Assembly: GCF_012163135.1 (NCBI RefSeq)
Contig: NZ_JAAVUP010000008.1
Location: 62,001-126,000 of the forward strand
DNA from: Neoroseomonas oryzicola
GTDB lineage: Bacteria > Pseudomonadota > Alphaproteobacteria > Acetobacterales > Acetobacteraceae
Length of the DNA stretch: 64,000 bases
Direction of reading: 5' to 3'
Within the stretch, counting starts at the first letter, position 1; every line of letters starts with the position of its first letter. A program made the position numbers and the translations under genes. The notes beneath the pieces are model-generated. The model saw only the letters and a list, made by a program, of their open reading frames with translations. It was not told where the DNA came from and did no database searches. Of this stretch, positions 1 to 64,000 are shown piece by piece.

Positions 1-632
1 AGCTCCGCGCGCGCCTTCCACAGCGAATAGACGGTCGCGGCGAGCATGGTCGGGATGGCGAGCACGAAGGAGAACTCGGCCGCCGCCTTCCGCTCCACGC
101 CGATCAACAGAGCGGTGATGATCGTCGCCCCCGACCGCGACGTTCCCGGGATCATCGCCAGCGCCTGGCCGAACCCAACCAGCAGCGCGGCGAGTGGCCC
201 GATCTCGGGCACCGAATGGATGCTGGGCGCGGGGCGGTTGCGCTCGATCAGGATGATCGCCGCCCCGCCCGCTATCAGCGCGACGCAGACGACCCAGGGA
301 TTGAACAGCACGGTCGTGATCGTCTTGTGGAGCGTCGCCCCGAGCACCGCGGCCGGCAGGAAGGCGAGGATCAGGTTGATCACGTAGAAGCGCTGCAGCC
401 CCGGCCGCCACATGTTGACCAGCAGGTCCAGGATCAGCCGCCGGTAGATCACCACCACGGCCAGGATCGCGCCGAGCTGGATCGAGATCTCGAAGGTCTT
501 GCCCGGAGGTCCCTCGAAGCCGATCAGTTCCCCGAGCAGGATCAGGTGCCCGGTCGAGGAGATCGGCAGGAACTCCGTCAGTCCCTCGACGATGCCCATC
601 AGCAGGGCGGAGAACAGCGAGCCGATATCCAT
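1..632 (-). CDS. uppP: Undecaprenyl-diphosphatase UppP (BacA), truncated by window edge
   Basis: Integral membrane phosphatase that recycles undecaprenyl diphosphate to the monophosphate lipid carrier used for peptidoglycan and exopolysaccharide synthesis. The reading frame starts at ATG 632 with MDIGSLFSALLMGIVEGLTE followed by FLPISSTGHL, the family's N-terminal signature with its catalytic Glu and the SSTGH element. Hydrophobic helices then follow to the window edge. About 210 codons are present, and the C-terminal part of a roughly 270-residue family lies outside. A hairpin terminator at 704-740 separates it from the gene upstream on the same strand, so it probably has its own promoter in 633-700. 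The assignment is firm. Confidence 0.95.
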   Translation of the reverse strand, partial: MDIGSLFSALLMGIVEGLTEFLPISSTGHLILLGELIGFEGPPGKTFEISIQLGAILAVVVIYRRLILDLLVNMWRPGLQRFYVINLILAFLPAAVLGATLHKTITTVLFNPWVVCVALIAGGAAIILIERNRPAPSIHSVPEIGPLAALLVGFGQALAMIPGTSRSGATIITALLIGVERKAAAEFSFVLAIPTMLAATVYSLWKARAE

Positions 633-703
633 GGGCGAATCCGGGTTCAGGGGCGCGCCACCTTATGGCGCGCCCAAGATGGCGTGAATCGGGCCCGGAC
701 ATG

Positions 704-740
704 AAAAAGGCCGTCATCCCGAAGGATGACGGCCCTTTCA
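704..740 (-). terminator. Rho-independent terminator with UUCG loop
   Basis: A perfect 11-bp stem (709-719 with 724-734) closes a 4-nt loop that reads TTCG on the minus strand, a very stable tetraloop. On the minus strand the stem is followed by a TTTTT run (704-708). It lies 12 nt past the stop of the TRAP binding-protein gene (753-1841) and is best read as that gene's terminator. Confidence 0.88.
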
Positions 741-752
741 TCTGCCGGCCGC

Positions 753-1841
753 TCAGCGCGCGGCGGCGGCGGGGTAGGCGAAGTTGTCGAAGGAATTCTC
801 GGCCACGCGGAACCACTGGTATTCCTCGTCGCGATAGGCGCGATAGGCCTCCCAGATCCGCTTGAAACGGGCGTTGCGCGTGCCGGTCTCGTCATAGACC
901 TCGTGCGCGGCGCGCCAGGCGGCCTGCATGATGTCGCGCGGCCAGAAGCGCAGCTGCGCGCCGGCGGCGACCAGGCGGCGCAGCGCCTTCGGGTTGAGGT
1001 CGTCGTACTTCGCGAGCATCTCGGAATCCTGCTCGTTGCAGGCGACCTCGATCGCGTGCTTGTAGAGGTCCGGCAGCGCATCCCAGGCGCGCTGGTTCAC
1101 CAGCAGGTGCAGCCGCGCGCCGGGCTCCCAGAAGCCGGGGGCGTAGTAGTAGCGGGCGACGCGCACGAAACCGAGCTTCTCGTCGTCATGCGGGCCGACG
1201 AACTCCACCGCGTCGAGCGTGCCGCGCTCCAGCGAGGGATAGATGTCGGCCGCGGCCACCTGCGTCGGCGCGGCGCCGAGCTTCTGGAAGACCTGCCCCG
1301 CGAAGCCGGCGATGCGGAACTTCAGGCCCTGAAGGGCCTGGAGGTTCGGCACCTCGTTGCGGAACCAGCCGCCCATCTGCGCGCCGGTGTCGCCGGCGGT
1401 GAAGCCGATGCAGTTGTAGTCGCGGAACAGCTCGTTCCCGAGGTCGCGCCCGCCGCCATGCCGCCACCAGGCGGTCATCTGCCGATTGTTCAGCCCGAAG
1501 GGCAGCGCGGTGAAGAAGGCAAAGGAGGGATCCTTGCCGACGTAGTAGTAGGAGGCGGTGTGGGCGCATTCGACCGCACCCGACTGCACGGCGTCCAGCG
1601 CCGCGAGCGGCGGGGCGATCTCACCACCCGGGAAGGCGCTGATGCGGAACTTGCCGTCGGTCAGCTGCCCGACGCGCCGCGCGATCGCATCGGCCGTGCC
1701 GAACAGGACATCGAGGTTGCGCGGGAAGGAGGAGGTGAGACGCCAGCGGATTTCCGGCATCTGGGTCTGGGCCAGGGCGGGCGCGGCGAGGGCGACGGAG
1801 GCGGCGGCGGCCGCGGCCCCCATCAGGGCACGACGGTTCAT
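753..1841 (-). CDS. TRAP transporter substrate-binding protein (DctP family), solitary
   Basis: Periplasmic binding protein of a tripartite ATP-independent periplasmic importer, probably for an organic acid. The chosen start, ATG 1841, is preceded by GGGAGGAAACCCCGC. It gives MNRRALMGAAAAAASVALAA and then a signal-peptide cleavage region near ALAQT; the RR pair could mean Tat export. The mature part has the DctP pattern (IRWRLTSSFPRNLDVLFG, and the central W..GG conserved blocks). At 362 residues it has normal family length. No DctQ or DctM membrane subunit lies nearby: the neighbours are uppP and an MFS carrier. It must therefore use membrane subunits encoded elsewhere, or act as a sensor. 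Confidence 0.9.
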   Translation of the reverse strand: MNRRALMGAAAAAASVALAAPALAQTQMPEIRWRLTSSFPRNLDVLFGTADAIARRVGQLTDGKFRISAFPGGEIAPPLAALDAVQSGAVECAHTASYYYVGKDPSFAFFTALPFGLNNRQMTAWWRHGGGRDLGNELFRDYNCIGFTAGDTGAQMGGWFRNEVPNLQALQGLKFRIAGFAGQVFQKLGAAPTQVAAADIYPSLERGTLDAVEFVGPHDDEKLGFVRVARYYYAPGFWEPGARLHLLVNQRAWDALPDLYKHAIEVACNEQDSEMLAKYDDLNPKALRRLVAAGAQLRFWPRDIMQAAWRAAHEVYDETGTRNARFKRIWEAYRAYRDEEYQWFRVAENSFDNFAYPAAAAR

Positions 1842-1913
1842 GCGGGGTTTCCTCCCGTTGGGACATGGGACTGACGCCCGCCACATAGGGGATCGCGCGG
1901 CGGGGGAAAAGGA

Positions 1914-3149
1914 TCAGGCTGGCGCAGGCCGCGGCGGGCCCGGCTCCGGCGCGGGCGGGCTCGCCTCCCGGAGCGCGAAGACCACCTGCACCGCCCCGGC
2001 GAACAGCCCCATCCCCACGCCAAGCTTCCAGGCCAGCACGTAGTCCCCGTTCAGGTCGAACAGCAGCCCGCCCCCGAAGGCGCCGAGAAACGACCCGACC
2101 TGGTGGGACATGAAGGCGAGGCCCTGGATCAGCGCCTGGAAGCGCATCCCGAACATCTCGATCACCATGCCCGACACCAGCGGCGCCACGCCGAGCCACA
2201 GGAACCCCATGATCGACGCGAAGACGAGGGTCGAGGCCTCGCTGGGCGCCCAGGCGAAATACAGACCCAGCACGAGTGAGCGCACCAGGTAGATCCCCCC
2301 GAGCAGCGCGCCCTTGTTCCACCGCCCCCCGGCCCAGCCGAAGAACAGCGAGCCGAGCACGTTGAACCCGCCGATCAGCCCCAGCGCCTTGGCCGACAGC
2401 ATCGGGTCCTGCCCGCAGAGCGCGAGGTAGGAGGGCAGGTGCGTCGTCAGGAAGACGAGTTGCAGCCCGCACACGAAATAGGCGCCGGCCATGACCAGGA
2501 AGGGCGGATGCGCCATCGCCCGCTTGAGGGCGAGCCCCATGCGCGGCGCCTCCCCCGGTGCGAGCGGCGGCACCGGCACCTTGTCCACGCGCCCCGCGAT
2601 CCAGGCCGCCGGCACCATGGCGAGGCCCAGCAGCAGGAACCCCCAGACGCCGGCCCGCCAGCCCCAGCCCTCCGCCAGCACCTGGCCGACCGGGGCGGCA
2701 ACCAGCGCGCCCACCGACCCGGCGGCCGAGACGATGCCGAGCGCGCTCGACCGCAGAGCGGCCGGCACGGGGCGCGAGGCAACGGCGAGCGCCATGCCAC
2801 TGCCCGTGCAGGCGAGGGCGATGCCGATCAGCACGCCGGCGCCGACCAGGATCGCAAAGGCGCCCTGCGCCATCGCCATGACCGCGAGGCCGACAAGGTA
2901 CGAAAGAACGCCCACCACGAGGACCGGCCGGAACCCCCAGCGCGCCGCTGCGGCACCCGCGAAAGGCTGCAGGAAACCCCAGGCGAGGTTCTGCACGGCG
3001 ATGGCGAAGGTGAACTCGGCGACCGCCATGCCGATGTCGCGCGTCGCCGGGGCCATGAAAAGGCCGAGGCTCTGCCGCAGCCCCATGGCGAGGGAGAGCA
3101 TGACCGAGACCCCGACGAGCATCGGCAGGGCGGGGCGCAAGGCATTCAT
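1914..3149 (-). CDS. MFS transporter (12 TM)
   Basis: Major facilitator superfamily carrier of the inner membrane, about 411 residues with roughly twelve hydrophobic helices. The start is placed at ATG 3149 (MNALRPALPMLVGVSVMLSL), where the first helix begins. The longer frame from 3212 adds an arginine-rich stretch unlike an MFS N-terminus. The gene lies 72 nt upstream of the TRAP binding-protein gene on the same strand. The substrate cannot be read from sequence. The general pattern resembles the OFA/YbfB-like group of anion or monocarboxylate carriers, which is only an inference. Confidence 0.88.
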   Translation of the reverse strand: MNALRPALPMLVGVSVMLSLAMGLRQSLGLFMAPATRDIGMAVAEFTFAIAVQNLAWGFLQPFAGAAAARWGFRPVLVVGVLSYLVGLAVMAMAQGAFAILVGAGVLIGIALACTGSGMALAVASRPVPAALRSSALGIVSAAGSVGALVAAPVGQVLAEGWGWRAGVWGFLLLGLAMVPAAWIAGRVDKVPVPPLAPGEAPRMGLALKRAMAHPPFLVMAGAYFVCGLQLVFLTTHLPSYLALCGQDPMLSAKALGLIGGFNVLGSLFFGWAGGRWNKGALLGGIYLVRSLVLGLYFAWAPSEASTLVFASIMGFLWLGVAPLVSGMVIEMFGMRFQALIQGLAFMSHQVGSFLGAFGGGLLFDLNGDYVLAWKLGVGMGLFAGAVQVVFALREASPPAPEPGPPRPAPA

Positions 3150-3229
3150 GCGGCGCAGCGTGCGCTGCACAATCGTACCGCGTCGAGGACGAAGGCCATG
3201 CAACAGGCGCACAGGCCCATGCGCGGAGC

Positions 3230-3967
3230 CTAGGCCAGCGCCCGCACCGCCAGCCAGGCGCCGAGCAGACCCAGCGCGACCTGCACCACGCGACGGAAGG
3301 CAGCCTCATTGAGGCGCTGGCGCAGGCGCCGCCCGACCTCCATGCCCGCGAAGGCAGGCAGCAGCCCGGCGAGCGACATCAGGCCCAGATGCGCCGGCAG
3401 CAGCCCCGCCCCCGACAGCCCCGCCGCCATCGCCCCGTTCACCAGCACGACGCCGAGGCCGAAGCCCTGAACGAACTGCTCGCGCGGCAGCCGTATCGCC
3501 TGCAGCCAGGGGGCCGCGGGCACCAGGAAGCTGCCCGTGAACCCCGCGATGGCGCCGGAGACCGCGCCCATGGGCGGTGCAAGCCACCGTTCGGCGCGCG
3601 GCGAGGGCGCCGGCAGTTGCGGCGCCGCCAGCGCGAGCGCCGAGGAGCCCACCAGCACGACCCCGAGCATCCCCGACAGCAGCACCGCATCGGCCCGCGC
3701 GAGGTGTCCCGCCGCGAGGAAGGCCGCGCCCGCGGCCGACAGCAGGAAGACACCGATCCTCGGCGCGACCGTCGCGAGCGTCCCGCCCGCCATCGCCTGC
3801 CAGACATTCGTTGCGAGCGAGGGCACCAGCATCAGCGCGATCGCCTCCGGCAGCGGCCGGAACAGCGCGAGCAACGCGATGCTCACCGTCGGCAGGCCGA
3901 AGCCCGCCACGCCCTTCACGGCGCCGGCGATCAGGAAGACGAGGAAGATGGGGAGGAGGTCGGCCAT
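3230..3967 (-). CDS. TauE/SafE family membrane permease
   Basis: A 245-residue polytopic inner-membrane protein of the sulfite exporter TauE/SafE (DUF81) family, which handles small sulfur-containing or organic anions. It begins MADLLPIFLVFLIAGAVKGV with AGFGLPTVS, the typical first half-repeat. The second half (GAIAGFTGSFLVPAAPWLQA) repeats this glycine/proline signature, as expected for the family's two-fold repeat. Its first 37 nt overlap the 3' end of the preceding membrane-protein gene (3931-5325), which suggests translational coupling. The substrate is unknown. Confidence 0.88.
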   Translation of the reverse strand: MADLLPIFLVFLIAGAVKGVAGFGLPTVSIALLALFRPLPEAIALMLVPSLATNVWQAMAGGTLATVAPRIGVFLLSAAGAAFLAAGHLARADAVLLSGMLGVVLVGSSALALAAPQLPAPSPRAERWLAPPMGAVSGAIAGFTGSFLVPAAPWLQAIRLPREQFVQGFGLGVVLVNGAMAAGLSGAGLLPAHLGLMSLAGLLPAFAGMEVGRRLRQRLNEAAFRRVVQVALGLLGAWLAVRALA

Positions 3968-5325
3968 GTGGTCATCCTGGCGCGGATGCGTTCCTCATCG
4001 GTCAGGCCCGCACCGAAACGTGGCGCCAGCCCGAGGATCGCGCCGAGCGGCAGCAGCCAGACGATCCGCGCCTGGTACCGTGCCGCTGGCCCGGACAGCG
4101 CCCCGGTCGCGAAGGCATTGACCGCGACGGCGATCACGAGGCCCGCCAGCACCCGCAGCCGCACGCGATCCCCCCGCCAGGCCGCGAGGCCGAGCGCGAC
4201 GAGCAGCAGCGGCAGGCTCAGCACAAGCATCGGCAGATGCGGGGCGAGGAACGGCGCGGCGAGGTCGGGCAAGCGGCCCTGCATCTGCGCCGCGGCATCG
4301 AAGGCCGCGAGTTCGCGCGGCGGCAGCACCGCCACGGCGCGGCGGGCCGAGGCCGCGAGATGCGTGCTGCCCAGCGTGTCGGCGACCTCGACCAGTTCCA
4401 GTTGCCGCAGCGTGTTGCGCGCCATGGCGGCGGCGACCTCGGCGGGATGGTCTGCGATGGTCGAGAACACGATCGCGGCGGACTCCGGCGCCATGCGCAT
4501 CGCCCCCATGGCGATCGGCCGCCCGTCCGCCGTGCGGTTCAGCGGCGAGTCCGGGTCCCAGAGGAAGCGGTCGCTGTCCATCGGCAGGCGCCGGAGCTGC
4601 GCGCAGAGCGCCCATCCGGCGCGCGGGCAGAAATCCCGCAGCGTCTGCGTCGCAGGCCCATCGGCCTGCAGCCGGGCCAGCAGGAACGTGGCCCCGTGCG
4701 GCGACACGGAAGGCTTGCCGAAGGCCCAGGAATTCGCCGCCACCAGCCCGGCGACCGCAATCGCGACCGGCAGCACGGCCCGCAGCGGCGGCCCGAAGCG
4801 GCGCGTCGCGATGGCCGCGAAGGCAACCAGCGCCAGCGCCGTCGGCAGGTGCGACAGATGCGCCGCCACCGCGAAGGCGCCGAGCAGCGTCAGCCAGGCG
4901 ACCTCGAGCCGCGACAGCCTCTCCCGCGCGAAGGCCAGCAGCAGCAGGCAGAGCGGCCCGACCCCGGCGAAGACATCCGGCATCAGCGTCGCCGCGAACC
5001 ACGGCGCCGAGGTCAGACCCGCCAGCGCGACGCACAGCAGCAGGTGCCCCGCCGCGGTGACATCACCCCTCATGGCTCGCTGCGTCACCCACAGGAGGTG
5101 CGACAGGATCAGCACCTGCCCGGCCAGCGCCGCCCAGAGCGACCAGCCCCAATGGAACAGATGCAGGAAGGGCCCATAGGCCGCCGTCTTGTCCCAGGGC
5201 CATTCGGGAAAGAGCGTGTGGCCGAGGTAGGAGACGCTATCGATGAAGACCAGCGGATAGCCGTTCAGCAGCGCGGGCCAGGCGAGCAGCGCCGCACCGA
5301 CGAGGATCGCGGGCACAGCGATCAT
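3931..5325 (-). CDS. Polytopic membrane protein, possible GT-C-fold glycosyltransferase (paralog B)
   Basis: A 464-residue integral membrane protein whose function I do not recognise with certainty. It starts at ATG 5325, and that codon overlaps the TGA of the upstream paralog (ATGA). Helix 1 is followed by LLNGYPLVFIDSVSYL, so an acidic residue lies in the first periplasmic loop, the place where GT-C glycosyltransferases carry a catalytic Asp. Conserved blocks shared with the neighbour are YGPFLHLFHWG, LMPDVFA, SPHGATFLLARLQADGP and P.ARYQAR. The C-terminus overlaps the TauE/SafE start by 37 nt. A lipid-linked sugar transfer role is an inference; an unrelated DUF is the alternative. Confidence 0.8.
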   Translation of the reverse strand: MIAVPAILVGAALLAWPALLNGYPLVFIDSVSYLGHTLFPEWPWDKTAAYGPFLHLFHWGWSLWAALAGQVLILSHLLWVTQRAMRGDVTAAGHLLLCVALAGLTSAPWFAATLMPDVFAGVGPLCLLLLAFARERLSRLEVAWLTLLGAFAVAAHLSHLPTALALVAFAAIATRRFGPPLRAVLPVAIAVAGLVAANSWAFGKPSVSPHGATFLLARLQADGPATQTLRDFCPRAGWALCAQLRRLPMDSDRFLWDPDSPLNRTADGRPIAMGAMRMAPESAAIVFSTIADHPAEVAAAMARNTLRQLELVEVADTLGSTHLAASARRAVAVLPPRELAAFDAAAQMQGRLPDLAAPFLAPHLPMLVLSLPLLLVALGLAAWRGDRVRLRVLAGLVIAVAVNAFATGALSGPAARYQARIVWLLPLGAILGLAPRFGAGLTDEERIRARMTTWPTSSPSSSSS

Positions 5326-6689
5326 GCGCGCCTCCGCAGCAGCAGCAGCACCGCGACCACCGGCAACAGCCAGGCGACCCGCGCCTGGTAGCGCGGAAAG
5401 ACGCCGGACAGCCCGCCCGTCGCCGCCGCATTCGCCACGATGCCGACGACCACCGCGACCGCGATCCAGATCCGCGTCGCCCCGCCTTGCAGCCACAGCG
5501 CAAGAAGGATCAGCGGCACGGCAGCCAGCAGGGCGGCGGCGTGCAGCGGCGCGAGCCAGGCCACGGCGTCGCGCAACGTCCCCCTCGACTGCCGCGCCGC
5601 ATCGAATGCCGCGACCTCCCGCGCCGGGAAGCCCTCGCGGATGCGCGGCCGCAATGCCGTTGCCAGGTGGTCGGTGCCGAGCGTGTCGCCGATCCCCGCT
5701 GTCGCCACCTGCGCCGCGGTGTTGCGCAGGATCGCCGCCGCCACGGCAAGCGGGTGCTCGCGCAGCGTGATCGCGACGATCTCGCCCGCCTCCGGCGACA
5801 GCAGCGCGCCGCCGAGGAAGCGGGCGCGCCCGTCCGCATCGCGGTTCACCGGGCTGTCCGGCGCCCAGAGGAAATCGTTGGCATCCATCGGCAGGCGGTC
5901 GGCGAAGGCGCAGAGATACCACCCGGCCGCCGGGCAGCGCGCCTGGATGACCTCGGCGGCCGGCCCATCCGCCTGCAGCCGTGCGAGCAGGAAGGTCGCC
6001 CCATGCGGCGACAGCACCGCCCGGCCATGCCCGACCGCATTCGTGACCAGCAGCACCGCGACCGCCGCGACGAGTGGCACGGCGGCCGCGACGGCGCCGC
6101 GCCACCGCCCGCCCAGCACCGCCACGCCCACCATCGCGACCGCCAGCGGCACATGCGCCAGATGCGCCGCGATGCCGATCGTCGCGACCACGCCCAGCCA
6201 CACCCGCTCGGCCCGCGACAGCGACGATCCCGCGAAGCCCAGCAGCGCCAGGGCCAGCACCACCACCGGCGCGAAGACATCCGGCATCAGCAACGCGACC
6301 GTGAAAGGCGCCGTCGTCGACGCCGCCGCGACCAGGCACACGCCGATATGCCCCGCGGCGGTCGCCCCGCCGCGCAGCACCCGCTGCGTCACCCACAGGA
6401 TGTGCGAGACGATCAGCGCCTGCGCCGCCATCGGCAGCCACAGCGTCACGCCCCAATGGAACAGGTGCAGGAACGGGCCGTAGACCCACGGCTTGTCCCA
6501 CAGCATCAGCGGACCGAGCGTCTGGTGCAGGAAGCCGCCGGTGTCGCTGAAGACCAGCGGGTAGCCGTTCAGCAGCGCAGGCCAGACCAGCAGGACGGTC
6601 CCGAGAAGGATCGGGGGGAAGGGAACTTCCCCCCGAGCCCCCCAACCTTCTTTGGCATTTGGGGACGGAGCAGCGTCGGGGAGGTTCAC
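5322..6689 (-). CDS. Polytopic membrane protein, possible GT-C-fold glycosyltransferase (paralog A)
   Basis: Upstream paralog of the 3931-5325 gene, 455 residues. The two share long conserved stretches throughout (ALLNGYPLVF, YGPFLHLFHWG, LWVTQR, LMPDVFA, SPHGATFLLARLQADGP), indicating a tandem duplication. Between the moaE stop and helix 1 there is no ATG in frame. The only usual start is GTG 6689, which sits in the loop of a hairpin belonging to a dispersed repeat (6612-6697). The first ~26 residues (MNLPDAAPSPN...) are thus repeat-encoded and do not match the paralog, whose homologous sequence begins only around PPILLG. Either the repeat supplied a new start or a rare start codon is used. 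Function as for the paralog, inferred only. Confidence 0.78.
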   Translation of the reverse strand: MNLPDAAPSPNAKEGWGARGEVPFPPILLGTVLLVWPALLNGYPLVFSDTGGFLHQTLGPLMLWDKPWVYGPFLHLFHWGVTLWLPMAAQALIVSHILWVTQRVLRGGATAAGHIGVCLVAAASTTAPFTVALLMPDVFAPVVVLALALLGFAGSSLSRAERVWLGVVATIGIAAHLAHVPLAVAMVGVAVLGGRWRGAVAAAVPLVAAVAVLLVTNAVGHGRAVLSPHGATFLLARLQADGPAAEVIQARCPAAGWYLCAFADRLPMDANDFLWAPDSPVNRDADGRARFLGGALLSPEAGEIVAITLREHPLAVAAAILRNTAAQVATAGIGDTLGTDHLATALRPRIREGFPAREVAAFDAARQSRGTLRDAVAWLAPLHAAALLAAVPLILLALWLQGGATRIWIAVAVVVGIVANAAATGGLSGVFPRYQARVAWLLPVVAVLLLLRRRA

Positions 6690-6697
6690 CCTCCCCG
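6612..6697. repeat. Dispersed hairpin repeat, short type (copy 1)
   Basis: Two perfect hairpins, 6612-6635 (10-bp stem, GGAA loop) and 6677-6697 (8-bp stem, 5-nt loop), are joined by a spacer. Read on the minus strand, CCAAAGAAGGTTGGGGGG and the following G-run, AAGTTCCC and C-run align with the copy at 41553-41654. It fills the space between moaE and the membrane-protein gene and overlaps that gene's predicted 5' end. Confidence 0.75.
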
Positions 6698-6701
6698 GCC
6701 C

Positions 6702-7145
6702 TCACCAGCGGGCGGCGGCGGCGTCATCCTCGGCCCGCGCCTCGACCCAGCGCTCCGTGCCGCCGGCGAATTCCTCGCGCTTCCAGAACGGCGCCCTGGT
6801 CTTCAGCCAGTCGATCAGGAAGGCGCAGGATTCCAGCGCCGCCGCACGGTGCGAGGACGCCGTCAGCACCAGCACGATCGGTTCCCCAGGCAGGATCCGG
6901 CCCACCCGATGGATCACCGTGCAGCCGGTCAGCGGCCAGCGGCCCTCGGCCTCCGCGGCGATCCGCTCGATCGCACGCTCGGTCATGCCGGGATAATGCT
7001 CGAGCACCATGGCATCGAGGCCGTCATCGCTGCGGCAGACGCCCAGGAAGGACGCGACGCCGCCGACATCGGTGCGCCCGGCCGTCAGCGCGGCGGTCTC
7101 GGCGCCCGCGTCGAAGGGCGCCTGCTGGACAAGGACCTTCGCCAT
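6702..7145 (-). CDS. moaE: Molybdopterin synthase catalytic subunit MoaE
   Basis: Large subunit of molybdopterin synthase. With thiocarboxylated MoaD it converts cyclic pyranopterin monophosphate into molybdopterin in the cytoplasm. The start at ATG 7145 gives 147 residues. Conserved features are GGVASFLGVCR, LEHYPGMTE, IHRVGRILPGE, HR at 99-100, and the active-site lysine pair K115 and K122 in LKTRAPFWKREEF, spaced seven residues apart as in the family. The gene starts one nucleotide after the moaD stop, so the glycine codons at the moaD end double as its ribosome binding site. A dispersed repeat begins right after its stop. Confidence 0.96.
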   Translation of the reverse strand: MAKVLVQQAPFDAGAETAALTAGRTDVGGVASFLGVCRSDDGLDAMVLEHYPGMTERAIERIAAEAEGRWPLTGCTVIHRVGRILPGEPIVLVLTASSHRAAALESCAFLIDWLKTRAPFWKREEFAGGTERWVEARAEDDAAAARW

Positions 7146-7146
7146 C

Positions 7147-7398
7147 TCACCCCCCGGTGACGGGTGGGAAGAACGCCACTTCGTCATTCGCCGCGACCGG
7201 ATGGTCCGGCGTCGCGAAATCCTGGTTCACCGCCGCGCGCAGCTGCTTCGGATCGGCGAAGGCCGCCGCGTGGCCGGGCGAACGCGCCGCCAGCCAGGCG
7301 ACCAGGGTGGCGACGTCGCGCACCTCGGCCGGCGGCGCCACATCCTCCTCGGCGATGCCGACCTTCTGCCGCACCCAGGCGAAATAGAGCACGCGCAT
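7147..7398 (-). CDS. moaD: Molybdopterin synthase sulfur-carrier subunit MoaD
   Basis: Small ubiquitin-fold sulfur carrier of 83 residues that delivers sulfur to MoaE through a C-terminal thiocarboxylate. It begins MRVLYFAWVRQKVG and ends FFPPVTGG; the terminal Gly-Gly is the group that is adenylated and thiolated. ATG 7398 is the only sensible start. It is directly followed by moaE with one nucleotide between stop and start, so the two subunits are probably made by coupled translation. A CoxL-like molybdenum enzyme at 27090-29411 is a possible user of the cofactor. Confidence 0.96.
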   Translation of the reverse strand: MRVLYFAWVRQKVGIAEEDVAPPAEVRDVATLVAWLAARSPGHAAAFADPKQLRAAVNQDFATPDHPVAANDEVAFFPPVTGG

Positions 7399-7404
7399 GG
7401 CGGT

Positions 7405-8037
7405 TCAGCGCGGCGTCGGGACGGTCGTCACGCGCCCGCCGGGCTGGATGACCGTGGTGGTGCCGCCATCCTGGATCGCGACGCCGCCCGCCGGATTACC
7501 GGGCTGGGTGATCGACTGGACGCGGCCGGAACCGCCGGTGACGACGGCGGGCGGCTGGCCCGGGATGTTCAGCACGCGGCCCTCGACGCGCTCGGGCTCG
7601 GGCACCGGCGGCGCGGCCGGCACGCGGGTGCGCGGCGGCGGACTCGGCGGCGGGACGGAGGCCACGGGCGGCGGCGTCGAGCTGCCCCGCGGCCGGACCG
7701 GCGTCGCATCCGCACCGCCGGGCGGCGCCATCTGGCGCTCGAGGTCCGGGCGCGGCACCGGGCTGTAGTCCGGCACCCGCGTCATCGCCGCCTCGGGCGA
7801 GGTCGGGCGGGACGTCAGCAGCGCACCGACGGTCAGGCGCAGCTGCTCGATGTCCTGGCTGCGCACTGGCTCGAAGGGCGCGTCCTCGCCGGCCACGCGG
7901 CGCACGGTCAGGCCGTCGCCCGGGATCGCCGGCGTGCTCGACATGTTCCAGGACGGCTGCCAGTCCGGCCCGCAGCCGGCCAGCAGGGGCGCCAGCATCA
8001 GTGCCGCCACCAGTCCGCCGGTCGTTTCGCGTCGCAT
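7405..8037 (-). CDS. Proline-rich lipoprotein, unknown function
   Basis: A predicted outer- or inner-membrane lipoprotein. The start at ATG 8037 has GGAG 9 nt upstream and gives MRRETTGGLVAALMLAPLLA with the lipobox LLAGC (Cys22). ATG 8055 would add six residues with a poorer ribosome site. The 210-residue product has a mixed N-terminal part and then a proline-rich, low-complexity half with short Pro runs and GG-rich tails, suggesting an extended periplasmic segment. I recognise no enzymatic domain. It stands between pgsA and moaD on the same strand and ends 6 nt before the moaD start, so it may be co-transcribed. Confidence 0.75.
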   Translation of the reverse strand: MRRETTGGLVAALMLAPLLAGCGPDWQPSWNMSSTPAIPGDGLTVRRVAGEDAPFEPVRSQDIEQLRLTVGALLTSRPTSPEAAMTRVPDYSPVPRPDLERQMAPPGGADATPVRPRGSSTPPPVASVPPPSPPPRTRVPAAPPVPEPERVEGRVLNIPGQPPAVVTGGSGRVQSITQPGNPAGGVAIQDGGTTTVIQPGGRVTTVPTPR

Positions 8038-8090
8038 CGGTTCCAGCTCCGCCATTGTCCCGGGAAAGATGACCTTGCCGCGCCGCACGC

Positions 8091-8705
8091 TCAAGGGCGC
8101 GCTGCGGTTTCGCCGCGCGGCGCGGCGGCCGCGTCCTGCGCGCCGGCATGGCGCAGCCCGGCCTGGAGATAGTCCCATCCGGTCGCGAGGGTCAGCGCCG
8201 CCGCGACCCACAGCCCGACCTCCCCGATCAGGGAGACCGGCAGGACGCCCAGGCCGATCACGGAGGCCCCGCTGTCGCCTGCGAGCAGCGTCCCGAGAGC
8301 GCCCATCTGGAACCCGGTCTTCCACTTCGCGAGCCTGGTCACCGGCAGGCCGACCCGCAATTCCGCGAGGTATTCGCGCAGGCCGGAGACCATGATCTCC
8401 CGCAGCATGATCACGATCGCCGGATAGAGCGCGAGGTGCGAGAGCCGGTCGAGCCCGACCAGAAGCATCAGCGCGGCGCCGACCAGCAGCTTGTCGGCGA
8501 TCGGGTCCAGCATCCGCCCGAAGGAGGAGGTGACGCCCCGGTCCCGCGCGATCTTGCCGTCGAAGTAATCGGTGATGCCAGCGGCGGAGAAGACCAGGCA
8601 CGCCGCCAGGTCGCCCCAGGGCTGGCCGACCGCCGCGAAGACGACGAGCACCGGGATGGCCGCGATGCGGGATATCGTCAGCAGGTTCGGCAGGTCGGTC
8701 GGCAT
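8091..8705 (-). CDS. pgsA: CDP-diacylglycerol--glycerol-3-phosphate 3-phosphatidyltransferase
   Basis: Membrane enzyme that makes phosphatidylglycerol phosphate from CDP-diacylglycerol and glycerol 3-phosphate, the committed step to phosphatidylglycerol and cardiolipin. The 204-residue product begins MPTDLPNLLTISRIAAIPVL, typical of PgsA. It has the complete CDP-alcohol phosphatidyltransferase motif: D46, D49-G50, A53-R54, G63, D67 and D71 with the canonical spacing. Several hydrophobic helices follow. The start is ATG 8705 with AGGGA upstream. Confidence 0.95.
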   Translation of the reverse strand: MPTDLPNLLTISRIAAIPVLVVFAAVGQPWGDLAACLVFSAAGITDYFDGKIARDRGVTSSFGRMLDPIADKLLVGAALMLLVGLDRLSHLALYPAIVIMLREIMVSGLREYLAELRVGLPVTRLAKWKTGFQMGALGTLLAGDSGASVIGLGVLPVSLIGEVGLWVAAALTLATGWDYLQAGLRHAGAQDAAAAPRGETAARP

Positions 8706-8754
8706 GCGTCCCTGTCTCTAGCAGAACCGCCGCGGCACGGCGAGGCAGCCGCCT

Positions 8755-9333
8755 CTACACATACCGCAGCGCGAGGAAGCCCAGCACGATCATCACCGCG
8801 GCCGTGGTCGTGACCAGCATCAGCCGCTTCTCGATGAAGTCGCGCACCGCCGGCCCGTAGCGCCGGATCAGGGCGGCCAGCAGGAAGAAGCGCGCCGCGC
8901 GGGTGACCAGGCTGGTCGCCAGGAAGACCGCGAAATCCATCTTCGCCGCACCCGCGGCGATGGTGACGATCTTGTAGGGGATCGGCGTCAGCCCCTTGAT
9001 CAGGATCACCGCAGCGCCCCAGCGCTGGAACCAGTCCTCGAACCGCGCCAGGGCGTCGGCGTGGCCGTAGGCGGTCAGGATGGGCTGGGCGATGGCCTCG
9101 AACAGGAAATAGCCGATCGCGTAGCCCAGGATGCCGCCCAGCACGGAGGTGACGGTGCAGATCGCGGCCAGCCGCCAGGCCTGATCCGGGCGGGCAAGCG
9201 CCATCGGCACCAGCATCGCGTCCGGCGGGATGGGGAAGACGCTGCTTTCCGCGAAACTGACCGTGCCGAGCCAGAACCGGGCGCGGGGATGCTGCGCGAG
9301 GAGCATCACGCGGTTGTAGAGGGCATGCAGCAC
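8755..9333 (-). CDS. YqaA/DedA-type (VTT domain) membrane protein
   Basis: A 192-residue inner-membrane protein of the SNARE-associated/DedA superfamily, YqaA branch. Visible marks are FAESSVFPIPPDAMLVPMAL near the N-terminus, GGILGYAIGYFLFEAI, and WGAAVILIKGLTPIPYK, the reentrant-loop signature of the family. The start is GTG 9333, with GGAG upstream. DedA-family proteins are implicated in lipid-carrier or phospholipid flipping and membrane-potential maintenance. A specific role here is not readable, although pgsA lies immediately downstream and uppP is nearby. Confidence 0.88.
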   Translation of the reverse strand: MLHALYNRVMLLAQHPRARFWLGTVSFAESSVFPIPPDAMLVPMALARPDQAWRLAAICTVTSVLGGILGYAIGYFLFEAIAQPILTAYGHADALARFEDWFQRWGAAVILIKGLTPIPYKIVTIAAGAAKMDFAVFLATSLVTRAARFFLLAALIRRYGPAVRDFIEKRLMLVTTTAAVMIVLGFLALRYV

Positions 9334-9397
9334 GGCGGTCGGCTCCGGGTGGGCGACGGCGTGTTACCGCGCGCCGGGCGTGCCGGCTACCGGGGCG

Positions 9398-11266
9398 CTA
9401 CCCGTCGGTCGGGTGGAAGTGCTGGTAGATCTTCCGCGCGACGGCCGGGCCGATGCCGGGCGCCTTCTCGATATCCTCCAGCGCCGCGTTCCGCACGCCG
9501 CGCGCGGACCCGAAATGATTGAGCAGCCGGCGCTTCAGCGCGGTGCCGACACCCGGGATCTCATCCAGTTCGGATGTCGTCAGCGCCTTCGACCGCCCCG
9601 CGCGATGGGCCGAGATGGCGAAGCGGTGCGCCTCGTCCCGCAGCCGCTGCAGGTAATAGAGCACCGGATCGCGCGGCGGCAGCTGGATCGGCGCGCGCCC
9701 GGCCATGTGGAACCATTCGCGGCCGGCATCGCGGTCCGGCCCCTTGGCCACGGCGACCAGCGGCACGTCCTCGACGCCGAGTTCCGCCATCACCGCCTGC
9801 GCGGCCGAAAGCTGCCCCGCGCCGCCATCGATCAGCACCAGGTCCGGCCAGGATTCGGATTCGCGCGCCGGGTCTTCCCGCAGCGCCCGGCCGAAGCGCC
9901 GCTCGAAGACCTCCCGCATCATGGCGAAGTCGTCGTTGCCCTGTGCCGCCTTGATCGAGAACTTCCGGTAGGCCTGCTTCATGAAGCCCGAGGGACCCGC
10001 GACGACCATGACGCCATAGGGGTTCGCACCCTGGATGTGGCTGTTGTCGTAGATCTCGATGCGCTCGGGTGCGCCAGGCAGGCCGAACAGCCCTGCGACG
10101 CCGTCCAGCAGCTGCGCCTGCGCCGTGCCCTCGGCGAGACGGCGCTCCAGCGCCTCCCGCGCATTGGTGGCGGCGTGCTCGACGGCGTCCTTCTTCTCCC
10201 CGCGCTGCGGGCGATGCAGCTCGACCTTGCGGTTGGCCTTGAGAGACAGCGCCTCGGCGATCAGCCCGGCCTCGGCAGGTTCGTGCGACAGCAGCACCAG
10301 CGGCGGCGGCGGCAGGTCGTCGTAGAGCTGCGCGAGGAAGGCGCCCATCACCTCCTCCGGGCTCTGGTCCTGCTTCGCGGTGCTGAGGAAATAGGGCCGG
10401 TTGCCGTTGTTGCGACCGCCGCGGAAGAAGAAGACCTGCACGCAGGCCTGCCCGGCCGCCTGGTGCAGCGCGATGACATCGGCATCGCCCACGGCCTCGA
10501 GGTTCACGCGATCCTTGCCCTGGACATGCGTCAGGCCGCGGATGCGGTCGCGCAGCGCGGCCGCGCGCTCGAATTCGAGATTCTCGGCCGCCTGCTCCAT
10601 CTCGGCCGCCAGCCGCTTCTGGATCGAGGGCGTGCCGCCCGAAAGGAATTCCTTCGCCTCCCGCACCAGCGCCGCATAATCGTCGTGCGAGATGCGCTCG
10701 ACGCAGGGCGCCGAGCATCTCTTGATCTGGAACAAGAGACAGGGCCGCGTGCGGCTGTCGAACACGGTGTCGCGGCACGACCGCAGCAGGAACACCCGCT
10801 GCAGCGCCGTGATGGTCTGGTTCACCGCCCAGGCCGAGGCGAAGGGCCCGTAGTAGGAGGCCCCCTTGCGCCGTTCCCCGCGATGCTTGGCGATCTGCGG
10901 ATAGGCATGGTCGTCCGTGATGACGAGCCACGGATACGACTTGTCGTCGCGCAGGACGATGTTGAAGCGCGGCCGCAACCGCTTGATCAGGTTGGCTTCG
11001 AGCAGCAGCGCCTCGGCCTCGCTCGCGGTCGTCACGACCTCGAGGCTGCGCGTCTCGAACACCATGCGCCGCAGGCGTTCGGACAGGCGCGAGACCTGGG
11101 TGTACGAGGTGACGCGCCGGCGCAACGACCGCGCCTTGCCGACATAGAGCGCATCGCCCTTCGCATCGAGCATGCGATAGACGCCCGGCGTCAGCGGCAG
11201 GGTCGGCAGCGCGGCCTCGATCACCGCGAGGCCGTCGGCGACGGGGGGTTCGTCGGGCGTGCTCAT
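9398..11266 (-). CDS. uvrC: Excinuclease ABC subunit C (UvrC)
   Basis: Nucleotide-excision-repair endonuclease that incises on both sides of a lesion in the UvrB-DNA complex. The 622-residue product has an N-terminal GIY-YIG nuclease domain ([20 protein letters not shown], residues 26-45). A UVR-type UvrB-binding segment follows ([20 protein letters not shown]), then the RNase H-like second nuclease ([20 protein letters not shown]). C-terminal helix-hairpin-helix motifs complete it ([20 protein letters not shown] and [16 protein letters not shown]). Length and order are those of the family. It is preceded by an unusual 287-nt leader (11267-11553) with DnaA-box-like sites and alternative hairpins. 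Confidence 0.97.
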
Positions 11267-11299
11267 GCGACGGTTTCGTTACGATGGAGGCGCGCCGCG

Positions 11300-11334
11300 T
11301 TGTCCACGAATCCTGTGGAAAACCCTGTGGGCAA
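11300..11334. promoter_or_regulatory. Cluster of DnaA-box-like 9-mers
   Basis: Three near-matches to the DnaA box TTATCCACA lie within 35 bp: TTGTCCACG at 11300-11308, TGTGGAAAA at 11314-11322 and TGTGGGCAA at 11326-11334. The last two are on the opposite strand to the first. A fourth (AGTGGACAA) is at 11526-11534. GANTC sites are interspersed (for example 11308-11312). They could be DnaA-responsive regulatory sites upstream of uvrC or chance; see findings. Confidence 0.35.
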
Positions 11335-11338
11335 ACTC

Positions 11339-11496
11339 CGGGTCAAGCGCCGCTGTCCCAGGCCTGAGACGGGATTCAAAGAATTGCTACAAATGCAGCC
11401 AGCGAAGGCGCAAGCCGTCAACTCGTTGGTTTCGCTGGAAGTTTGCTGAATCAACAGGTCGGGGAATAGGTCAAGAGGCATTTTCTGCTTGACCCG
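11339..11496. promoter_or_regulatory. uvrC upstream region with mutually exclusive hairpins
   Basis: The 10-mer CGGGTCAAGC (11339-11348) is the exact reverse complement of 11487-11496. A second copy of GGTCAAG (11469-11475) can instead pair with CTTGACC (11488-11494) in a local hairpin with a 12-nt loop. Both pairings use the same 3' segment, so only one can form. The region is less GC-rich than its surroundings and lies in the 287-nt gap between folB and uvrC. A switch-like leader is an inference. Confidence 0.4.
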
Positions 11497-11553
11497 CCGA
11501 CGCGACTGGCCCGTCCGGGGCGGCCAGTGGACAAAATCCGGCCCCGGCCTGTT

Positions 11554-11946
11554 TCAAAATCGCGTCCTTTCAACGACAACGCCGACACTCGTTACATCCG
11601 CGAGTACATCCGGCTTCTCCACGGACACGCGCGCGACGAGCACGCGATCATCGTTCAGCAGCGCGATCGCGATGCGTTCGGCGAGCGTCTCGGCCAGGCG
11701 CACATGCCCCGCCGCGGCGATCCGGCGCGCGATCGACGCGACCGTCCCGTAGTCCACCACGCGCGACAATTCGTCGGGACCTTCGTTCATCGGCGCATGC
11801 GGATCACGCACCGACAGGTCCACCCCGATCACGACGCGCTGCGGCTGCGCCTGTTCATGCGCGTGGACGCCGAGCAGCGCCTGCACCGTCAGGCCGCGGA
11901 CGAAGACATGGCGCAGCCCGCGCGCGGCATCCGGGGCGATGCTCAT
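11554..11946 (-). CDS. folB: Dihydroneopterin aldolase FolB
   Basis: Cleaves 7,8-dihydroneopterin to 6-hydroxymethyl-7,8-dihydropterin and glycolaldehyde in folate synthesis. It is a 130-residue cytoplasmic protein of T-fold type. Family marks are LRHVFVRGLTVQALLGVHAHE near the N-terminus, VVDYGTVASIARRI in the middle, HVRLAETLAERIA, and the C-terminal VSVEKPDVLADVTSVGVVVER. The start ATG 11946 overlaps the stop of the PTR1/FolM-like reductase gene upstream by 4 nt, so the two pterin genes form a coupled pair. Confidence 0.95.
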   Translation of the reverse strand: MSIAPDAARGLRHVFVRGLTVQALLGVHAHEQAQPQRVVIGVDLSVRDPHAPMNEGPDELSRVVDYGTVASIARRIAAAGHVRLAETLAERIAIALLNDDRVLVARVSVEKPDVLADVTSVGVVVERTRF

Positions 11947-12722
11947 TCCTCAGGCTCCGCACCCAGGCTCGGCGCCCATTGCATGTGCTGCCCGCCATCG
12001 AGCGCGATCATCTGCCCCGTCATCGACGGCAGCGCGAGGATGGCGAGCAGCGCGCTTGCCACTTCCTCGGGCGAGGTGCCGTGGCGCAGCGGCACCGAAT
12101 GCGCCTGTCGCGCGAATTGCTCCGGCGTCTGGCGCGGACTGGGCAAGGCCGGCCCCGGCCCGATGGCATTGACGCGGATGCGCGGCGCCAGCGCCAGCGC
12201 CATGGTCTGCGTCAGCGTCCACAGCCCCGCCTTGGACACGGTGTAGGAGACGAAATGCGGCGTCAGCGACCAGACGCGCTGGTCGAGCATGTTCACCACC
12301 ACGCCCTGCCGTCCCTTGGGCAGCGCCTGCGCGAAGGCCTGGGTCAGCACGAAGGGCGCGCGCAGGTTGGGTTCGATGTGATGATCCCAGGATTCGCGTG
12401 TCGCGTCGTCCCACTCGTCGCGCTCGAAGGTCGAGGCGTTGTTGACCAGCACGCCGAGCGGCCCGAGCGCCGCCTCCGCCGCGGGCACCAGGCGCGCGAC
12501 ATCGGCCTCGCGTTCGAGCGCGCCCTGCACCGTCACGGCGCGGCGGCCGCGAGCGCGGATCGCGGCGGCGGCCTCCTCGGCCTCGGCGCCGCTGGTGGCG
12601 TAGTGGATCGCCAGGTCGAAGCCGGCATCGGCCAGCGCCAGCGCCATGGCCCGGCCGAGGCGCTTGGCCCCGCCGGTGACGAGCGCCGCGCGCGGAATGG
12701 TGTCGGGGATGGGGAAGGACAT
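11943..12722 (-). CDS. SDR family pteridine reductase-like protein (FolM/PTR1 type)
   Basis: NAD(P)H-dependent short-chain reductase, probably reducing a dihydropterin. Residues 16-23 read TGGAKRLG, the cofactor motif with the Lys-Arg pair seen in pteridine reductases. NNAS follows at 94-97. The catalytic site is D147 - 12 residues - Y160 - 3 residues - K164; Asp in place of the usual SDR Ser, at this spacing, is the hallmark of PTR1/FolM. Its stop overlaps the folB start, which supports a pterin role. The start used is ATG 12722 (259 aa). ATG 12758 is possible, would overlap the aldolase stop by 4 nt and add 12 residues. The substrate (dihydromonapterin or dihydrofolate) is inferred. Confidence 0.8.
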   Translation of the reverse strand: MSFPIPDTIPRAALVTGGAKRLGRAMALALADAGFDLAIHYATSGAEAEEAAAAIRARGRRAVTVQGALEREADVARLVPAAEAALGPLGVLVNNASTFERDEWDDATRESWDHHIEPNLRAPFVLTQAFAQALPKGRQGVVVNMLDQRVWSLTPHFVSYTVSKAGLWTLTQTMALALAPRIRVNAIGPGPALPSPRQTPEQFARQAHSVPLRHGTSPEEVASALLAILALPSMTGQMIALDGGQHMQWAPSLGAEPEE

Positions 12723-12754
12723 CGGCGGGGATGTAGCGCGCCGATGCCCCTTCG

Positions 12755-13522
12755 TCATCGGGCGGCGGTGCGCCACTCCACGGCCTGGCGTGCCAGGCCG
12801 CCCAGCATCAGCACGTCGAAGCCGTGCACCGGCAGGCGGTAGCCGCGGGCCAGGATGTCCTTCGTCTGCGCTTCGGTGAAGGCGATGGCGCCAAGCGGGA
12901 TGCCGGCTGCGAAGACCGCGCGCTCGATCTGCGCTGCCGCGGCGCGGAATTCCGGCGCGTCGAACCGGCCCGGCACGCCAAGCTCGGTGGACAGGTCGAA
13001 GGCGGCGAGGATGGCGCAATCCACGCCCTCCACCGCGCAGATCGCCTCGATGTTCGCCACGGCGTCAACGGTCTCGATCAGCACCATGCAGACCGGGTCG
13101 TCCTGGTGGCGCGGCAGGTACTCGAACAGCGGCGCACCCCAGCGCGCATGGGCGACGAAAGGCCCCCAGCCGCGCCGGCCGCGCGGCGGATAGCGCATGA
13201 GGGAGACGCAATGCGCGGCGTCCTCGGCCGTGCGCACAAGGGGGAAGCAGATCCCCTCGGCGCCGAGGTCGAGGGCGGGCTTCACCCAGGCCTCGTCGCG
13301 CTTCGGCACGCGCACCAGCGGCGCGCAGCGCGTGCCCTGGGTCGCGGCGATCATCGCATGCAGGTTCTCGGGCCCGGTAGGGGCGTGTTCCTGGTCGATG
13401 ATGACGTAGTCCGCCCCGGCGGCCGCCAGCGCCTGAACCGACACCGCCGAGGGGATGATGTTCACGTAGCCGCCCAGCACCTCGCCCGCACGCAGGCGCT
13501 GCTTCATGCCTGACATGGCCAT
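12755..13522 (-). CDS. HpcH/HpaI family class II aldolase
   Basis: A 255-residue metal-dependent (beta/alpha)8 aldolase related to 4-hydroxy-2-oxovalerate/HpaI and 2-dehydro-3-deoxyglucarate aldolases, which cleave 2-keto-4-hydroxy acids to pyruvate plus an aldehyde. Family marks are GADYVIIDQEHAPTG, the R of LVRVPKRDE, GAEGICFPLVRTAEDA, and MVLIETVDAVANIEAI (metal-binding Glu). The ATG 13522 start has GGGAGGAA upstream. It lies directly upstream of the pteridine-reductase-like gene and may be co-transcribed. The true substrate is unknown; a second, distinct family member is at 38718-39476. Confidence 0.88.
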   Translation of the reverse strand: MAMSGMKQRLRAGEVLGGYVNIIPSAVSVQALAAAGADYVIIDQEHAPTGPENLHAMIAATQGTRCAPLVRVPKRDEAWVKPALDLGAEGICFPLVRTAEDAAHCVSLMRYPPRGRRGWGPFVAHARWGAPLFEYLPRHQDDPVCMVLIETVDAVANIEAICAVEGVDCAILAAFDLSTELGVPGRFDAPEFRAAAAQIERAVFAAGIPLGAIAFTEAQTKDILARGYRLPVHGFDVLMLGGLARQAVEWRTAAR

Positions 13523-13602
13523 GTCGCGTTCCTCCCGGCCGGCCCGGTGGCCGGCGGGGCGAAGCCTAGGCCTGCGGCGATGCCCGCCGCCACGGTCGCG
13601 TG

Positions 13603-14391
13603 TCAGGCCGCGGCGGCCTTGCGGACCTCCTCGCGGATCTCGCCCATCAGCCGCGCCTTCAGCGCGGCGAAGTCCGGGGTCGTCTTCATCGTCCAGTCGC
13701 GCGGATGCGGCAGGGGCACCGTCACCTCGGCCTTGATGCGGCCGGGCCTGGCAGACATGACCACGACGCGGTTGGCGAGGAAGATCGCCTCATCGATGTC
13801 ATGCGTGACGAACAGCACGGTCTTGCGGTCGGCCTCCCAGATCTCGAGAAGCAGTTCCTGCATCAGTTCGCGCGTCTGGTGGTCGAGGGCGCCGAAGGGC
13901 TCGTCCAGCAGCAGGATCTCGGGGTCGTTCGCCAAGGCGCGGGCAAGGGCGCAGCGCTGCTGCATCCCGCCCGACAATTGCCGCGGCCAGTGATTCTCGA
14001 AGCCCTTGAGGCCCGTGCGGGCGATGAACTTCTCGGCGATGGCGTGCTGCTCGGTCTCGGGCAGGCCGCGTTCCTGCAGGCCGAAGCGGATATTCTGCGC
14101 GACGGTCAGCCAGGGAAACAGGGTGTAGGACTGGAAGACCATGCCGCGGTCCGGGCCGGGCCCGGCGAGGGTCATGCCATCCAGCGTGACGCTGCCGGCC
14201 GTCGGCGTGTCGAGCCCCGCGACGATGCGCAGCAGCGTGGACTTGCCGCAGCCCGAAGGCCCGAGGATGGCCACGAATTCACCCGGCGCGACGGTGAGGT
14301 CGGTCGGCTGCAGCGCGAGCGTCGGCTTCGCGCGCCCCTGCCCGGCGAAGGTGCGCGTCACGCCGGCGATGCGGAGGGTCTTGCCGCTCAT
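13603..14391 (-). CDS. ABC transporter ATP-binding protein (nitrate/sulfonate/taurine type)
   Basis: Cytoplasmic ATPase subunit of an importer of the SsuB/TauB/NrtD group, 262 residues. Walker A GPSGCGKST is at 44-52, followed by Q-loop VFQSYTLFPWLT, signature LSGGMQQR, Walker B ILLLDEPFGALD and switch VTHDIDEA. It starts one nucleotide after the permease stop and is the last gene of the operon binding protein - permease - ATPase. The set resembles importers for aliphatic sulfonates, nitrate or pyrimidine precursors; the substrate cannot be read from sequence. Confidence 0.95.
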   Translation of the reverse strand: MSGKTLRIAGVTRTFAGQGRAKPTLALQPTDLTVAPGEFVAILGPSGCGKSTLLRIVAGLDTPTAGSVTLDGMTLAGPGPDRGMVFQSYTLFPWLTVAQNIRFGLQERGLPETEQHAIAEKFIARTGLKGFENHWPRQLSGGMQQRCALARALANDPEILLLDEPFGALDHQTRELMQELLLEIWEADRKTVLFVTHDIDEAIFLANRVVVMSARPGRIKAEVTVPLPHPRDWTMKTTPDFAALKARLMGEIREEVRKAAAA

Positions 14392-14392
14392 C

Positions 14393-15166
14393 TCACAACA
14401 CCGCCCACGGAAACAGTCGCCGGTTCAGCGCCTTGAACAGGAAGTCCGTCACCAACCCGATCAGCCCGATCACCACGATGCCGAAGATCATCTGCCCGGT
14501 GTCGAGCAGCCTCTGGCTGTCCATGATCATGTGCCCGATGCCCGAGGTCGCGCCGATCAGCTCCGCCACGATCACGTAGGTCCAGGCCCAGCCGAGCACG
14601 AGGCGCAGCGTCTCCATCACCTGCGGCGCAGCGGATGGAATGATCACCCGCCGGACGATGCCGCCCGACCGCGCGCCGAGCGTATAGGCCGCCTCGACCA
14701 GGTCCATCCGGGTCGCGCCGGCGATCACCGCGACCATGATGACGATCTGGAAGAACGACCCGATGAAGATGACCGACAGCTTCTGCGCCTCCCCCACCCC
14801 CGCCCAGAGGATCAGCAGCGGGATAAAGGCGCTCGCCGGCAGGTAGCGCGCGAAGGAGACGAAGGGTTCGAAGAAGGCCTCGACCGGCTTGAACGCGCCC
14901 ATCATCAGCCCGAGCGGCACGCCGATCGCGGCCGCGATCAGGAAGCCACCGACGACGCGGAACACCGTGATCGCGATGTCGCCGGCGAAGCCGAACTCGG
15001 TCAGCAGCGACCAGCCGGCAAGCAGCGTCTTCCCGGGGCTCGCCAGGAACAGCGGCGGCACCCAGCCGGAATAGGTCGCCAGCGCCCAGAGGGCGACGAA
15101 CATCACGAAGAAGCCGGCGCCCAGGACCACCCGCGCGCCGGCCGAGACGGGAACGAGAGGCTTCAT
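14393..15166 (-). CDS. ABC transporter permease (SsuC/TauC type)
   Basis: A 257-residue inner-membrane permease with about six helices and the EAA loop (MDLVEAAYTLGARSGGIVRR) that contacts the ATPase. It is encoded between its binding protein and its ATPase with one-nucleotide gaps on both sides (TGA G ATG), so the three proteins are almost certainly translated together. It belongs to the binding-protein-dependent transport family typical of sulfonate/nitrate/thiamine-precursor importers. The ATG 15166 start precedes the first hydrophobic helix. Confidence 0.93.
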   Translation of the reverse strand: MKPLVPVSAGARVVLGAGFFVMFVALWALATYSGWVPPLFLASPGKTLLAGWSLLTEFGFAGDIAITVFRVVGGFLIAAAIGVPLGLMMGAFKPVEAFFEPFVSFARYLPASAFIPLLILWAGVGEAQKLSVIFIGSFFQIVIMVAVIAGATRMDLVEAAYTLGARSGGIVRRVIIPSAAPQVMETLRLVLGWAWTYVIVAELIGATSGIGHMIMDSQRLLDTGQMIFGIVVIGLIGLVTDFLFKALNRRLFPWAVL

Positions 15167-15167
15167 C

Positions 15168-16118
15168 TCACCCGAGGAAGGAGGTGTTCAGCAGCGGCCC
15201 GAGGTTCACGTCCTGGCGCACCACGCCGGTCTCGCGCTGCACCAGGTGCGCCTTCTGCATGAACTGCGGCAGGCCGTTCGCGACGTAGTCCTTGTTCTTC
15301 GCCTGGTCGAGCCATTCGATGAACTGCGCGGACGCCTTGAACTGCTCGCCCGTCTGGTTGACGCGGCGGCCCATGATCTCGAAGGAGCGGTCGGGCTCGC
15401 GGGCGATCATCGCCACGGCGTCGAACCACGACTTCACCACGCGCCGCACCGCTTCCGGGTTCGCCTGGATGAAGGCGGGCGTGAAGCCGAGCGTGTCCAC
15501 CACGCAGGGGTAGTCGAGCGTCGTCGCGAGGATCTTGCCCTTGTCCGCGCCCATGGCGCGCACCTGGGACAGGTAGGGCTCGTAGGTCGAGCAGGCGTCG
15601 AACTGCCCGGCGACGAAGGCCTGGGCGGCCGGCTGCGGGGCGAGCGTCGCGGTCGTCACGTCGCGGATCGACATGCCGTTCTCGCGCATCATGTAGGCGA
15701 GCACGAAGTAGGGCGTCGTGCCGGCGCCGTCGACCGCGACCGTCTTGCCCTTGAGGTCGGCCCAGGAATTGATCGCCGGCCGCACGCCGATGCCGTCCCC
15801 GCCGCGCGAGCGGTCGAGCACCAGCACCTGCGTCAGCGGCGCCGCGCTCGCCCAGAGGATCATGGTGTCGACCGTCGTCACGACGCAGTTCAGCGCGCCG
15901 GAGACGAGCGCGAGGTTGCGCTCCCGCTGCGGGACGAACTTGGTCTCGACCTCGATGCCGTTGGCGCGGAACAGGCCCGCCTGCTCGGCGAGCGTCAGCG
16001 GCGCGAAGCCGGTCCATCCCGACATGCCAATGGTGATCTTGGGCAGGGACTGGGCGCGCAGCGCGGCCGGCGCGGCGAGCAGGCCTGCGGCGGCGCCGAG
16101 GAGGTGGCGGCGATCCAT
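15168..16118 (-). CDS. ABC transporter substrate-binding protein (NMT1/SsuA family)
   Basis: Periplasmic binding protein of the importer encoded by the next two genes, 316 residues. The ATG 16118 start has GGAG 8 nt upstream and gives MDRRHLLGAAAGLLAAPAAL followed by RAQS, a signal peptide with an RR pair (possible Tat export). An upstream in-frame extension to 16316 lacks a good ribosome site. The mature part has the NMT1/SsuA pattern: WTGFAPLTLAEQAGLFRANG, SWADLKGKTVAV and SGALNCVVTT. The ligand is unknown. The 372-nt region upstream holds a set of hairpins. Confidence 0.92.
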   Translation of the reverse strand: MDRRHLLGAAAGLLAAPAALRAQSLPKITIGMSGWTGFAPLTLAEQAGLFRANGIEVETKFVPQRERNLALVSGALNCVVTTVDTMILWASAAPLTQVLVLDRSRGGDGIGVRPAINSWADLKGKTVAVDGAGTTPYFVLAYMMRENGMSIRDVTTATLAPQPAAQAFVAGQFDACSTYEPYLSQVRAMGADKGKILATTLDYPCVVDTLGFTPAFIQANPEAVRRVVKSWFDAVAMIAREPDRSFEIMGRRVNQTGEQFKASAQFIEWLDQAKNKDYVANGLPQFMQKAHLVQRETGVVRQDVNLGPLLNTSFLG

Positions 16119-16490
16119 GGTCTTCGCTCCGTCGGAAAGGGTCGGGCCCAACCTATCCGAGCGCCCGCCCGGCGCAAGCATTATGCCGGGCCGACTGCGC
16201 GCCGCGTCGCCGGTCCTGCCGAAGGCCGCGGCAATCGCCCGGGCCGCTGCGCGCGAAGCAGGCTTGCCATCGCCGCGCCGGCGGGCATAGGGTGCGCGCA
16301 TGGTTGCGAACGGCATCCTGACGTCCCGATTTTGGTACCGCTGGTATCCACCAGCGGCCTAGGGATCCGTCACGCGACCAGATCTCCCGAAAGCCGCCGA
16401 GCCCTGGCGGCTTTCGCGCTTTCGGGACCCTGAGGTCCCGCATCCCGCAAGACACCAGGACCCGGCGGCCCCACCACCCAGAGGCACGCC
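16119..16490. promoter_or_regulatory. Divergent intergenic region with three consecutive perfect hairpins
   Basis: No gene is seen between the ABC binding-protein start and the 35-codon ORF. The right part holds three hairpins in a row: 16338-16357 (8-bp stem, ATCC loop), 16388-16416 (11-bp perfect stem, 7-nt loop) and 16423-16440 (7-bp stem, CTGA loop). None has a T-run on either strand, so simple terminators are unlikely. They could form a structured 5' leader or small RNA reading toward the ORF at 16491. Confidence 0.45.
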
Positions 16491-16598
16491 ATGCACCGCT
16501 CCGACTACGATTTCGACGTCATCTCCGGCCCGTCCACGCCGCAGCGCCCGCCCGCGCCGAAACCGGCCCCCGTACCGGCCAAACCGATGGGCAAGTGA
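16491..16598 (+). CDS. Small ORF, 35 residues, proline-rich tail
   Basis: ATG 16491 is preceded by AGAGG at a 7-nt spacing and opens 35 codons ending in TGA. The product begins MHRSDYDFDVISGPS, a polar acidic head, and ends in a Pro/Lys-rich tail with KPAPVPAKP. It has no signal peptide and no recognised domain. It stands alone just downstream of three strong hairpins. It could be a real small protein or a leader peptide; coding status rests on the ribosome site and sensible composition only. Confidence 0.45.
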   Translation: MHRSDYDFDVISGPSTPQRPPAPKPAPVPAKPMGK

Positions 16599-16707
16599 GG
16601 CGCCCGCGCCGCTCATGCCGCGTTAACCAGCACGCGGCATGATCGGCGGCGTGGCCCCCCGAGCCGCGAACCGCGCCAGGACGGCGGATGATCCGGATGG
16701 AAACTCC

Positions 16708-16935
16708 ATGCGGCCTGCCGACTGGACTCACCTCAGCGACGACCTGCAGCTCACCCTTTCCCGGGAAGCCTTGCGTCGCGCCGCCGAAACCCTTGCCGAC
16801 CACGCCGAGATCCTGGCGCGGGAGATGGAGGACGGAGCGCTGCTCGATCGCGGCGGGCCGGACGCGCTGCGGCTGTTCGCCGCCGTGGTGCGGGCGACCA
16901 ACCGCGACGCCTTCGGCACCGTCGGCCACGCCTGA
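16708..16935 (+). CDS. Small hypothetical protein (75 aa)
   Basis: ATG 16708 follows GGATGGAAACTCC and gives a 75-residue, mostly helical, soluble protein starting MRPADWTHLSDDLQLTLSRE. It contains acidic amphipathic stretches (ALRRAAETLADHAEILAREM). An upstream in-frame ATG at 16639 would add 23 residues of arginine-rich sequence with no ribosome site, so I prefer the shorter form. I do not recognise the family. Its stop lies 9 nt from the end of the convergent TonB-like gene. Confidence 0.6.
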   Translation: MRPADWTHLSDDLQLTLSREALRRAAETLADHAEILAREMEDGALLDRGGPDALRLFAAVVRATNRDAFGTVGHA

Positions 16936-16944
16936 ACGCGGCCC

Positions 16945-18066
16945 TCAGCGCCGGACGATGTAGTAGTTGATCGTCAGGTCGATGGTGACCTGTTCCTCCG
17001 CCGTGCCCGGCGGGAAGGGCGGCAGGTTCGCGCCGCGGAAGACCGCCTGCGAATAGTAGTTCAGGTAGATCGAGCGCGAGGCCGAACGCAGCTCGACGCC
17101 CCGCACGCGCCCGTCTGCGCCGGTGGTGATCCGCACCGTGACCGGGCCTTCCTCGCCGAGGTCCGCGGCTTCGCGCGGATAGCGCAGGTTGCGGTCGAGC
17201 CAGGCGCGGAAGGCGTTGCGCCAGTCCGGGCCCGCCTGGGCGCCGCGCACGCGCAGGTTCTCGACATCGCCCGGCCCGGGGATCGTCGCGCCGGGCCGCA
17301 GGTCGAGCCCGCGCTGCGGCGCGCGGGCGCGCGAGGGATCGTTCTCGCCCAGCCGGATCGGCGGCCGGTCGGTCAGGTCCAGCGGCTGCTGCTGCGGCTG
17401 CGCCGGGGATGGCGGGGGCGGAGGCGGCGGGGGTGGCGGCAGCGGCACCTCGGCGAGCTGGCGCGGCGCCGGCCGGTCGGGCGGCGCGGGCGATGGCGTC
17501 GGCACCGGGGGCGCGGGCGGCGGAGGGGGCGGCGGCGGGCCGGCCTCCACCGGGCGGGCCGGTTCCGGGATGGTCGGCGCCGGGGGCGCCGTGCTGGGGG
17601 GCGGCGGCTGCGGTGGCGGCGGCGTCTCCGTGCGCGGGGCCGGCGGGGGCGGCGGTGCGGGGGGCGCAGGCGCCGGCGGCGGAGGGGGCGGCGGCGGCAC
17701 GGGGGGCGCTTCCGCCAGACGCGGCGGCGCGGGCGGCGGCGGCGGGGGCGCGGGCGGCGGCGCCTCGGCGGTCACCACCGGGCCTTCCTCGGGCGCCTCG
17801 GCGCCGCGCGGAGCCTGGTCGGACCCGCCCTCGAACACCATGGCGAAGCTCGGCGGCGGCAGTTCCTGGGGGCCCCGGCGCGACCGCGGATCAAATTCGA
17901 GCAGCACGGCCAGGAAGAACAGCCCGTGCAGGAGCGCCGAGACGGCCGCCGGAATCCGCATGCCCGGCCCCGGGCGGCGCCGCATGGCGAGCCGGCCAGG
18001 CGGCACGGCCTCCTGTGGCGCCGCCGGGGGCGGCGGCTCGGTTCGGGCGCTAGGCGGGCGGCGCAT
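16945..18066 (-). CDS. TonB-like protein with long polyproline linker
   Basis: A 373-residue inner-membrane-anchored protein that resembles an energy transducer or cell-envelope TolA/TonB protein. It has a short basic N-terminus and one membrane helix (VSALLHGLFFLAVLLEF, about residues 43-59). A very long proline-rich linker follows (about 90-235) with runs of up to about eleven prolines. The C-terminus is a TonB-type domain (YPREAADLGEEGPVTVRITT, LPPFPPG and a terminal beta strand). No exbB/exbD or receptor gene is nearby. The polyproline runs imply dependence on elongation factor P. Confidence 0.82.
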   Translation of the reverse strand: MRRPPSARTEPPPPAAPQEAVPPGRLAMRRRPGPGMRIPAAVSALLHGLFFLAVLLEFDPRSRRGPQELPPPSFAMVFEGGSDQAPRGAEAPEEGPVVTAEAPPPAPPPPPPAPPRLAEAPPVPPPPPPPPAPAPPAPPPPPAPRTETPPPPQPPPPSTAPPAPTIPEPARPVEAGPPPPPPPPAPPVPTPSPAPPDRPAPRQLAEVPLPPPPPPPPPPSPAQPQQQPLDLTDRPPIRLGENDPSRARAPQRGLDLRPGATIPGPGDVENLRVRGAQAGPDWRNAFRAWLDRNLRYPREAADLGEEGPVTVRITTGADGRVRGVELRSASRSIYLNYYSQAVFRGANLPPFPPGTAEEQVTIDLTINYYIVRR

Positions 18067-18168
18067 CAGGAGGACCGGGGATCCTGCTCCAGAGTGTGGG
18101 CGGAATGTCCGAATCGGAGTCGGGATCGGGTTGCCGCTCGGTGGCGCTCTGCTACACCAAGGCGGCGC

Positions 18169-18240
<72 letters not shown>

Positions 18241-18384
18241 TGGTCTTCATGACGATCCCGACATCTCCGGCACCTTGCGACCGGCGTGCCTCACGGATCG
18301 TCGCGCAGGAACGATCCGGCGGCGACGCATCGCCGTGCCCCCGGCCTGCGGCCCGCCGGACAGGTTGCAGGGAGTTGCCCAGCT

Positions 18385-19077
18385 TTGCACGCGCTCACCG
18401 CCCGACCGGGCTGGCGGCTCGGCGGCCTCGCCCTGGCGCTGCTGGCCGCCTGCGCCGCGACGCTGCCCCCGGCGCATGCGCAGTCCCGGCCGCGGCCCGA
18501 GCTCAACGGCATGGTCGCCGTCGCGGTCGTCGCCACCACCGATGGCAGCCCGGCCGACAAGCGGGCCTGCGGCGCCGATGCGGGGGAGATGGAACGCCGC
18601 GTCCTCGCCGTGCTCGCCCCGACGCGGCTGCTCGCCGCGCCCGGGGTGCGCGCCGTTGCCGACGCCGTGCAGGTTCACCCCGAGTATCAGCGCCTGTCTG
18701 CCGCGCATCGCGCCGCCGAAGCCACCCGTCGCGCGGCGGCACCGGAAGCGCGGCTCGAAGCCCAGCGCGCCGAGGAGGCCGCGCAGCGCGCGCTGACGCC
18801 GTGGGAGGAACCACCGCTGCTGATCGTCTCGGCCATCTCCCTCGTCGTCTCGCGGGGCGTCTGCGCGGAATATCTCGGGCTCGAAGTGACGGGGCGCGTC
18901 GAGCCGACGCGCATCGTCGGCACCGGCGCCCCGACGACGGGCAGCGTCACGCTGTTCCTGCGCGCGGCGATGATCAGCGGGCCCGCATCGAATTTCCGCG
19001 CACGTCGCGCCCGCGTCCTCGAGGAGATGGTCGGCGATTTCGCCCGGACCTGGGAACAGTCGAACCCGGCGCGGTGA
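18385..19077 (+). CDS. Secreted hypothetical protein
   Basis: About 230 residues if translation starts at TTG 18385, which has GGGAG upstream and is followed at once by a signal-peptide-like segment (GGLALALLAACAATLPPAHA, cleavage before QS). The frame is open further upstream to ATG 18286, but that part is arginine/proline-rich and lacks a ribosome site. The mature region contains an alanine/glutamate-rich helical stretch with potential for coiled coil (AAEATRRAAAPEARLEAQRA) and a C-terminal domain I do not recognise. It lies just after tRNA-Thr. The function is unknown. Confidence 0.6.
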   Translation: MHALTARPGWRLGGLALALLAACAATLPPAHAQSRPRPELNGMVAVAVVATTDGSPADKRACGADAGEMERRVLAVLAPTRLLAAPGVRAVADAVQVHPEYQRLSAAHRAAEATRRAAAPEARLEAQRAEEAAQRALTPWEEPPLLIVSAISLVVSRGVCAEYLGLEVTGRVEPTRIVGTGAPTTGSVTLFLRAAMISGPASNFRARRARVLEEMVGDFARTWEQSNPAR

Positions 19078-19203
19078 CGCCGCGCGCAACGATACGGCGC
19101 CGTTATCCAGGGGGTTCATCGCAGCCATGGCGCCGCGGCGGGACGACAGGACGGCACCGTTGCGCCTAGGCTGCGGCATCGCCTCACCTGCCGGATCACG
19201 ACC

Positions 19204-20796
19204 ATGCGCCGCCTCGCCCTCGCGCTCGCCTTCGCCACCACGCTCGCCGCACCCCTTGCCGCGCAGACGCTGCGCATCGGCATGGCCGCCGAGACCTCGG
19301 CCGCCGACCCGCACAACTACGCCGCCGCGCCGAACTCCACCTATCGCGACCATGTCTTCGAAGGCCTCACGGCGCTCGATGCGCGGCTGCGCCCCAAGCC
19401 GGCGCTCGCCACCGCCTGGTCGCGCCGCGACGACCGCACCTGGGTGTTCGATCTGCGCCAGGGCGTGACCTTCCACAACGGCCAGCCCTTCTCGGCCGAG
19501 GACGTCGTCTTCTCCTTCTGCCGCGTCCTGAACAACGAGAGCGAGGTGGTCGGGTCCTTCTCGCGCGAGGTCCGGCGCATCGCGGCGATGCAGGTCGAAG
19601 CCCCGCACCGCCTGGTGATTCGCACGCGGGAACCGGAGCCGCTGCTCGTCTCCGACCTCGCCTCGATCGCGATCATCCCGCGCGGCGAGCGCTCCGGCCT
19701 GACCTACTCCTCCGATGGCTGCGGCAAGGAAGGCCCCTGGCCGAGCGTCGCCGACTTCAACGAAGGCCGCGCCGCGATCGGCACCGGCCCCTACCGCCTG
19801 CGGTCCTACAACCGCAGCAGCCTGATCGAGCTCACCCGCAACGACGCCTATTGGGGCGAGAAGCCGCATTGGGCCGAGGTGCGCCTGCGCCCGGTGACGA
19901 ATGCAGGGCCGCGCCTCGCCGGCCTGCTCGCCGGCGATCTCGACGTGATCGAGGCGCCGGCCACTGCCGACGTGCCGCGCATCCGGCAGAACCAGGCCTT
20001 CGCGCTCGCCGTCTCCCCCACCACGCGGCTGATCTTCCTGCAGATGGACCAGCGCGAGGCCGCGCCCTTCGTGCAGGGCCCGAACGGATCGAACCCGCTG
20101 CGCGACGTGCGCGTGCGCCAGGCGCTGTCGATGGCGATCGACCGCCGCGCGATCGCGGAGCGCATCATGGATGGCCTCGCCACGCCCGCCGGCCAGCTGC
20201 TGCCCGAGGGCATGCGCGGCACGGTGCCCGGCGCCGGCGTGCTGCCCTACGACCCCGCCCGTGCCCGCGCGCTGCTCGCCGAGGCGGGCGTGCCGAACGA
20301 CTTCTCCTTCACGCTGCACGCCACCAACAACCGCTATGTCAACGATGCGCGCGTCGCCCAGGCGCTGGCGCAGTATTTCCAGCGCATCGGCGTGACCGTC
20401 GCGGTCGATGCCATGCCCTCCAACGTCTTCTTCCCCCGCCGCGGCCGGAAGGAATTCTCGGTGCCGATGGGCGGCTGGGCGGCCTCGGCCGAGGAGACGC
20501 AGCTCTTCCTCCGCGCCTGGGTCACGACGATGGACCGCGAGCGCGGCTTCGGGATGAGCAACTACGGCGAGTTCTCCGACGCCGAGATCGATCGCCTCGC
20601 CCGCACCGCCTTCGCCACCATGGACGAGGGCGACCGCGAGCGCCTGATGGAACAGGCGAGCCGCCTGGTGATCGAGCGCCTGCCGGTCATCCCCGTGCAT
20701 TTCGAGAATGCCGCCTGGGCCTTCCGCCGCGGCCTCGCCTTCGAAGGCCGCATGGACCAGACCACCCCCGCATCCGAGATCAGGCCCGCCCGATGA
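19204..20796 (+). CDS. ABC transporter substrate-binding protein, family 5 (peptide/solute)
   Basis: Periplasmic binding protein of the DppA/OppA family, 530 residues, with a signal peptide (MRRLALALAFATTLAAPLAA then QT). Family marks are PHNYAAAPNSTYRDHVFEGL, WVFDLRQGVTFHNGQPFSAE, GPYRLRSYNRSSLIELTRND, and DVRVRQALSMAIDR. The ligand may be a peptide, an opine or another small solute. No permease or ATPase genes are adjacent. Instead its stop overlaps the start of an alpha/beta hydrolase gene by 4 nt, suggesting that hydrolase and binding protein act on the same compound. Confidence 0.93.
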   Translation: MRRLALALAFATTLAAPLAAQTLRIGMAAETSAADPHNYAAAPNSTYRDHVFEGLTALDARLRPKPALATAWSRRDDRTWVFDLRQGVTFHNGQPFSAEDVVFSFCRVLNNESEVVGSFSREVRRIAAMQVEAPHRLVIRTREPEPLLVSDLASIAIIPRGERSGLTYSSDGCGKEGPWPSVADFNEGRAAIGTGPYRLRSYNRSSLIELTRNDAYWGEKPHWAEVRLRPVTNAGPRLAGLLAGDLDVIEAPATADVPRIRQNQAFALAVSPTTRLIFLQMDQREAAPFVQGPNGSNPLRDVRVRQALSMAIDRRAIAERIMDGLATPAGQLLPEGMRGTVPGAGVLPYDPARARALLAEAGVPNDFSFTLHATNNRYVNDARVAQALAQYFQRIGVTVAVDAMPSNVFFPRRGRKEFSVPMGGWAASAEETQLFLRAWVTTMDRERGFGMSNYGEFSDAEIDRLARTAFATMDEGDRERLMEQASRLVIERLPVIPVHFENAAWAFRRGLAFEGRMDQTTPASEIRPAR

Positions 20797-21683
20797 TCGA
20801 CCCGCAGCATCTGGCTCGCGCGCTCGCCGCGCCGGGCCGCCTCGCCTTTCCCTTCACCGACGAGACGCATGCGCCGGGCAAGGAGCTGATCCTCCAGGCC
20901 TACCGCGCGCCGGGCGCCACGCCCGACAGCCCGGTCGTCTTCGTGCAGCACGGCATGGGCCGCAACGGCGACGAGTATCGCGACTTCTGGATCGAGGCCG
21001 CGGACCGCCACGGCCTGATGATTCTCGCGCCGACCTTCGCGGCGGAGACGCATCCCGGCGCCGAACCCTACAACAATGGCGGCGTGCTCGATGGCTCGGG
21101 CGCCATCACGGACGCGGCGACCTGGGCCTATCACATCCCCGCACGCGTCTTCGCCGCCGTGCAGGCCGGCGGCGTCACGCGCCGTCGGCAGGCCTTCCTG
21201 TTCGGCCATTCGGCGGGATCGCAATTCGCGCACCGCATGGCCTCCCTGACCGACCGCTCGCCGTTCTGCGCCATCGGCTGCGGCAATGCGGGCTGGTATT
21301 CGCTGCCGACACTCGACCGGCGCTTTCCGGAGGGCCTCGGTGGCCTCGGCGTGACCGAGGCCGACCTCGAGGCCTGGCTCGCCTATCCTTTGCTGATCCT
21401 GGCTGGCGACGCGGATGTCGAGACTTCGGGCCCGTCCCTACCGTCGAACCCCGAGGCCATCGCCCAGGGTCCGCACCGCTTCGCCCGCGCCCACAACTTC
21501 CTGCGCTTCGCGCGGGAGGAAGCGGCGCGCCGCGGCGTGCCCTGCCATTGGCGGCTCGAGGTCGTGCCCGGCATCGGCCATGACGGCAACGCCATGTCCA
21601 AGGTCTGCGCGGCGATCTGGTTCGAGGGGCGCCAGCCCGACGCGGCGCGGATGGCCGCGCTGGCCGGCAAGGTCGCGCTCTAG
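20793..21683 (+). CDS. Alpha/beta-fold hydrolase
   Basis: A 296-residue hydrolase without a signal peptide, so probably cytoplasmic. It has the oxyanion-loop region [19 protein letters not shown] and the nucleophile elbow GHSAG with Ser140. Candidate acid and base residues are in [12 protein letters not shown] and GIGHDGNAM. The overall pattern resembles poly(3-hydroxyalkanoate) depolymerase-like or feruloyl-esterase-like enzymes. ATG 20793 overlaps the stop of the binding-protein gene (ATGA). Its TAG stop lies in the palindrome CTAG shared with the TAG stop of the convergent tsaD gene. The substrate is unknown. Confidence 0.85.
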
Positions 21684-22729
21684 ACGCCCGTGAGTTCCGC
21701 CAGCGGCCAGCGCGGCCGGGGGCTGTGGTCCATCCGATCGGTCAGCCCCGCGCGCAGCCGCTCGATCCCCGCCCAGGCCACCATGACAGCGTTGTCGGTG
21801 CAGTAGCGCAGCGGCGGGGCAAGCATCGGCACCCCAGCCATCCCCGCCACCCCGGCGAGCGCCGCCCGCACCGCCTGGTTCGCCGCGACGCCGCCAGCGA
21901 CCACGATGCCCGTCGCCTCCGGCACCATCTCGAGCGCATGGCGCGCCCGGTCGGCCAGCACCGCGGCGACCGAGGCCTGGAAGGCCGCCGCGATGTCGGC
22001 GTGCGACGCGCCGCCCTGCGCCACCGCGCGGGCCACCGCGGTCTTCAACCCGCTGAAGGAAAAGTCGCAACCCGGCCGGCCCAGCAGCGGCCGCGGCAGC
22101 GGCACCGCCTGCGGATCGCCCCCGGCCGCCAGCCGTTCCAGATGCGGCCCGCCCGGCCAGGGCAGGCCCATGAGCTTCGCGGCCTTGTCGAAGGCCTCCC
22201 CCACCGCGTCATCCAGCGTCGAGCCGAGCCGGCGATAACGCCCGAGCCCTTCCACCGCGACGCATTGGCAATGCCCGCCCGAGACCAGCAGCAGCAGGTA
22301 GGGAAAGGCCGGTGCGCCCTGCGGCAGCAGCCCCGGCAGCCGTGCCGTCAGGGCATGGGCCTCGAGGTGGTTCACCGCCACGAAGGGCAGGTCATGGGCG
22401 ATCGCCACGCCCTTGCCGAAGCAGGCCCCCACGATCAGCCCGCCGATCAGCCCGGGGCCCGATGTCGCCGCCACGGCGCCGAGATCCCCGAAGCCCAGCC
22501 CGGCCCGTCTCAGCACGCGCTCCGCCAGGCCCGGCAGGGCTTCCAGATGGGCGCGCGCGGCGATCTCCGGCACCACGCCGCCGAACACGGCGTGTTCCTT
22601 CTCCTGGCTCAGCACGCCCTCGGCCAGGATGCGGCCGTCGGGGGCGAGCACGGCCGCCGCCGTCTCGTCGCAGCTGCTTTCCAGCCCCAGCACCGGCCTG
22701 TCCAAGTCGAAGCCACCTTCCGCGCCCAT
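21680..22729 (-). CDS. tsaD: tRNA N6-adenosine threonylcarbamoyltransferase TsaD
   Basis: Transfers the threonylcarbamoyl group to A37 of tRNAs that read ANN codons (with TsaB, TsaE and the TsaC product). The 349-residue protein has [16 protein letters not shown] at the N-terminus and the Kae1/Gcp metal-binding HLEAH (H121 and H125). SGGHCQ and the C-terminal [14 protein letters not shown] follow. ATG 22729 is preferred over a TTG at 22753, which adds eight residues unlike the family. It is divergent from hemC with only 23 nt between start codons, and convergent with the hydrolase gene, sharing a 4-nt CTAG. Confidence 0.97.
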
Positions 22730-22752
22730 GGGCGGGGTTCTATGACGATGCA

Positions 22753-23739
22753 ATGTCGCTTGCCCACCCCGCCGCCGTGCCCAAGCACCGCCGGTCCCTG
22801 CCGCTGCGCGTCGGCACGCGGGCCTCGCCGCTCGCCTTGTGGCAGACGCGGGACTTCCTCGACCGCGTGACGCGCTTCTGCCCCGTGCTGCGCGACGCCA
22901 AGGCCTTCGAGGAACACCAGCTCATCACCTCCGGCGACCGCATCCAGGACCGCGCGCTGGCCGAGATCGGCGGCAAGGGGCTGTTCGCGAAGGAGATCCA
23001 CGAGGCGCTGCTCGACGGCCGTGTGGATTTCGCGGTGCATTCGCTGAAGGACCTCGAGACCGAGATGCCGTCCGGCATCGTGCTGGCCTGCACCCTGAAG
23101 CGGGAGGATGCGCGGGACGTGCTGCTGCCCGGCCCCGCGCTGGCGGCGGCCGACCCGGGCGATCCCTTCGCGATGCTGCCGCACGGGGCGGTGATCGGCA
23201 CCTCCTCCGTCCGACGGCAGTCGCAGCTGCTGCACCGTCGGCCGGACCTGAACGTCGTGATGTTCCGCGGCAATGTGCAGACGCGGCTGCGGAAACTCGC
23301 CGAGGGCGAGGCAGCGGCGACCCTGCTCGCGCTGGCCGGCCTCCGCCGCCTGGGCCTCGAGCACGCGGGCAGCGTCCCGATCGACGCGGAGGTGATGGTC
23401 CCCGCCGCCGGCCAGGGCATCGTCGGCGTCACCGTCCGCGCCGACGACACCGAGCTGCACGAATTGCTCTCCGGCATCGAGGACCCCGAGGCGCGGGCCG
23501 TGTCCTCGGCCGAGCGGGCGCTGCTCGCCGCGCTGGACGGGTCCTGCCGCACGCCGATCGGCGGCCATGCGCGGGTGCTCGCGGACGGACGGCTGCGGCT
23601 GACCGGGCTGGTGGCGCGCGCCGACGGGTCCTTCCTGCTCCGGCGCAGCGAGGAAGGCAGCGCGAAGGACGCGATCCGGCTGGGCAGCGAGCTCGGCCAC
23701 GCGCTGCGGCGCGACAGCCCCGCCGATCTCTTTGCCTAG
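22753..23739 (+). CDS. hemC: Hydroxymethylbilane synthase (porphobilinogen deaminase) HemC
   Basis: Polymerises four porphobilinogens into hydroxymethylbilane, using a covalently bound dipyrromethane cofactor. The 328-residue product has [13 protein letters not shown], the catalytic Asp in HSLKD (D100), and the substrate-binding arginine block [11 protein letters not shown]. The cofactor-attachment Cys is C265 in [16 protein letters not shown] 22753 gives the normal length. The TTG start of hemD overlaps its 3' end by 8 nt. It heads the cluster hemC - hemD - mitofilin-like - hemY. Confidence 0.97.
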
Positions 23740-24436
23740 GCCCGGCGTTCTCGTCACGCGGCCGGAACCGGGCGCGGCCGAGACCGCCGCCGCCGTTGCC
23801 GCGCTGGGCTGGACGCCGGTCCTCGCCCCCGCCCTGCTGCTGCGCCCCTGCGCGCCCGCGCGCCTGCCCGCCGCCCAGGCCCTGCTGCTGCCGAGCCGCG
23901 CCGCCGCCCGCGCGCTGGACCCCGTCGCCATGCCGGTCCTGGCGGTCGGAGAGGGCACCGCCGCCGAGGCCCGTGCGCGCGGTTTCACCGACGTCATCGC
24001 CGCCGAGGGCGAGGCGGCGACGCTGGCGATCCTCGCCGCCGCCCGGCTGGATCCGGCGCGGGGCCCGCTGCTGCTCGCGGTGGGGCGCGGCTACAGCGTG
24101 GACCTCGCCGCCGCCCTTCGTGCCCGCGGCTTTCGCGTGCTTCGCCGCGTGACCTATGAGGCCGTCCCGGCCCCTGCCCTGCCGGCCGAGGCCGAATCCG
24201 CCCTGCGCACCGGCCAGGTCGACGCCGCGCTGTTCACGTCTCCGCGCGGTGTCCGCATCACCCTGGGTCTGCTGCGCCGCGCCGGCCTCGCCGATGCCGC
24301 CCGGGCCATCCGCGCGCTGGCCATCAGCCCCCGCATCGCCGAGGCCCTGAAATCCCTGCCCTGGGCGGAGATCGCGATCACGTCGCGGCCCGATCCGGCC
24401 CTGCTGCCGGGGCTGCTCGGTCCGCCTGCGGCATGA
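23732..24436 (+). CDS. hemD: Uroporphyrinogen-III synthase HemD
   Basis: Cyclises hydroxymethylbilane with inversion of ring D to give uroporphyrinogen III. The 234-residue product is of the usual poorly conserved HemD type. Recognisable parts are VLVTRPEPGAAETAAAVAAL at the start, AVGEGTAAEARARGF, LFTSPRGVRITLGLL and AISPRIAEALKSLPW near the end. The likely start is TTG 23732, overlapping the hemC stop by 8 nt (coupled translation); no ATG suits. Context directly after hemC makes the call secure despite low sequence conservation. Confidence 0.93.
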   Translation: MPRPGVLVTRPEPGAAETAAAVAALGWTPVLAPALLLRPCAPARLPAAQALLLPSRAAARALDPVAMPVLAVGEGTAAEARARGFTDVIAAEGEAATLAILAAARLDPARGPLLLAVGRGYSVDLAAALRARGFRVLRRVTYEAVPAPALPAEAESALRTGQVDAALFTSPRGVRITLGLLRRAGLADAARAIRALAISPRIAEALKSLPWAEIAITSRPDPALLPGLLGPPAA

Positions 24437-24505
24437 CGTCACGCCGCGCGCGCCATCGGCCGCGCGGGTTGCTATACCGCCCGCCCGCCAGCCATAGGAC
24501 CGGGC

Positions 24506-25687
24506 ATGACCGACCAGACCCCGCCCCCGCGCCGCTTCCTCGATCCCGCCGCCATCCCGCTGCTGGCCGGCGGGGCGGTCCTGGTGCTCGCGGCGGCCTG
24601 GCTCTGGATGACGCCGCGCCCGGTGCCGCCGCCCAGCCCGACCGCCGCCGCCGTCGCCGCGCTGACCGCCCGCGTGGCGGCGCTGGAGGGCGTCGAGGCC
24701 CGCCTCGCCACCGTCGAGCGCCGCCGCGGCCCTGACCTCGCCCCGGTCGAAGCGCGCATCGCCGCCCTCGAATCCCGCCCGCCGGTCGACCTCGCCCCGA
24801 TCGAACGGCGCATCGCCGCGCTGCCCGCGCCCACCGACACCCGCCCGATCGAGGACCGGATCGAGGCCCTGACCGCCCGGCTCGCCGCGCTGGAGGGCCG
24901 CCCGGCCGTCGATCCCACCGCCTTCGCCCCGCGCAGCGCGACCGACAGCCTCGCCACCCGCGCCGAGCGCTTCACCGAACGCCTCGATGCCCTGGCCGCC
25001 CGCCAGCAGGCCGCCGATGCCGAGGCGATCCGCCGCACCGAGGACCTGGCGCGTAGCCTCGCCGATCGCCTGGCCCAGGCCGAACGCGCCGAGGCCGAGC
25101 GCGTCGCCGCCGCCGGCAACGCCATGGCGCAGCGCATCGCCGGGGCGGAATCCGCCCTCGCCCGCCGCATCGCCGCGCTGGAAGCCGCGCAGGAGCGCAT
25201 CGCCGCCCTCGAGGCGCGCGCCGCCCGTGCCGCCGCGCTCGACACGCTGCGCCAGCGCCTCGAGGCCGGGCAGGCGCTCGGCGAGGCGCTCGCTGCCTTG
25301 CCAGGCGCGCCGCCCGCGCTGACCCGCTACGCCGGCATGGCCCCGCCGACCGAGGCGGCGCTGCGCCTGACCTTCGAGGACGCCGCCCGCGCCGCGCTCG
25401 CCGCGAGCGAGCCTGCCCGCGAGGGCCAGGGCGTGCTCGACGCCGCCGCCGCGCGGCTCTCGGGCCTCGTCACCGTCCGCCGCGGCGAGCAGGTGGTCTG
25501 GGGCGACGCCGCCGCGGCCGAGGTCGAGCGCGCCCGCCGGGCGCTCGATGCCGGGGACCTCGACGGCGCCATCGCGCGGCTCGGCCGCCTGCCGCTGCCG
25601 GCGCAGGAGGCGATGCAGCCCTGGACCGAGCAGGCGCGCGGGCTGATCGCCGCACGCGCGGCCCTCGCCGGCCTGTCGGCGCGCTGA
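24506..25687 (+). CDS. Mitofilin-like (COG4223-type) membrane protein with coiled coil
   Basis: A 393-residue inner-membrane protein. A short cytoplasmic N-terminus and one helix (PLLAGGAVLVLAAAWLWM, about 18-35) precede a long Ala/Arg/Glu-rich region (about 48-265). That region has repeated L.ARVAALE and ERRIAAL units typical of a coiled coil. A compact C-terminal domain follows (YAGMAPPTEAALRLTFEDAA). Alphaproteobacteria often carry this type between hemD and hemY, and it resembles mitochondrial mitofilin/Mic60, which organises inner-membrane folds. That parallel is known for the family; a role in heme biogenesis here is only suggested by position. Confidence 0.85.
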   Translation: MTDQTPPPRRFLDPAAIPLLAGGAVLVLAAAWLWMTPRPVPPPSPTAAAVAALTARVAALEGVEARLATVERRRGPDLAPVEARIAALESRPPVDLAPIERRIAALPAPTDTRPIEDRIEALTARLAALEGRPAVDPTAFAPRSATDSLATRAERFTERLDALAARQQAADAEAIRRTEDLARSLADRLAQAERAEAERVAAAGNAMAQRIAGAESALARRIAALEAAQERIAALEARAARAAALDTLRQRLEAGQALGEALAALPGAPPALTRYAGMAPPTEAALRLTFEDAARAALAASEPAREGQGVLDAAAARLSGLVTVRRGEQVVWGDAAAAEVERARRALDAGDLDGAIARLGRLPLPAQEAMQPWTEQARGLIAARAALAGLSAR

Positions 25688-25696
25688 GGCCCCGCC

Positions 25697-26944
25697 ATGC
25701 GTCGCGCCCTCCTGCTGCTGGCCGCGCTTTCGGCCGTCACCGCAATCGCCCTTTGGCTCGCCCGCGTGGGCGGGACCGTCGAGATCGCCGTCGGCGAGGT
25801 CTGGATCGGCGTCTCCTTCCCCGTCGCCGTGATGGGGCTGGTGGTCGCCTTCTTGCTGCTGCACTTCGTGCTGTCGGTGCTGGGCTGGTTCCGTCGGCTG
25901 CCGGAACGCCGCCGTGCCGCCCGCGCGGCCTCCCGCCGGGCCGATGGCGATGCGGCGGTGACGCGCGCGCTGATCGCGCTCGCCGCCGGCACCGCGCAGA
26001 CCGCGCGGATCGAGGTCCGCCGCGCGCGGCACCTGCTCGGCGACACGCCGCAGACGCTGCTGCTCGCGGCCGAGGCCGAGCGCCTCGGCGGCCGCGAGGA
26101 TGGTGCGGCCGCTGCCTTCAAGGCGCTGGCCGAGCGGCCCGATGCCCGCTTCCTCGGCCTGCGCGGGCTGCTGCGCCAGGCGATGCAGCGGGAGGACTGG
26201 GCGGCGGCCCAGCGCCTGGCGAGGGAGGCCGAGGCGGCCCAGCCCGGCGCCGCCTGGCTGCGCGAGGAACGCCAGTTGCTCGCCCTGCGCACCCATGATT
26301 GGCGCGAGGCGCTGGCATTGTCGGCACCGGATGCGCCACGCGCGGCCCTTGCCCTCGCCGCCGCGCTGCAGGAGGAAGACCCCGCCCGCGCCGCCGAGTT
26401 CGAGAAGCAGGCCTTCGCCGCCGACCCGGCCTTCGCGCCCGGCGCGCTGGCACACGCGAAGCGGCTCGCCGCGGCGGGGTCTGCGCGCAAGGCGCGCGGC
26501 GTGCTGGAACAGGCCTGGCAGGCGCGGCCGCATCCGGATATCGGCGCGGCGTGGCTGGCCGGCGAACGCAATGCCCTCGCCCGCGTGAAGGCGGTCGAGG
26601 ACCTGACGCACCGGAACCGCGAGCATCCGGAAAGCCGGCTGCTGATGGCGCGCGCGGCGATCGATGCCGGCCTCACCGGACGGGCGCGGTCGGAACTGGA
26701 TGCGCTCGTCGCCGGTGGCGCGCCGGACCGGCGCACCTGGCTGCTGATGGCGGAACTCGAGGAAGTCGAACACGGCGACACCGCCGATGCGCGTGCCGCG
26801 CAGGCGAAGTGGCTGCGCGCGGCGGCGAACGCCGAAGGCGCGCCGCGCTGGCGCTGCGCGGCCTGCGGTGCGGAGCATAATGCCTGGAAGGCGGAGTGCG
26901 CGTCCTGCGGGACGGTCGGGCGGATCGGCTGGACGGCAGTCTAG
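25697..26944 (+). CDS. hemY: HemY-like TPR membrane protein with C-terminal zinc ribbon
   Basis: A 415-residue inner-membrane protein of the HemY N-terminal/TPR type (not the protoporphyrinogen oxidase also called HemY). Two helices (about 5-22 and 38-60) precede a TPR-like helical array (about 85-375). The end has four cysteines C387-x2-C390 and C401-x2-C404 flanked by tryptophans, a rubredoxin-like zinc ribbon resembling that of LapB/YciM. It follows the mitofilin-like gene by 9 nt. The function in late heme synthesis is known only genetically in other bacteria. The gene is followed at once by a four-hairpin repeat that probably ends transcription. Confidence 0.9.
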   Translation: MRRALLLLAALSAVTAIALWLARVGGTVEIAVGEVWIGVSFPVAVMGLVVAFLLLHFVLSVLGWFRRLPERRRAARAASRRADGDAAVTRALIALAAGTAQTARIEVRRARHLLGDTPQTLLLAAEAERLGGREDGAAAAFKALAERPDARFLGLRGLLRQAMQREDWAAAQRLAREAEAAQPGAAWLREERQLLALRTHDWREALALSAPDAPRAALALAAALQEEDPARAAEFEKQAFAADPAFAPGALAHAKRLAAAGSARKARGVLEQAWQARPHPDIGAAWLAGERNALARVKAVEDLTHRNREHPESRLLMARAAIDAGLTGRARSELDALVAGGAPDRRTWLLMAELEEVEHGDTADARAAQAKWLRAAANAEGAPRWRCAACGAEHNAWKAECASCGTVGRIGWTAV

Positions 26945-26948
26945 GCGT

Positions 26949-27083
26949 CGGAGGGGCGCTGCCCCTCCGAACCACCCCGCCAGGGGGCTGCGGCCCCCTG
27001 GACCGCGGGAACTTGAGTGTTGGTTTCCAAAGGCCTCTGGGCCTTTGGCGGGGAGAGCCCGAGAGGGGCAGCGCCCCTCTCGG
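26949..27083. repeat. Four tandem perfect hairpins (dispersed repeat family)
   Basis: The gap between the convergent hemY and CoxL-like genes is almost entirely four perfect hairpins. They are 26949-26969 (9-bp, GCT loop), 26980-27001 (9-bp, TGCG loop), 27027-27048 (CCAAAGGCC/GGCCTTTGG, 9-bp) and 27059-27083 (11-bp, AGC loop). The CCAAAGGCC unit and the GC-cap palindromes recur at 52320-52570 and 54701-54906. It could work as a two-way transcription terminator. Confidence 0.8.
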
Positions 27084-27089
27084 TATCCG

Positions 27090-29411
27090 TCAGGCCGCCC
27101 TCACGGCGCTCAAGGCCTTCCACACCGTCTCCGGCGTCGCCGGCATGTCCACCGCGACGCCGAGCGCATCGACCAGCGCGTTGATCACCGCCGGCGGCGA
27201 GCCCACCGCACCGGCCTCGCCCGCGCCCTTCACGCCGAGCGGGTTGGTCTCGCAGGGCACCTCGATCAGGTCGACATCGATCGGCGGCAGGTCGTCCGCA
27301 CGCGGCAGCGCGTAGTCCATGAACGACGCCGAGACGAGCTGCCCGCTCTCGGAATCATAGGCCGTGCGCTCGAGCAGCGCCTGGCCGATGCCCTGCGTCA
27401 CGCCGCCATGCACCTGGCCGCGCACGATCAGCGGGTTCAGCGCATGCCCGACATCGTCCACCACGATGTAGCGCGGAATGGAGACGACGCCGGTCTCGGG
27501 GTCGACCTCCACCTCGGCCACGTGGCAGCCATTGGGGAAGGTGTGGGACTTGATCTCGGCCGTCTCGGTGGCGTCGAGCAGCGTCGCCTCGATCCCCGCC
27601 GCGGCCTTCTTCCGCTGCACGGCCGCGAGTTCGAGGATGCCGACCGCGCGGTCGGTGCCGACCACGCCGAAGGTGCCGCCCTTCGAGGAGAACTCGATGT
27701 CGGCGACCGAGGCCTCGAGATGCTCGGAGGCGGCGATCTTGCCCTTCTCGACGACCGAGGCGGTGGTCACCAGGATCGCCTGGCCTTCGGAATAGAGGCT
27801 GCGCGCGCCGCCCGTGCCGCCGCCATCCGGCAGCGTATCGGAATCGCCCTGCTGGACGCGGATCTTCTCGATCGGGATGCCGAGCTCGAAGCTCGTCATC
27901 ATGGCATAGGCGGTCTCGTGCCCCTGGCCGGTCGACTGCGTGCCGACATAGACGTCGACGAAGCCGTCATCGGCGAACCTCACCGAGGCATTCTCGGTCG
28001 GCGCGCCGCCGGTGGCCTCGAGGTAGTAGGCGAGGCCGATGCCGCGCTTCTTGCCCCGCTTGGCCGCTTCCGCCTTGCGCGCCCCGAACCCGGCCCAGTC
28101 GATCTTCGCCAGCGCCGCGTCCATCAGCTTCGCGAACTCACCCGAGTCATAGCGCTGCCCCATCGCGGAGACGTAGGGCATGCGGGAGGACGGGACCATG
28201 TTGCGCTTGCGCAGTTCGATGCGGTCGATGCCGATCTCGCGCGCCGCGGTGTCGATCAGGCGCTCGACCAGATAGTTGCTCTCGGGCCGGCCGGCGCCGC
28301 GATAGGCGTCCACCGGCACGGTGTGCGTCATCACGCCGATTACCTGCGCGTGGATAGCCTGGAAGTCGTAGACCGAGGCCAGCACCTTGGTCCCCGCGCC
28401 GGTCGGGATGAAGGGCGCGAAGGTGTTGAGGTAGGCCCCCATCCCCGCCCAGTTCTTGGTCCGCAGCGCGAGGAACTTGCCGTCCTTGTCGAGCGCCAAT
28501 TCACCGATGGTGATGTTGTCGCGGCCATGGGTGTCGGACTGGAAGGCCTCGGTGCGCTCCGACGTCCACCGCACCGCGCGCTTCAGCTCGCGCGCCGCAA
28601 AGCAGGTCAGCACGTGCTCGGGGTAGATGAAGATCTTCATCCCGAAGCCGCCGCCGACATCGGGCGTGACCACCCGGAAATTGTCGCTCGACAGGTTGAA
28701 GATGTTCTTCGCCAGCACGTTGCGGACCAGCCAGGACCCCTGGGTGTTGGTCGTCAGCGTCCAGTGGTTGCGCGCGGCGTCGTAGTCGGCGAGCGCGGCG
28801 CGCGCTTCCATCGAGGCGACGACGACGCGGTTGTTCACCACGCGCAGCCGCGCGACATGCGCCGCGCCCTTGATCAGCCCGTCCACCTTGGCGGCGTCGC
28901 CGACGTGCCAGTCGAAGCACGTGTTGTTGGGCGCGCTCGCCCAGACCTGCGGCTGGCCCGGATCGGTCGCCGTCGCCAGGTCGGTCGCGGCAGGCATGAT
29001 GTCGTAGTCGACCTCGATCGCCTCGGCGGCGTCACGGGCCTGCTTGATGGTCTCGGCGACGACGAAGGCGACGGGATCGCCGACATGGCGCACGACACCC
29101 TCGGCGAGCGCCCGGCGGGGCGTGTCGGAGGTCGGGCTGCCGTCGATCGACTTCACCGGCGCGAGGCAGGGCAGGTGCCCGATGCCGGCCGCCGCGAGGT
29201 CCGCCCCGGTCCAGACGCCCAGCACGCCCGGCATCGCCTTGGCCGCCGCGGTCGAGATGGAATTGATGCGCGCATGCGCATGCGGGCTGCGCAGGACGTA
29301 GCCCTCGGCCTGGCCGGGGACGGCCACGTCGTCGGTGTAGCGGCCGCCGCCCTTCAGAAGGCGCGGATCCTCGACGCGGCGGATGGATTGGCTGAGGCCG
29401 AACTTCGCCAT
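27090..29411 (-). CDS. Xanthine dehydrogenase-family molybdopterin-binding subunit (form II CoxL-like)
   Basis: A 773-residue molybdenum hydroxylase large subunit that inserts oxygen from water into an organic substrate. Marks are RVEDPRLLKGGGRYTDDVAV at the start, PDVGGGFGMK, AYRGAGR at 369-375, GQGHETAYAMM, and the catalytic Glu (about E732) in GVKGAGEAGAVG. Genuine CO dehydrogenase (form I) has AYxCSFR with the Cu-binding Cys; that Cys is absent here, so CO oxidation is unlikely. Neither the iron-sulfur nor the FAD subunit gene is adjacent, so it is an orphan that must find partners elsewhere. The product would need the moaDE-made cofactor. Confidence 0.92.
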   Translation of the reverse strand: MAKFGLSQSIRRVEDPRLLKGGGRYTDDVAVPGQAEGYVLRSPHAHARINSISTAAAKAMPGVLGVWTGADLAAAGIGHLPCLAPVKSIDGSPTSDTPRRALAEGVVRHVGDPVAFVVAETIKQARDAAEAIEVDYDIMPAATDLATATDPGQPQVWASAPNNTCFDWHVGDAAKVDGLIKGAAHVARLRVVNNRVVVASMEARAALADYDAARNHWTLTTNTQGSWLVRNVLAKNIFNLSSDNFRVVTPDVGGGFGMKIFIYPEHVLTCFAARELKRAVRWTSERTEAFQSDTHGRDNITIGELALDKDGKFLALRTKNWAGMGAYLNTFAPFIPTGAGTKVLASVYDFQAIHAQVIGVMTHTVPVDAYRGAGRPESNYLVERLIDTAAREIGIDRIELRKRNMVPSSRMPYVSAMGQRYDSGEFAKLMDAALAKIDWAGFGARKAEAAKRGKKRGIGLAYYLEATGGAPTENASVRFADDGFVDVYVGTQSTGQGHETAYAMMTSFELGIPIEKIRVQQGDSDTLPDGGGTGGARSLYSEGQAILVTTASVVEKGKIAASEHLEASVADIEFSSKGGTFGVVGTDRAVGILELAAVQRKKAAAGIEATLLDATETAEIKSHTFPNGCHVAEVEVDPETGVVSIPRYIVVDDVGHALNPLIVRGQVHGGVTQGIGQALLERTAYDSESGQLVSASFMDYALPRADDLPPIDVDLIEVPCETNPLGVKGAGEAGAVGSPPAVINALVDALGVAVDMPATPETVWKALSAVRAA

Positions 29412-29481
29412 GCGCGGGGTCTCCCTTGGTTCCTCGCCCCATCATCTGCGATGCGGGCCGGGGATGGGAAGGGGGGGCGCG

Positions 29482-32400
29482 TCAGCCTTCGGCCGGCGCC
29501 CGCCCGAACATGCGCTTCGTGCGTTCCCGCATGGACTGGAACACCACGTAGAGCATGGGGATGATGAAGATGCCGACCAGCGCCGCGGCGATCATGCCGC
29601 CGAACACGGCCGTGCCGACGGCGCGGCGGGAGAGCATGGCGGCACCGGTTGCGAAGACCAGCGGCACCAGGCCGAGGACGAAGGCGATCGAGGTCATCAT
29701 GACCGCGCGGAACCGCAGCCGCGCGCCCATGATGGCGGCGTCGCGGATCGGCAGGCCTTCCTCCCGCTTCTCCTTGGCGAACTCGACGATCAGGATGCCG
29801 TTCTTGGCCGCCAACGCGATCAGCACGACGAGGCCGATCTGGGCATAGATGTCGAGCGGCATGGTCGCCACCCACAGCGCCCCGAAGGCGCCGAGCACGC
29901 CCACCGCGACCGACAGCAGCACCGGGATCGGGATCACCCAGGATTCATAAAGCGCGACCAGGAACAGGTAGGCGAACATCACCGCGAGCGCGAGGATGTA
30001 GGCCGTCTGGCCGGAGGCCTGCTTCTCCTGGAAGGCGGTGCCGGTCCATTCGTAGCCGTAGCCCGGCGGCAGCACGCGTGCCGAGATCTGCTCCATCGCC
30101 GCGAGCCCGTCGCCCGAGGAGACGCCCGGCCGGGGCGCGCCCTGGATCGAGATGGCACGATAGTTGTTGTAGCGGAAGATGGTCTGCGGCCCGACGCGGG
30201 TGCGCACGTCGGCGACCGCGCGCAGGGGTACCATCTCCCCCCGCGCGTTGCGGACATGGATGCGCCAGATGTCGCTGATGTCGCGCCGGTCGGATGCCTC
30301 GGCCTGCAGGTTCACCTGCCAGGTGCGGCCGAACAGGTTGAAGTCGTTGACGTAGAAGCCGCCCAGCGTCGCCTGCAGCGCGGTGAAGATATCCGCGATG
30401 CGCAGGCCGAGCGCCTGCGCCTTGTCACGGTCGAGGTCGAGGAACAGCGTCGGGTTGGTCGCGTTGAAGGTCGAGAAGGCCGCGGCGATCCGCGGGTCCT
30501 GGTTCGCCGCCGCGATCAGCCCGAGCATGGTGGCGCCGAGTTCCGCCGGCGGCCGGCCCTCATAGTCCTGCAGGATGTATTCGAAGCCGCCGCCGGTGCC
30601 GAGGCCGATGATCGGCGGCAGGTTGAAGGCGAAGACATTCGCCGTCCGCACCCCCTGCCCCGCGCCGAACACGCGCCCGATCGCCGCCTGGACCGACATG
30701 TCGGGCGCGGTGCGCTCGGCGAATGGCTTCAGGCGGGCCACGAGGAAGGCGGAATTCGACTGCGCCCCGCCATCGATCAGCGAGAAGCCGACGATGGCGA
30801 GCGTCCCCTGCACCGAGGGGATCGAACGCAGGATCTCCTCCACCTGGACGACGGCCTGACGCGTGCGCGCGACCGAGGCGCCCTGCGGCAATTGGATCTG
30901 GACGAAGAAGGCGCCCTGGTCTTCCTGCGGCAGGAAGCCCGAAGGCGTACGCTGGCCCATGTACCAGATGCCGGCGAAGAAGCCGCCGGTCAGCACGATC
31001 GACAGCAGCGAGACCCGCACAAGCCTTCGCACGACCCCGGCATAGCGGTCTCGCACCCAGTCGATGCCGCGCAGCCAGCGGCCCATGATGCCGGGGCGGT
31101 GCCCGCCCGCATGGGCGTGCGGCCGGAGGAAGACGGCGCACAACGCTGGCGATAGCGTCAGCGCGTTGATCGCGCTGATCACCATCGCGGCCGAGATCGT
31201 CACCGCGAACTGGCGGAACAGCTCGCCCGACAGGCCCGGGATGAAGCCGATCGGGACGAAGACCGACAGCAGCACCAGGGTGATGGCGATGATCGGCGCG
31301 GTGATCTGCGCCATCGCCTTCTTGGTCGCCTCGGCGGGGGTGAGGTGGGGTTCCTCCTCCATCACCCGCTCGACGTTCTCCACGACCACGATGGCGTCGT
31401 CGACCACGATGCCGATGGCCAGCACCATGGCCAGCAGCGAGATGGTGTTCGCCGAATATCCAAGGGCCAGCAGGATCACGAAGGTGCCGATCAGGCTGAC
31501 CGGCACCGCGACCGTCGGGATGATGGTCGCGCGCATGTTCCCCAGGAACAGGAACACCACGATCACCACCAGCACGAAGGCCTCGAGCAACGTCTTGATC
31601 ACCTCGTGGATGGTGTCGCTGACGAAGTCCGATGTGTCGAAGAAGATGCGGTGGTTGACGCCCGTGGGATAGCGCGTCCGCAGGTCCGCCATGGTGCGGC
31701 GGACGTTCTCGGCCGCCGCGACGGCGTTGGCACCCGGGGCCAGGTAGACGCCGAAGGTCACCGCGGGCTGGCCGTTGTAGCGGCTCTCGGTGTCCATGCT
31801 CGCCGCGCCGAGCTCGATGCGCGCGACGTCGCGCACGCGCAATGTCGAACCGTCGGGATTGGCGCGGATCACGATCTCCCCAAACTGCTCGGGGGTGGTC
31901 AGGCGGCCCTGGGTCTCGAGGTTGATCTGGAACTGCTGGTCGTCGGGGATGGGCCTGGCGCCGATGCGCCCGACCGGCGCCTGGACGTTCTGCGCCTGGA
32001 TCGCCGCGACCACGTCGGACGGCGTGAGGTTCAGGCTGATCAGCCGGTCCACCTCGAACCAGATGCGCATGGAATAATCCATGGCGCCGAACAGGTTGAC
32101 CTGGCCGACCCCCGGCACGCGCGCGAGCCGGTCGATGATGTTGATGGTCGCGTAGTTCGACAGGAAGAGCGGCGTGTGCTCGCCGCTCTCGGAATAGAGG
32201 AAGATGAACTGCAGCACCGCCGAGGACTGCTTGCGGACCGTGACGCCCTGGCGCTGCACTTCCTGCGGCAGGCGCGCGAGCGCCGCCTGCACCCGGTTGT
32301 TCACGTTGACGGTCGCGATGTCCGGGTTGGTGCCCAGCGCGAAGGAGACGTTGAGGCTGTAGGACCCGTCATTGGCGCTGTTCGATCGCATGTAGATCAT

Positions 32401-32625
32401 GCGGTCGACGCCGTTGACCGAGGATTCGATCACCTGCGCGACGGTCTGTTCGACCACCGCGGCCGAAGCGCCGGGGAAGCGCGTGGTCACCGAGACCTGC
32501 GGCGGGACAATGTCCGGCAGCTGGGAGACCGGGATGCGCAGCATCGCCAGCGCGCCGGCGAGGGCGGTGACGATGGCGATGACGATCGCGAAGCGCGGCC
32601 GGTCGACGAAGATCGCGGAGAACAC
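29482..32625 (-). CDS. RND multidrug efflux permease (HAE1/AcrB family)
   Basis: Inner-membrane proton-driven efflux pump, 1047 residues, 12 helices with two large periplasmic loops. N-terminal [20 protein letters not shown], the TM4 proton-relay acids in [20 protein letters not shown], and the second-half [20 protein letters not shown] are diagnostic of the HAE1 group. The start is GTG 32625, 6 nt after the adaptor stop. No outer-membrane factor gene or dedicated regulator is adjacent, so it probably shares a TolC-like channel. The closest functional group is multidrug or aromatic-compound efflux; the substrate is unknown. Confidence 0.95.
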
Positions 32626-32631
32626 CGGCGC

Positions 32632-33801
32632 TCAGCCCCGACCCGGCACCGTCTGGGGCACGGTCGGTCCGCTCGCCGGCCCCGGGTTCACCGGCTGGCC
32701 CGGGCGGACGCGCTGCAGCCCCTCGACGACGACCGTCTCGCCGCCGTTGAGCCCGCCCTCGATCACCGCCGTCTCGGCCGAGGACCGCCCGAGCGTCACG
32801 TTGCGCCGCGTCGCGACGTTGTTCTCGCCGACCACGAAGACGAAGGACCCCTGCTGGTCCTGCAGCACCGCCGCGCGCGGCAGGGCGATTGCCATGACCG
32901 GCTCGGCACCCTCGACGGTCACGCTGACGAACTGGCCATCGACCAGTTCGCGCGGGGAGACGCTGACCTCCCCGGTCTGCAGGCGGCGGATCGGGTTCGG
33001 GATCAGCGCGCGCACCAGGATGGTGTCCGTATTGCGGTCGATCTGGTTGTCGATGAAGTCGATGCGGCCCGGTTCGGGGTAGAGCCGGCCATCGGTGGTG
33101 CGGATGCGCACGATCGTGGCGTCGGCGCCCCCCCGCGTCTCGAACCGGTTGCGCATCTCGAGCGCGGTGCGCTGGCTGACCGCGAAGGCGACCCGCATCG
33201 GATCCTGGCTGACGATGGTCGCGAGGTTGCCGGCATCGGGCCCGACCACGTTGCCGACCGACAGGTTCGACCGGCCGATCTGTCCGGCGATCGGCGCCTC
33301 GATGTCGGTGTAGCCGAGGTTGATCTGCGCCACGCGCAGCGAGGCCTGCGCCGCGAGCACGCCGGCCGCCTCGGTGCGCTCCGCCGCCTGGGCGTTGTCG
33401 AGCGACACCTGCGTGCCCGCCCCGGTCTGCCGCAGGTCCCGCGCGCGGGCGAGGGCGACGCGCGCATTCTCGAGCCGCGCATTGGCCGCGGCGAGGTTCG
33501 CCTGCGCCTGTTCGACCTGGGCCTCGAAGGGCGCGCGCTCGATGCGGTAGAGCGTCTCGCCCTGGTTGACGTCACCGCCCTCGCGGAACAGCCGTTCCTG
33601 CAGGAAGCCGGTGACGCGGGCGCGGATGTTCACGCGGTCCGTCGCCTCGATGCGGCCGACGAACTCGATCGCTTCCGTGACAGGACGCCGTTCGGCGGTC
33701 ATGACGCCCACCGCGGGCGGGCCCTGCGGCCCGAACTGGGCGGATGCCGGACCGGCGGCGAGGAGAAGGGCGAGCGCAGCACCCGCGACGAGACGCAGCA
33801 T
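32632..33801 (-). CDS. RND efflux periplasmic adaptor (MFP) subunit
   Basis: A 389-residue membrane-fusion protein linking the RND pump to an outer-membrane channel. It has a signal peptide (MLRLVAGAALALLLAAGPAS, cleavage near AQF) and a first lipoyl half (VGRIEATDRVNIRARVTGFL). An alpha-helical hairpin follows (EAQVEQAQANLAAANARLEN), then the second lipoyl half (ANLGYTDIEAPIAGQIGRSN-like) and beta-barrel domains. No lipobox Cys is seen. It is the first gene of the operon and is followed 6 nt later by the pump gene. Confidence 0.94.
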   Translation of the reverse strand: MLRLVAGAALALLLAAGPASAQFGPQGPPAVGVMTAERRPVTEAIEFVGRIEATDRVNIRARVTGFLQERLFREGGDVNQGETLYRIERAPFEAQVEQAQANLAAANARLENARVALARARDLRQTGAGTQVSLDNAQAAERTEAAGVLAAQASLRVAQINLGYTDIEAPIAGQIGRSNLSVGNVVGPDAGNLATIVSQDPMRVAFAVSQRTALEMRNRFETRGGADATIVRIRTTDGRLYPEPGRIDFIDNQIDRNTDTILVRALIPNPIRRLQTGEVSVSPRELVDGQFVSVTVEGAEPVMAIALPRAAVLQDQQGSFVFVVGENNVATRRNVTLGRSSAETAVIEGGLNGGETVVVEGLQRVRPGQPVNPGPASGPTVPQTVPGRG

Positions 33802-33899
33802 CGGCAGGTTTCCGATTATTTCAGTGTCAAATGTCGCCCATGATGCGCTGCGTCAAGCCGCGCGCGGCGCAAACCCGCGCGAGGACCGGGCGCGGCGCG

Positions 33900-34733
33900 T
33901 CAATGCGCGACGAAGACCGGGCAGGGGGCGGCATGCAGCAACCGCCGCGTCGCCGATCCGGTGAAGAAGGTGCGCAGCCCGGAATGCTCGTAGGATCCCA
34001 TGACGAGCAGTCCGGCCGGCATCGCGGTCGCTTCCGCCAGCAGGGCGTCGACGGGGTGCGATCCCTCGACGCCGACCGCCTCGGCCTCGAAGGCATGGGT
34101 GCGGAGATAGGCCGCGGCGACCTCGGCGAGCCGCTGGGCCTCGGCGCGTTCTTCCGCGACCGACAGCACCCGGACCTGCATCTCGCCCGCCAGGCCGAGC
34201 AGCGCGAACAGCTGCAGCGCCCGCATCGCCGGCACCGACCCGTCATAGCCGACCAGCACCTTGCCCGAGACCGGCGCCTCGCCGGGCGGGACGACCACCA
34301 GCGGCCGCGCGCCGTCGTGCAGCAGAGCCTCGATCACCGGGGCAAGGCCGTCCGGGTTCTGCTCGAGGCCAAGCGTCGAATCGCGGCCAATCACGATCAC
34401 GTCGTGGGCGGCGCCGGCGGCGATCAGGGCGGGTTCGGGCGCGTCGGCGAGGCGCAGCGGCGTGAAGGGCGTGTCCCCGGCGGCGGCGGTGCAGGCGGCG
34501 AAGGCGGCCTCCGCCTCGGCGGCCATCCGCTTCGCCCGCGCGGCGTCGCGCCGTTCCTTGAAGGCGCTCGCGCCCGGCGGCACCGCCTCATGCGCATCCA
34601 TCGCGTGCGGGTTGTCGAGCACCGCGGCCGCGGTGAGTGCCGCGCCGGTGCGGCGGGCGACGGCGATCGCCAGGTCGCGGGCGCGCTGCGCGCCGGGCGT
34701 GTCGTCGAGCGCGACCAGGATGCTGCGGATCAT
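33900..34733 (-). CDS. Universal stress protein with two UspA domains
   Basis: A 277-residue cytoplasmic protein made of two Usp folds. Domain 1 (1-about 140) begins MIRSILVALDDTPGAQRARD and ends VIGRDS...RPLVVVPP. Domain 2 (about 148-277) begins GKVLVGYDGSVPAMRAL and ends with the nucleotide-binding pattern MGSYEHSGLRTFFTGSATRR and PCPVFVAH. The second domain keeps the G-x2-G-x9-G-S-like ATP site and the first looks degenerate. Tandem-domain Usp proteins are linked to stress, low-oxygen or metal response. It is separated by about 98 nt from the efflux adaptor start and is probably a separate transcript. Confidence 0.9.
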   Translation of the reverse strand: MIRSILVALDDTPGAQRARDLAIAVARRTGAALTAAAVLDNPHAMDAHEAVPPGASAFKERRDAARAKRMAAEAEAAFAACTAAAGDTPFTPLRLADAPEPALIAAGAAHDVIVIGRDSTLGLEQNPDGLAPVIEALLHDGARPLVVVPPGEAPVSGKVLVGYDGSVPAMRALQLFALLGLAGEMQVRVLSVAEERAEAQRLAEVAAAYLRTHAFEAEAVGVEGSHPVDALLAEATAMPAGLLVMGSYEHSGLRTFFTGSATRRLLHAAPCPVFVAH

Positions 34734-34798
34734 GCGGCGGTATCCCCTCTTGGGGGCAATCTAGCCGCCCCGGCGGGGAATGCGGAAGCCGAGGTGCC

Positions 34799-35980
34799 TC
34801 AGCGCGGCCCGGGCAGGCGCAGGAAGGCCAGGCTGCAGACGGCCAGCGCCGCGGCGAAGACCAGCAGCGCCGCCCCGATCCCGCCCCACGCCGCCGCCGC
34901 GCCCGAGGCCGCCTGCAACACGGCCGCCCCCCCGAAGAAGGACACGTTCATCGCCGAGAGCGCCCGCCCCACCCGTTCCGGCGGCACCGCCGCACGCACC
35001 AGGGCGAAGCAGATCACCTGCAGCGAGATCATCAGGCCGAAAGCGACGAGCAGCACCGCGTCCGCCATGACCGGCCAGCCGAACGACCCGCCGGCCACCA
35101 TCAGCGCGACCATCAGCGCCGCGCCCAGGTGCCCGCCCACCAGCAGCGCCCGGCGATGGGCCTGGAAGCGCCGTTCCAGGATGCCCGCGATCGCCGGGCC
35201 GGCGATCAGCGCGAAGGTGCACATCAGCAGGATGTTGCCCGCCGGCACGCGCGCCAGGCCCTTCACCTCCATCAGCCACGGTCCGCCCCACAGGCCCCGC
35301 ACGCCGAGCACGGCGGCGAAGGACGCGAAGGCGATCACGACCGGACCGCGGATGTCGCGCGACAGGCCGAGGCGGATCACGTCCCGCGCATCCTCGGCCA
35401 CGCTGCGGCGTGCCTGGAGGGGCGCACGCGCCTCGCGCACCAGCACCGCCACCGCCGTCGCCGCCCCGATCGCGAGCAGCGCGCAGGCGACGTAGCCCGC
35501 CCGCCAGCCCGAGGCGTCGACCAGCAGCGCGAGGGGACTCGCGGAAAGCAACATCCCGGTATTGCCGAAGGCCTGGATCACCCCGCCCCACAGGCCGAAC
35601 TTCTGCGGCGGCAGGTTCTTCGCCGCATAGGTGACGGGGCACATCAGCATCCCCGAACACCCGATGCCGAGCACCACCTGCGCCAGAAGCATCGACCACG
35701 GCCCCGTCGCCACCGCGCCGCACAGCGACCCGACCGCCGCGATGGCCAGCAGCGCAAGCGCCGTCGGCTTCACGCCATAGCGGTCGAGTGCCACGCCCAC
35801 CGGCAGCATCGCCAGCGCGAAGGCGGCGGGAAAGGCGCCGGTCAGAGCCGCGAGGCCATCCGCGGTGACGCCGAGGTCCCGCTGCAGCACGTCCGCCGCC
35901 ATCGCCGGCAGCGTACGCACCGCGTTGGAAAAGACATGCCCGAGCGCGAGGGCGAGGATCGCCAGTCCGAGCGCGTTCAC
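34799..35980 (-). CDS. MFS transporter, last gene of a four-gene operon
   Basis: A 393-residue major facilitator carrier with about twelve helices. It starts at GTG 35980, which overlaps the RidA-like stop (GTGA), so translation is coupled. Visible MFS features are a loop-2 variant LPVGVALDRYGVKP and TM-rich halves with a central charged loop (EARAPLQARRSVAEDARD). It is encoded after the amidinotransferase-fold hydrolase, the FAD-linked oxidase and RidA. It is therefore the likely importer or exporter of the compound these enzymes treat. The substrate is unknown. Confidence 0.88.
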   Translation of the reverse strand: MNALGLAILALALGHVFSNAVRTLPAMAADVLQRDLGVTADGLAALTGAFPAAFALAMLPVGVALDRYGVKPTALALLAIAAVGSLCGAVATGPWSMLLAQVVLGIGCSGMLMCPVTYAAKNLPPQKFGLWGGVIQAFGNTGMLLSASPLALLVDASGWRAGYVACALLAIGAATAVAVLVREARAPLQARRSVAEDARDVIRLGLSRDIRGPVVIAFASFAAVLGVRGLWGGPWLMEVKGLARVPAGNILLMCTFALIAGPAIAGILERRFQAHRRALLVGGHLGAALMVALMVAGGSFGWPVMADAVLLVAFGLMISLQVICFALVRAAVPPERVGRALSAMNVSFFGGAAVLQAASGAAAAWGGIGAALLVFAAALAVCSLAFLRLPGPR

Positions 35981-36360
35981 GCCGCGGCCACCGCCTCGAT
36001 CTCGATCAGCCAGGCCTCGTCGAAAATGGCCGGCAGGATCACGGTCAGCGCGACGCGCCGTCCGCCGAGGATCTCGTTGCGGATGGCGCGGTTCTCCGCG
36101 GCGTCCTCGCGCCGGGCGAGGAAGGTCGTCACCTTCACGAGGTTGTCGAGGCCCATCCCGGCCGCCCGAAGCTGCGCCTCGAGATTGGCCCAGGCCTGGC
36201 GGCATTGCCCCGCGAAATCATCCGGGCGGCTGCCATCGGCGAACAGCGGCACCTGCCCCGAGACGAAGAGCAGCCGCGCCGCCGCGACGACCTCCATCGC
36301 CTGGGCGTAGCCGCCCTGCGCCGCCGGTGCATCCGGCGCGTCATGCGCGATCAACCGCAT
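35977..36360 (-). CDS. RidA family (YjgF/YER057c/UK114) protein
   Basis: A 127-residue cytoplasmic protein of the reactive intermediate deaminase family, which hydrolyses enamine/imine intermediates to ketones and ammonia. Family marks are LLFVSGQVPLFADGS, the GMGLDNLVKVTTFL segment, and the C-terminal RRVALTVILPAIFDEAWLIE with the conserved Arg and the closing IEIEAVA strand. The start is ATG 36360, 5 nt after the oxidase stop; its own stop overlaps the MFS start. Its presence fits an oxidase or hydrolase in the operon that generates an imine. Confidence 0.9.
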   Translation of the reverse strand: MRLIAHDAPDAPAAQGGYAQAMEVVAAARLLFVSGQVPLFADGSRPDDFAGQCRQAWANLEAQLRAAGMGLDNLVKVTTFLARREDAAENRAIRNEILGGRRVALTVILPAIFDEAWLIEIEAVAAA

Positions 36361-36365
36361 CGCCG

Positions 36366-37754
36366 TCAGTTCCTGAACATCTTCCCCGGGTTCAGGATAC
36401 CGCGCGGATCGAGGCTCGTCTTCACGCTGCGCATCACGGCGAGCGCCTCGACGCCGTGTTCCTGCTCGAGGAACTCGCGCTTGCCGAGACCGACGCCATG
36501 CTCGCCCGAGCAGGTGCCGCCGAGCGAGAGCCCTTCGGCGACAATGGCACGGTCGAGCGCCCAGGCGCGCTCCAGCCCTTGCGGATCGTCCTCGGGGAAC
36601 AGGATCAGGCAGTGGAAATTGCCGTCCCCGACATGGCCGACGATGCAGGAGGTGAGCCCGCTCTCGCGCGACTTCGCCTTGGCGCCGAGCACCGCTTCCG
36701 CCAGGCGCGAGATCGGCACGCAGACATCGGTGGTGATGCCGCGATGGCCGGGCTTGAGGTTCACCGCCGCCCAATAGGCATCGTGCCGCGCCTGCCACAG
36801 CCGGTTGCGGCTTTCGGCATCGGTCGCCCAGGCGAAACCCGAGGCGCCGAAATCGGCCGCGATGGCCTCGACCGATTCCGCCTGTTCCTTCACGCCGGCA
36901 TCGGTGCCGTGGAATTCGAGGAAGAGCGTCGGCAGCGCCTCGAAGCCTTCCAGCTTCGAGTACTTGATGCAGGCCTCCATCTGGTCCTCGTCGAGCAGCT
37001 CGATGCGCGCGACGGGGATGCCGGACTGCATAACGGTGATGACGGTCTCGACCGCGGCGGCGAGCGTCGGGAACTGGCAGACGGCGGCCGAGATCGCCTC
37101 GGGGATGCCGTGCAGGCGCAGCCGCACCTTGGTGATGACGCCGAGCGTGCCTTCCGAGCCGATGAAGAGCCTGGTCAGGTCGTAGCCGTTCGACGCCTTG
37201 CGCACGCGCCCGCCGGTCTGGATGACGCGGCCGTCGGCGAGGACGACCTCGAGCCCCAGCACGTTCTCGCGGATGGTGCCGTAGCGCACGGCGTTGGTGC
37301 CGGAGGCGCGCGTCGCGCACATGCCCCCGATCGAGGCGTGGCTGCCGGGATCGACCGGGAAGAACAGGCCCTTGTCGCGCAGGAAGGCGTTGAGTTCCTG
37401 CCGCGTCACGCCAGGTTCGATCAGGCAGTCCATGTCCTCCTCGTTCACCTCGAGCACCGCCTTCATGCGGGAGAGGTCGAGCGAGATGCCCGCGCGGACG
37501 GGGTTCACATGGCCTTCGAGCGAGGTGCCCGCGCCGAAGGGCGTCACCGCCACGCCGTGCTGATGGCACAGCGCGAGGAGGCGGCTGACTTCCTCGGTCG
37601 TCTCCACGAAGGCGACGGCGTCGGGCAGGGTCGGCGGCGTGGTGTCCTCGCCGCGGCTGTGCTGTTCGCGGATGGCGCGGTTGACGCTGATGCGATCGCC
37701 GAGGAAGCCGCGCGCGGCGGCAATGACGGCATCGGCTTCGGTGGTGGTGGTCAT
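36366..37754 (-). CDS. FAD-linked oxidase (GlcD/D-lactate dehydrogenase type)
   Basis: A 462-residue flavoprotein of the vanillyl-alcohol-oxidase superfamily. It has an N-terminal FAD-binding domain (VAVTPFGAGTSLEGHV, PVDPGSHASIGGMCATRASG, SNGYDLTRLFIGSEGTLGVI) and a C-terminal FAD-oxidase C domain (SCIVGHVGDGNFHCLILF, GTCSGEHGVGLGKREFLE). Such enzymes oxidise D-2-hydroxy acids to 2-keto acids. ATG 37754 has GGGAGGAG 5 nt upstream, and that site overlaps the stop of the preceding gene. It sits second in an operon with an amidinotransferase-fold hydrolase, RidA and an MFS carrier. The substrate is inferred to be a 2-hydroxy acid. Confidence 0.92.
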   Translation of the reverse strand: MTTTTEADAVIAAARGFLGDRISVNRAIREQHSRGEDTTPPTLPDAVAFVETTEEVSRLLALCHQHGVAVTPFGAGTSLEGHVNPVRAGISLDLSRMKAVLEVNEEDMDCLIEPGVTRQELNAFLRDKGLFFPVDPGSHASIGGMCATRASGTNAVRYGTIRENVLGLEVVLADGRVIQTGGRVRKASNGYDLTRLFIGSEGTLGVITKVRLRLHGIPEAISAAVCQFPTLAAAVETVITVMQSGIPVARIELLDEDQMEACIKYSKLEGFEALPTLFLEFHGTDAGVKEQAESVEAIAADFGASGFAWATDAESRNRLWQARHDAYWAAVNLKPGHRGITTDVCVPISRLAEAVLGAKAKSRESGLTSCIVGHVGDGNFHCLILFPEDDPQGLERAWALDRAIVAEGLSLGGTCSGEHGVGLGKREFLEQEHGVEALAVMRSVKTSLDPRGILNPGKMFRN

Positions 37755-37756
37755 GG

Positions 37757-38605
37757 TCACTCCTCCCGCTTGAGCGGGCAGGTCAGGCAATGGGGTCCGC
37801 CGCCGCCGGCGGTGAACAACGAGAGGTCGGGGTCGAGGACGGTCAGGCCTTCCGCGCGCAGCGCCGCGTTCAGCCCGGCCGAACCGCGCGCGGATACCAC
37901 GCGCCCGCCACCCAGGGCGAGGATGTTGCACCCGAGCGCCATGGCGTCGCGATACGCCACGTCGATGCAGCGGATGCCGTGGCCCGTCAGCCAGGCGACG
38001 AAGTCCGGATCGAGCACGTCGAGGCACGCGACCGCCAGGCCCGGCGCCGCCATGCAGAACAGCACGTCGAGATGCAGGAAATGCTCGTCGAAGGGCTCGA
38101 CCCGCACCTCCCACCCTTCGGCGCGCAGCCAACTCGCGAACTGCTCCGCGCCCGCAAGGTCGGTGCGCCCGCCCGACGCGCCGACCACGGCGACACCGGG
38201 CTTCATGACGTGGATGTCGCCGCCCTCGAGCGTGCCGGCGCTCGACTTGCGCCAGAACCGCGCCTCGTGGAAGTCGATGACACCGGCATATTCGCCGCGC
38301 CGCTGCGGACGCTCGAGCTGGCAGAGCACCGGCCCCCAGGGCGTCACCACCGCTGAATCGCGCGTGTAGACCATGTAGGGCAGGTGCGGTTCGGGCGGCA
38401 GCACATGGACCTGCGCGCCGCCCTGCCGCAGGGCGTGCACCAGTTCCTTGTGTTGCGCCGCAAGCGCCATCGCCGAGGGCTGCTGCGCGCCCGCCAGCGT
38501 GCGCCGCACGATCGTGTTGGTGGGGATCCAGCGGTAGTGGTCGGGCGGGCAGACGAGCACGTCGGTCAGCTCGCCGGTTTCCGAGGAGACGGTCCAGTCG
38601 GCCAT
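37757..38605 (-). CDS. Amidinotransferase/DDAH-fold hydrolase
   Basis: A 282-residue enzyme of the guanidino-group-modifying superfamily (dimethylarginine dimethylaminohydrolase, arginine deiminase, amidinotransferase). The conserved set is present: TRDS (81-84), EGGD (127-130), catalytic His178 in FLHLD, and nucleophile Cys273 in GGGGPHCLTCP. ATG 38605 is chosen because it starts the conserved part. A longer frame to 38845 runs through the divergent promoter region and into the opposite gene. It opens the operon with the FAD oxidase, RidA and MFS genes. It may hydrolyse a guanidino compound, releasing citrulline or urea; the exact substrate is not readable. Confidence 0.88.
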   Translation of the reverse strand: MADWTVSSETGELTDVLVCPPDHYRWIPTNTIVRRTLAGAQQPSAMALAAQHKELVHALRQGGAQVHVLPPEPHLPYMVYTRDSAVVTPWGPVLCQLERPQRRGEYAGVIDFHEARFWRKSSAGTLEGGDIHVMKPGVAVVGASGGRTDLAGAEQFASWLRAEGWEVRVEPFDEHFLHLDVLFCMAAPGLAVACLDVLDPDFVAWLTGHGIRCIDVAYRDAMALGCNILALGGGRVVSARGSAGLNAALRAEGLTVLDPDLSLFTAGGGGPHCLTCPLKREE

Positions 38606-38717
38606 GGCGCGCACCCTGCCTGCGGCATGCCTGCCCGTCCAGGGGCGCGTTTGACGCATCTGGGGTCGCGTCCTAGCGTCGCTGCCATAGCAGCCCGACA
38701 AGAGAGGAAGCGGCGCA

Positions 38718-39476
38718 ATGGCGAACAAGGTCAAGGAAGCGTGGAAGGCCGGCAAGGCCGTGGTGAACGGGTGGCTGGCCATCCCCAACGCCTTCAGCGC
38801 CGAGATGTACAGCAAGGCGGGCTGGGATTCCGTTACCGTCGACATGCAGCACGGCGTGCAGGACTACCTGTCCTGCGTGGCCTGCTTCCAGGGCATCCAG
38901 CTGTCGCCCGCCACGCCGATGGTGCGCGTGCCGTGGAACGAGCCGGGCATCGTGGGCAAGGTGCTCGACGCCGGCGCGATGGGCGTGATCTGCCCGATGG
39001 TGAACACCGCCGCCGAGGCCCGCGCCCTGGTGCAATACAGCAAGTACCCGCCGGCCGGCACGCGGTCCAACGGCCCGATCCGCGCGGGCGCCTACGGTTC
39101 CTCGGGCAACTACCAGAAGACCGCGAATGACGAGATCCTCGTCATCCCGATGATCGAGACGAAGACCGCCATCGAGAACATCCGGGAGATCCTCGACGTC
39201 CCGGGCATCGACGGCATCTATGTCGGCCCGTCCGACCTCTCCTTTTCCTACGGCAAGGAGCCGAAGCTCGACGTCGAGGACCCCGAGATCCTCGCGATCT
39301 ACGACATGCTGCTGGCCGAAACCGGCAAGCGCGGCATCGCGGCCGGGCTGCACAACGGCTCGCCGGCCTACGCGAACCGGATGATCCAGAAGGGCTTCAA
39401 GCTCGTCACCATCGCCAACGAGGTCGGGCTGATGGTCCAGGCCGCGACGGCGGCGGTGAAGGCGGCGCGGGGCTGA
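38718..39476 (+). CDS. HpcH/HpaI family aldolase
   Basis: A 252-residue class II aldolase that splits 2-keto-4-hydroxy acids into pyruvate and an aldehyde, or runs the reverse. Marks are GWDSVTVDMQHGVQDY, MVRVPWNEPGIVGKVLDAGA, MGVICPMVNTAAEAR, IPMIETKTAIENI, and GIYVGPSDLSFSYG. The start ATG 38718 has AGAGGAAG upstream. It is divergent from the amidinotransferase-fold operon with 112 nt between, and its TGA overlaps the thioesterase ATG. It differs clearly from the other family member at 12755-13522, so the two probably have different substrates. Confidence 0.92.
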   Translation: MANKVKEAWKAGKAVVNGWLAIPNAFSAEMYSKAGWDSVTVDMQHGVQDYLSCVACFQGIQLSPATPMVRVPWNEPGIVGKVLDAGAMGVICPMVNTAAEARALVQYSKYPPAGTRSNGPIRAGAYGSSGNYQKTANDEILVIPMIETKTAIENIREILDVPGIDGIYVGPSDLSFSYGKEPKLDVEDPEILAIYDMLLAETGKRGIAAGLHNGSPAYANRMIQKGFKLVTIANEVGLMVQAATAAVKAARG

Positions 39477-39949
39477 TGCCGGACGGCGCGGGCGCGGGTC
39501 TGCCCACCCGCGCCGACTTCCGCTTCTTTCGCCCGCACCAGGTCCGCTACGTCGAGCTCGACACCCAGGGCATCGTCTTCAACGCCCATTACCTGACCTG
39601 GTACGACGAGGCGGTGTCGGACTACATCCGCGCCGCCGGCTGGAACTACCAGGCCGAGGTGAAGGCCTCGGGCGCCGATTTCCACGTCGTCCGCGGCCTG
39701 GTCGAGTACAAGGTCGCAATCGGCCGCGCCGCGCGGATCGAGGTCGCGGCGCGCACGACCCGGATCGGACGGTCCTCCATCACCTTCCTGCCCGCGGTCT
39801 TCCCGCAGGGCGAGGACACGCTGCTCGCGACGGGGGAGATCGTCTGGGTGCTCACCGACCAGGCGACCCGCCGGTCGATTCCCATCCCGGACCGCCTGCG
39901 CGCCATCCTCGGCGCCTATGAAGGGCGCGACTTCGGCACGTCACGCTGA
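39476..39949 (+). CDS. Acyl-CoA thioesterase (YbgC-like hotdog fold)
   Basis: A 157-residue hotdog-fold thioesterase of the 4-hydroxybenzoyl-CoA/YbgC group, hydrolysing acyl-CoA. The signature VRYVELDTQGIVFNAHYLTW followed by YDEA carries the catalytic Asp29. Its ATG overlaps the aldolase stop (TGATG), so translation is coupled. The GMC oxidoreductase gene begins 7 nt after its stop. Position between an aldolase and an alcohol oxidoreductase suggests it releases a CoA-bound intermediate in the same pathway. Confidence 0.9.
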   Translation: MPDGAGAGLPTRADFRFFRPHQVRYVELDTQGIVFNAHYLTWYDEAVSDYIRAAGWNYQAEVKASGADFHVVRGLVEYKVAIGRAARIEVAARTTRIGRSSITFLPAVFPQGEDTLLATGEIVWVLTDQATRRSIPIPDRLRAILGAYEGRDFGTSR

Positions 39950-39956
39950 GGCTGCC

Positions 39957-41549
39957 ATGGACACGGATTACCTCGTCATCGGCGCCGGTTCCGCGGGCTG
40001 CGTCGTCGCCGCGCGCCTGTCGGAAACCGGCGCGCGCGTCACGCTGCTCGAAGCCGGGCCCAAGGATCGCCATCCCTGGATCCACATCCCGGCGGGGATG
40101 CTGAAGCTGCTGCAGAACCAGTCGCTGATGAACTGGGGCTATGTCGCGGAACCGCAGCCCGGCGTGAACGACCGCGAGATCCGCTGGCCGCGCGGGCGCA
40201 CGCTCGGCGGCACCTCCTCGATCAACGGCATGCTCTATGTCCGCGGCAACCCGGCGGATTTCGACATCTGGGCGCAGATGGGCTGCCGCGGCTGGTCCTA
40301 TGCCGAGGTCCTGCCCTTCTTCCGCAAGTCCGAGACCTATCGCAACGGCGGCGATCCGGAATTCCGCGGCACTGACGGCCCGCTGCAGGTCGAGGACTAC
40401 CGCACCATCCTGCCGCTGACGCACCGCTTCATCGAGGCCGCGCAGCAGGCCGGCCATCCCTTCCGGAAGGACCTCAACGGCGAGGAGCAGGAAGGTGTGG
40501 GTTATTCCCAGATGACGCGCGTCGGCCGCTGGCGCGGGTCGACGGCGCGCACCTATCTGCGCGGCGCCGGCGACCGCGTGCGTGTCGAGACCGAGGCCCA
40601 GGTCAGCCGCCTGCTGTTCGACGGCCGCCGCTGCATCGGCGCCGAGTTCCGCCAGGGCGGCGCCATTCGGCGCATCACGGTCACGCGCGAAGTGATCCTG
40701 TGCGGCGGCGCGGTGAATTCCCCCCACGTGCTGCAGATGTCGGGCATCGGGCCGGCGGAACACCTGCGCTCCCTCGGCATCGAGGTGCTGGCCGACATGC
40801 CGGCCGTCGGCGCCAACCTGCAGGACCACTACGTCTCCCGCGTGCAGCACCGCGTGAAGGACAGCCTCAGCACCAACCAGCTCGCGCGCGGGATCCGGCT
40901 GGCGGGCGAGGTCGCGCGCTTCTTCCTGCGCGGCAACGGCGCGCTGACCTTCGGCGTCACCACCGCGCAGGTCTTCGCGCGGTCACGCGAAGGGCTCGCC
41001 AGCCCCGACCTTCAGTTGCTGTTCACGCCGGCCTCCTACGCGCTCGGCCAGTTCGGCGTGCTCGAGAAGGAGCCGGGCATGACCTGCGCCATCTGCCCGG
41101 TGAAGCCGGACAGCCGCGGCACGGTCATGGCGCGCTCGGCCGATCCCTTCGAGAAGCCGGCGATCCGGCCGAACTACCTCTCGGCACGGTCGGACCAGGC
41201 GCTGCTCGCCGCGGGCATCCGCATGGTGCGCGAAATCTTCGCGCAGCCCGCCATCGCGCAGCACAGCGTGCAGGAGATCCTGCCAGGGCCAGGCGTCACC
41301 TCGGATGACGAGATGCTCGCCTTCAACCGGCAATACGGCACGACGATCTACCACCCGGTCGGCACCTGCCGCATGGGCGAGGGGCCGGACGCGGTGGTGG
41401 ACAGCCGGCTGCGCGTGCATGGCTTCGCCGGGCTGCGGGTGATCGACGCCTCGGTGATGCCGACGCTGACGACCGGGAACACCAACGCGCCGACCATCAT
41501 GATCGGCGAGAAGGGCGCGGCGATGATCCGGGAGGATGCGGCGGCCTGA
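39957..41549 (+). CDS. GMC family oxidoreductase (choline dehydrogenase-like)
   Basis: A 530-residue FAD enzyme that oxidises primary alcohols. The N-terminal nucleotide-binding motif is [19 protein letters not shown], followed by the GMC signatures [20 protein letters not shown] and [19 protein letters not shown]. The C-terminal catalytic pair lies in [10 protein letters not shown] and [16 protein letters not shown]. The start ATG 39957 is 7 nt after the thioesterase stop; a longer frame from 39918 overlaps that gene needlessly. No signal peptide is present. It is third in the aldolase - thioesterase - GMC operon and ends at a dispersed repeat. Confidence 0.95.
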
Positions 41550-41552
41550 AGG

Positions 41553-41654
41553 TCGGGGGAGGAGAACCTCCCCCGAATCCCCCTCCCTTCTCTGGTCACT
41601 TGGTTCCAAAAAAGGTTGAGGGGGGTCCGGGGGGAGAAGTTCCCCTCTCCCCCC
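41553..41654. repeat. Dispersed hairpin repeat, short type (copy 2)
   Basis: A hairpin at 41553-41576 (10-bp stem, AGAA loop) and one at 41629-41654 (9-bp stem) are joined by a spacer containing TTCCAAAAAAGGTTGAGG. The layout and sequence match the copy at 6612-6697 (there in reverse). It fills the gap between the convergent GMC oxidoreductase and glutamate dehydrogenase genes and could terminate both transcripts. Confidence 0.78.
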
Positions 41655-41662
41655 GTTCTTCC

Positions 41663-44600
41663 TTACCCGAGCCGCGCCAGCGCCCGCACGGCCACCGTCG
41701 CCGCGGCGAGGTCGCGCGCCGCCGCCGCCTCCCGCGCCAAGGCCGCGGCCTGCGTCGCATCCGGCAATCCGCCTGCCAGCTGCCGCGCCGCCAGCCGCGC
41801 CTGCGCGCTGCCAAGGTCGTCGAGCAGCGCCGCGCGCGCCCGCGGACCGAAAGCGCCGGGTGCCGGCGCGGCCGCGATCCCGGCGCGCAGCGCGTCGATG
41901 GCGAAGGCCTCGCCGACCGCATTCCATGCATCGGCCGCCGCGGCCACGCCGACACCGGTTGCACCGGCGAGGCGCACCACGGCCGGAGCTGCAGCCAGGC
42001 GCGGCGCCGCCGCGGCCAGCGCCGCCGCCGTCTCCGGCAATCCGGGCAGAGGCGCGACATCACCCGCCGCCGCGGCCGCGAGCGCCGCGATGCCGGGCCG
42101 CAATTCCGCCAGCGCCGCCTCCAAGGGCTGCGCCGGGGCGCCGAGCAGGTCGTGGGCCGCTGCCTCCTGCAGGCGCCGCAGTGCAAGCAGCGCGGGCAGC
42201 CGCGTCTCGGCCGGGGCCGACGCGCCGTCGATGGCGTCGCAGGCCGTTTCCAGCCCGAAGGCCTCGCTGGCCAGCAGCGCCGCCCGGCAGGCCGCGACGG
42301 GATCCGCCCCGGTCGTCAGCCGCCCGATCGCCGCGCAGCCGAGCCGGTTCGCGACGGCATTGGTGACGATCGTCGCCACCAGCTCCCGCCTCAGCCGGTG
42401 CCGCTCGATGTAGCGCCCGTAGCGCTCCTGCAGCGGCCGCGGGAAATACGCGACCAGCGCCGGCACCAGCGCGGGGTCGTCCGGCAGGTCGGAATCGCCC
42501 AGCGCATCGGTCAGCCACAGCTTGGCGAAGGGCAGCAGCGCCGCGATCTCGGGCCGCGTCAGCGCATCGCCCGCGGCGATGCGCCGCGCCATCACGGCCA
42601 CATCCGGCAGACCGGCGACGGCGCGGTCCAGCAGCCCCGCCGCCTCGAGCCGTTCCATCAGCGTGCCCTGCGCGGCAAGATCGTCGGCTCCACCCATGGA
42701 TTCGAGCGTGACGGCCAGCGATTGCTGGTCGTTGTCGCGCAGCACCAGGGCCGCGACCTCGTCCGTCATCTCGCGCAGCAATTCGTCGCGGGCGCGGCGC
42801 GTCAGCACGCCCTCCCCCTCTGCATCGGCGAGCAGGATCTTGATGTTCACCTCGTGGTCCGAGGTCGAGACGCCGGCCGAATTGTCCAGCGCATCGGTGT
42901 TGATGCGGATGCCCTGGCGCGCCGCCTCGATGCGCCCGGCCTGGGTGACGCCGAGATTGGCGCCCTCCCCCACCACCTTTACGCGCAGATCGCGGCCATC
43001 GACGCGGATGCTGTCGTTGGCGCGATCGCCGGCATCGGCCTGGGTCTCGTTCGTCGCCTTCACATAGGTGCCGATGCCGCCAAAGTAGAGCAGGTCGACC
43101 GGCATGCGCAGGATCGCCTGCATGATCGCGACGGGCTCCACGCGCTCGGCCTCGATGCCCAGCATCGCGCGGGCCTGTGGCGACAGCGGCAGCGACTTGG
43201 CGTTGCGCGGGAAGACGCCGCCGCCCTCGCTGATCAGCCGCGCCTCATAGTCGGCCCAGGAGGAGCGCGGCAGGCGGAACAGCCGCTCGCGCTCGGTGTA
43301 GGAGACCTCGGGGTCCGGATCGGGATCGAGGAAGATGTGACGGTGGTCGAAGGCCGCGCGCAGCCTGGTCTTGCGCGAGACCAGCAGCCCGTTGCCGAAC
43401 ACGTCGCCCGACATGTCGCCAACGCCGACCATGTCGAAGGGCGCATCCTGCACCGACCTGCCGAGCACTTCCTTGAAGTGCCGGTCGATCATCACCCAGG
43501 CGCCACGCGCGGTGATGCCCATGCCCTTGTGATCGTAGCCGGCCGACCCGCCGGACGCGAAGGCGTCGCCCAGCCAGAAGCCGTATTCCGCCGACAGCCC
43601 GTTGGCGATGTCGGAGAAGGTCGCGGTGCCCTTGTCGGCGGCCGCGACGATGTAGGGATCGTCGCCGTCGCGGCGCACGATGCCCGGCGGCGTGACGACT
43701 TCGAACCCGCTGTAGTTGTCCGCGAGGTCGAGCATGCCGCGCACCAGCAGCCGATAGCAGGCGATGCCCTCGGCCTGGAACGCCTCGCGGTCGGACATGG
43801 CGGGCGGCTGCTTCAGCACGAAGCCGCCCTTCGCCCCGGTCGGCACGATGATGACGTTCTTCAGCACCTGCGCCTTCATCAGGCCGAGGATCTCGGTGCG
43901 GAAATCCTCCCGCCGGTCGGACCAGCGGATGCCGCCGCGCGCGACGGGGCCACCACGCAGGTGGCAGCCTTCCATGCGCGGCGAATGGACGAAGATCTCC
44001 CGCCAGGGCCGCGGCGCCGGCATCTCGCCCGCCCGCGCGCTGTCGAGCTTGAAGGCGAGGTAGTCCTTCCCCTGGAAGTAGTTGGTCCGCAGCATGGCAT
44101 CGAGCAGCGTGCGCAGCCGCGACAGGATGCGGTCCTCGTCCGGATTGGCGACGCCATCAAGCAGCGCCGTCCAGCGCGCGAGCAGCCTCTCCTCCTCCCG
44201 CGACCCACCCGGTTCGAAGCGTGCGCGGAAGATCGCGACAAGCAGCGAGGCCGCTTCCGGATGCGCGGCGAGCGCCGCTTCCACGCTTGCCTGCGCGAAG
44301 GGGAAGCCGACCTGCTTCAGCCAGCGGAACATCGCCCGCAGCAGCCAGGATTCGCGCCAGGAGATGCCCGCGCGCAGCACCAGGCGGTTGAAGCCGTCGG
44401 CCTCCGCCCGCCCGTCGAGCAGCGCGCCCAGCGCATCGAGCACGGCTTCGAAGCGGTCCTCGGCTGCCTGGGCCCCGGCCTCGAGCCGATAGACATGCAG
44501 CACCACCTCCGGCCCGCCAGCCGGACGCAAGTGATGCGGCTGTTCCTCGATGGCCCGCAGGTCGAGGCTTTCGAACAGCGGCAGCGCATCGGCGAGCGCG

Positions 44601-46330
44601 AGCGGCCCGCCGGGATTGGCGAGGCGCAGCGTGAGGACCCGTGGTCCGTCCCCGGGCGCGCGCGCCAGTTCCGCCCGCGCACCGCCGGCGGCGATGGAGC
44701 GTTCGGCCAGGCCGATGTCCGCCACCGCTTGCGCGGCCGTCGCGGATTCCAGATAGGCGGGGGCGAAGGCGTCGCGCCAGCGCGCCAGCGTCGCCGGCGC
44801 CTCGGCCTCGCCCTGCGCGGCGGCCAGCGCCTCGGCCAGCCGGTCGCCGAAGCCGCGTGCTGCCTGCGCCACCGCGGCCTCGAGCACCGGCACCTCGACC
44901 GCGGGCACCTGCCCCGGCCGCGTCGCGATGATGTAGTGCACGCGCGCCAGCGGCGCGTCGCCGAGCGCGATGTAGAAGGCCGAGAGCCGCCCGCCATAGG
45001 CGCGCGCGATCATCTGGCCGATGCGCTCGCGCAGCCTGGTGTCGAAGGTGTCGCGCGGCAGCCAGGCGATGGCGGAGACGAAGCGCTCGAAGGGATCGTG
45101 GCGCACCGTCAGCGCGGCGCGCGGGCGAATGCTGAGGTCGAGCGCGCGGCGCGCACCGGCGAGGATCGCTGCCTCCGGCGCCTGGAACAATTCGTCACGC
45201 GGCCAGGTGTCGAGGATGTTGCGCATCGCCCGGCCGTCATGGCTGCCCGGCTCGACGCCCGCCATTTCGAGGATGCGCTCGCACTTCATCCGCAGCAGCG
45301 GGATGGAGCGCGGATTACGGTTGTAGGCCGCGGCGGCGAACAGGCCGAGGAAGATCCGCCCGCCGACGACGCGTCCCTCTGCGTCGAAGATGCGCGTCGC
45401 GATGGCATCGGCGTGCTGCGGGCGATGCACCGTCGCGCGCATGTTGGCCTTGGCGACCGTCAGCGGCGTCGGGTCGGCGAGCGCGGCGCGCACTGCCGGC
45501 GGCAGGGCCGAAAGGTCGCGCAGCACGTCGAAGACCGGCACCGAGGGGTCGGAGAGCAGGCCCAGGTTCTCCGCCTCGTCGATCGCGATGGACCCGTCCG
45601 GCCGCACTTCCAGCCGGCGATGGCCGAGCAGGACGAAATTGTCCTCGCTCAGCCACTGCACGAAGGCAGCGGCCTCCTCCGCCTCGGGCCCGCCGGGCGC
45701 GGCGACCTCGGCCGCGGCGCCGCGCAGGCGGGCCAGCATGGCGGGGAAGGCCGAGGTCGCGACGCGCACATCCGACAGGGCGCGGGCGAGCGCGGCTTCC
45801 AGCGTCTCGAGCGTGTCACCGGCGCCGACCGGCATGCCCGAGAGCACCGGCCCCGCGGCGCCCAGCGTCACGCGCATCATGCTCTCCCGCGCCGGGGAGG
45901 CAGGGTCGAGCGCCTCGAGCCGCCCTGCCGCGTCGCGCCGGACGCCGAGGACCGGATGCAGCAGCGAGGTCACGGCGCGGCCGTGAAGCGCGAGCGCGGC
46001 GAGCACCGAATCGACCAGGAAGGGCATGTCGTCGGTGACGATCTCGGCGACCGGGCGCGGCCCGGTGCGCGGGCCCGGCGGCAGCACCCGGACCTTGGCC
46101 GTGCGCGGGGCGCGCTCGGCGGCGAAGGCAAACAGGCTGGCGGCGGCGGCCGCGACGGCCTCGGGCAGCTCGGTCGCGAGTTCGGCCGTGGGCACCCCGG
46201 CATGGAGCAGGCGCAGCAGCACGGCGGCATCGCCGGGCAGGCCCGGGGCGAGGCGCGCCAGGGCTTCCTCCGCCACCCGCAGGATTTCCGCGCGCGCCGT
46301 ATCTGGCAGGGCCGCCGTGTCGTCCGGCAT
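41663..46330 (-). CDS. gdhB: NAD-specific glutamate dehydrogenase, 180-kDa class
   Basis: A 1555-residue catabolic enzyme that deaminates L-glutamate to 2-oxoglutarate with NAD+. It has long N-terminal regulatory (ACT-like) regions (about 1-650). The central catalytic domain has [52 protein letters not shown] and [16 protein letters not shown]-like blocks. A C-terminal helical domain completes it. Length and order match the L_180 class known from alphaproteobacteria and pseudomonads. The start ATG 46330 follows CGGAGGCCCGAC. It is divergent from the JmjC-like gene across 104 nt. The symbol follows common usage for this class and is less certain than the function. Confidence 0.95.
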   Translation of the reverse strand: [1555 protein letters not shown]

Positions 46331-46434
46331 GTCGGGCCTCCGTGTTCCTCCGGGTCGCGCAGGGTGCGCCGGGCGGGGCGGGTCCGTCCACCATTCCCCT
46401 GCCGCGCCGCGCGGGGAGGGGCTAGAAAGGCGGC

Positions 46435-47682
46435 ATGAGCATCACCTTCGAAAGCCTGCTCGCGCCCATCACGCCCGAGCAGTTCATGGCCGAGTACTAC
46501 GACCGCAAACCGCTCCATATCCCGGGCGCGGCGGACAAGTTCGCGCAGGTGCTCGATTGGGCGGCGATCAACCGGCTGCTCGACATGACACATATCTGGA
46601 CCGAGACGAGCTTCCGCCTCGTGATGGACAGCGTGCCGGTGCCGCCCGTCCAGTACAGCGTGAAGGCGACCTCGCGCGATGGCGCGCAGATCCTGCAGCC
46701 AGTCGCGGCGAAGGTGCTGGACTGGGTGCGGCGCGGCGCCTCGGTGGTGATGAACGACGTGGACAGCCTGACGCCCGGCCTCGCCGCCGTCTCCGCCGCG
46801 CTGGAAGGCGCGGGGCTGGGGAAGGCGCAGGGCAACGTCTACATCTCCTGGCAGTCGCACAAGGCCTTCCACGCCCATTACGACACCCACGACGTCTGGG
46901 CGGTGCAGGTGGAAGGCGAGAAGGCCTGGAACATCTGGGAAGGCCGCGCCGACTGGCCGATCGCCCACCCGCTCTTCCGCGGCCAGAAGCAGGAGCATCA
47001 CGAACAGGCCAAGGGCGCGCTGCGCCAGCGCCTGGTGATCAAGAAGGGCGACATCCTCTACCTGCCGCGCGGCTGGTATCACGACGCGCTGGCCGAGGCG
47101 CCGAACTCCGTCCACGTCGCCTATGGCGTGCACGCCCCGCTCGGCCTCGACTTCGCGAACATCCTCGCCGAGCGCGCGCTGCACGACCCCGAGTTCCGCA
47201 AGCCGCTGCCGCTGCAGGACGGCAGCCCGGCGGCGAAATACGCGCTGACGCAGCGCGCCGCGCTGCTGGGCCAGAAGCTCGCGGAATTCGCGCGCGAACC
47301 CCGCGTGATCGAGATCCTGGAAGGCTTCGTGCGCGACTACCGCTTCCAGCGCGGCGGCTACGACCTGCTCGCCGCCCGCGGCGGGACGACGCCGGCCCCC
47401 GCCGCGGCGCCGACCGTGGCTGCCGCCGCCCCGGCCCCCGCTGCGCCCGCCGGCCCGTCGCTGCGCGTGGTAGGCGAGGCCCGCCCCGTGCGCCGCGGCA
47501 ACGAGTTCGGCCTCAAGACCGGGACCGGGGTCATCGCCATGTCCTACGGGGAGGTCGAGGCCTCGGCCTGGATCCTCGCCCGGCCGAGCGTGTCGGAGGC
47601 CGAGCTGCGCGCCGCCTATCCCGCGCTCAACGCGGCGGCGCTGATCGGGCGGCTGCGGGATGCGGGGGTGCTCGCCGCATGA
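46435..47682 (+). CDS. Cupin-4/JmjC-type Fe(II)/2-oxoglutarate oxygenase
   Basis: A 415-residue cytoplasmic protein of the family that includes the ribosomal-protein-L16 arginine hydroxylase RoxA/YcfD. Iron-binding residues fit H148-x-D150 in HYDTHDVWAVQVEGEKAW and His227 in SVHVAYGVH. N-terminal YYDRKPLHIPGAADKFAQVL is typical. After residue about 310 an Ala/Pro-rich linker joins a C-terminal domain (about 340-415) of winged-helix type. A possible target is a ribosomal or other protein side chain, inferred from the family. The start ATG 46435 follows AAAGG. Its stop overlaps the next gene's start (ATGA). Confidence 0.87.
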   Translation: MSITFESLLAPITPEQFMAEYYDRKPLHIPGAADKFAQVLDWAAINRLLDMTHIWTETSFRLVMDSVPVPPVQYSVKATSRDGAQILQPVAAKVLDWVRRGASVVMNDVDSLTPGLAAVSAALEGAGLGKAQGNVYISWQSHKAFHAHYDTHDVWAVQVEGEKAWNIWEGRADWPIAHPLFRGQKQEHHEQAKGALRQRLVIKKGDILYLPRGWYHDALAEAPNSVHVAYGVHAPLGLDFANILAERALHDPEFRKPLPLQDGSPAAKYALTQRAALLGQKLAEFAREPRVIEILEGFVRDYRFQRGGYDLLAARGGTTPAPAAAPTVAAAAPAPAAPAGPSLRVVGEARPVRRGNEFGLKTGTGVIAMSYGEVEASAWILARPSVSEAELRAAYPALNAAALIGRLRDAGVLAA

Positions 47683-48107
47683 TCCACCTCGCGGCGCTGC
47701 TGCCGCTGCTGCTTCTCGCGCTGCCGGCCGCGGCGCAGGTCCGCCCCTTCTCCTGCGTCGGCGCCGAGCAGGTGGAGGACGACGTCTTCTCCGTGCCTTT
47801 CGCGCGGGGTTCGGCGCGGATCACCGATGCGGCACGGACGGCGCTCGCCTCGGCCGAGGAGGCACTGCGCGCCAATCCGGATCGCGTCGCCTGCGTGCTG
47901 GGCCATTCGGGGCAGGAAGGCGGGGCGACCACGTCGATCCGCCTCGCCGCCGAGCGCGCCCGGGCGGTGGCCGAGACGCTCTCCACGCGAGGCATCGAGC
48001 GCGACCGCCTGCGCGCCGAGGCCCGCAGCGCCCAGTTCAGCCCGCGGATTCGCGCCGCGGAGCCGCCCTCCCGCACCGTGACGATCGTGGTCCTGCCCGC
48101 CCCCTGA
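47679..48107 (+). CDS. Small exported OmpA-like protein
   Basis: A 142-residue protein with a signal peptide (MIHLAALLPLLLLALPAAAQ). One domain resembles the OmpA C-terminal peptidoglycan-binding fold: a beta-alpha start (VFSVPFARGSARITDAART), a central CVLGHSGQEGGATTSIRLAA and RARAVAETLSTRGIERDRLR, and a final SRTVTIVVLP strand. Two cysteines (C26 and about C77) could form a disulfide. The usual NRRV arginine is replaced by SRTV, so peptidoglycan binding is uncertain. ATG 47679 overlaps the upstream stop (ATGA), and a perfect hairpin follows at 48119-48144. Confidence 0.72.
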   Translation: MIHLAALLPLLLLALPAAAQVRPFSCVGAEQVEDDVFSVPFARGSARITDAARTALASAEEALRANPDRVACVLGHSGQEGGATTSIRLAAERARAVAETLSTRGIERDRLRAEARSAQFSPRIRAAEPPSRTVTIVVLPAP

Positions 48108-48118
48108 GGCACCTCGAT

Positions 48119-48144
48119 CACTGTGGCGCTTTTTCGCCACAGTG
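48119..48144. terminator. Perfect 10-bp hairpin after OmpA-like gene
   Basis: CACTGTGGCG (48119-48128) pairs perfectly with CGCCACAGTG (48135-48144) around the loop CTTTTT. It stands 12 nt after the OmpA-like stop and 74 nt before the next start. There is no T-run after the stem, so it is either a weak terminator or an operator-like palindrome. Confidence 0.5.
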
Positions 48145-48217
48145 TTGCATCCATGTCCTTGCGCCGCAGCGCACAAGACTCGCATCCTGGACCCGCGTTT
48201 CCCCCGAAAGGCCCCCG

Positions 48218-49675
48218 ATGCGCCTTCCCCCCATGGCGTTGGCCCTCTCACTCGCCCTCCTGCCGCTCGCCGCGCTGGGCCAGGGCGCGCCGCGCCAGGC
48301 CACGCCCCAGCCGCCGCCCGCGCGCGAGCGCGAACCCACCATCGCCAACCAGTCCGGCCTGACGCTGCGGGAGCTCTATGCCGCCCCACCGGGGGCGGCG
48401 GATTTCGGCCCCGACCTGCTCGGCGCCGACACCGTGCCCGACCGCGGCAACTTCCGCGCCCGCATCGCGGGCACGGCCTGCGACCTCGAATTCCGGGCGG
48501 TCTTCCAGGACGGGTCGGAGGAGCGCCGGCGCCAGAACATCTGCCAGAACCGCCGCGTCCAGTTCGGCGATCCCGCCATCCCCCTGCGCGAAGGCGTCGT
48601 CCGCAACGAGACCGACACCACCATCCTGCAGCTCTTCGCCGCGCCGCCCGGGACGGCCGGGCGCGGGCCGGACCGGCTTGGCGAGAACGTGGTCGATGCC
48701 GGGCGCGAGTTCCGCTTCCGCCTCGGCCGCACGCGGGACTGCGTCTTCGACGTCGTCGCGGTGTTCGAGGACGGGGAGGAGGACGCACGTCGCGGGGTGA
48801 ACCTTTGCCGCGAGCCGCGCCTGGTGTTCGGCGACCCCAATGCGCCGCGGCGCGAGGCGCGGATCGACAACACCTCCGACCGCACCATGCGCGAGTTCTA
48901 CGCCTCGACCCGCGCGCCCGGGGCCTGGGGGCCGGACCGGCTCGGCGCGGACCTGCTGCCGGCGGGCCAGGGCTTCACGCTGCGCGTGCGCGGCCAGGGC
49001 TGCCTGTGGGACCTGCGCGCCGTCTACGAGGATTCGGCCGAGGAGGTGAAGCGCGGCGTCGACCTCTGCACGACGCGCCAGCTCGCCTTCGACGGGTCGG
49101 GCGCGCCGCGCCCGCCGGAACGCCGCCTGACACTGGTGAACCGTCACGGCGCAATGGTGCAGGAGGTCTACATCTCGGGCTCGTCCGAGGAGGATTGGGG
49201 CCCGGATCGGCTTGGCGACGAGGTGCTGCCGCGCGGCGCACGCCGCGAGGTCTCGGCCCGGCTGCGCGACTGCGAGGCCGACCTGCGCATCGTCTTCGAG
49301 GAACGCCGCGCCGCCGAGGAGCGCGCGCAGATCAACCTCTGCGAGGTCGGCACCATCGTGCTGCGCCCCGGCTGGACGCTGGCGGAGCGGCTCGACGAGG
49401 GCGAGACGCCCGACGCCGGCCCCCGCCCGGGCAGCGTGCGCCTGCGCAACGGCGGCGCGGTGCCGATCGCCGAGCTCTACGCCGACGCGCCGGGCGCGCC
49501 GCGCGGGCCGGACCGGCTGGGCCGCACGGTGCTCGGCGCCGGCGAGACGCTCGACTTCGCCCCGCCCGAGGGCATTCCCTGCCGCGCCGACCTCACCGCC
49601 GTCTTCCGCGACGGGCGGGAGGTGACGCTGCCCGCCACCGACCTCTGCGCCGGGGTCGAGGTGGTGGTGCAGTGA
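48218..49675 (+). CDS. Exported protein with five disulfide-type tandem repeats
   Basis: A 485-residue exported protein (signal peptide 1-20, cleavage near ALG/QG) that I cannot assign to a family. It is built of five repeats of about 80-100 residues (about 40-121, 126-208, 213-296, 303-385, 406-485). Each has N.t...(R/Q)E(L/F)Y, then GPD(R/L)LG (64, 150, 238, 328, 430), then a Cys pair: C88/C109, C175/C197, C262/C284, C352/C375, C455/C477. The Cys spacing is 21-23 in every repeat, so each repeat probably closes one disulfide. Repeats 4 and 5 are joined by a longer linker. The next gene overlaps its stop (GTGA). It may be a periplasmic binding or scaffold protein; the function is unknown. Confidence 0.82.
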   Translation: MRLPPMALALSLALLPLAALGQGAPRQATPQPPPAREREPTIANQSGLTLRELYAAPPGAADFGPDLLGADTVPDRGNFRARIAGTACDLEFRAVFQDGSEERRRQNICQNRRVQFGDPAIPLREGVVRNETDTTILQLFAAPPGTAGRGPDRLGENVVDAGREFRFRLGRTRDCVFDVVAVFEDGEEDARRGVNLCREPRLVFGDPNAPRREARIDNTSDRTMREFYASTRAPGAWGPDRLGADLLPAGQGFTLRVRGQGCLWDLRAVYEDSAEEVKRGVDLCTTRQLAFDGSGAPRPPERRLTLVNRHGAMVQEVYISGSSEEDWGPDRLGDEVLPRGARREVSARLRDCEADLRIVFEERRAAEERAQINLCEVGTIVLRPGWTLAERLDEGETPDAGPRPGSVRLRNGGAVPIAELYADAPGAPRGPDRLGRTVLGAGETLDFAPPEGIPCRADLTAVFRDGREVTLPATDLCAGVEVVVQ

Positions 49676-50496
49676 AGCGCCTCCTCCTCGCCGCGCTGCT
49701 GCTCGGCGCCGTGCCGGCCGCGGCGCAGGGCATCCCCGAGGCGATGCGCGGCACCTGGTCGGTCGGCGACTGCGCCGCGCCCGACGCCCTGCTGCACGTG
49801 ACCGCGCGCAGCGTCGCGCGGCTGCCTTCCGCCGGCCCGGCGCGCCTGGTGCGTTTCCGCAGCGTGCAGGCGCAGGACGGCTGGACGCTCGGCACCGGTG
49901 GGGGCGGCGAGGCGCCGCGCGTCATGCTGCGGCCCGCCGGCGACGGCATCGAGACGGTCGAGCCCGACCCCAAGACCCGCGACGACCGCCTGCCCGGCAA
50001 TGCCCCGGTCACGCGCTGGGCGCGCTGCGCGGCGCCGCCGCCGGTCCTCGCGCTCCTCCATGGGGAAGGGATTGCCCTGCTCGGCGCCCTGGAACGTATC
50101 GAGGCCGCCTGCCAGGGCGGCACCGCGCCCGCCTGCCTGCAGGCCGTGGTCCAGGCGGGCGACGTCTCGGGCGACGGCCTGCTCGGCACGGCGGAGATCG
50201 CGCGGCTGCTGCGCGGGGCCGCCTGGGCGCTTGCCGCGCAGGATGGCGGCGAGGCGGACACCTTCGCCGCCGCATCGGGCCTGGGCGGCGTCGCGGCACT
50301 CCTGGCAGCACGGATCCTGGTCGAAAGCCTCGACTACGACGGCGACGGCAAGCTTTCGGCGGCCGAGCTCGGCCAGGACCGGGCGGCCTTCCCGCCGGGC
50401 ACCGGCGCCGCGGCCGGGCAGCCGATGGCGGTCGAGGCGCTGGCCGAGGGCGCGGGCCTGCTGCGCGCCCTGCTGGAGCGGCTGGCGACACAGTAA
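49672..50496 (+). CDS. Exported protein with two EF-hand motifs
   Basis: A 274-residue exported protein starting at GTG 49672, overlapping the five-repeat protein's stop. Signal peptide MKRLLLAALLLGAVPAAAQ is followed by a small N-terminal domain with Cys34 and Cys119. The C-terminal half has two EF-hand loops: D164-V-S-G-D-G...E175 and D221-Y-D-G-D-G-K-L...E232, both with all calcium ligands in place. A calcium-binding role is strongly suggested; the rest is not recognised. Overlap with the upstream gene implies that the two proteins are made in fixed ratio and may interact. Confidence 0.8.
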   Translation: MKRLLLAALLLGAVPAAAQGIPEAMRGTWSVGDCAAPDALLHVTARSVARLPSAGPARLVRFRSVQAQDGWTLGTGGGGEAPRVMLRPAGDGIETVEPDPKTRDDRLPGNAPVTRWARCAAPPPVLALLHGEGIALLGALERIEAACQGGTAPACLQAVVQAGDVSGDGLLGTAEIARLLRGAAWALAAQDGGEADTFAAASGLGGVAALLAARILVESLDYDGDGKLSAAELGQDRAAFPPGTGAAAGQPMAVEALAEGAGLLRALLERLATQ

Positions 50497-50508
50497 CCCT
50501 CAATGCGC

Positions 50509-50536
50509 GTGACGGTTTAGTTTTTCGGTTTATATT
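50509..50536 (+). promoter_or_regulatory. Putative promoter of yjbF-like gene, leaderless arrangement
   Basis: TATATT (50531-50536) matches the -10 box in five of six positions. GTGACG (50509-50514) is a weak -35 at a 16-nt spacing. The ATG at 50545 lies 8 nt after the -10 box and no Shine-Dalgarno sequence precedes it, so transcription may start at or next to the AUG. Confidence 0.45.
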
Positions 50537-50544
50537 CGCGCATT

Positions 50545-51240
50545 ATGCGAGGCCTGCTGACCCTGTTGCTGCTGCTGCCGCTCGCCGCCTGCGGCAATGC
50601 CACGGGCGCAGACCTGCTGCGGGCTGCGGTCTGGCCGATACCGCTGCCGGATTCGCTGTTCACGCCGTCGGACCCGGTGCCCCAGGGCGAATGGGACGCG
50701 GCGGAAGCCTCGCCGGAGGACGGCGAGACGGCCCTCGCGCTCGCTCTCGGCAGCCGCCGCGGCCTCGCTCGCCTTACCCAGGCGGAAGGGGAACGCCGCA
50801 TGTGGCGGACCCAAGGCGGCGTGGTGGTCGCAACCGATGGCCCGCGCGTCGTCGCCACCGCGGGCCTGCGCCAGGTCCTCGCCGCGACGCGCTTCGACGG
50901 CGGCACCGACCCCCTCGCGCGGCTGTCCGAGATCGGGGACGGCACCTACCGCAGCGCCCGGGTGATCGACGTGATGCGCTCGGCGAGCGACCCGGCGCGG
51001 ATGCGCTTCGGGCTGCGCCTGGACTGTGCGCTGCGCGCAGCGCCTTCCCCCGCCGAGGACACGCTGCTGTTCGAGGAATCCTGCCGTGGCGCCGCGCGCT
51101 TCACCAACCGCTTCTGGGCGGATGCGCGGTCCTATGCCGTGTTCCGGTCCGAGCAGTGGATCGGGGACGACCTGCCGCCGCTGGTGGTCGAGGTGGTGGG
51201 CGCGCCGCCGCCCGCCGAGGTCATCACCCTGCCCAGGTGA
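50545..51240 (+). CDS. yjbF: YjbF/GfcB family exopolysaccharide lipoprotein
   Basis: A 231-residue lipoprotein (MRGLLTLLLLLPLAACGN, lipid Cys16) of the YjbF/GfcB (DUF2886) family found in group 4 capsule and Yjb exopolysaccharide operons. Family marks are ERRMWRTQGGVVVATDGPRV and VATAGLRQVLAATRFDGG, followed by the later LLFEESC region. It has no ribosome site and a -10-like TATATT just upstream, so it may be leaderless. Its 3' end overlaps the convergent WecA-like gene by 17 nt. It is one piece of the polysaccharide locus that continues with yjbH and an SLBB export gene. Confidence 0.85.
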   Translation: MRGLLTLLLLLPLAACGNATGADLLRAAVWPIPLPDSLFTPSDPVPQGEWDAAEASPEDGETALALALGSRRGLARLTQAEGERRMWRTQGGVVVATDGPRVVATAGLRQVLAATRFDGGTDPLARLSEIGDGTYRSARVIDVMRSASDPARMRFGLRLDCALRAAPSPAEDTLLFEESCRGAARFTNRFWADARSYAVFRSEQWIGDDLPPLVVEVVGAPPPAEVITLPR

Positions 51241-52279
51241 GCCCCGCCCGCCGCATCCGCCGCACGACATAGGCGAGCCAGGCCGCCTGCACCGCCAGCG
51301 CCGGCAGCACCACCATCGGCTTGCTGCCCACCGGCAGTTCCAGGAAGGCCCAGGCCAGCAGCCCGTGGAACAGCACGAAGCCCCAATGCACCGCGGCAAC
51401 GGCCCGCACGCCAAGGCCCGATCGCTGCGCCATCTGGTAAAGGTGCGTCCGGTGCGCCGCCGCCACGCGTTCGCCCATCGCCGCGCGCCGCAGCAGCGTG
51501 AAGCCCGCGTCGAACAGCAGCCCGAACAGCAGCAGCGGCACGATCAGGAAGGAGATCTGCGCCGCATCGAAGCGCGCCGCCGCCACCGCCAGCACCGCCA
51601 TCACGAAACCAAGGAACTGGCTGCCCACATCCCCCATGAAGATCCGCGCGGGATGCAGGTTGAAGGGCAGGAACCCCGCCAGCCCCGCCGCGAGGAACAG
51701 GGAGGCCGCATAGACGAACCACCCGCCCTCCTGCCCCGCGATCACGCACAGGATCACGGAGGCGAGGAACACCGACCCGCCGACCAGGCCGTCCAGCCCG
51801 TCCATGAAGTTCATCGCGTTGGTGCAGCCGACGATCCAGAACAGCGTCAGGCCCACGCCGATCCAGCCGAGCGGCACCTCGCCCCAGACCGGCAGCGCCA
51901 CGCGCTCGAGCACCAGGCCCGATCCGATCGCGACCAGCGCGGCGATCGCCTGCGCCGCGAGCTTCACCGAGAAGCGCAGGTCGGCGACGTCGTCCCACAG
52001 CGACACGCCGGCGATCGCCACGGCCGCCGCGATCACGCCGACGAACTGCGGCGGCGGCAGCCGCGCGAAGGCCGCCGCGACATACAGCACCGCCATCCCC
52101 ACCACGAAGGCGAGCACCACGCCCACCCCGCCGCCACGCGGCGTCGGACGCACATGGCTCGACCGCGCATTGGGATGGTCGAGGATCGGCCAGGCGATCA
52201 TCGCCCGCACGGCCGCCGCGGAGAGCAGCGCCAGCGCGGCCGCGAAGGCCAGGTGCCGGAGGACGGCTTCGAGCAGCAT
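51224..52279 (-). CDS. WecA/MraY-type undecaprenyl-phosphate sugar-1-phosphate transferase
   Basis: A 351-residue polytopic membrane enzyme that starts a lipid-linked glycan by moving a sugar-1-phosphate (often GlcNAc) from UDP-sugar to undecaprenyl phosphate. Motifs are HPNARSSHVRPTPRGGG, the Asp pair D96-D97 in SLWDDVADL, TNAMNFMDGLDGL (154-165) and FMGDVGSQFLGF. The C-terminal R-rich loop region after helix 8 (VAAAHRTHLYQMAQRSG) carries the HRTHLYQ motif for nucleotide binding. The gene converges with yjbF (17-nt overlap). A long composite repeat lies upstream. It would give this locus a second priming enzyme besides the sugar transferase at 61537. Confidence 0.93.
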   Translation of the reverse strand: MLLEAVLRHLAFAAALALLSAAAVRAMIAWPILDHPNARSSHVRPTPRGGGVGVVLAFVVGMAVLYVAAAFARLPPPQFVGVIAAAVAIAGVSLWDDVADLRFSVKLAAQAIAALVAIGSGLVLERVALPVWGEVPLGWIGVGLTLFWIVGCTNAMNFMDGLDGLVGGSVFLASVILCVIAGQEGGWFVYAASLFLAAGLAGFLPFNLHPARIFMGDVGSQFLGFVMAVLAVAAARFDAAQISFLIVPLLLFGLLFDAGFTLLRRAAMGERVAAAHRTHLYQMAQRSGLGVRAVAAVHWGFVLFHGLLAWAFLELPVGSKPMVVLPALAVQAAWLAYVVRRMRRAGLTWAG

Positions 52280-52319
52280 GGGCGGGGGCTATGCCCCGCG
52301 CCGGGCGGGGCGTCCAGAC

Positions 52320-52570
52320 GGGGAGGGCGCTGCCCTCCCCGGCCCCCACCCGCCAAAGGCCTAAAGGCCCTTGGAACCCTCAACATGGCCGGGAGAGGGG
52401 AGGGGCGCGAGGCGGCCGCCGAGCCCGGCGCGCGCACGGTGCCCCTCCCCTCTCCCGGCCATCTCCTGGTGTCCAGAGGCCCTTCGGCCTCTGCGGGCAC
52501 CCAGTGACGTTGCGAAGCAACGCCACTGGGAACCCGTGGTGGGGGGAGGTCCGGCGGGGGGCAAAGCTCC
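52320..52570. repeat. Composite nested-hairpin repeat, long type (copy 1)
   Basis: Ordered modules: a 21-nt cap palindrome (52320-52340), a CCAAAGGCC hairpin with one mismatch (52353-52374), and a perfect 22-bp stem (52385-52406 with 52441-52462) around a 34-nt loop. A CAGAGGCC/GGCCTCTG hairpin (52474-52493) and a 13-bp stem with one A/C mismatch (52500-52530) follow. The tail resembles the short-type repeat. The first four modules match the copy at 54701-54906 in order and exact spacing. It fills most of the 307-nt gap between yjbH and the WecA-like gene, where no ORF is seen. Confidence 0.85.
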
Positions 52571-52586
52571 TCTCCGCCCGGCACCC

Positions 52587-54737
52587 TCACCGCGTGAACC
52601 ACCCCGCCCCGCGTTGCAGCGAGTCCTCCCGCCCGTCCCGCGTCAGGTCCCACAGTTGGTTGTCCACCTGCAGTCGCTGCCCACCGTCGCGCTGCGTCGG
52701 GCGGATCACCGCGCCGAAGGAGGAGCGGCTCTGCACCCCGAAGATGTCGAGCGGGATGCGGAAGAAGATCCCCTTGTCGAAGGACCCCTCGCCGAAGCGG
52801 GAGAAGGACACGTCCGTCAGCGTCGCGAAGGCACCGACCTCGATGCCGGAATCGAAGCGGCGCGCGATCTCGACCGTGCCGCCCCAGTCTCCGGCCAAAT
52901 AGCGCCCGCCGCGCAGCGTCGTGGTCAGGTTCCACCAGGGCAGGTCGGCATAGACCGAGACCTGCCCGGTCGTGACCCGGTAGTCCTGCAGACCGAAGCG
53001 CTGGTCGTAATCGCGCTGCCCGACATAGGCGATGTCGAGCCCGAGCCCCCAGGGCCGGTCATGCGGCCGCCACAACACCTCGCCCGAGATGCCGGCGAAC
53101 ATCGGCTCGAGGTAGCCGGCGCTGGCGCGCGCGAAGACGTCGGGCGCGAGGGACCAGAGCCCCTCGGCATAAAGCGTCGGAACCGCGAGGGTGCGTCCTT
53201 CCTCCGCATAGAACGCATAGTCGGACCGCACATGCGGCAGCACGCTGTCGGACGGCAGGGCGCTGTTCAGGTTCTGTGCCACCACCTGCGCCACGCTGCC
53301 CGCGATCGAGACGCCGGCGCCGAGTTCGACCCGCGCGCTCGCCGCCAGCGCCACCTGCCACAGCACGGTGCGCGACGGATCGCCCAGGATCACCCGCGCC
53401 CGTGGCTCGAACCCCCAGTCGATGAATAGGCCGGTCGCGCGGGCGGCATTCTCGAAGGGATCGCCCGGGGCCATCAGCATCGCGGTGGCGAAGACCTCCT
53501 CCGCGCTGCCATGGCCGCGCGCGGCGGCTTCCATCGCGGATCGCAGCACCATCAGCCGCGCGATCTCGAGCCCGTCCCGCGACCAGGCGATGACCACGCG
53601 CTCGACCTCGGGCGGCAACACCGGCTGCACCGCGCGCACCACGCGCCCCGCGACCTGCGCCAGCGTCCGGAACCGCCCACCGGAGACAGCGATGCGCGCC
53701 TCCTGCCCCTCGATCGCGAAGGCGGTGCCGCGCAGCCCGGCCTCGTCGAGTGCTGCGAAGATGCGCGGCGCCAGCGCGCGCGATTCAGCCGAACCGCCCT
53801 CGGCCGGGCGCGACGCCATCGCCGGCGGCGCGGGCAGCGGCGCCCGCGGCGGATCGGCCGCATCCATGCGGATCGACGCCCGCAGCAGCACATCCGTCCC
53901 GTTCACGTAGTTCACGCCGATGTCGAGCCAGTCATTCGTCCATTGCAGCCCGGCATTCACCCGCGTGCGCGTCTCCCCGCGCAGGTTCGTCGTGTTGCCG
54001 GGATAGCCGCCGCGCTCGTCCCGCAGCCTGTCGCCGCTGACCTCGACCTTCGCGCGCAACCCCTCGAACACGCCCCAGGGCGTCGGGATCGGCGGGACGC
54101 TCCACTCCACGCCGCCGAAGAAGGCGATGTCCTCGCCGTGGAAATAGGTCCCCCAGCGCGGCGTGCCGCCCTGCCCCACATTGCGCGTGCGGTTCGCGAA
54201 GCCCGACCAGAGATCCGTCAGCGGATTGGGCGCATCCGCCTCGGTCCCGATCCGCCCCCAGCCAATGCCCAGCGAAAAATCGAAATCCCAGAACCGCTTC
54301 GACGCGACCAGGTATTCCCCGCCATAGATCCCCGTCCCCGCGATGTCCTGGATCCCGACGGCGAGCGCCGGCCGCCAGTCATTCTCCTCCCAGAGCCGGA
54401 TCTTGATGTCGAAGGACCGGTCCGAGCTCATGCCCTCCCCGGTCGTGCCATTCAGCCGCTCCCCGACCCGAAAGGTCGTCTCGAGCCAAGGCAGCGCCTG
54501 GAACCCCAGGAAATAGAACTGCCGCTGGTGCCGCAGCGACGTCCCGGCCTCCATCGTCCCATCCGGCCGGAACCGCGCATTGCGCATCTCGATCAACCCA
54601 ACCCCGCCCCAGTCCGACCCCGTCCCCTCCACGACCTGGGCTGCGACGCGCGCGGGAGCGAACAGGAGCAGGAGGAGGGCGAAGGTAGCGATGGCGGCGC
54701 GGGGAGGGCGCTGCCCTCCCCAAACCCCTCCCGCCAA
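52587..54737 (-). CDS. yjbH: YjbH-type exopolysaccharide outer-membrane protein
   Basis: About 716 residues. After a signal peptide (IATFALLLLLFAPARVAAQ) the protein has the YjbH/DUF940 pattern: GVGLIEMRNARFRPDGTMEA, LPWLETTFRVGERLN, FDIKIRLWEENDWRPALAVG with IQDIAGTGIYGGEYLVASKR, and a C-terminal GTVEIARRFDSGIEVGAFAT region. YjbH is a predicted outer-membrane beta-barrel or lipoprotein-like partner in exopolysaccharide export. No ATG or GTG exists between the repeat and the signal peptide. The only usual start is TTG 54737, inside the CCAAAGGCC hairpin of the repeat at 54701-54906. The gene is bracketed by two long repeats. Confidence 0.85.
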   Translation of the reverse strand: MAGGVWGGQRPPRAAIATFALLLLLFAPARVAAQVVEGTGSDWGGVGLIEMRNARFRPDGTMEAGTSLRHQRQFYFLGFQALPWLETTFRVGERLNGTTGEGMSSDRSFDIKIRLWEENDWRPALAVGIQDIAGTGIYGGEYLVASKRFWDFDFSLGIGWGRIGTEADAPNPLTDLWSGFANRTRNVGQGGTPRWGTYFHGEDIAFFGGVEWSVPPIPTPWGVFEGLRAKVEVSGDRLRDERGGYPGNTTNLRGETRTRVNAGLQWTNDWLDIGVNYVNGTDVLLRASIRMDAADPPRAPLPAPPAMASRPAEGGSAESRALAPRIFAALDEAGLRGTAFAIEGQEARIAVSGGRFRTLAQVAGRVVRAVQPVLPPEVERVVIAWSRDGLEIARLMVLRSAMEAAARGHGSAEEVFATAMLMAPGDPFENAARATGLFIDWGFEPRARVILGDPSRTVLWQVALAASARVELGAGVSIAGSVAQVVAQNLNSALPSDSVLPHVRSDYAFYAEEGRTLAVPTLYAEGLWSLAPDVFARASAGYLEPMFAGISGEVLWRPHDRPWGLGLDIAYVGQRDYDQRFGLQDYRVTTGQVSVYADLPWWNLTTTLRGGRYLAGDWGGTVEIARRFDSGIEVGAFATLTDVSFSRFGEGSFDKGIFFRIPLDIFGVQSRSSFGAVIRPTQRDGGQRLQVDNQLWDLTRDGREDSLQRGAGWFTR

Positions 54738-54906
54738 AGGCCTAAGGGCCTCTGGACACCATGAATTGGGTGGTTGGAGGGAGGGGCTCGGAGCGACCGC
54801 TTGGCCCGTCGGCCCCGCGGCGCCCCTCCCTCCAACCACCCAAGTATCGGGTTCCAAGGGCCTTTCGGCCCTTGGCGGGGGGTGCAGGGGGGCGGCGTCC
54901 CCCTGC
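54701..54906. repeat. Composite nested-hairpin repeat, long type (copy 2)
   Basis: Modules: a cap palindrome identical to that of copy 1 (54701-54721), a CCAAAGGCC hairpin (from 54735), and a perfect 22-bp stem (54766-54787 with 54822-54843) around a 34-nt loop. CCAAGGGCC/GGCCCTTGG (54854-54875) and an 8-bp hairpin (54884-54906) complete it. The cap-to-stem distance is 44 nt and the stem-to-next-hairpin distance 10 nt, exactly as in copy 1. The stem sequence itself differs but stays perfectly paired. It lies between yjbH and the SLBB gene and overlaps the yjbH 5' end. Confidence 0.87.
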
Positions 54907-54938
54907 GGCCGACCTTCGCCTGCCAGCGCCTCCACCGG

Positions 54939-57653
54939 CTACCGGTTCGCCTCGCGGGCGATCACCGCCAGGGCGGCGGCGGAGACGGAGACTTGGCCGA
55001 GGACCTGGGTCAGGTCGCGCACGAAGCCCCAGGTTTCGTAGGGGCTTGGGTCCTGGGGGACGACGACGAGGCTGCCGGGCGGGACGGGCGGGCCGCCTTG
55101 CTGCCAGGCTGAGAGGCCGGCGGCGGTGGACTGGCCGTTGGGCAGCACGATGAAGCCGCGGGAGGGGTCGGCGAAGCGTTGCGTGCCGCCGGCAGCGCGG
55201 ACGTAGTCGCTAGCGCGCCAGCCGGAGCGGAACTGCAGGGATCCGGGGTTGAGGACGGAGCCGACGACGGTGATCTCGCTCGGCCGCTTGGGCATGGCGA
55301 TGACGTCGCCGGGCTCGAGGAGGACGTCGAGCTCGGGGCGGGCGGCGAGGATGACGGGATTGGCCTCGACCACCATGCGCCCGGCGGCGCGGGCTTCGCG
55401 GAGCGAGTTGGCGAGCTCGCGCCCGGCGGTGATGGCCGAGCCGACGTCGATGGTCGATCCGCGCGTGCCGGCGACGGCTTGGCCGGCGGCGACCTGGATC
55501 AGGCTGGTCTCGAGCTCGCGCGCGGTTCGGGCGAAGCCTTCCTGCTGGCGCTGGCGGACGGAATCGCGCGTGAAGACGGCGCCGTAGGGGTAGGCCTGGG
55601 GCGTCAGGCCGCCGGCGCGGGCGATGACCTCGGACAGGCGCTCGCCGCGGCGGATGTCGTAGGTGCCGGGGCGCAGGAACTCACCGACCAGGATGACGGG
55701 CCCGGTGTCGCGGTCGCCGAAGGCGCGCGGGATCCGCACGGTGTCGCGTGGGGACAGGCGCACCGCGGCGAAGTTCCGGCTGGTCAGGTCGAGCCGCGTC
55801 CGGGCGAGCGGGATCGCCCCGCCCTGGTCCGGCGGCTCGCGCGCGAATTCCACGACGCGCAGGTCGGCTGCGTCCGACAGCCCGCCGGCCGAGGCGATCA
55901 GCAGGTCGAGTCCGGTGTCGTCCACGATCGGCATCGGGCCAGGCGCGCGGACCTCGCCCGTCAGCACGACGGTCTGGTCGAGCAGGTAGGAGGCGAGGTC
56001 CGGGTAGTCGGCCATCACCTGCGGGCAGGTGGTCGGCCCGATCTCGGGGAAGCCGGCGCCCTTCACATGGGCAAAGCGCTGCGGTGACGCGCGCGAGGCG
56101 AGCGCGAGCGTCGTCAGCGCCGCGCAGTCGGGCGGCGGCGGCGCGCCGGGCTGCGGGATGGCCGCGGCGGGCGCCTCGCCCCGCAGCGCGCGCTGCACGG
56201 CGGGCGAGGCGAGCCAGGCGATGTCCGCGCGGCCGAAGACGATGACCTCGTCCCCTTCGTGCAGCGCCATGTTGGCGCGACCTTCAAGCACGCGGCCGAG
56301 GTCGAAGGGGATGAAGCCGCGACTGCCGGTCTGCCGGTCGGCGCGCCACACGACGCCGAGGCGGACGTAGGGATCGTTGCGCAGCAGCCGCCGGTCGGAG
56401 ATCAGCCCGCGCAGCGTCTGGCTCTGCCGCCCGCCCGCCGCGGCGCGCGTCACCGGGATCGAGACATGCCCGGCGAGCCGCACCTGGTTCGCCACCACGT
56501 CGGCGCCGGGCTGCACCAGCACGGCATCGCCGCGCCGCACGGTCTGCGCGGGCGAAAGTTCGGCATAGGACCGCCGCCCCGCGCCGTCGTTCTGCTGCAC
56601 CATCAGCCGGTTGCCGCCCTGGCGGATGGTGCCGCCGGCGAGCGCCAGCATGGCCGCGAGCGGCGCGCCGGACTGGCCCGCCGGCAGTTCGTAGATCGCC
56701 GGCCGCGCGACGTCGCCCGCCACCGCGACGGTGCCGCCGACGGGCGGGACGATGATGCGGTCGCCCTCGCGCAGCGAGAGGTCCGCATCGCCCGGCGCGT
56801 CGGCGATGACGCTGTAGAGATCGACGACGCGCCGACCCCGCGGTCCCTCGATGCGGATGGCGCGCAGCGATCCCGTCTTGCGCACGCCGCCGGCGGCCGA
56901 CAGCGCGTCGAGCGCCGTCGACAGGGCGTTCAGCGGCTGGAAGCCGGGCCGCATGACCTCGCCGGCGACGAAGATGTTCATCTGCCGGACCTGGCCGATG
57001 GAGAGGAACACCTCCGACCCCGCCAGGTCCCGCGCGGCGAGGCCTTCGAGATGCGCGCGCAGGTCCTTGAGGCTGCGTCCGGCGGCGGGCACCGGCGCGA
57101 TGTCGGGCAGCATCAGCATCCCGTCGCGGCCGATCCGCAGCGTCAGCGTCTGCCGCGCGCGGCCGCGGAAGGCGAGGATCACCTCGTCATCGGGGCCGAG
57201 CACGTAGTCCTCGGGCAGCGCGCCGAAGCCCGGCGGCGGCGCGGGGCCGGCACGGAAGGTCTCGTAGCCGAACTGGCGCAGCACCGGCGGGTCGAGCCGC
57301 GCGGCGAAGAAGGCCTCGGCGGCCGAGAGCGGTTCCTCGGGCGCAGCGGACGCGGCGAAGGCAGGCAATGGCGCAGCCTGGACGGGCGCGCGTGGTGCGC
57401 TGCCCGGCAGGCCGGATGGCGGGCCGCGCGTTGCGCCGGCATCGAGAAGCCGTTGCAGCACGTCCTGCTGCACCCCCGGCGGCAGGCTCGGCAGCGGCGC
57501 CCCGCCCGGCAGGACCGAGGGCAGCGTGGGCGGCGCGAGCAGCGGCGACGGCCCTGGGCCCGTCTGCGCCAAGCCGACCGTCGCGCCCAGGGCCAGCGCG
57601 AGCGCGACCGCCAGGCCCAGCCAAGATCGGGAGCGGCGCGGCGGCTTAGGCAT
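54939..57653 (-). CDS. Polysaccharide export protein with multiple SLBB domains (long Wza-like)
   Basis: A 904-residue exported protein, far longer than classical Wza (about 380). Signal peptide (LGLAVALALALGATVGLA then QTG) and a Pro-rich stretch precede a Poly_export domain (LPEDYVLGPDDEVILAFRGR, about 145-235). Successive SLBB-type segments follow (IFVAGEVMRPGFQPLNALST, VAVAGDVARPAIYELPAGQS, VVLTGEVRAPGPMPIVDDTG, ILVGEFLRPGTYDIRRGERL, ITVVGSVLNPGSLQFRSGWR), ending in a hydrophobic tail. No lipobox is seen. It should form or extend the outer-membrane exit channel for exopolysaccharide. It is divergent from the heparinase-like operon and probably heads the operon with yjbH. Confidence 0.93.
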   Translation of the reverse strand: MPKPPRRSRSWLGLAVALALALGATVGLAQTGPGPSPLLAPPTLPSVLPGGAPLPSLPPGVQQDVLQRLLDAGATRGPPSGLPGSAPRAPVQAAPLPAFAASAAPEEPLSAAEAFFAARLDPPVLRQFGYETFRAGPAPPPGFGALPEDYVLGPDDEVILAFRGRARQTLTLRIGRDGMLMLPDIAPVPAAGRSLKDLRAHLEGLAARDLAGSEVFLSIGQVRQMNIFVAGEVMRPGFQPLNALSTALDALSAAGGVRKTGSLRAIRIEGPRGRRVVDLYSVIADAPGDADLSLREGDRIIVPPVGGTVAVAGDVARPAIYELPAGQSGAPLAAMLALAGGTIRQGGNRLMVQQNDGAGRRSYAELSPAQTVRRGDAVLVQPGADVVANQVRLAGHVSIPVTRAAAGGRQSQTLRGLISDRRLLRNDPYVRLGVVWRADRQTGSRGFIPFDLGRVLEGRANMALHEGDEVIVFGRADIAWLASPAVQRALRGEAPAAAIPQPGAPPPPDCAALTTLALASRASPQRFAHVKGAGFPEIGPTTCPQVMADYPDLASYLLDQTVVLTGEVRAPGPMPIVDDTGLDLLIASAGGLSDAADLRVVEFAREPPDQGGAIPLARTRLDLTSRNFAAVRLSPRDTVRIPRAFGDRDTGPVILVGEFLRPGTYDIRRGERLSEVIARAGGLTPQAYPYGAVFTRDSVRQRQQEGFARTARELETSLIQVAAGQAVAGTRGSTIDVGSAITAGRELANSLREARAAGRMVVEANPVILAARPELDVLLEPGDVIAMPKRPSEITVVGSVLNPGSLQFRSGWRASDYVRAAGGTQRFADPSRGFIVLPNGQSTAAGLSAWQQGGPPVPPGSLVVVPQDPSPYETWGFVRDLTQVLGQVSVSAAALAVIAREANR

Positions 57654-57685
57654 GGACGGCGACGGATCTCCGGCAGAACTCGGAA

Positions 57686-59458
57686 GTGATTAATATAGAC
57701 TCTATACAACTTATTGGCGATTGCGAGTATCGTCAGACGTCATTTACGGAGGCGGAACTGACGCGCGGCGCGACACTGGCACTTCCGTTCCGGCCTTCCG
57801 GCCGGCTGGCGCTGCTGGCCGATGCCGCGTGGCGGCTGGGGCCGCGGGCCTGCGGGCGGATGGCCTGGCACCGGCTGCGCCTGCGCGCGGGTCTGGCGCG
57901 CGCGGCGCTGCCGGACGCGAGCGTTCCGGACGGACCGCTGCTCGCGCCCGGCGCGGCACCGGGCGCCCCTGCGGCCGAGGACTGGCACGGCCCCTTCGAT
58001 CCGGGCGTCCATGCGCTGGACCTCGACCTGTTCGGCCCCGGGGACATCCGGCCGGTCTGGGAGCGGAACCGGCTGCTGGCGGTGCCGCTGCTCGCGATGG
58101 ACGGCCGTGCGGGGGAGGCCGAGGCGCTGCTCGCCGCCTGGCGCGACGCCAACCCGCCCTTTCGCGGCCCGGCCTGGGCCTGCGGGCAGGAAGCGGCGCT
58201 CCGGGGGATGCACCTCGCCCTGGCGCTCGCGCTGGCGGGCGCGGACCGCGCGCCGACGGCGGCGATGCGTGCGCTGCTCGGCGCCCATGCGCGGCGGATC
58301 CTGGCGACGCGCGCCTATGCCGCCGCGCAGGACAACAACCACGCGATCAGCGAGCCGGCGGCGCAGTTCGTGCTCGGCCTGGTGCTGGGCGATGCGGTGA
58401 TGGCGCAGGACGGCGCGTCGGACCTGGCGCGCGCCGTGGCCCGGCTGGTCGCGCCGGACGGCGCCTTCGCGCAAGCATCGCCGGGCTATCACCGGCTGCT
58501 GCTCGACACGCTCGCCGTCGCAGAGTGGTTCCGCCGCCGCCATGGCGCCGCACCCTTCGCCTTCACCGATCGCGCGCGCGCCGCGACGATCTGGCTGCAT
58601 CGGATCGCCTCGGCCGGCGGGGCGCTGCCGCGCTGCGGGCCGACCGACGATTCGGCCTTCGCGGACCTCTCGCGCGCAGGACCACACGACGCGCGTGCGA
58701 GCATCGAACGTGCTGCGCGACTGTTCTGCGATGCCGGCGCCGGGCGGCCCGAGGATCCCGGATGCGCGGCGCTCGGACTGCCCTGCCCTGCCTCGCACCT
58801 GCCTGGCACGGATGCCTGGCGCAGCGAGGGCTGGATGGGCGCACGCGCCGGCGACTTCGCGATGCTGCTGCGCACCGGCGCGCCGCTGCGCTTCCGCCCG
58901 GGCCATGCCGACCTGCTGCATCTCGATCTGCGCCGCGGCGAAGAAGCGCTGCTGCGCGACGGCGGCACCGGCGCCTACAACCCGCCGCCTGGCTGCGGCT
59001 GGTGGACGGAAGCACTCGCCGGATCCGCCGGGCACAACACGGTCGAGTTCGACGGCGAGGCGCAGATGCCGCGCCTGTCGCGCTTCCTGATGGGCCGCTG
59101 GCCGCGCTGCGAGGCGCTGCCCGACGGCGCCGCGCTGACCGACGCGCGCGGCCGCCGCCACGAACGCCGCTTCCGCCTCGGCGCGCGGCGGCTGGAGGTG
59201 GAGGACCACCTCTCCGGCCCCTTCCGCCGCGTGGTGCTGCGCTGGCGCCTGGCGCCGCGCGACTGGCGCACGACCGGCCTCGGCGCGGCATGCGACGACG
59301 TTGCGCTGACGCTCGCTGCCGATGCGCCCGCCCGCATCCGCCTGACCCAGGGATGGGAAAGCCCCGCCTATGGCGAGGTGCACCCCGCCCCGGTGCTGGA
59401 ACTCGCGGCCGAGGCGCCGGTCAGCCGCATCACCACACGCCTCGAGGTCGCGCCATGA
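57686..59458 (+). CDS. Heparinase II/III family protein
   Basis: About 566-590 residues, a predicted polysaccharide lyase or exopolysaccharide-processing enzyme. It has a helical toroid part (LLADAAWRLGPRACGRMAWH, QDNNHAISEPAAQFVLGLVL, SPGYHRLLLDTLAVAEWF) and a C-terminal beta-sandwich (TEALAGSAGHNTVEFDGEAQ, LEVEDHLSGPFRRVVLRWRL). The conserved NNH and Y..H residues are present. The outermost start is GTG 57686, but the first 24 codons are AT-rich and look like promoter DNA. CTG 57758, with GGAGG 5 nt upstream, is an attractive alternative. It is the first gene of a tightly overlapping exopolysaccharide operon. Confidence 0.87.
   Translation: MINIDSIQLIGDCEYRQTSFTEAELTRGATLALPFRPSGRLALLADAAWRLGPRACGRMAWHRLRLRAGLARAALPDASVPDGPLLAPGAAPGAPAAEDWHGPFDPGVHALDLDLFGPGDIRPVWERNRLLAVPLLAMDGRAGEAEALLAAWRDANPPFRGPAWACGQEAALRGMHLALALALAGADRAPTAAMRALLGAHARRILATRAYAAAQDNNHAISEPAAQFVLGLVLGDAVMAQDGASDLARAVARLVAPDGAFAQASPGYHRLLLDTLAVAEWFRRRHGAAPFAFTDRARAATIWLHRIASAGGALPRCGPTDDSAFADLSRAGPHDARASIERAARLFCDAGAGRPEDPGCAALGLPCPASHLPGTDAWRSEGWMGARAGDFAMLLRTGAPLRFRPGHADLLHLDLRRGEEALLRDGGTGAYNPPPGCGWWTEALAGSAGHNTVEFDGEAQMPRLSRFLMGRWPRCEALPDGAALTDARGRRHERRFRLGARRLEVEDHLSGPFRRVVLRWRLAPRDWRTTGLGAACDDVALTLAADAPARIRLTQGWESPAYGEVHPAPVLELAAEAPVSRITTRLEVAP
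57694..57706. promoter_or_regulatory. AT-rich palindrome in divergent exopolysaccharide promoter
   Basis: TATAGA-C-TCTATA is a perfect 6-1-6 inverted repeat in a short AT-rich island (about 57685-57745) between the divergent SLBB and heparinase-like genes. It is an operator candidate that could control both directions, and it also contains -10-like hexamers. If the start is at 57758 it lies wholly outside coding DNA. Confidence 0.45.
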
Positions 59459-60339
59459 CGCTTCCCGCCCTGCTCCGCGCGCTGTGGGAGATGCGGCGTG
59501 GCCTCGCCCTCGCGCTCGCCATCGTCTGGGGCGCGGGTGCGACAATCGTGCTGACCGCGCCGCAATCCTACGTCGCGCGCGCCGTGGTCGCGCCGGCGGA
59601 GACCACCTCCTTCGCGGTGTCGTCGCTGCTCTCGCCGAGCCCCTTCGCACCCGGCGGTCTGCTCGACACGCGGCCGACCGGGAACTTCGCCATCTACCTC
59701 GGCGCGCTGCGCTCGGCCGAGGCAGCGGCGATGCTGGCGCGCGACACGCAGATCCTCGCCGCCCTCGCCGCCATCCGTGCGCGCAGCCTGCTCGCGCCGC
59801 TGCGCGCCGCGCTCGGGGCCGACCGGCCAACGGATGCGGACGACGTGCTCGACTGGCTCGGCCGCAACCTCGCGACGACGCAGAGCCTCGTCTCCGTCAC
59901 ATGGACGATCGAGTTGCCGAGCCAGGAGGCCGCCCTGGCCCTCGACATGCTGCGTCGCCTTCATGCCTTCGCGGAGGCCAAGGTGCGCGCCGACCTCGCC
60001 GACCAGGCGGCGCGGCGCGTCGCGGCACTCGAGCAGCGGCTGGCGCGCGAGAGCGACCTTTTCGTCCGCAACAGCCTCTATGAATTGCTGGCGCAGCAGC
60101 AGCGCGCCGGGCTGGTCGTTTCGGCGGACGAGGCGGTCGCCGCACGGCTGGTCTCCGCGCCGGTCGTGGAAGCGCGGCCGTCGCAGCCGAACCGTCCGCT
60201 GCTGCTGGCGCTGCTCGGCGTCGCGGGGCCGGTGGCGGTGCTGCTGGGCGGCGCGGCGGTGGCGCTGCTGCGTTCGGCGCCGTCCCTGCCGCGGCCGCGG
60301 CGCGAACCGCAGATCGCGCCGCCAACGCCGGCCGAATGA
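59455..60339 (+). CDS. Wzz-like polysaccharide chain-length determinant
   Basis: A 294-residue inner-membrane protein with a helix near each end (about 15-33 and 247-270) and a periplasmic region containing coiled-coil helices (LADQAARRVAALEQRLARES). This is the polysaccharide co-polymerase (Wzz) layout, with the APQSYVARAVVAPAET start typical of the family. There is no cytoplasmic tyrosine-kinase (Walker) domain, only a Pro/Arg-rich tail, so it is of the Wzz rather than the Wzc type. ATG 59455 overlaps the upstream stop (ATGA), as does its own stop with the next gene. Confidence 0.87.
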   Translation: MTLPALLRALWEMRRGLALALAIVWGAGATIVLTAPQSYVARAVVAPAETTSFAVSSLLSPSPFAPGGLLDTRPTGNFAIYLGALRSAEAAAMLARDTQILAALAAIRARSLLAPLRAALGADRPTDADDVLDWLGRNLATTQSLVSVTWTIELPSQEAALALDMLRRLHAFAEAKVRADLADQAARRVAALEQRLARESDLFVRNSLYELLAQQQRAGLVVSADEAVAARLVSAPVVEARPSQPNRPLLLALLGVAGPVAVLLGGAAVALLRSAPSLPRPRREPQIAPPTPAE

Positions 60340-61568
60340 CGTTGCTCCCGGCACTCGTCGGCATCCTGGCCGCCACCCTGCACTTCGCGGGCGCGCTGAA
60401 GTCGACGCCAGCGCTCGCTTCGCTGCCCTTCGATCTCACGCTCGCGGCGGGGCTCGGGCTGCTCGCGGTGCTGCCGCTGCTGGTGGCCGCGCGCGACTGG
60501 CGGGCCGACCGCGCCATCGCGCTGCCCCTCGCCGCCGTCGGCACGCTGTGGCTCTGGATGGTGGTCGCAGGCAGCTGGAGCCCGGCGCGGCTGGTGCTGT
60601 CGGCGAAGCTGCAGGAAGCGGTGCTGGCCGGCCCGGCGATGCTCGCCGCCGGCATCGCCGTCGCGGCCGATGCCGGGGCGCTGCGCGCGGCGGCGCGGAC
60701 CAGCCTGGCGATCGGGATCTTCACCGCGGGATCCGTGGCGCTCGGCATCGCGACGGACCAGGTGGTGCTCGGCGGCCAGGTCGGCGCCAATCCGGACCTG
60801 GTGCGCGTGCAATACCAGATCGCGGGGCTCGCCATCGCCTCGGCGGCCGGGCTTGCCGCGGTGCGGGCGGCGGAGGTGCGGCGCCTCCTGCCGGTGCTGG
60901 CCTGGGCGGCGCTGGTCGCGGGCCTCGGCGCAGCGGCGCTGCTGCCGGGCGGTCGGACGGCACTGGCGGGGCTCGCGCTCGCGGTGGCGATCGCGCCGAC
61001 CGTCGCGCTGTGGCGGCAGGGGCGGCGCGCGCTGGCGCTGACCTGGCCGCTCGGCGCCGTGGGCGCGGCGCTGGCGGCGTTGGCGATCATCCTCGCCGAT
61101 CCGTCGCTCTCGGCCGGGCTGCGAACGGTGGAACGCTTCACGGAAGGCGATTTCGAGACCTCCGGCCGGTCCTGGCTGTGGTCGGTCGCGGCAGACGAGG
61201 GTGGCGCGGCGCTGCCCTTCGGCCTCGGCACCGGCGGCTTTGCCATCGCCACCGGCAATGGCGACTGGCGCGGCGCTCACCCCCACAACCACGCCATCGA
61301 GGCACTGGCCGAAGGCGGCCTGCCGGGGTTGCTGCTCTGGCTCGGCGCCTTCGGCGGCGGGGCGGTGGCGGCGATGCGGCTCGGCCTGCGGGAGGACGGC
61401 TGGCGCGTCGCGCGGATCGCCGCGCTGGTGCTGCCGGTGGCGCTGACGGTGATGGTCTCGACCGACCTCGGCAACCGCATGGCCTGGTTCGCGCTGGGCC
61501 TCGCACTCGGCCTCGGCGTGACGGCGGACTCTCGGCATGTATGCGCGCTGCGGCAAGCGGATCGCTGA
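60336..61568 (+). CDS. O-antigen ligase/polymerase family membrane protein (Wzy/WaaL-like)
   Basis: A 410-residue protein with about ten to twelve helices and the family's large periplasmic loop carrying HPHNHAIEALAEGGLPGLLL and the upstream RTVERFTEGDFETSGRSWLW with GLGTGGFAIATG. It probably polymerises or ligates lipid-linked repeat units in the periplasm. As it sits between the chain-length determinant and the priming sugar transferase, a Wzy polymerase role is more likely than a ligase. ATG 60336 overlaps the Wzz-like stop. Its own 3' end overlaps the next gene by 32 nt. Confidence 0.88.
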   Translation: MTLLPALVGILAATLHFAGALKSTPALASLPFDLTLAAGLGLLAVLPLLVAARDWRADRAIALPLAAVGTLWLWMVVAGSWSPARLVLSAKLQEAVLAGPAMLAAGIAVAADAGALRAAARTSLAIGIFTAGSVALGIATDQVVLGGQVGANPDLVRVQYQIAGLAIASAAGLAAVRAAEVRRLLPVLAWAALVAGLGAAALLPGGRTALAGLALAVAIAPTVALWRQGRRALALTWPLGAVGAALAALAIILADPSLSAGLRTVERFTEGDFETSGRSWLWSVAADEGGAALPFGLGTGGFAIATGNGDWRGAHPHNHAIEALAEGGLPGLLLWLGAFGGGAVAAMRLGLREDGWRVARIAALVLPVALTVMVSTDLGNRMAWFALGLALGLGVTADSRHVCALRQADR

Positions 61569-62130
61569 CGTCGTCGGCGCGGCGCTGCTGCTGGCGGCGC
61601 TCGCGCCGGTGATGGCGGTTGTCGCGGTCGTGGTGCGGATCGCCCTCGGCGCGCCGGTGCTGTTCCGGCAGGACCGCGCGGGGCTCGGCGGCGCGCCCTT
61701 CACCCTGCTGAAATTCCGCACCATGCGCGACGGCCCTGGCGAGGACGCGGCGCGTCTGACGCCAATGGGGCGCGTGCTGCGCCGCTTCGCGGTCGATGAA
61801 CTGCCGCAGCTGGTGAACGTGCTGCGGGGGGAGATGAGCCTGGTCGGCCCGCGGCCGCTGCCGATCGCCTATCTCGACCGCTATACGCCACGGCAGGCGC
61901 TGCGGCTTGTCGTGCGGCCGGGCCTCGCCGGGCTTGCGCAGGCGGCGGGGCGCAATGCCGTGGGCTGGGCGGAACGCCTGGAAATCGATGCCCGCTATGC
62001 GACGGCGCCGCCGCGCCTCATCCGCGATGCGGCCATCCTGCTGCGTTGCGCGATGCTGGCGCTCGCCGGCCGCGGCGCCGCGGCACCCGGGCATGCCACC
62101 ATGCCGGAACTGACAACGGACCGAATATAA
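61537..62130 (+). CDS. Polyprenyl-phosphate sugar-1-phosphate transferase (bacterial sugar transferase)
   Basis: A 197-residue monotopic enzyme of the WcaJ/PglC catalytic-core type that puts the first sugar phosphate on undecaprenyl phosphate. KRIADVVGAALLLAALAPVM forms the reentrant membrane helix. FRQDRAGLGG, LLKFRTMRD, the catalytic Asp-Glu dyad D87-E88 in FAVDELPQL, and GEMSLVGPRPLP complete the signature. It lacks the extra N-terminal helices of WcaJ, so it is a minimal small-PGT form. The start ATG 61537 lies inside the upstream gene (32-nt overlap). Confidence 0.95.
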   Translation: MYARCGKRIADVVGAALLLAALAPVMAVVAVVVRIALGAPVLFRQDRAGLGGAPFTLLKFRTMRDGPGEDAARLTPMGRVLRRFAVDELPQLVNVLRGEMSLVGPRPLPIAYLDRYTPRQALRLVVRPGLAGLAQAAGRNAVGWAERLEIDARYATAPPRLIRDAAILLRCAMLALAGRGAAAPGHATMPELTTDRI

Positions 62131-62145
62131 CTCTTGGTTGATTTG

Positions 62146-62158
62146 AATTACTGTAATT
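62146..62158. promoter_or_regulatory. AT-rich palindrome before the DegT aminotransferase gene
   Basis: AATTAC-T-GTAATT, a perfect 6-1-6 inverted repeat, lies in the 39-nt AT-rich gap (62131-62169) after the sugar-transferase gene. It has the same geometry as the 57694-57706 palindrome but a different sequence. It is a possible operator or internal promoter element. Confidence 0.4.
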
Positions 62159-62169
62159 AAATCCTGAGT

Positions 62170-63363
62170 GTGACGGTCCTGCTGCCTCCCCGACATGGAC
62201 TCACCCTGCCCGACGCGACCGCGGAGGGCTGGGCCAGCCGGCGCATCCCCCTCTCCCCGCCGCATCTGACGGGGCGGGAACTGACCTTCCTCGCGGCGGT
62301 GCTCGACAGCGGCTGGGTCGCCCCGGCCGGCCCGGCCATCCAGGACTTCGAGGCCGCGGTCGGCGGGGCGACCGGCTTCCCGCATGTCCTCGCCACCGCC
62401 TCGGGCACCGCGGCGCTGCACCTTGCCTATCGCGTGCTCGACATCGCGCCGGGCGACGAGGTCTGGGCGCCGGGCTTCACCTTCGTCGCGACCATCGCTC
62501 CCGCGGTGCAGATGGGCGCGGTGCCGCGCTTCCTCGACGTCGATCCGGGGTCCTGGACGCTCGACCCCGACCTGCTGCGGCGGGAATTGCGCGCGGCGGC
62601 GCGGCGCGGGCGGCTGCCGCGCGCGGTGGTGGCGGTGGACATCTACGGCCAGGCGGCGGACCTCGATGCCATCGTCGCGGCCTGCGACCGCTGGGGCGTG
62701 CCGGTGGTCAGCGACAGCGCGGAAGGCCTCGGCGCGACGCTGCGCGGCCGTCCGGCGGGGCGCGGCGCACGCATCGCGACCTATTCCTTCAACGGCAACA
62801 AGATCGTCACCGCGGGCGGCGGCGGGGCGCTCGCCTCGGACGATCCGGTGCTGGTCGCGCGCGCGCGGCACCTGGCGAGCCAGGCCAAGGACCACGCGCC
62901 GCACTACCAGCATTCCACCACCGGGCACGCCTACGGCATGTCCTCGATCCTCGCCGCGGTGGGGCTGGCGCAGGTCGCGGTGCTCGCCGATCGCGTCGCC
63001 GCGCGGCGGGCGGTCTTCGCGCGCTATGTCGCGGGCCTCGCCGACCTCCCGGGCATCGGCTTCATGCCCGAGGCGGACTGGGGCCGCGCGACGCGCTGGC
63101 TCAGCGCCATCCGCATCGATCCCACGCGCTTCGGCGCGGACCGGGAAGCGGTGCGTCTCGCGCTGGAGGCGATCGGCGCCGAGAGCCGCCCGGTGTGGAA
63201 GCCGCTGCCCGACCAGCCGGTCTTCCGCGACGCGCCATCGGCCGGCGGCGCCGTCGCGCGCACGCTATTCGACGAGGGCCTCTGCCTGCCCTCCGGCACT
63301 GGCATGACCGCCGCCGAGCAGGACCGCGTCATCGCCGCCATCCGGGGCGCCTGCCGCGGCTGA
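62170..63363 (+). CDS. DegT/DnrJ/EryC1/StrS family sugar aminotransferase
   Basis: A 397-residue PLP enzyme that aminates a nucleotide-linked keto-sugar, the step that makes amino sugars such as QuiNAc4N-type residues for surface polysaccharide. Marks are ILATASGTAALHLAYR-like SGTAALH (78-84), EVWAPGFTFVATIAP, the cofactor-binding D182-S-A-E185, and the Schiff-base Lys211 in YSFNGNKIVTAGGGGAL. It starts at GTG 62170, preceded by an AT-rich gap with a palindrome. The short spacing to the glycosyltransferase gene (2 nt) indicates one operon. Partner dehydratase or acetyltransferase genes are not in the window. Confidence 0.94.
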   Translation: MTVLLPPRHGLTLPDATAEGWASRRIPLSPPHLTGRELTFLAAVLDSGWVAPAGPAIQDFEAAVGGATGFPHVLATASGTAALHLAYRVLDIAPGDEVWAPGFTFVATIAPAVQMGAVPRFLDVDPGSWTLDPDLLRRELRAAARRGRLPRAVVAVDIYGQAADLDAIVAACDRWGVPVVSDSAEGLGATLRGRPAGRGARIATYSFNGNKIVTAGGGGALASDDPVLVARARHLASQAKDHAPHYQHSTTGHAYGMSSILAAVGLAQVAVLADRVAARRAVFARYVAGLADLPGIGFMPEADWGRATRWLSAIRIDPTRFGADREAVRLALEAIGAESRPVWKPLPDQPVFRDAPSAGGAVARTLFDEGLCLPSGTGMTAAEQDRVIAAIRGACRG

Positions 63364-63365
63364 GC

Positions 63366-64000
63366 ATGCGCATCCTCTACCTGCACCAGCATCACTCCGG
63401 ACCCGGCGGCAGCACGGCGACGCGCAGCCACGCCTTCGCCGAGGCGCTGGCCGCCGCGGGCCACGACGTCACCATCGCCTGCGGCCGCTACGCGGGTGCG
63501 GCGACCGGCCTCGACGGCCCCTTCCGGCGCGGGCGGCGCGAGGGCCGCGTCGGCCGCCACCACGTCGTGGAACTCGACATCCCCTGCGGCAATGCAATGG
63601 GCCTCGCGGCGCGCAGCGCGGCCTTCCTGCGCTTCGCCGCGGCCGCCGCGCCGCTCGCTGCCGCGCGCGGGACCGATCTCGTCTTCGCCTCCTCCACGCC
63701 GCTCACCGTCGCGCTGCCGGCGCTGGCCGCGCGGGCGCTGCGCGGCACGCCCTTCGTCTTCGAGATCCGCGACCCCTGGCCCGAACTGCCGCGCGCCATG
63801 GGCGGCGTGCCGGCGCCGTTGCTGTGGGGCATGGACCGCCTCGCCACCACCGCCTGCCGCCGCGCCGCGGCCGTCGTCGCGCTGTCCGACGGCATGGCGG
63901 AGACGGCGATCGCGCGCGGCGCCGATCCCGCCCGCGTGCATGTCGTGCCGAATGGCTGCGACCTCGCGCTGTTCGGGCCGCATGTCGCGCCCTGGCGCCC
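63366..64000 (+). CDS. Glycosyltransferase family 4 (N-terminal part, cut by window end)
   Basis: ATG 63366 opens a frame running off the window (about 211 codons seen). MRILYLHQHHSGPGGSTATR and SHAFAEALAAAGHDVTIACG form the N-terminal Rossmann domain of a GT-B glycosyltransferase. FVFEIRDPWPELPRAMGG and VVALSDGMAETAIARGADPA with VHVVPNGCDLALFG are the usual GT4 acceptor-domain and hinge blocks, close to WbuB-type fucosyl/amino-sugar transferases. The C-terminal donor domain lies outside. It starts 2 nt after the aminotransferase stop and belongs to the same operon. Confidence 0.92.
   Translation, partial: MRILYLHQHHSGPGGSTATRSHAFAEALAAAGHDVTIACGRYAGAATGLDGPFRRGRREGRVGRHHVVELDIPCGNAMGLAARSAAFLRFAAAAAPLAAARGTDLVFASSTPLTVALPALAARALRGTPFVFEIRDPWPELPRAMGGVPAPLLWGMDRLATTACRRAAAVVALSDGMAETAIARGADPARVHVVPNGCDLALFGPHVAPWR

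What the first reader, a model, noticed from the sequence alone, without database searches (positions are those of the whole stretch)
52320..54906. Two long intergenic repeats with fixed geometry and compensatory change in a 22-bp stem
Copies at 52320-52570 and 54701-54906 share an identical 21-nt cap palindrome, then exactly 44 nt, then a perfect 22-bp stem with exactly a 34-nt loop, then 10 nt and a further CC(A/G)RGGCC-type hairpin. The loops are clearly homologous (about two thirds identical without gaps). The stem sequences differ strongly, yet each is still perfectly complementary. Paired sequence divergence with preserved geometry means that structure, not sequence, is selected or copied. 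It is a candidate structured RNA or DNA element of an unnamed family.
Basis: seen in the sequence. Interest (0 to 1): 0.72.

Follow-up and report, generated by a model that had tools for sequence, protein, structure and literature searches.

The report
Covarying DNA triple-helix repeats at gene ends
The two repeats belong to a large family of DNA elements between genes whose hairpins and a neighbouring third strand change together as a three-stranded DNA helix would require, which is unusual evolutionary evidence that such a structure matters in living bacteria.

Summary
In detail: two homologous elements, perfect 22-bp stems of different sequence, 34-nt loops, fixed spacing. Their family has at least 89 matches in this Neoroseomonas genome and occurs in 35 of 60 sampled genera of its taxonomic family.

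The strongest signal was missed: the linker is the mirror, not the reverse complement, of the cap's 3' arm. It tracks the purine arm by the code of a purine-motif intrastrand DNA triplex (G.G-C, A/T.A-T): 7.5 of 8 against 5.1 with shuffled linkers. In 1.2 Mb scanned without a model, 45 of 65 asymmetric purine hairpins have a perfect third strand. At two orthologous sites all three strands differ together. A second subfamily obeys the same rule.

Cap and P2 pairs change on both sides, almost without G-U intermediates: a DNA element rather than an RNA. Elements favour gene 3' ends and sometimes invert internally. They resemble in kind the E. coli PIT/BoxC triplex repeats. Function is inferred, not shown.

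The parts
52320..52340 (+). element 1, left cap hairpin (purine arm GGGGAGGGC / GCCCTCCCC)
52344..52351 (+). element 1, left third strand CCCCACCC, parallel to the purine arm; on the minus strand GGGTGGGG, antiparallel (class I triplex)
   Evidence: (perfect class I hit at 52340 -)
52353..52374 (+). element 1, left P2 hairpin CCAAAGGCC..GGCCCTTGG; tail AACCC follows at 52375-52379
52385..52406 (+). element 1, central stem 5' arm (22 nt)
52407..52440 (+). element 1, 34-nt loop
52441..52462 (+). element 1, central stem 3' arm
52473..52493 (-). element 1, right P2 hairpin, followed by an extra hairpin at 52500-52530
   Evidence: R1 match 52466-52526 at 36.1 bits
52538..52578 (-). element 1, right third strand and cap, degenerate
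   Evidence: R1 match 52527-52575 only at E 0.26
54701..54721 (+). element 2, left cap hairpin
54725..54732 (+). element 2, left third strand CCCCTCCC (minus strand GGGAGGGG); eight G.G-C / A.A-T triplets
   Evidence: (perfect class I hit 54721 -)
54734..54755 (+). element 2, left P2 hairpin; tail ACACC at 54756-54760
54766..54787 (+). element 2, central stem 5' arm
54788..54821 (+). element 2, 34-nt loop
54822..54843 (+). element 2, central stem 3' arm
54854..54875 (-). element 2, right P2 hairpin, tail GGGTT just before it on the plus strand
54877..54884 (-). element 2, right third strand (GGGGGGTG on the plus strand)
54884..54906 (-). element 2, right cap hairpin (one mismatched pair here)
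26948..27082 (.). third element of the same family: two inverted halves (26948-27008 +, 27020-27082 -) with a short spacer
   Evidence: 50.8 and 78.1 bits
6611..6646 (+). second subfamily: hairpin CGGGGGGAAG-GGAA-CTTCCCCCCG and third strand CCCCCCAAC, nine of nine triplets
41553..41655 (.). second subfamily, inverted pair: GGGGGAGG/CCCCCTCC (41553-41586) and GGGGGGAGA/TGAGGGGGG (41617-41655)

Best explanation
The elements are DNA-structure repeats at gene 3' ends. Each is an inverted pair of intrastrand-triplex modules around a long hairpin or a short spacer. In each module a purine-arm hairpin is followed on the C-rich strand by a segment that is the mirror of its pyrimidine arm. On the G-rich strand this is a third strand antiparallel to the purine arm, with G opposite G-C and A or T opposite A-T, so the single strand can fold into a class I purine-motif triplex (order: third strand, purine arm, loop, pyrimidine arm). 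Selection, or survival only of fold-competent copies, keeps the three strands matched (the match is shown by sequence statistics; its cause is inferred). The central hairpin arms and the orientation of the inner cassette are also reshaped by template switching between inverted repeats (inversion shown at two sites, mechanism inferred). Inferred function: when DNA is single-stranded or strongly supercoiled at transcription ends, above all between convergent genes, the folded element acts as a structural boundary that absorbs supercoiling or stalls polymerases.
For: Three-strand rule: 53 halves of this genome score 7.51 of 8 in parallel, 5.07 +/- 0.22 with linkers shuffled among caps (2000 shuffles, maximum 5.77), 4.79 with the arm reversed. 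Opposite G the linker has C in 340 of 348 positions; opposite A it has A or T in 61 of 66 (A 33, T 28), as the purine motif allows, whereas a pyrimidine motif would want T only. In elements whose two caps differ, a linker fits its own cap better in 68 of 72 halves and the partner's in 1. Three 400-kb stretches of this genome taken without regard to elements: 65 asymmetric purine-arm hairpins, 47 fit parallel better, 10 antiparallel, 8 tie; perfect third strand 45 parallel, 4 antiparallel (3 of these fit both ways); three Markov versions of the same 1.2 Mb gave 1 to 3 hairpins and no perfect third strand. Model-found loci of other genera of the family: 34 informative, 24 fit parallel better, 1 antiparallel, 9 tie, with arms such as AGGGGAGG, GGGGGAAGG, GGGGAGGA. 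Orthologous three-strand changes at L061/L304 and L116/L279, among 50 cap-flank readings. A second subfamily obeys the rule. DNA-type change: 99 two-sided cells to 1 one-sided. Position: 24 codirectional, 24 convergent, 1 divergent, 13 unclear of 62; divergent avoided (p 0.002), convergent enriched (p 0.01) against 107 background gaps. Inversions L041/L303 and L333/L278.
Against: No triplex was measured. For the E. coli triplex repeat Holder et al. found stable folding of oligonucleotides but no triplex signal in double-stranded DNA and no protection in DMS footprints in vivo, and report that earlier work found no promoter or terminator activity (PMC4666352). Shuffles do not correct for relatedness of copies. 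The two three-strand changes could be one conversion event each. One own half breaks the rule (L036 left). The P2 tail follows the rule in three hairpin types but not at the first position of the CCGAGGG type (11 of 53 rows), and tail and 3' arm may simply be linked by descent. The first 400-kb stretch alone was weak (12 hairpins: 5 parallel better, 3 antiparallel, 4 tie). 65 of 118 caps in the cap-only scan show no third strand. The functional step rests on position alone.
Confidence: 0.62

Rival explanations
1. A structured RNA, for example a bidirectional terminator or mRNA 3'-end stabiliser; hairpins form in transcripts of either strand.
For: Strong hairpins on both strands; position at gene 3' ends; covarying stems.
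Against: Almost no G-U intermediates in cap and P2 helices (1 one-sided cell against 99 two-sided; the central stem has 5 one-sided cells against 64); no clear strand bias (10 against 7); the mirror rule is not an RNA pairing rule and the purine motif does not form in RNA (stated in PMC4666352); no Rfam match at gathering score in four loci, and only sub-threshold hits around the two repeats.
Confidence: 0.13
2. A purely mutational product: polymerase template switching between inverted repeats keeps arms complementary and flips spacers, with no selection on structure.
For: PMC8604942 abstract describes both outcomes in yeast; inner cassettes inverted at 2 of 16 scored orthologous sites, end motifs swapped at window element 2 and, by eye, at L032/L307; perfect arms.
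Against: Template switching makes reverse-complement copies and cannot make or maintain a mirror copy; the cap/linker match is the strongest signal.
Confidence: 0.1
3. A non-autonomous mobile element of REP/REPIN type, moved by a RAYT-like transposase that recognises folded single-stranded ends.
For: Inverted pairs of palindromes, many copies, inner cassettes with unlike ends (24 of 28 combine ACACC with AAACC or AACCC, and none has two equal ends).
Against: No Y1 transposase (PF01797) in the genome, and only 2 of the 35 element-bearing genomes of the family sample have one; six sites chosen without regard to N. marina (three in the window, L002, L016, L017) all have an element at the orthologous place there, once partly deleted; GTAG in only 2 of 53 halves. 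Other transposase families were not searched.
Confidence: 0.1
4. A protein-binding site (gyrase or a nucleoid protein, as proposed for E. coli BIMEs; recalled) whose protein reads both arm and linker.
For: Same kind of genomic position as recalled for REP/BIME elements.
Against: Many different arm sequences are matched by the linker (14 different 7-mers with a perfect parallel linker), which a sequence-reading protein would hardly produce.
Confidence: 0.05

Closest known systems
Intrastrand triplex repeats: PIT elements / BoxC / TMECO of E. coli and other proteobacteria (Holder et al. 2015, PMC4666352, sections read; Hoyne and Maher papers known here only through it)
   Same: G/C-rich intergenic repeats with three tracts that can fold into a purine-motif intrastrand triplex; in E. 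coli five inverted pairs occur and each combines a type A and a type B copy; here too the paired inner ends are unlike (24 of 28 ACACC with AAACC or AACCC, none equal).
   Different: TMECO is class II (pyrimidine, purine, third strand); these are class I (third strand, purine, pyrimidine). The exact TMECO pattern has no match in this genome. Here there are two hairpins per module, often a long covarying central hairpin, many different arm sequences, and three-strand covariation. TMECO lies more often upstream than downstream of genes; these avoid divergent gaps.
REP / BIME / REPIN elements with RAYT transposases (PMC3733652 one passage; PMC3116915 listing only)
   Same: Palindromic units, inverted pairs, intergenic, many copies.
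   Different: No Y1 transposase in the genome, no conserved GTAG tag, much longer central stem, third-strand rule.
H-DNA mirror repeats (as described in PMC4666352)
   Same: Pyrimidine arm plus linker form a mirror repeat.
   Different: H-DNA folds from double-stranded mirror repeats; here hairpin and third strand lie one after another on one strand.

Membership tests
Intrastrand triplex motif, class I (Holder et al. definition) | consecutive third-strand, purine and pyrimidine tracts of 6-15 nt, antiparallel third strand, at most one mismatch, short loops (that paper: 1-6 nt) | tested here: met
   five perfect 8-nt class I hits in the window, 0 in each of 20 Markov resamples; loop limits there 0-6 and 1-7 nt, slightly wider than the paper's; 45 of 65 asymmetric purine hairpins in 1.2 Mb.
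Intrastrand triplex motif, class I | the strand folds into a triplex (CD, NMR, melting) | not testable with these tools
   needs oligonucleotides
TMECO / BoxC | pattern CCCTCNCCC-N3-6-GGGNGAGGG-N3-GGGNGAGGG (class II) | tested here: not met
   0 matches in the whole genome (exact pattern; the paper allows one mismatched pair, which was not tried)
REPIN / REP-RAYT | cognate Y1 (RAYT) transposase in the genome or lineage | tested here: not met
   none in the own genome; 5 of 60 family genomes, 2 of the 35 with elements
REPIN / REP-RAYT | GTAG or related tag at the hairpin foot | tested here: not met
   GTAG in 2 of 53 halves, CGTC in 6, GACG in 11, anywhere in the half with 8-nt flanks
Known structured RNA family | match to an Rfam model at gathering score | tested here: not met
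   none in four loci; 18 hits in the window stretch, each below its family's gathering score

The most novel reading that the evidence does not exclude
A widespread bacterial DNA element is under selection to fold as a triple helix: three strands co-vary by the purine-motif code across many genera of Acetobacteraceae, with sparser cases in Rhodobacteraceae and Chloroflexi, in at least two subfamilies of unlike sequence, and the folded element acts at transcription ends.
Probability: 0.5. Interest if true: 0.87.

Novelty: new variant of a known kind. Interest (0 to 1): 0.72.

Why it matters
Whether intrastrand DNA triplexes do anything in living cells is open: the E. coli repeats fold as oligonucleotides but showed no triplex signal in vivo and no clear function (PMC4666352). 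Covariation of strands is the kind of evidence by which RNA helices were recognised, and here it involves three strands, which points to the three-stranded form being what is kept. Because the third strand can be mutated without touching any hairpin, the question becomes directly testable. It is also a caution: perfect but differing stems in repeats can come from template switching, so stem covariation alone is weak evidence of function.

Tried and rejected
Rejected: structured RNA as the main reading; RAYT-mobilised REPIN; antiparallel pairing of the linker with its own cap or fit to the partner's cap; recent insertion at the six sites tested. G-quadruplex formation on the G-rich strand was not excluded by a test; it would not require the A/T positions of linker and arm to agree.

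Led nowhere or was repaired: one search read loci of minus-strand matches in the wrong orientation and was replaced; one search read the wrong side of minus-strand loci and was completed; one search picked wrong segments and was replaced. Paper searches (4, 0, 0 and 0 papers) gave nothing on this family. One search (8-nt all-purine arms) found 8 hairpin loci, 5 parallel and 1 antiparallel, in the first 400 kb. One search pooled those 400 kb with the window (20 hairpins, 13 perfect parallel, 2 antiparallel), which mixes a chosen with an unchosen stretch; one search separates them (first stretch 6 perfect parallel of 12, window 7 of 8) and adds two further stretches.

Dropped rows: one search listed 120 P2 readings (a palindrome is read on both strands); 53 had an accepted cap and entered. 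One search listed 38 candidate long elements; one search kept 27 loci, and 28 cassettes for the end types, relatives included. could score 16 of 35 orthologous pairs; 19 had no recognised P2 pair. One search examined 52 loci: 5 without a recognised cap, 9 with mirror-symmetric arms (no information), 38 informative, 4 of them from the own genus. One search used the 80 listed of 117 stretches; one search used all 117. One search's second test used only C-rich flanks with asymmetric arms (282: 165 parallel better, 29 antiparallel better, 88 tie; perfect 140 against 27), mostly from loci that were fetched because they hold an element.
Full report
What is there. They lie in the two gaps between three genes of one orientation: a polysaccharide export protein (SLBB/Poly_export, 54939-57653), a YjbH protein (ending at 52587) and a glycosyltransferase of family 4 (51224-52279) (Pfam). 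A BLAST search of the genome with the second copy gave 73 matches. A covariance model of the half element, built from 53 halves, gave at least 89 matches in this genome (89 is the number scored) and matches in 35 of 60 genomes of the family, each of another genus. Contig lengths identify the close relative G084 as Neoroseomonas marina JC162 and G085 as N. alkaliterrae DSM 25895, so the window is from a Neoroseomonas.

Anatomy. A module is a cap hairpin with a purine 5' arm (for example GGGGAGGGC-GCT-GCCCTCCCC), a C-rich linker, a second hairpin P2 (CCAAAGGCC-NAA-GGCCTTTGG or variants) and a tail (AAACC, AACCC or ACACC). Two modules may face each other; others are single. In the long form 24 of 28 cassettes (this genome and relatives) combine an ACACC end with an AAACC or AACCC end, and none has two equal ends.

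Stem covariation. In the 53 halves, 99.0% of cap and P2 cells pair; 99 cells are changed on both sides and 1 on one side only. In 17 central stems 93.5% of cells pair against 75.6% in shuffles, 64 two-sided cells against 22.6, 5 one-sided. G-U intermediates, expected for an RNA, are almost absent in the cap and P2 helices and few in the central stem.

The third strand. The linker reads as the mirror of the cap's 3' arm: GGAGGGG with CCACCCC, GAGGGGG with CTCCCCC, GGGGGAGG with CCCCCACC, GGAGAGGGG with CCTCTCCCC. Mean fit is 7.51 of 8; 5.07 +/- 0.22 with linkers shuffled; 4.79 with the arm reversed. Opposite A the linker has A 33, T 28, C 3, G 2; opposite G it has C 340 of 348. On the G-rich strand this is a third strand antiparallel to the purine arm with G.G-C and A.A-T or T.A-T, the purine motif; the order third strand, purine, pyrimidine is class I in the terms of Holder et al. 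(PMC4666352; outline and passages, introduction part 1, results parts 1-2, finder section, TMECO section and discussion part 1 seen). A pyrimidine motif on the C-rich strand would want T only. The linker follows its own cap, not the partner's (68 against 1 of 72 halves, 3 ties).

Tests not built on these copies. (a) Three 400-kb stretches of this genome, taken without regard to elements, hold 65 asymmetric purine-arm hairpins; 47 fit parallel better, 10 antiparallel, 8 tie; 45 have a perfect parallel third strand, 4 a perfect antiparallel one, 3 of these both. The first stretch alone was weak (5, 3, 4). Three Markov versions gave 1 to 3 hairpins and no perfect third strand. (c) Loci of other genera of the family found with the model: 34 informative, 24 fit parallel better, 1 antiparallel, 9 tie (the 4 informative loci of the own genus, all parallel, left out). 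The model favours C-rich linkers but holds no link between arm and linker. (d) The window scan also found 6611-6646 and 41553-41655, a second subfamily with other loops and no CCRRRGG hairpin: GGGGGGAAG with CCCCCCAAC, GGGGGAGG with CCCCCTCC, GGGGGGAGA with CCCCCCTCA; one search shows more of it (GGGGAGAAG with CCCCTCAAC).

Change between species. I aligned 35 sites with N. marina, 86-98% identical (nearly all the N. marina regions were chosen because they hold an element). Many elements are as conserved as their flanks. At two sites, among 50 cap-flank readings (a cap can be read from both sides), all three strands differ together: GGAGGGG/CCACCCC to GGGAGGG/CCCACCC (L061/L304) and GGGAGGGG/CCCACCCC to GGGGAGGG/CCCCTCCC (L116/L279). 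These may be single conversion events, but the outcome keeps the rule. Most other differences there are single changes, some of which break a pair or a triplet. L032/L307 looks inverted too (by eye). It cannot make a mirror copy.

Position. Of 62 elements of this genome 24 lie between codirectional and 24 between convergent genes, 1 between divergent genes and 13 were unclear (gene direction from codon-position GC). Against 107 background gaps of 60-400 nt (57 codirectional, 29 convergent, 21 divergent) divergent gaps are avoided (p 0.002) and convergent ones enriched (p 0.01). The background includes gaps that hold elements. The C-rich strand is sense in 10 and antisense in 7 single halves beside codirectional genes. 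Six sites chosen without regard to N. marina (three in the window, L002, L016, L017) all have an element, once partly deleted, at the orthologous place.

Interpretation. Shown: a multi-copy DNA element whose two hairpin arms and a third segment covary by the purine-motif triplex code, in two subfamilies and many genera, mostly at gene ends. Inferred: that the strand folds into a triplex in the cell and that folding is selected. Inferred more weakly: a role as a structural boundary at transcription ends. Against: the E. coli triplex repeat showed no triplex signal in vivo and, as Holder et al. report, earlier work found no promoter or terminator activity.

Novelty. The kind, intrastrand triplex repeats, is known; class I motifs are counted in the ITxF database, which I could not search. 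I found no paper on this family or on three-strand covariation in such repeats in searches of the open library, seen as listings except PMC4666352 and one passage of PMC3733652 (in PMC4666352 the word covariation does not occur). The exact TMECO pattern is absent here. I therefore file it as a new variant of a known kind.

Noticed in passing
window 54690-54941 and loci L124-L135, L148: The YjbH reading frame is open through the element up to the stop of the upstream gene in 10 of 10 genomes whose frame was recognised (0 stops, against 9 and 5 in the other two frames; 3 of 13 loci had no recognised frame). In this genome no ATG, GTG or TTG lies between the cap and the signal peptide, so translation may start inside the element.
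   Followed up: partly
window 6611-6646 and 41553-41655; further copies in L365, L366, L389, L390, L399 and L409: Second triplex subfamily with loops such as GGAA or AGAA and CTTCTTTGG-like downstream sequence, partly in inverted pairs.
   Followed up: partly
L172, L190, L218 (Candidatus Viridilinea), L170, L178, L187 (Rhodobacteraceae), L215 (Enemella): The same cap with a CCCC[AT]CCC linker occurs in distant groups; the 24 nt seen beside these caps show no CCRRRGGCC hairpin.
   Followed up: no
A1 rows, P2 hairpins: Where the two P2 arms disagree (6 of 53 rows), the tail follows the 3' arm, perhaps a trace of exchange or inversion with breakpoints in the P2 loop.
   Followed up: partly
window 52500-52530: An extra hairpin, CCCAGTGACGTTGC-GAA-GCAACGCCACTGGG with one mismatch, sits between P2 and the degenerate right cap of element 1; the aligned stretch is 92-100% identical per 50 nt in N. 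marina.
   Followed up: no
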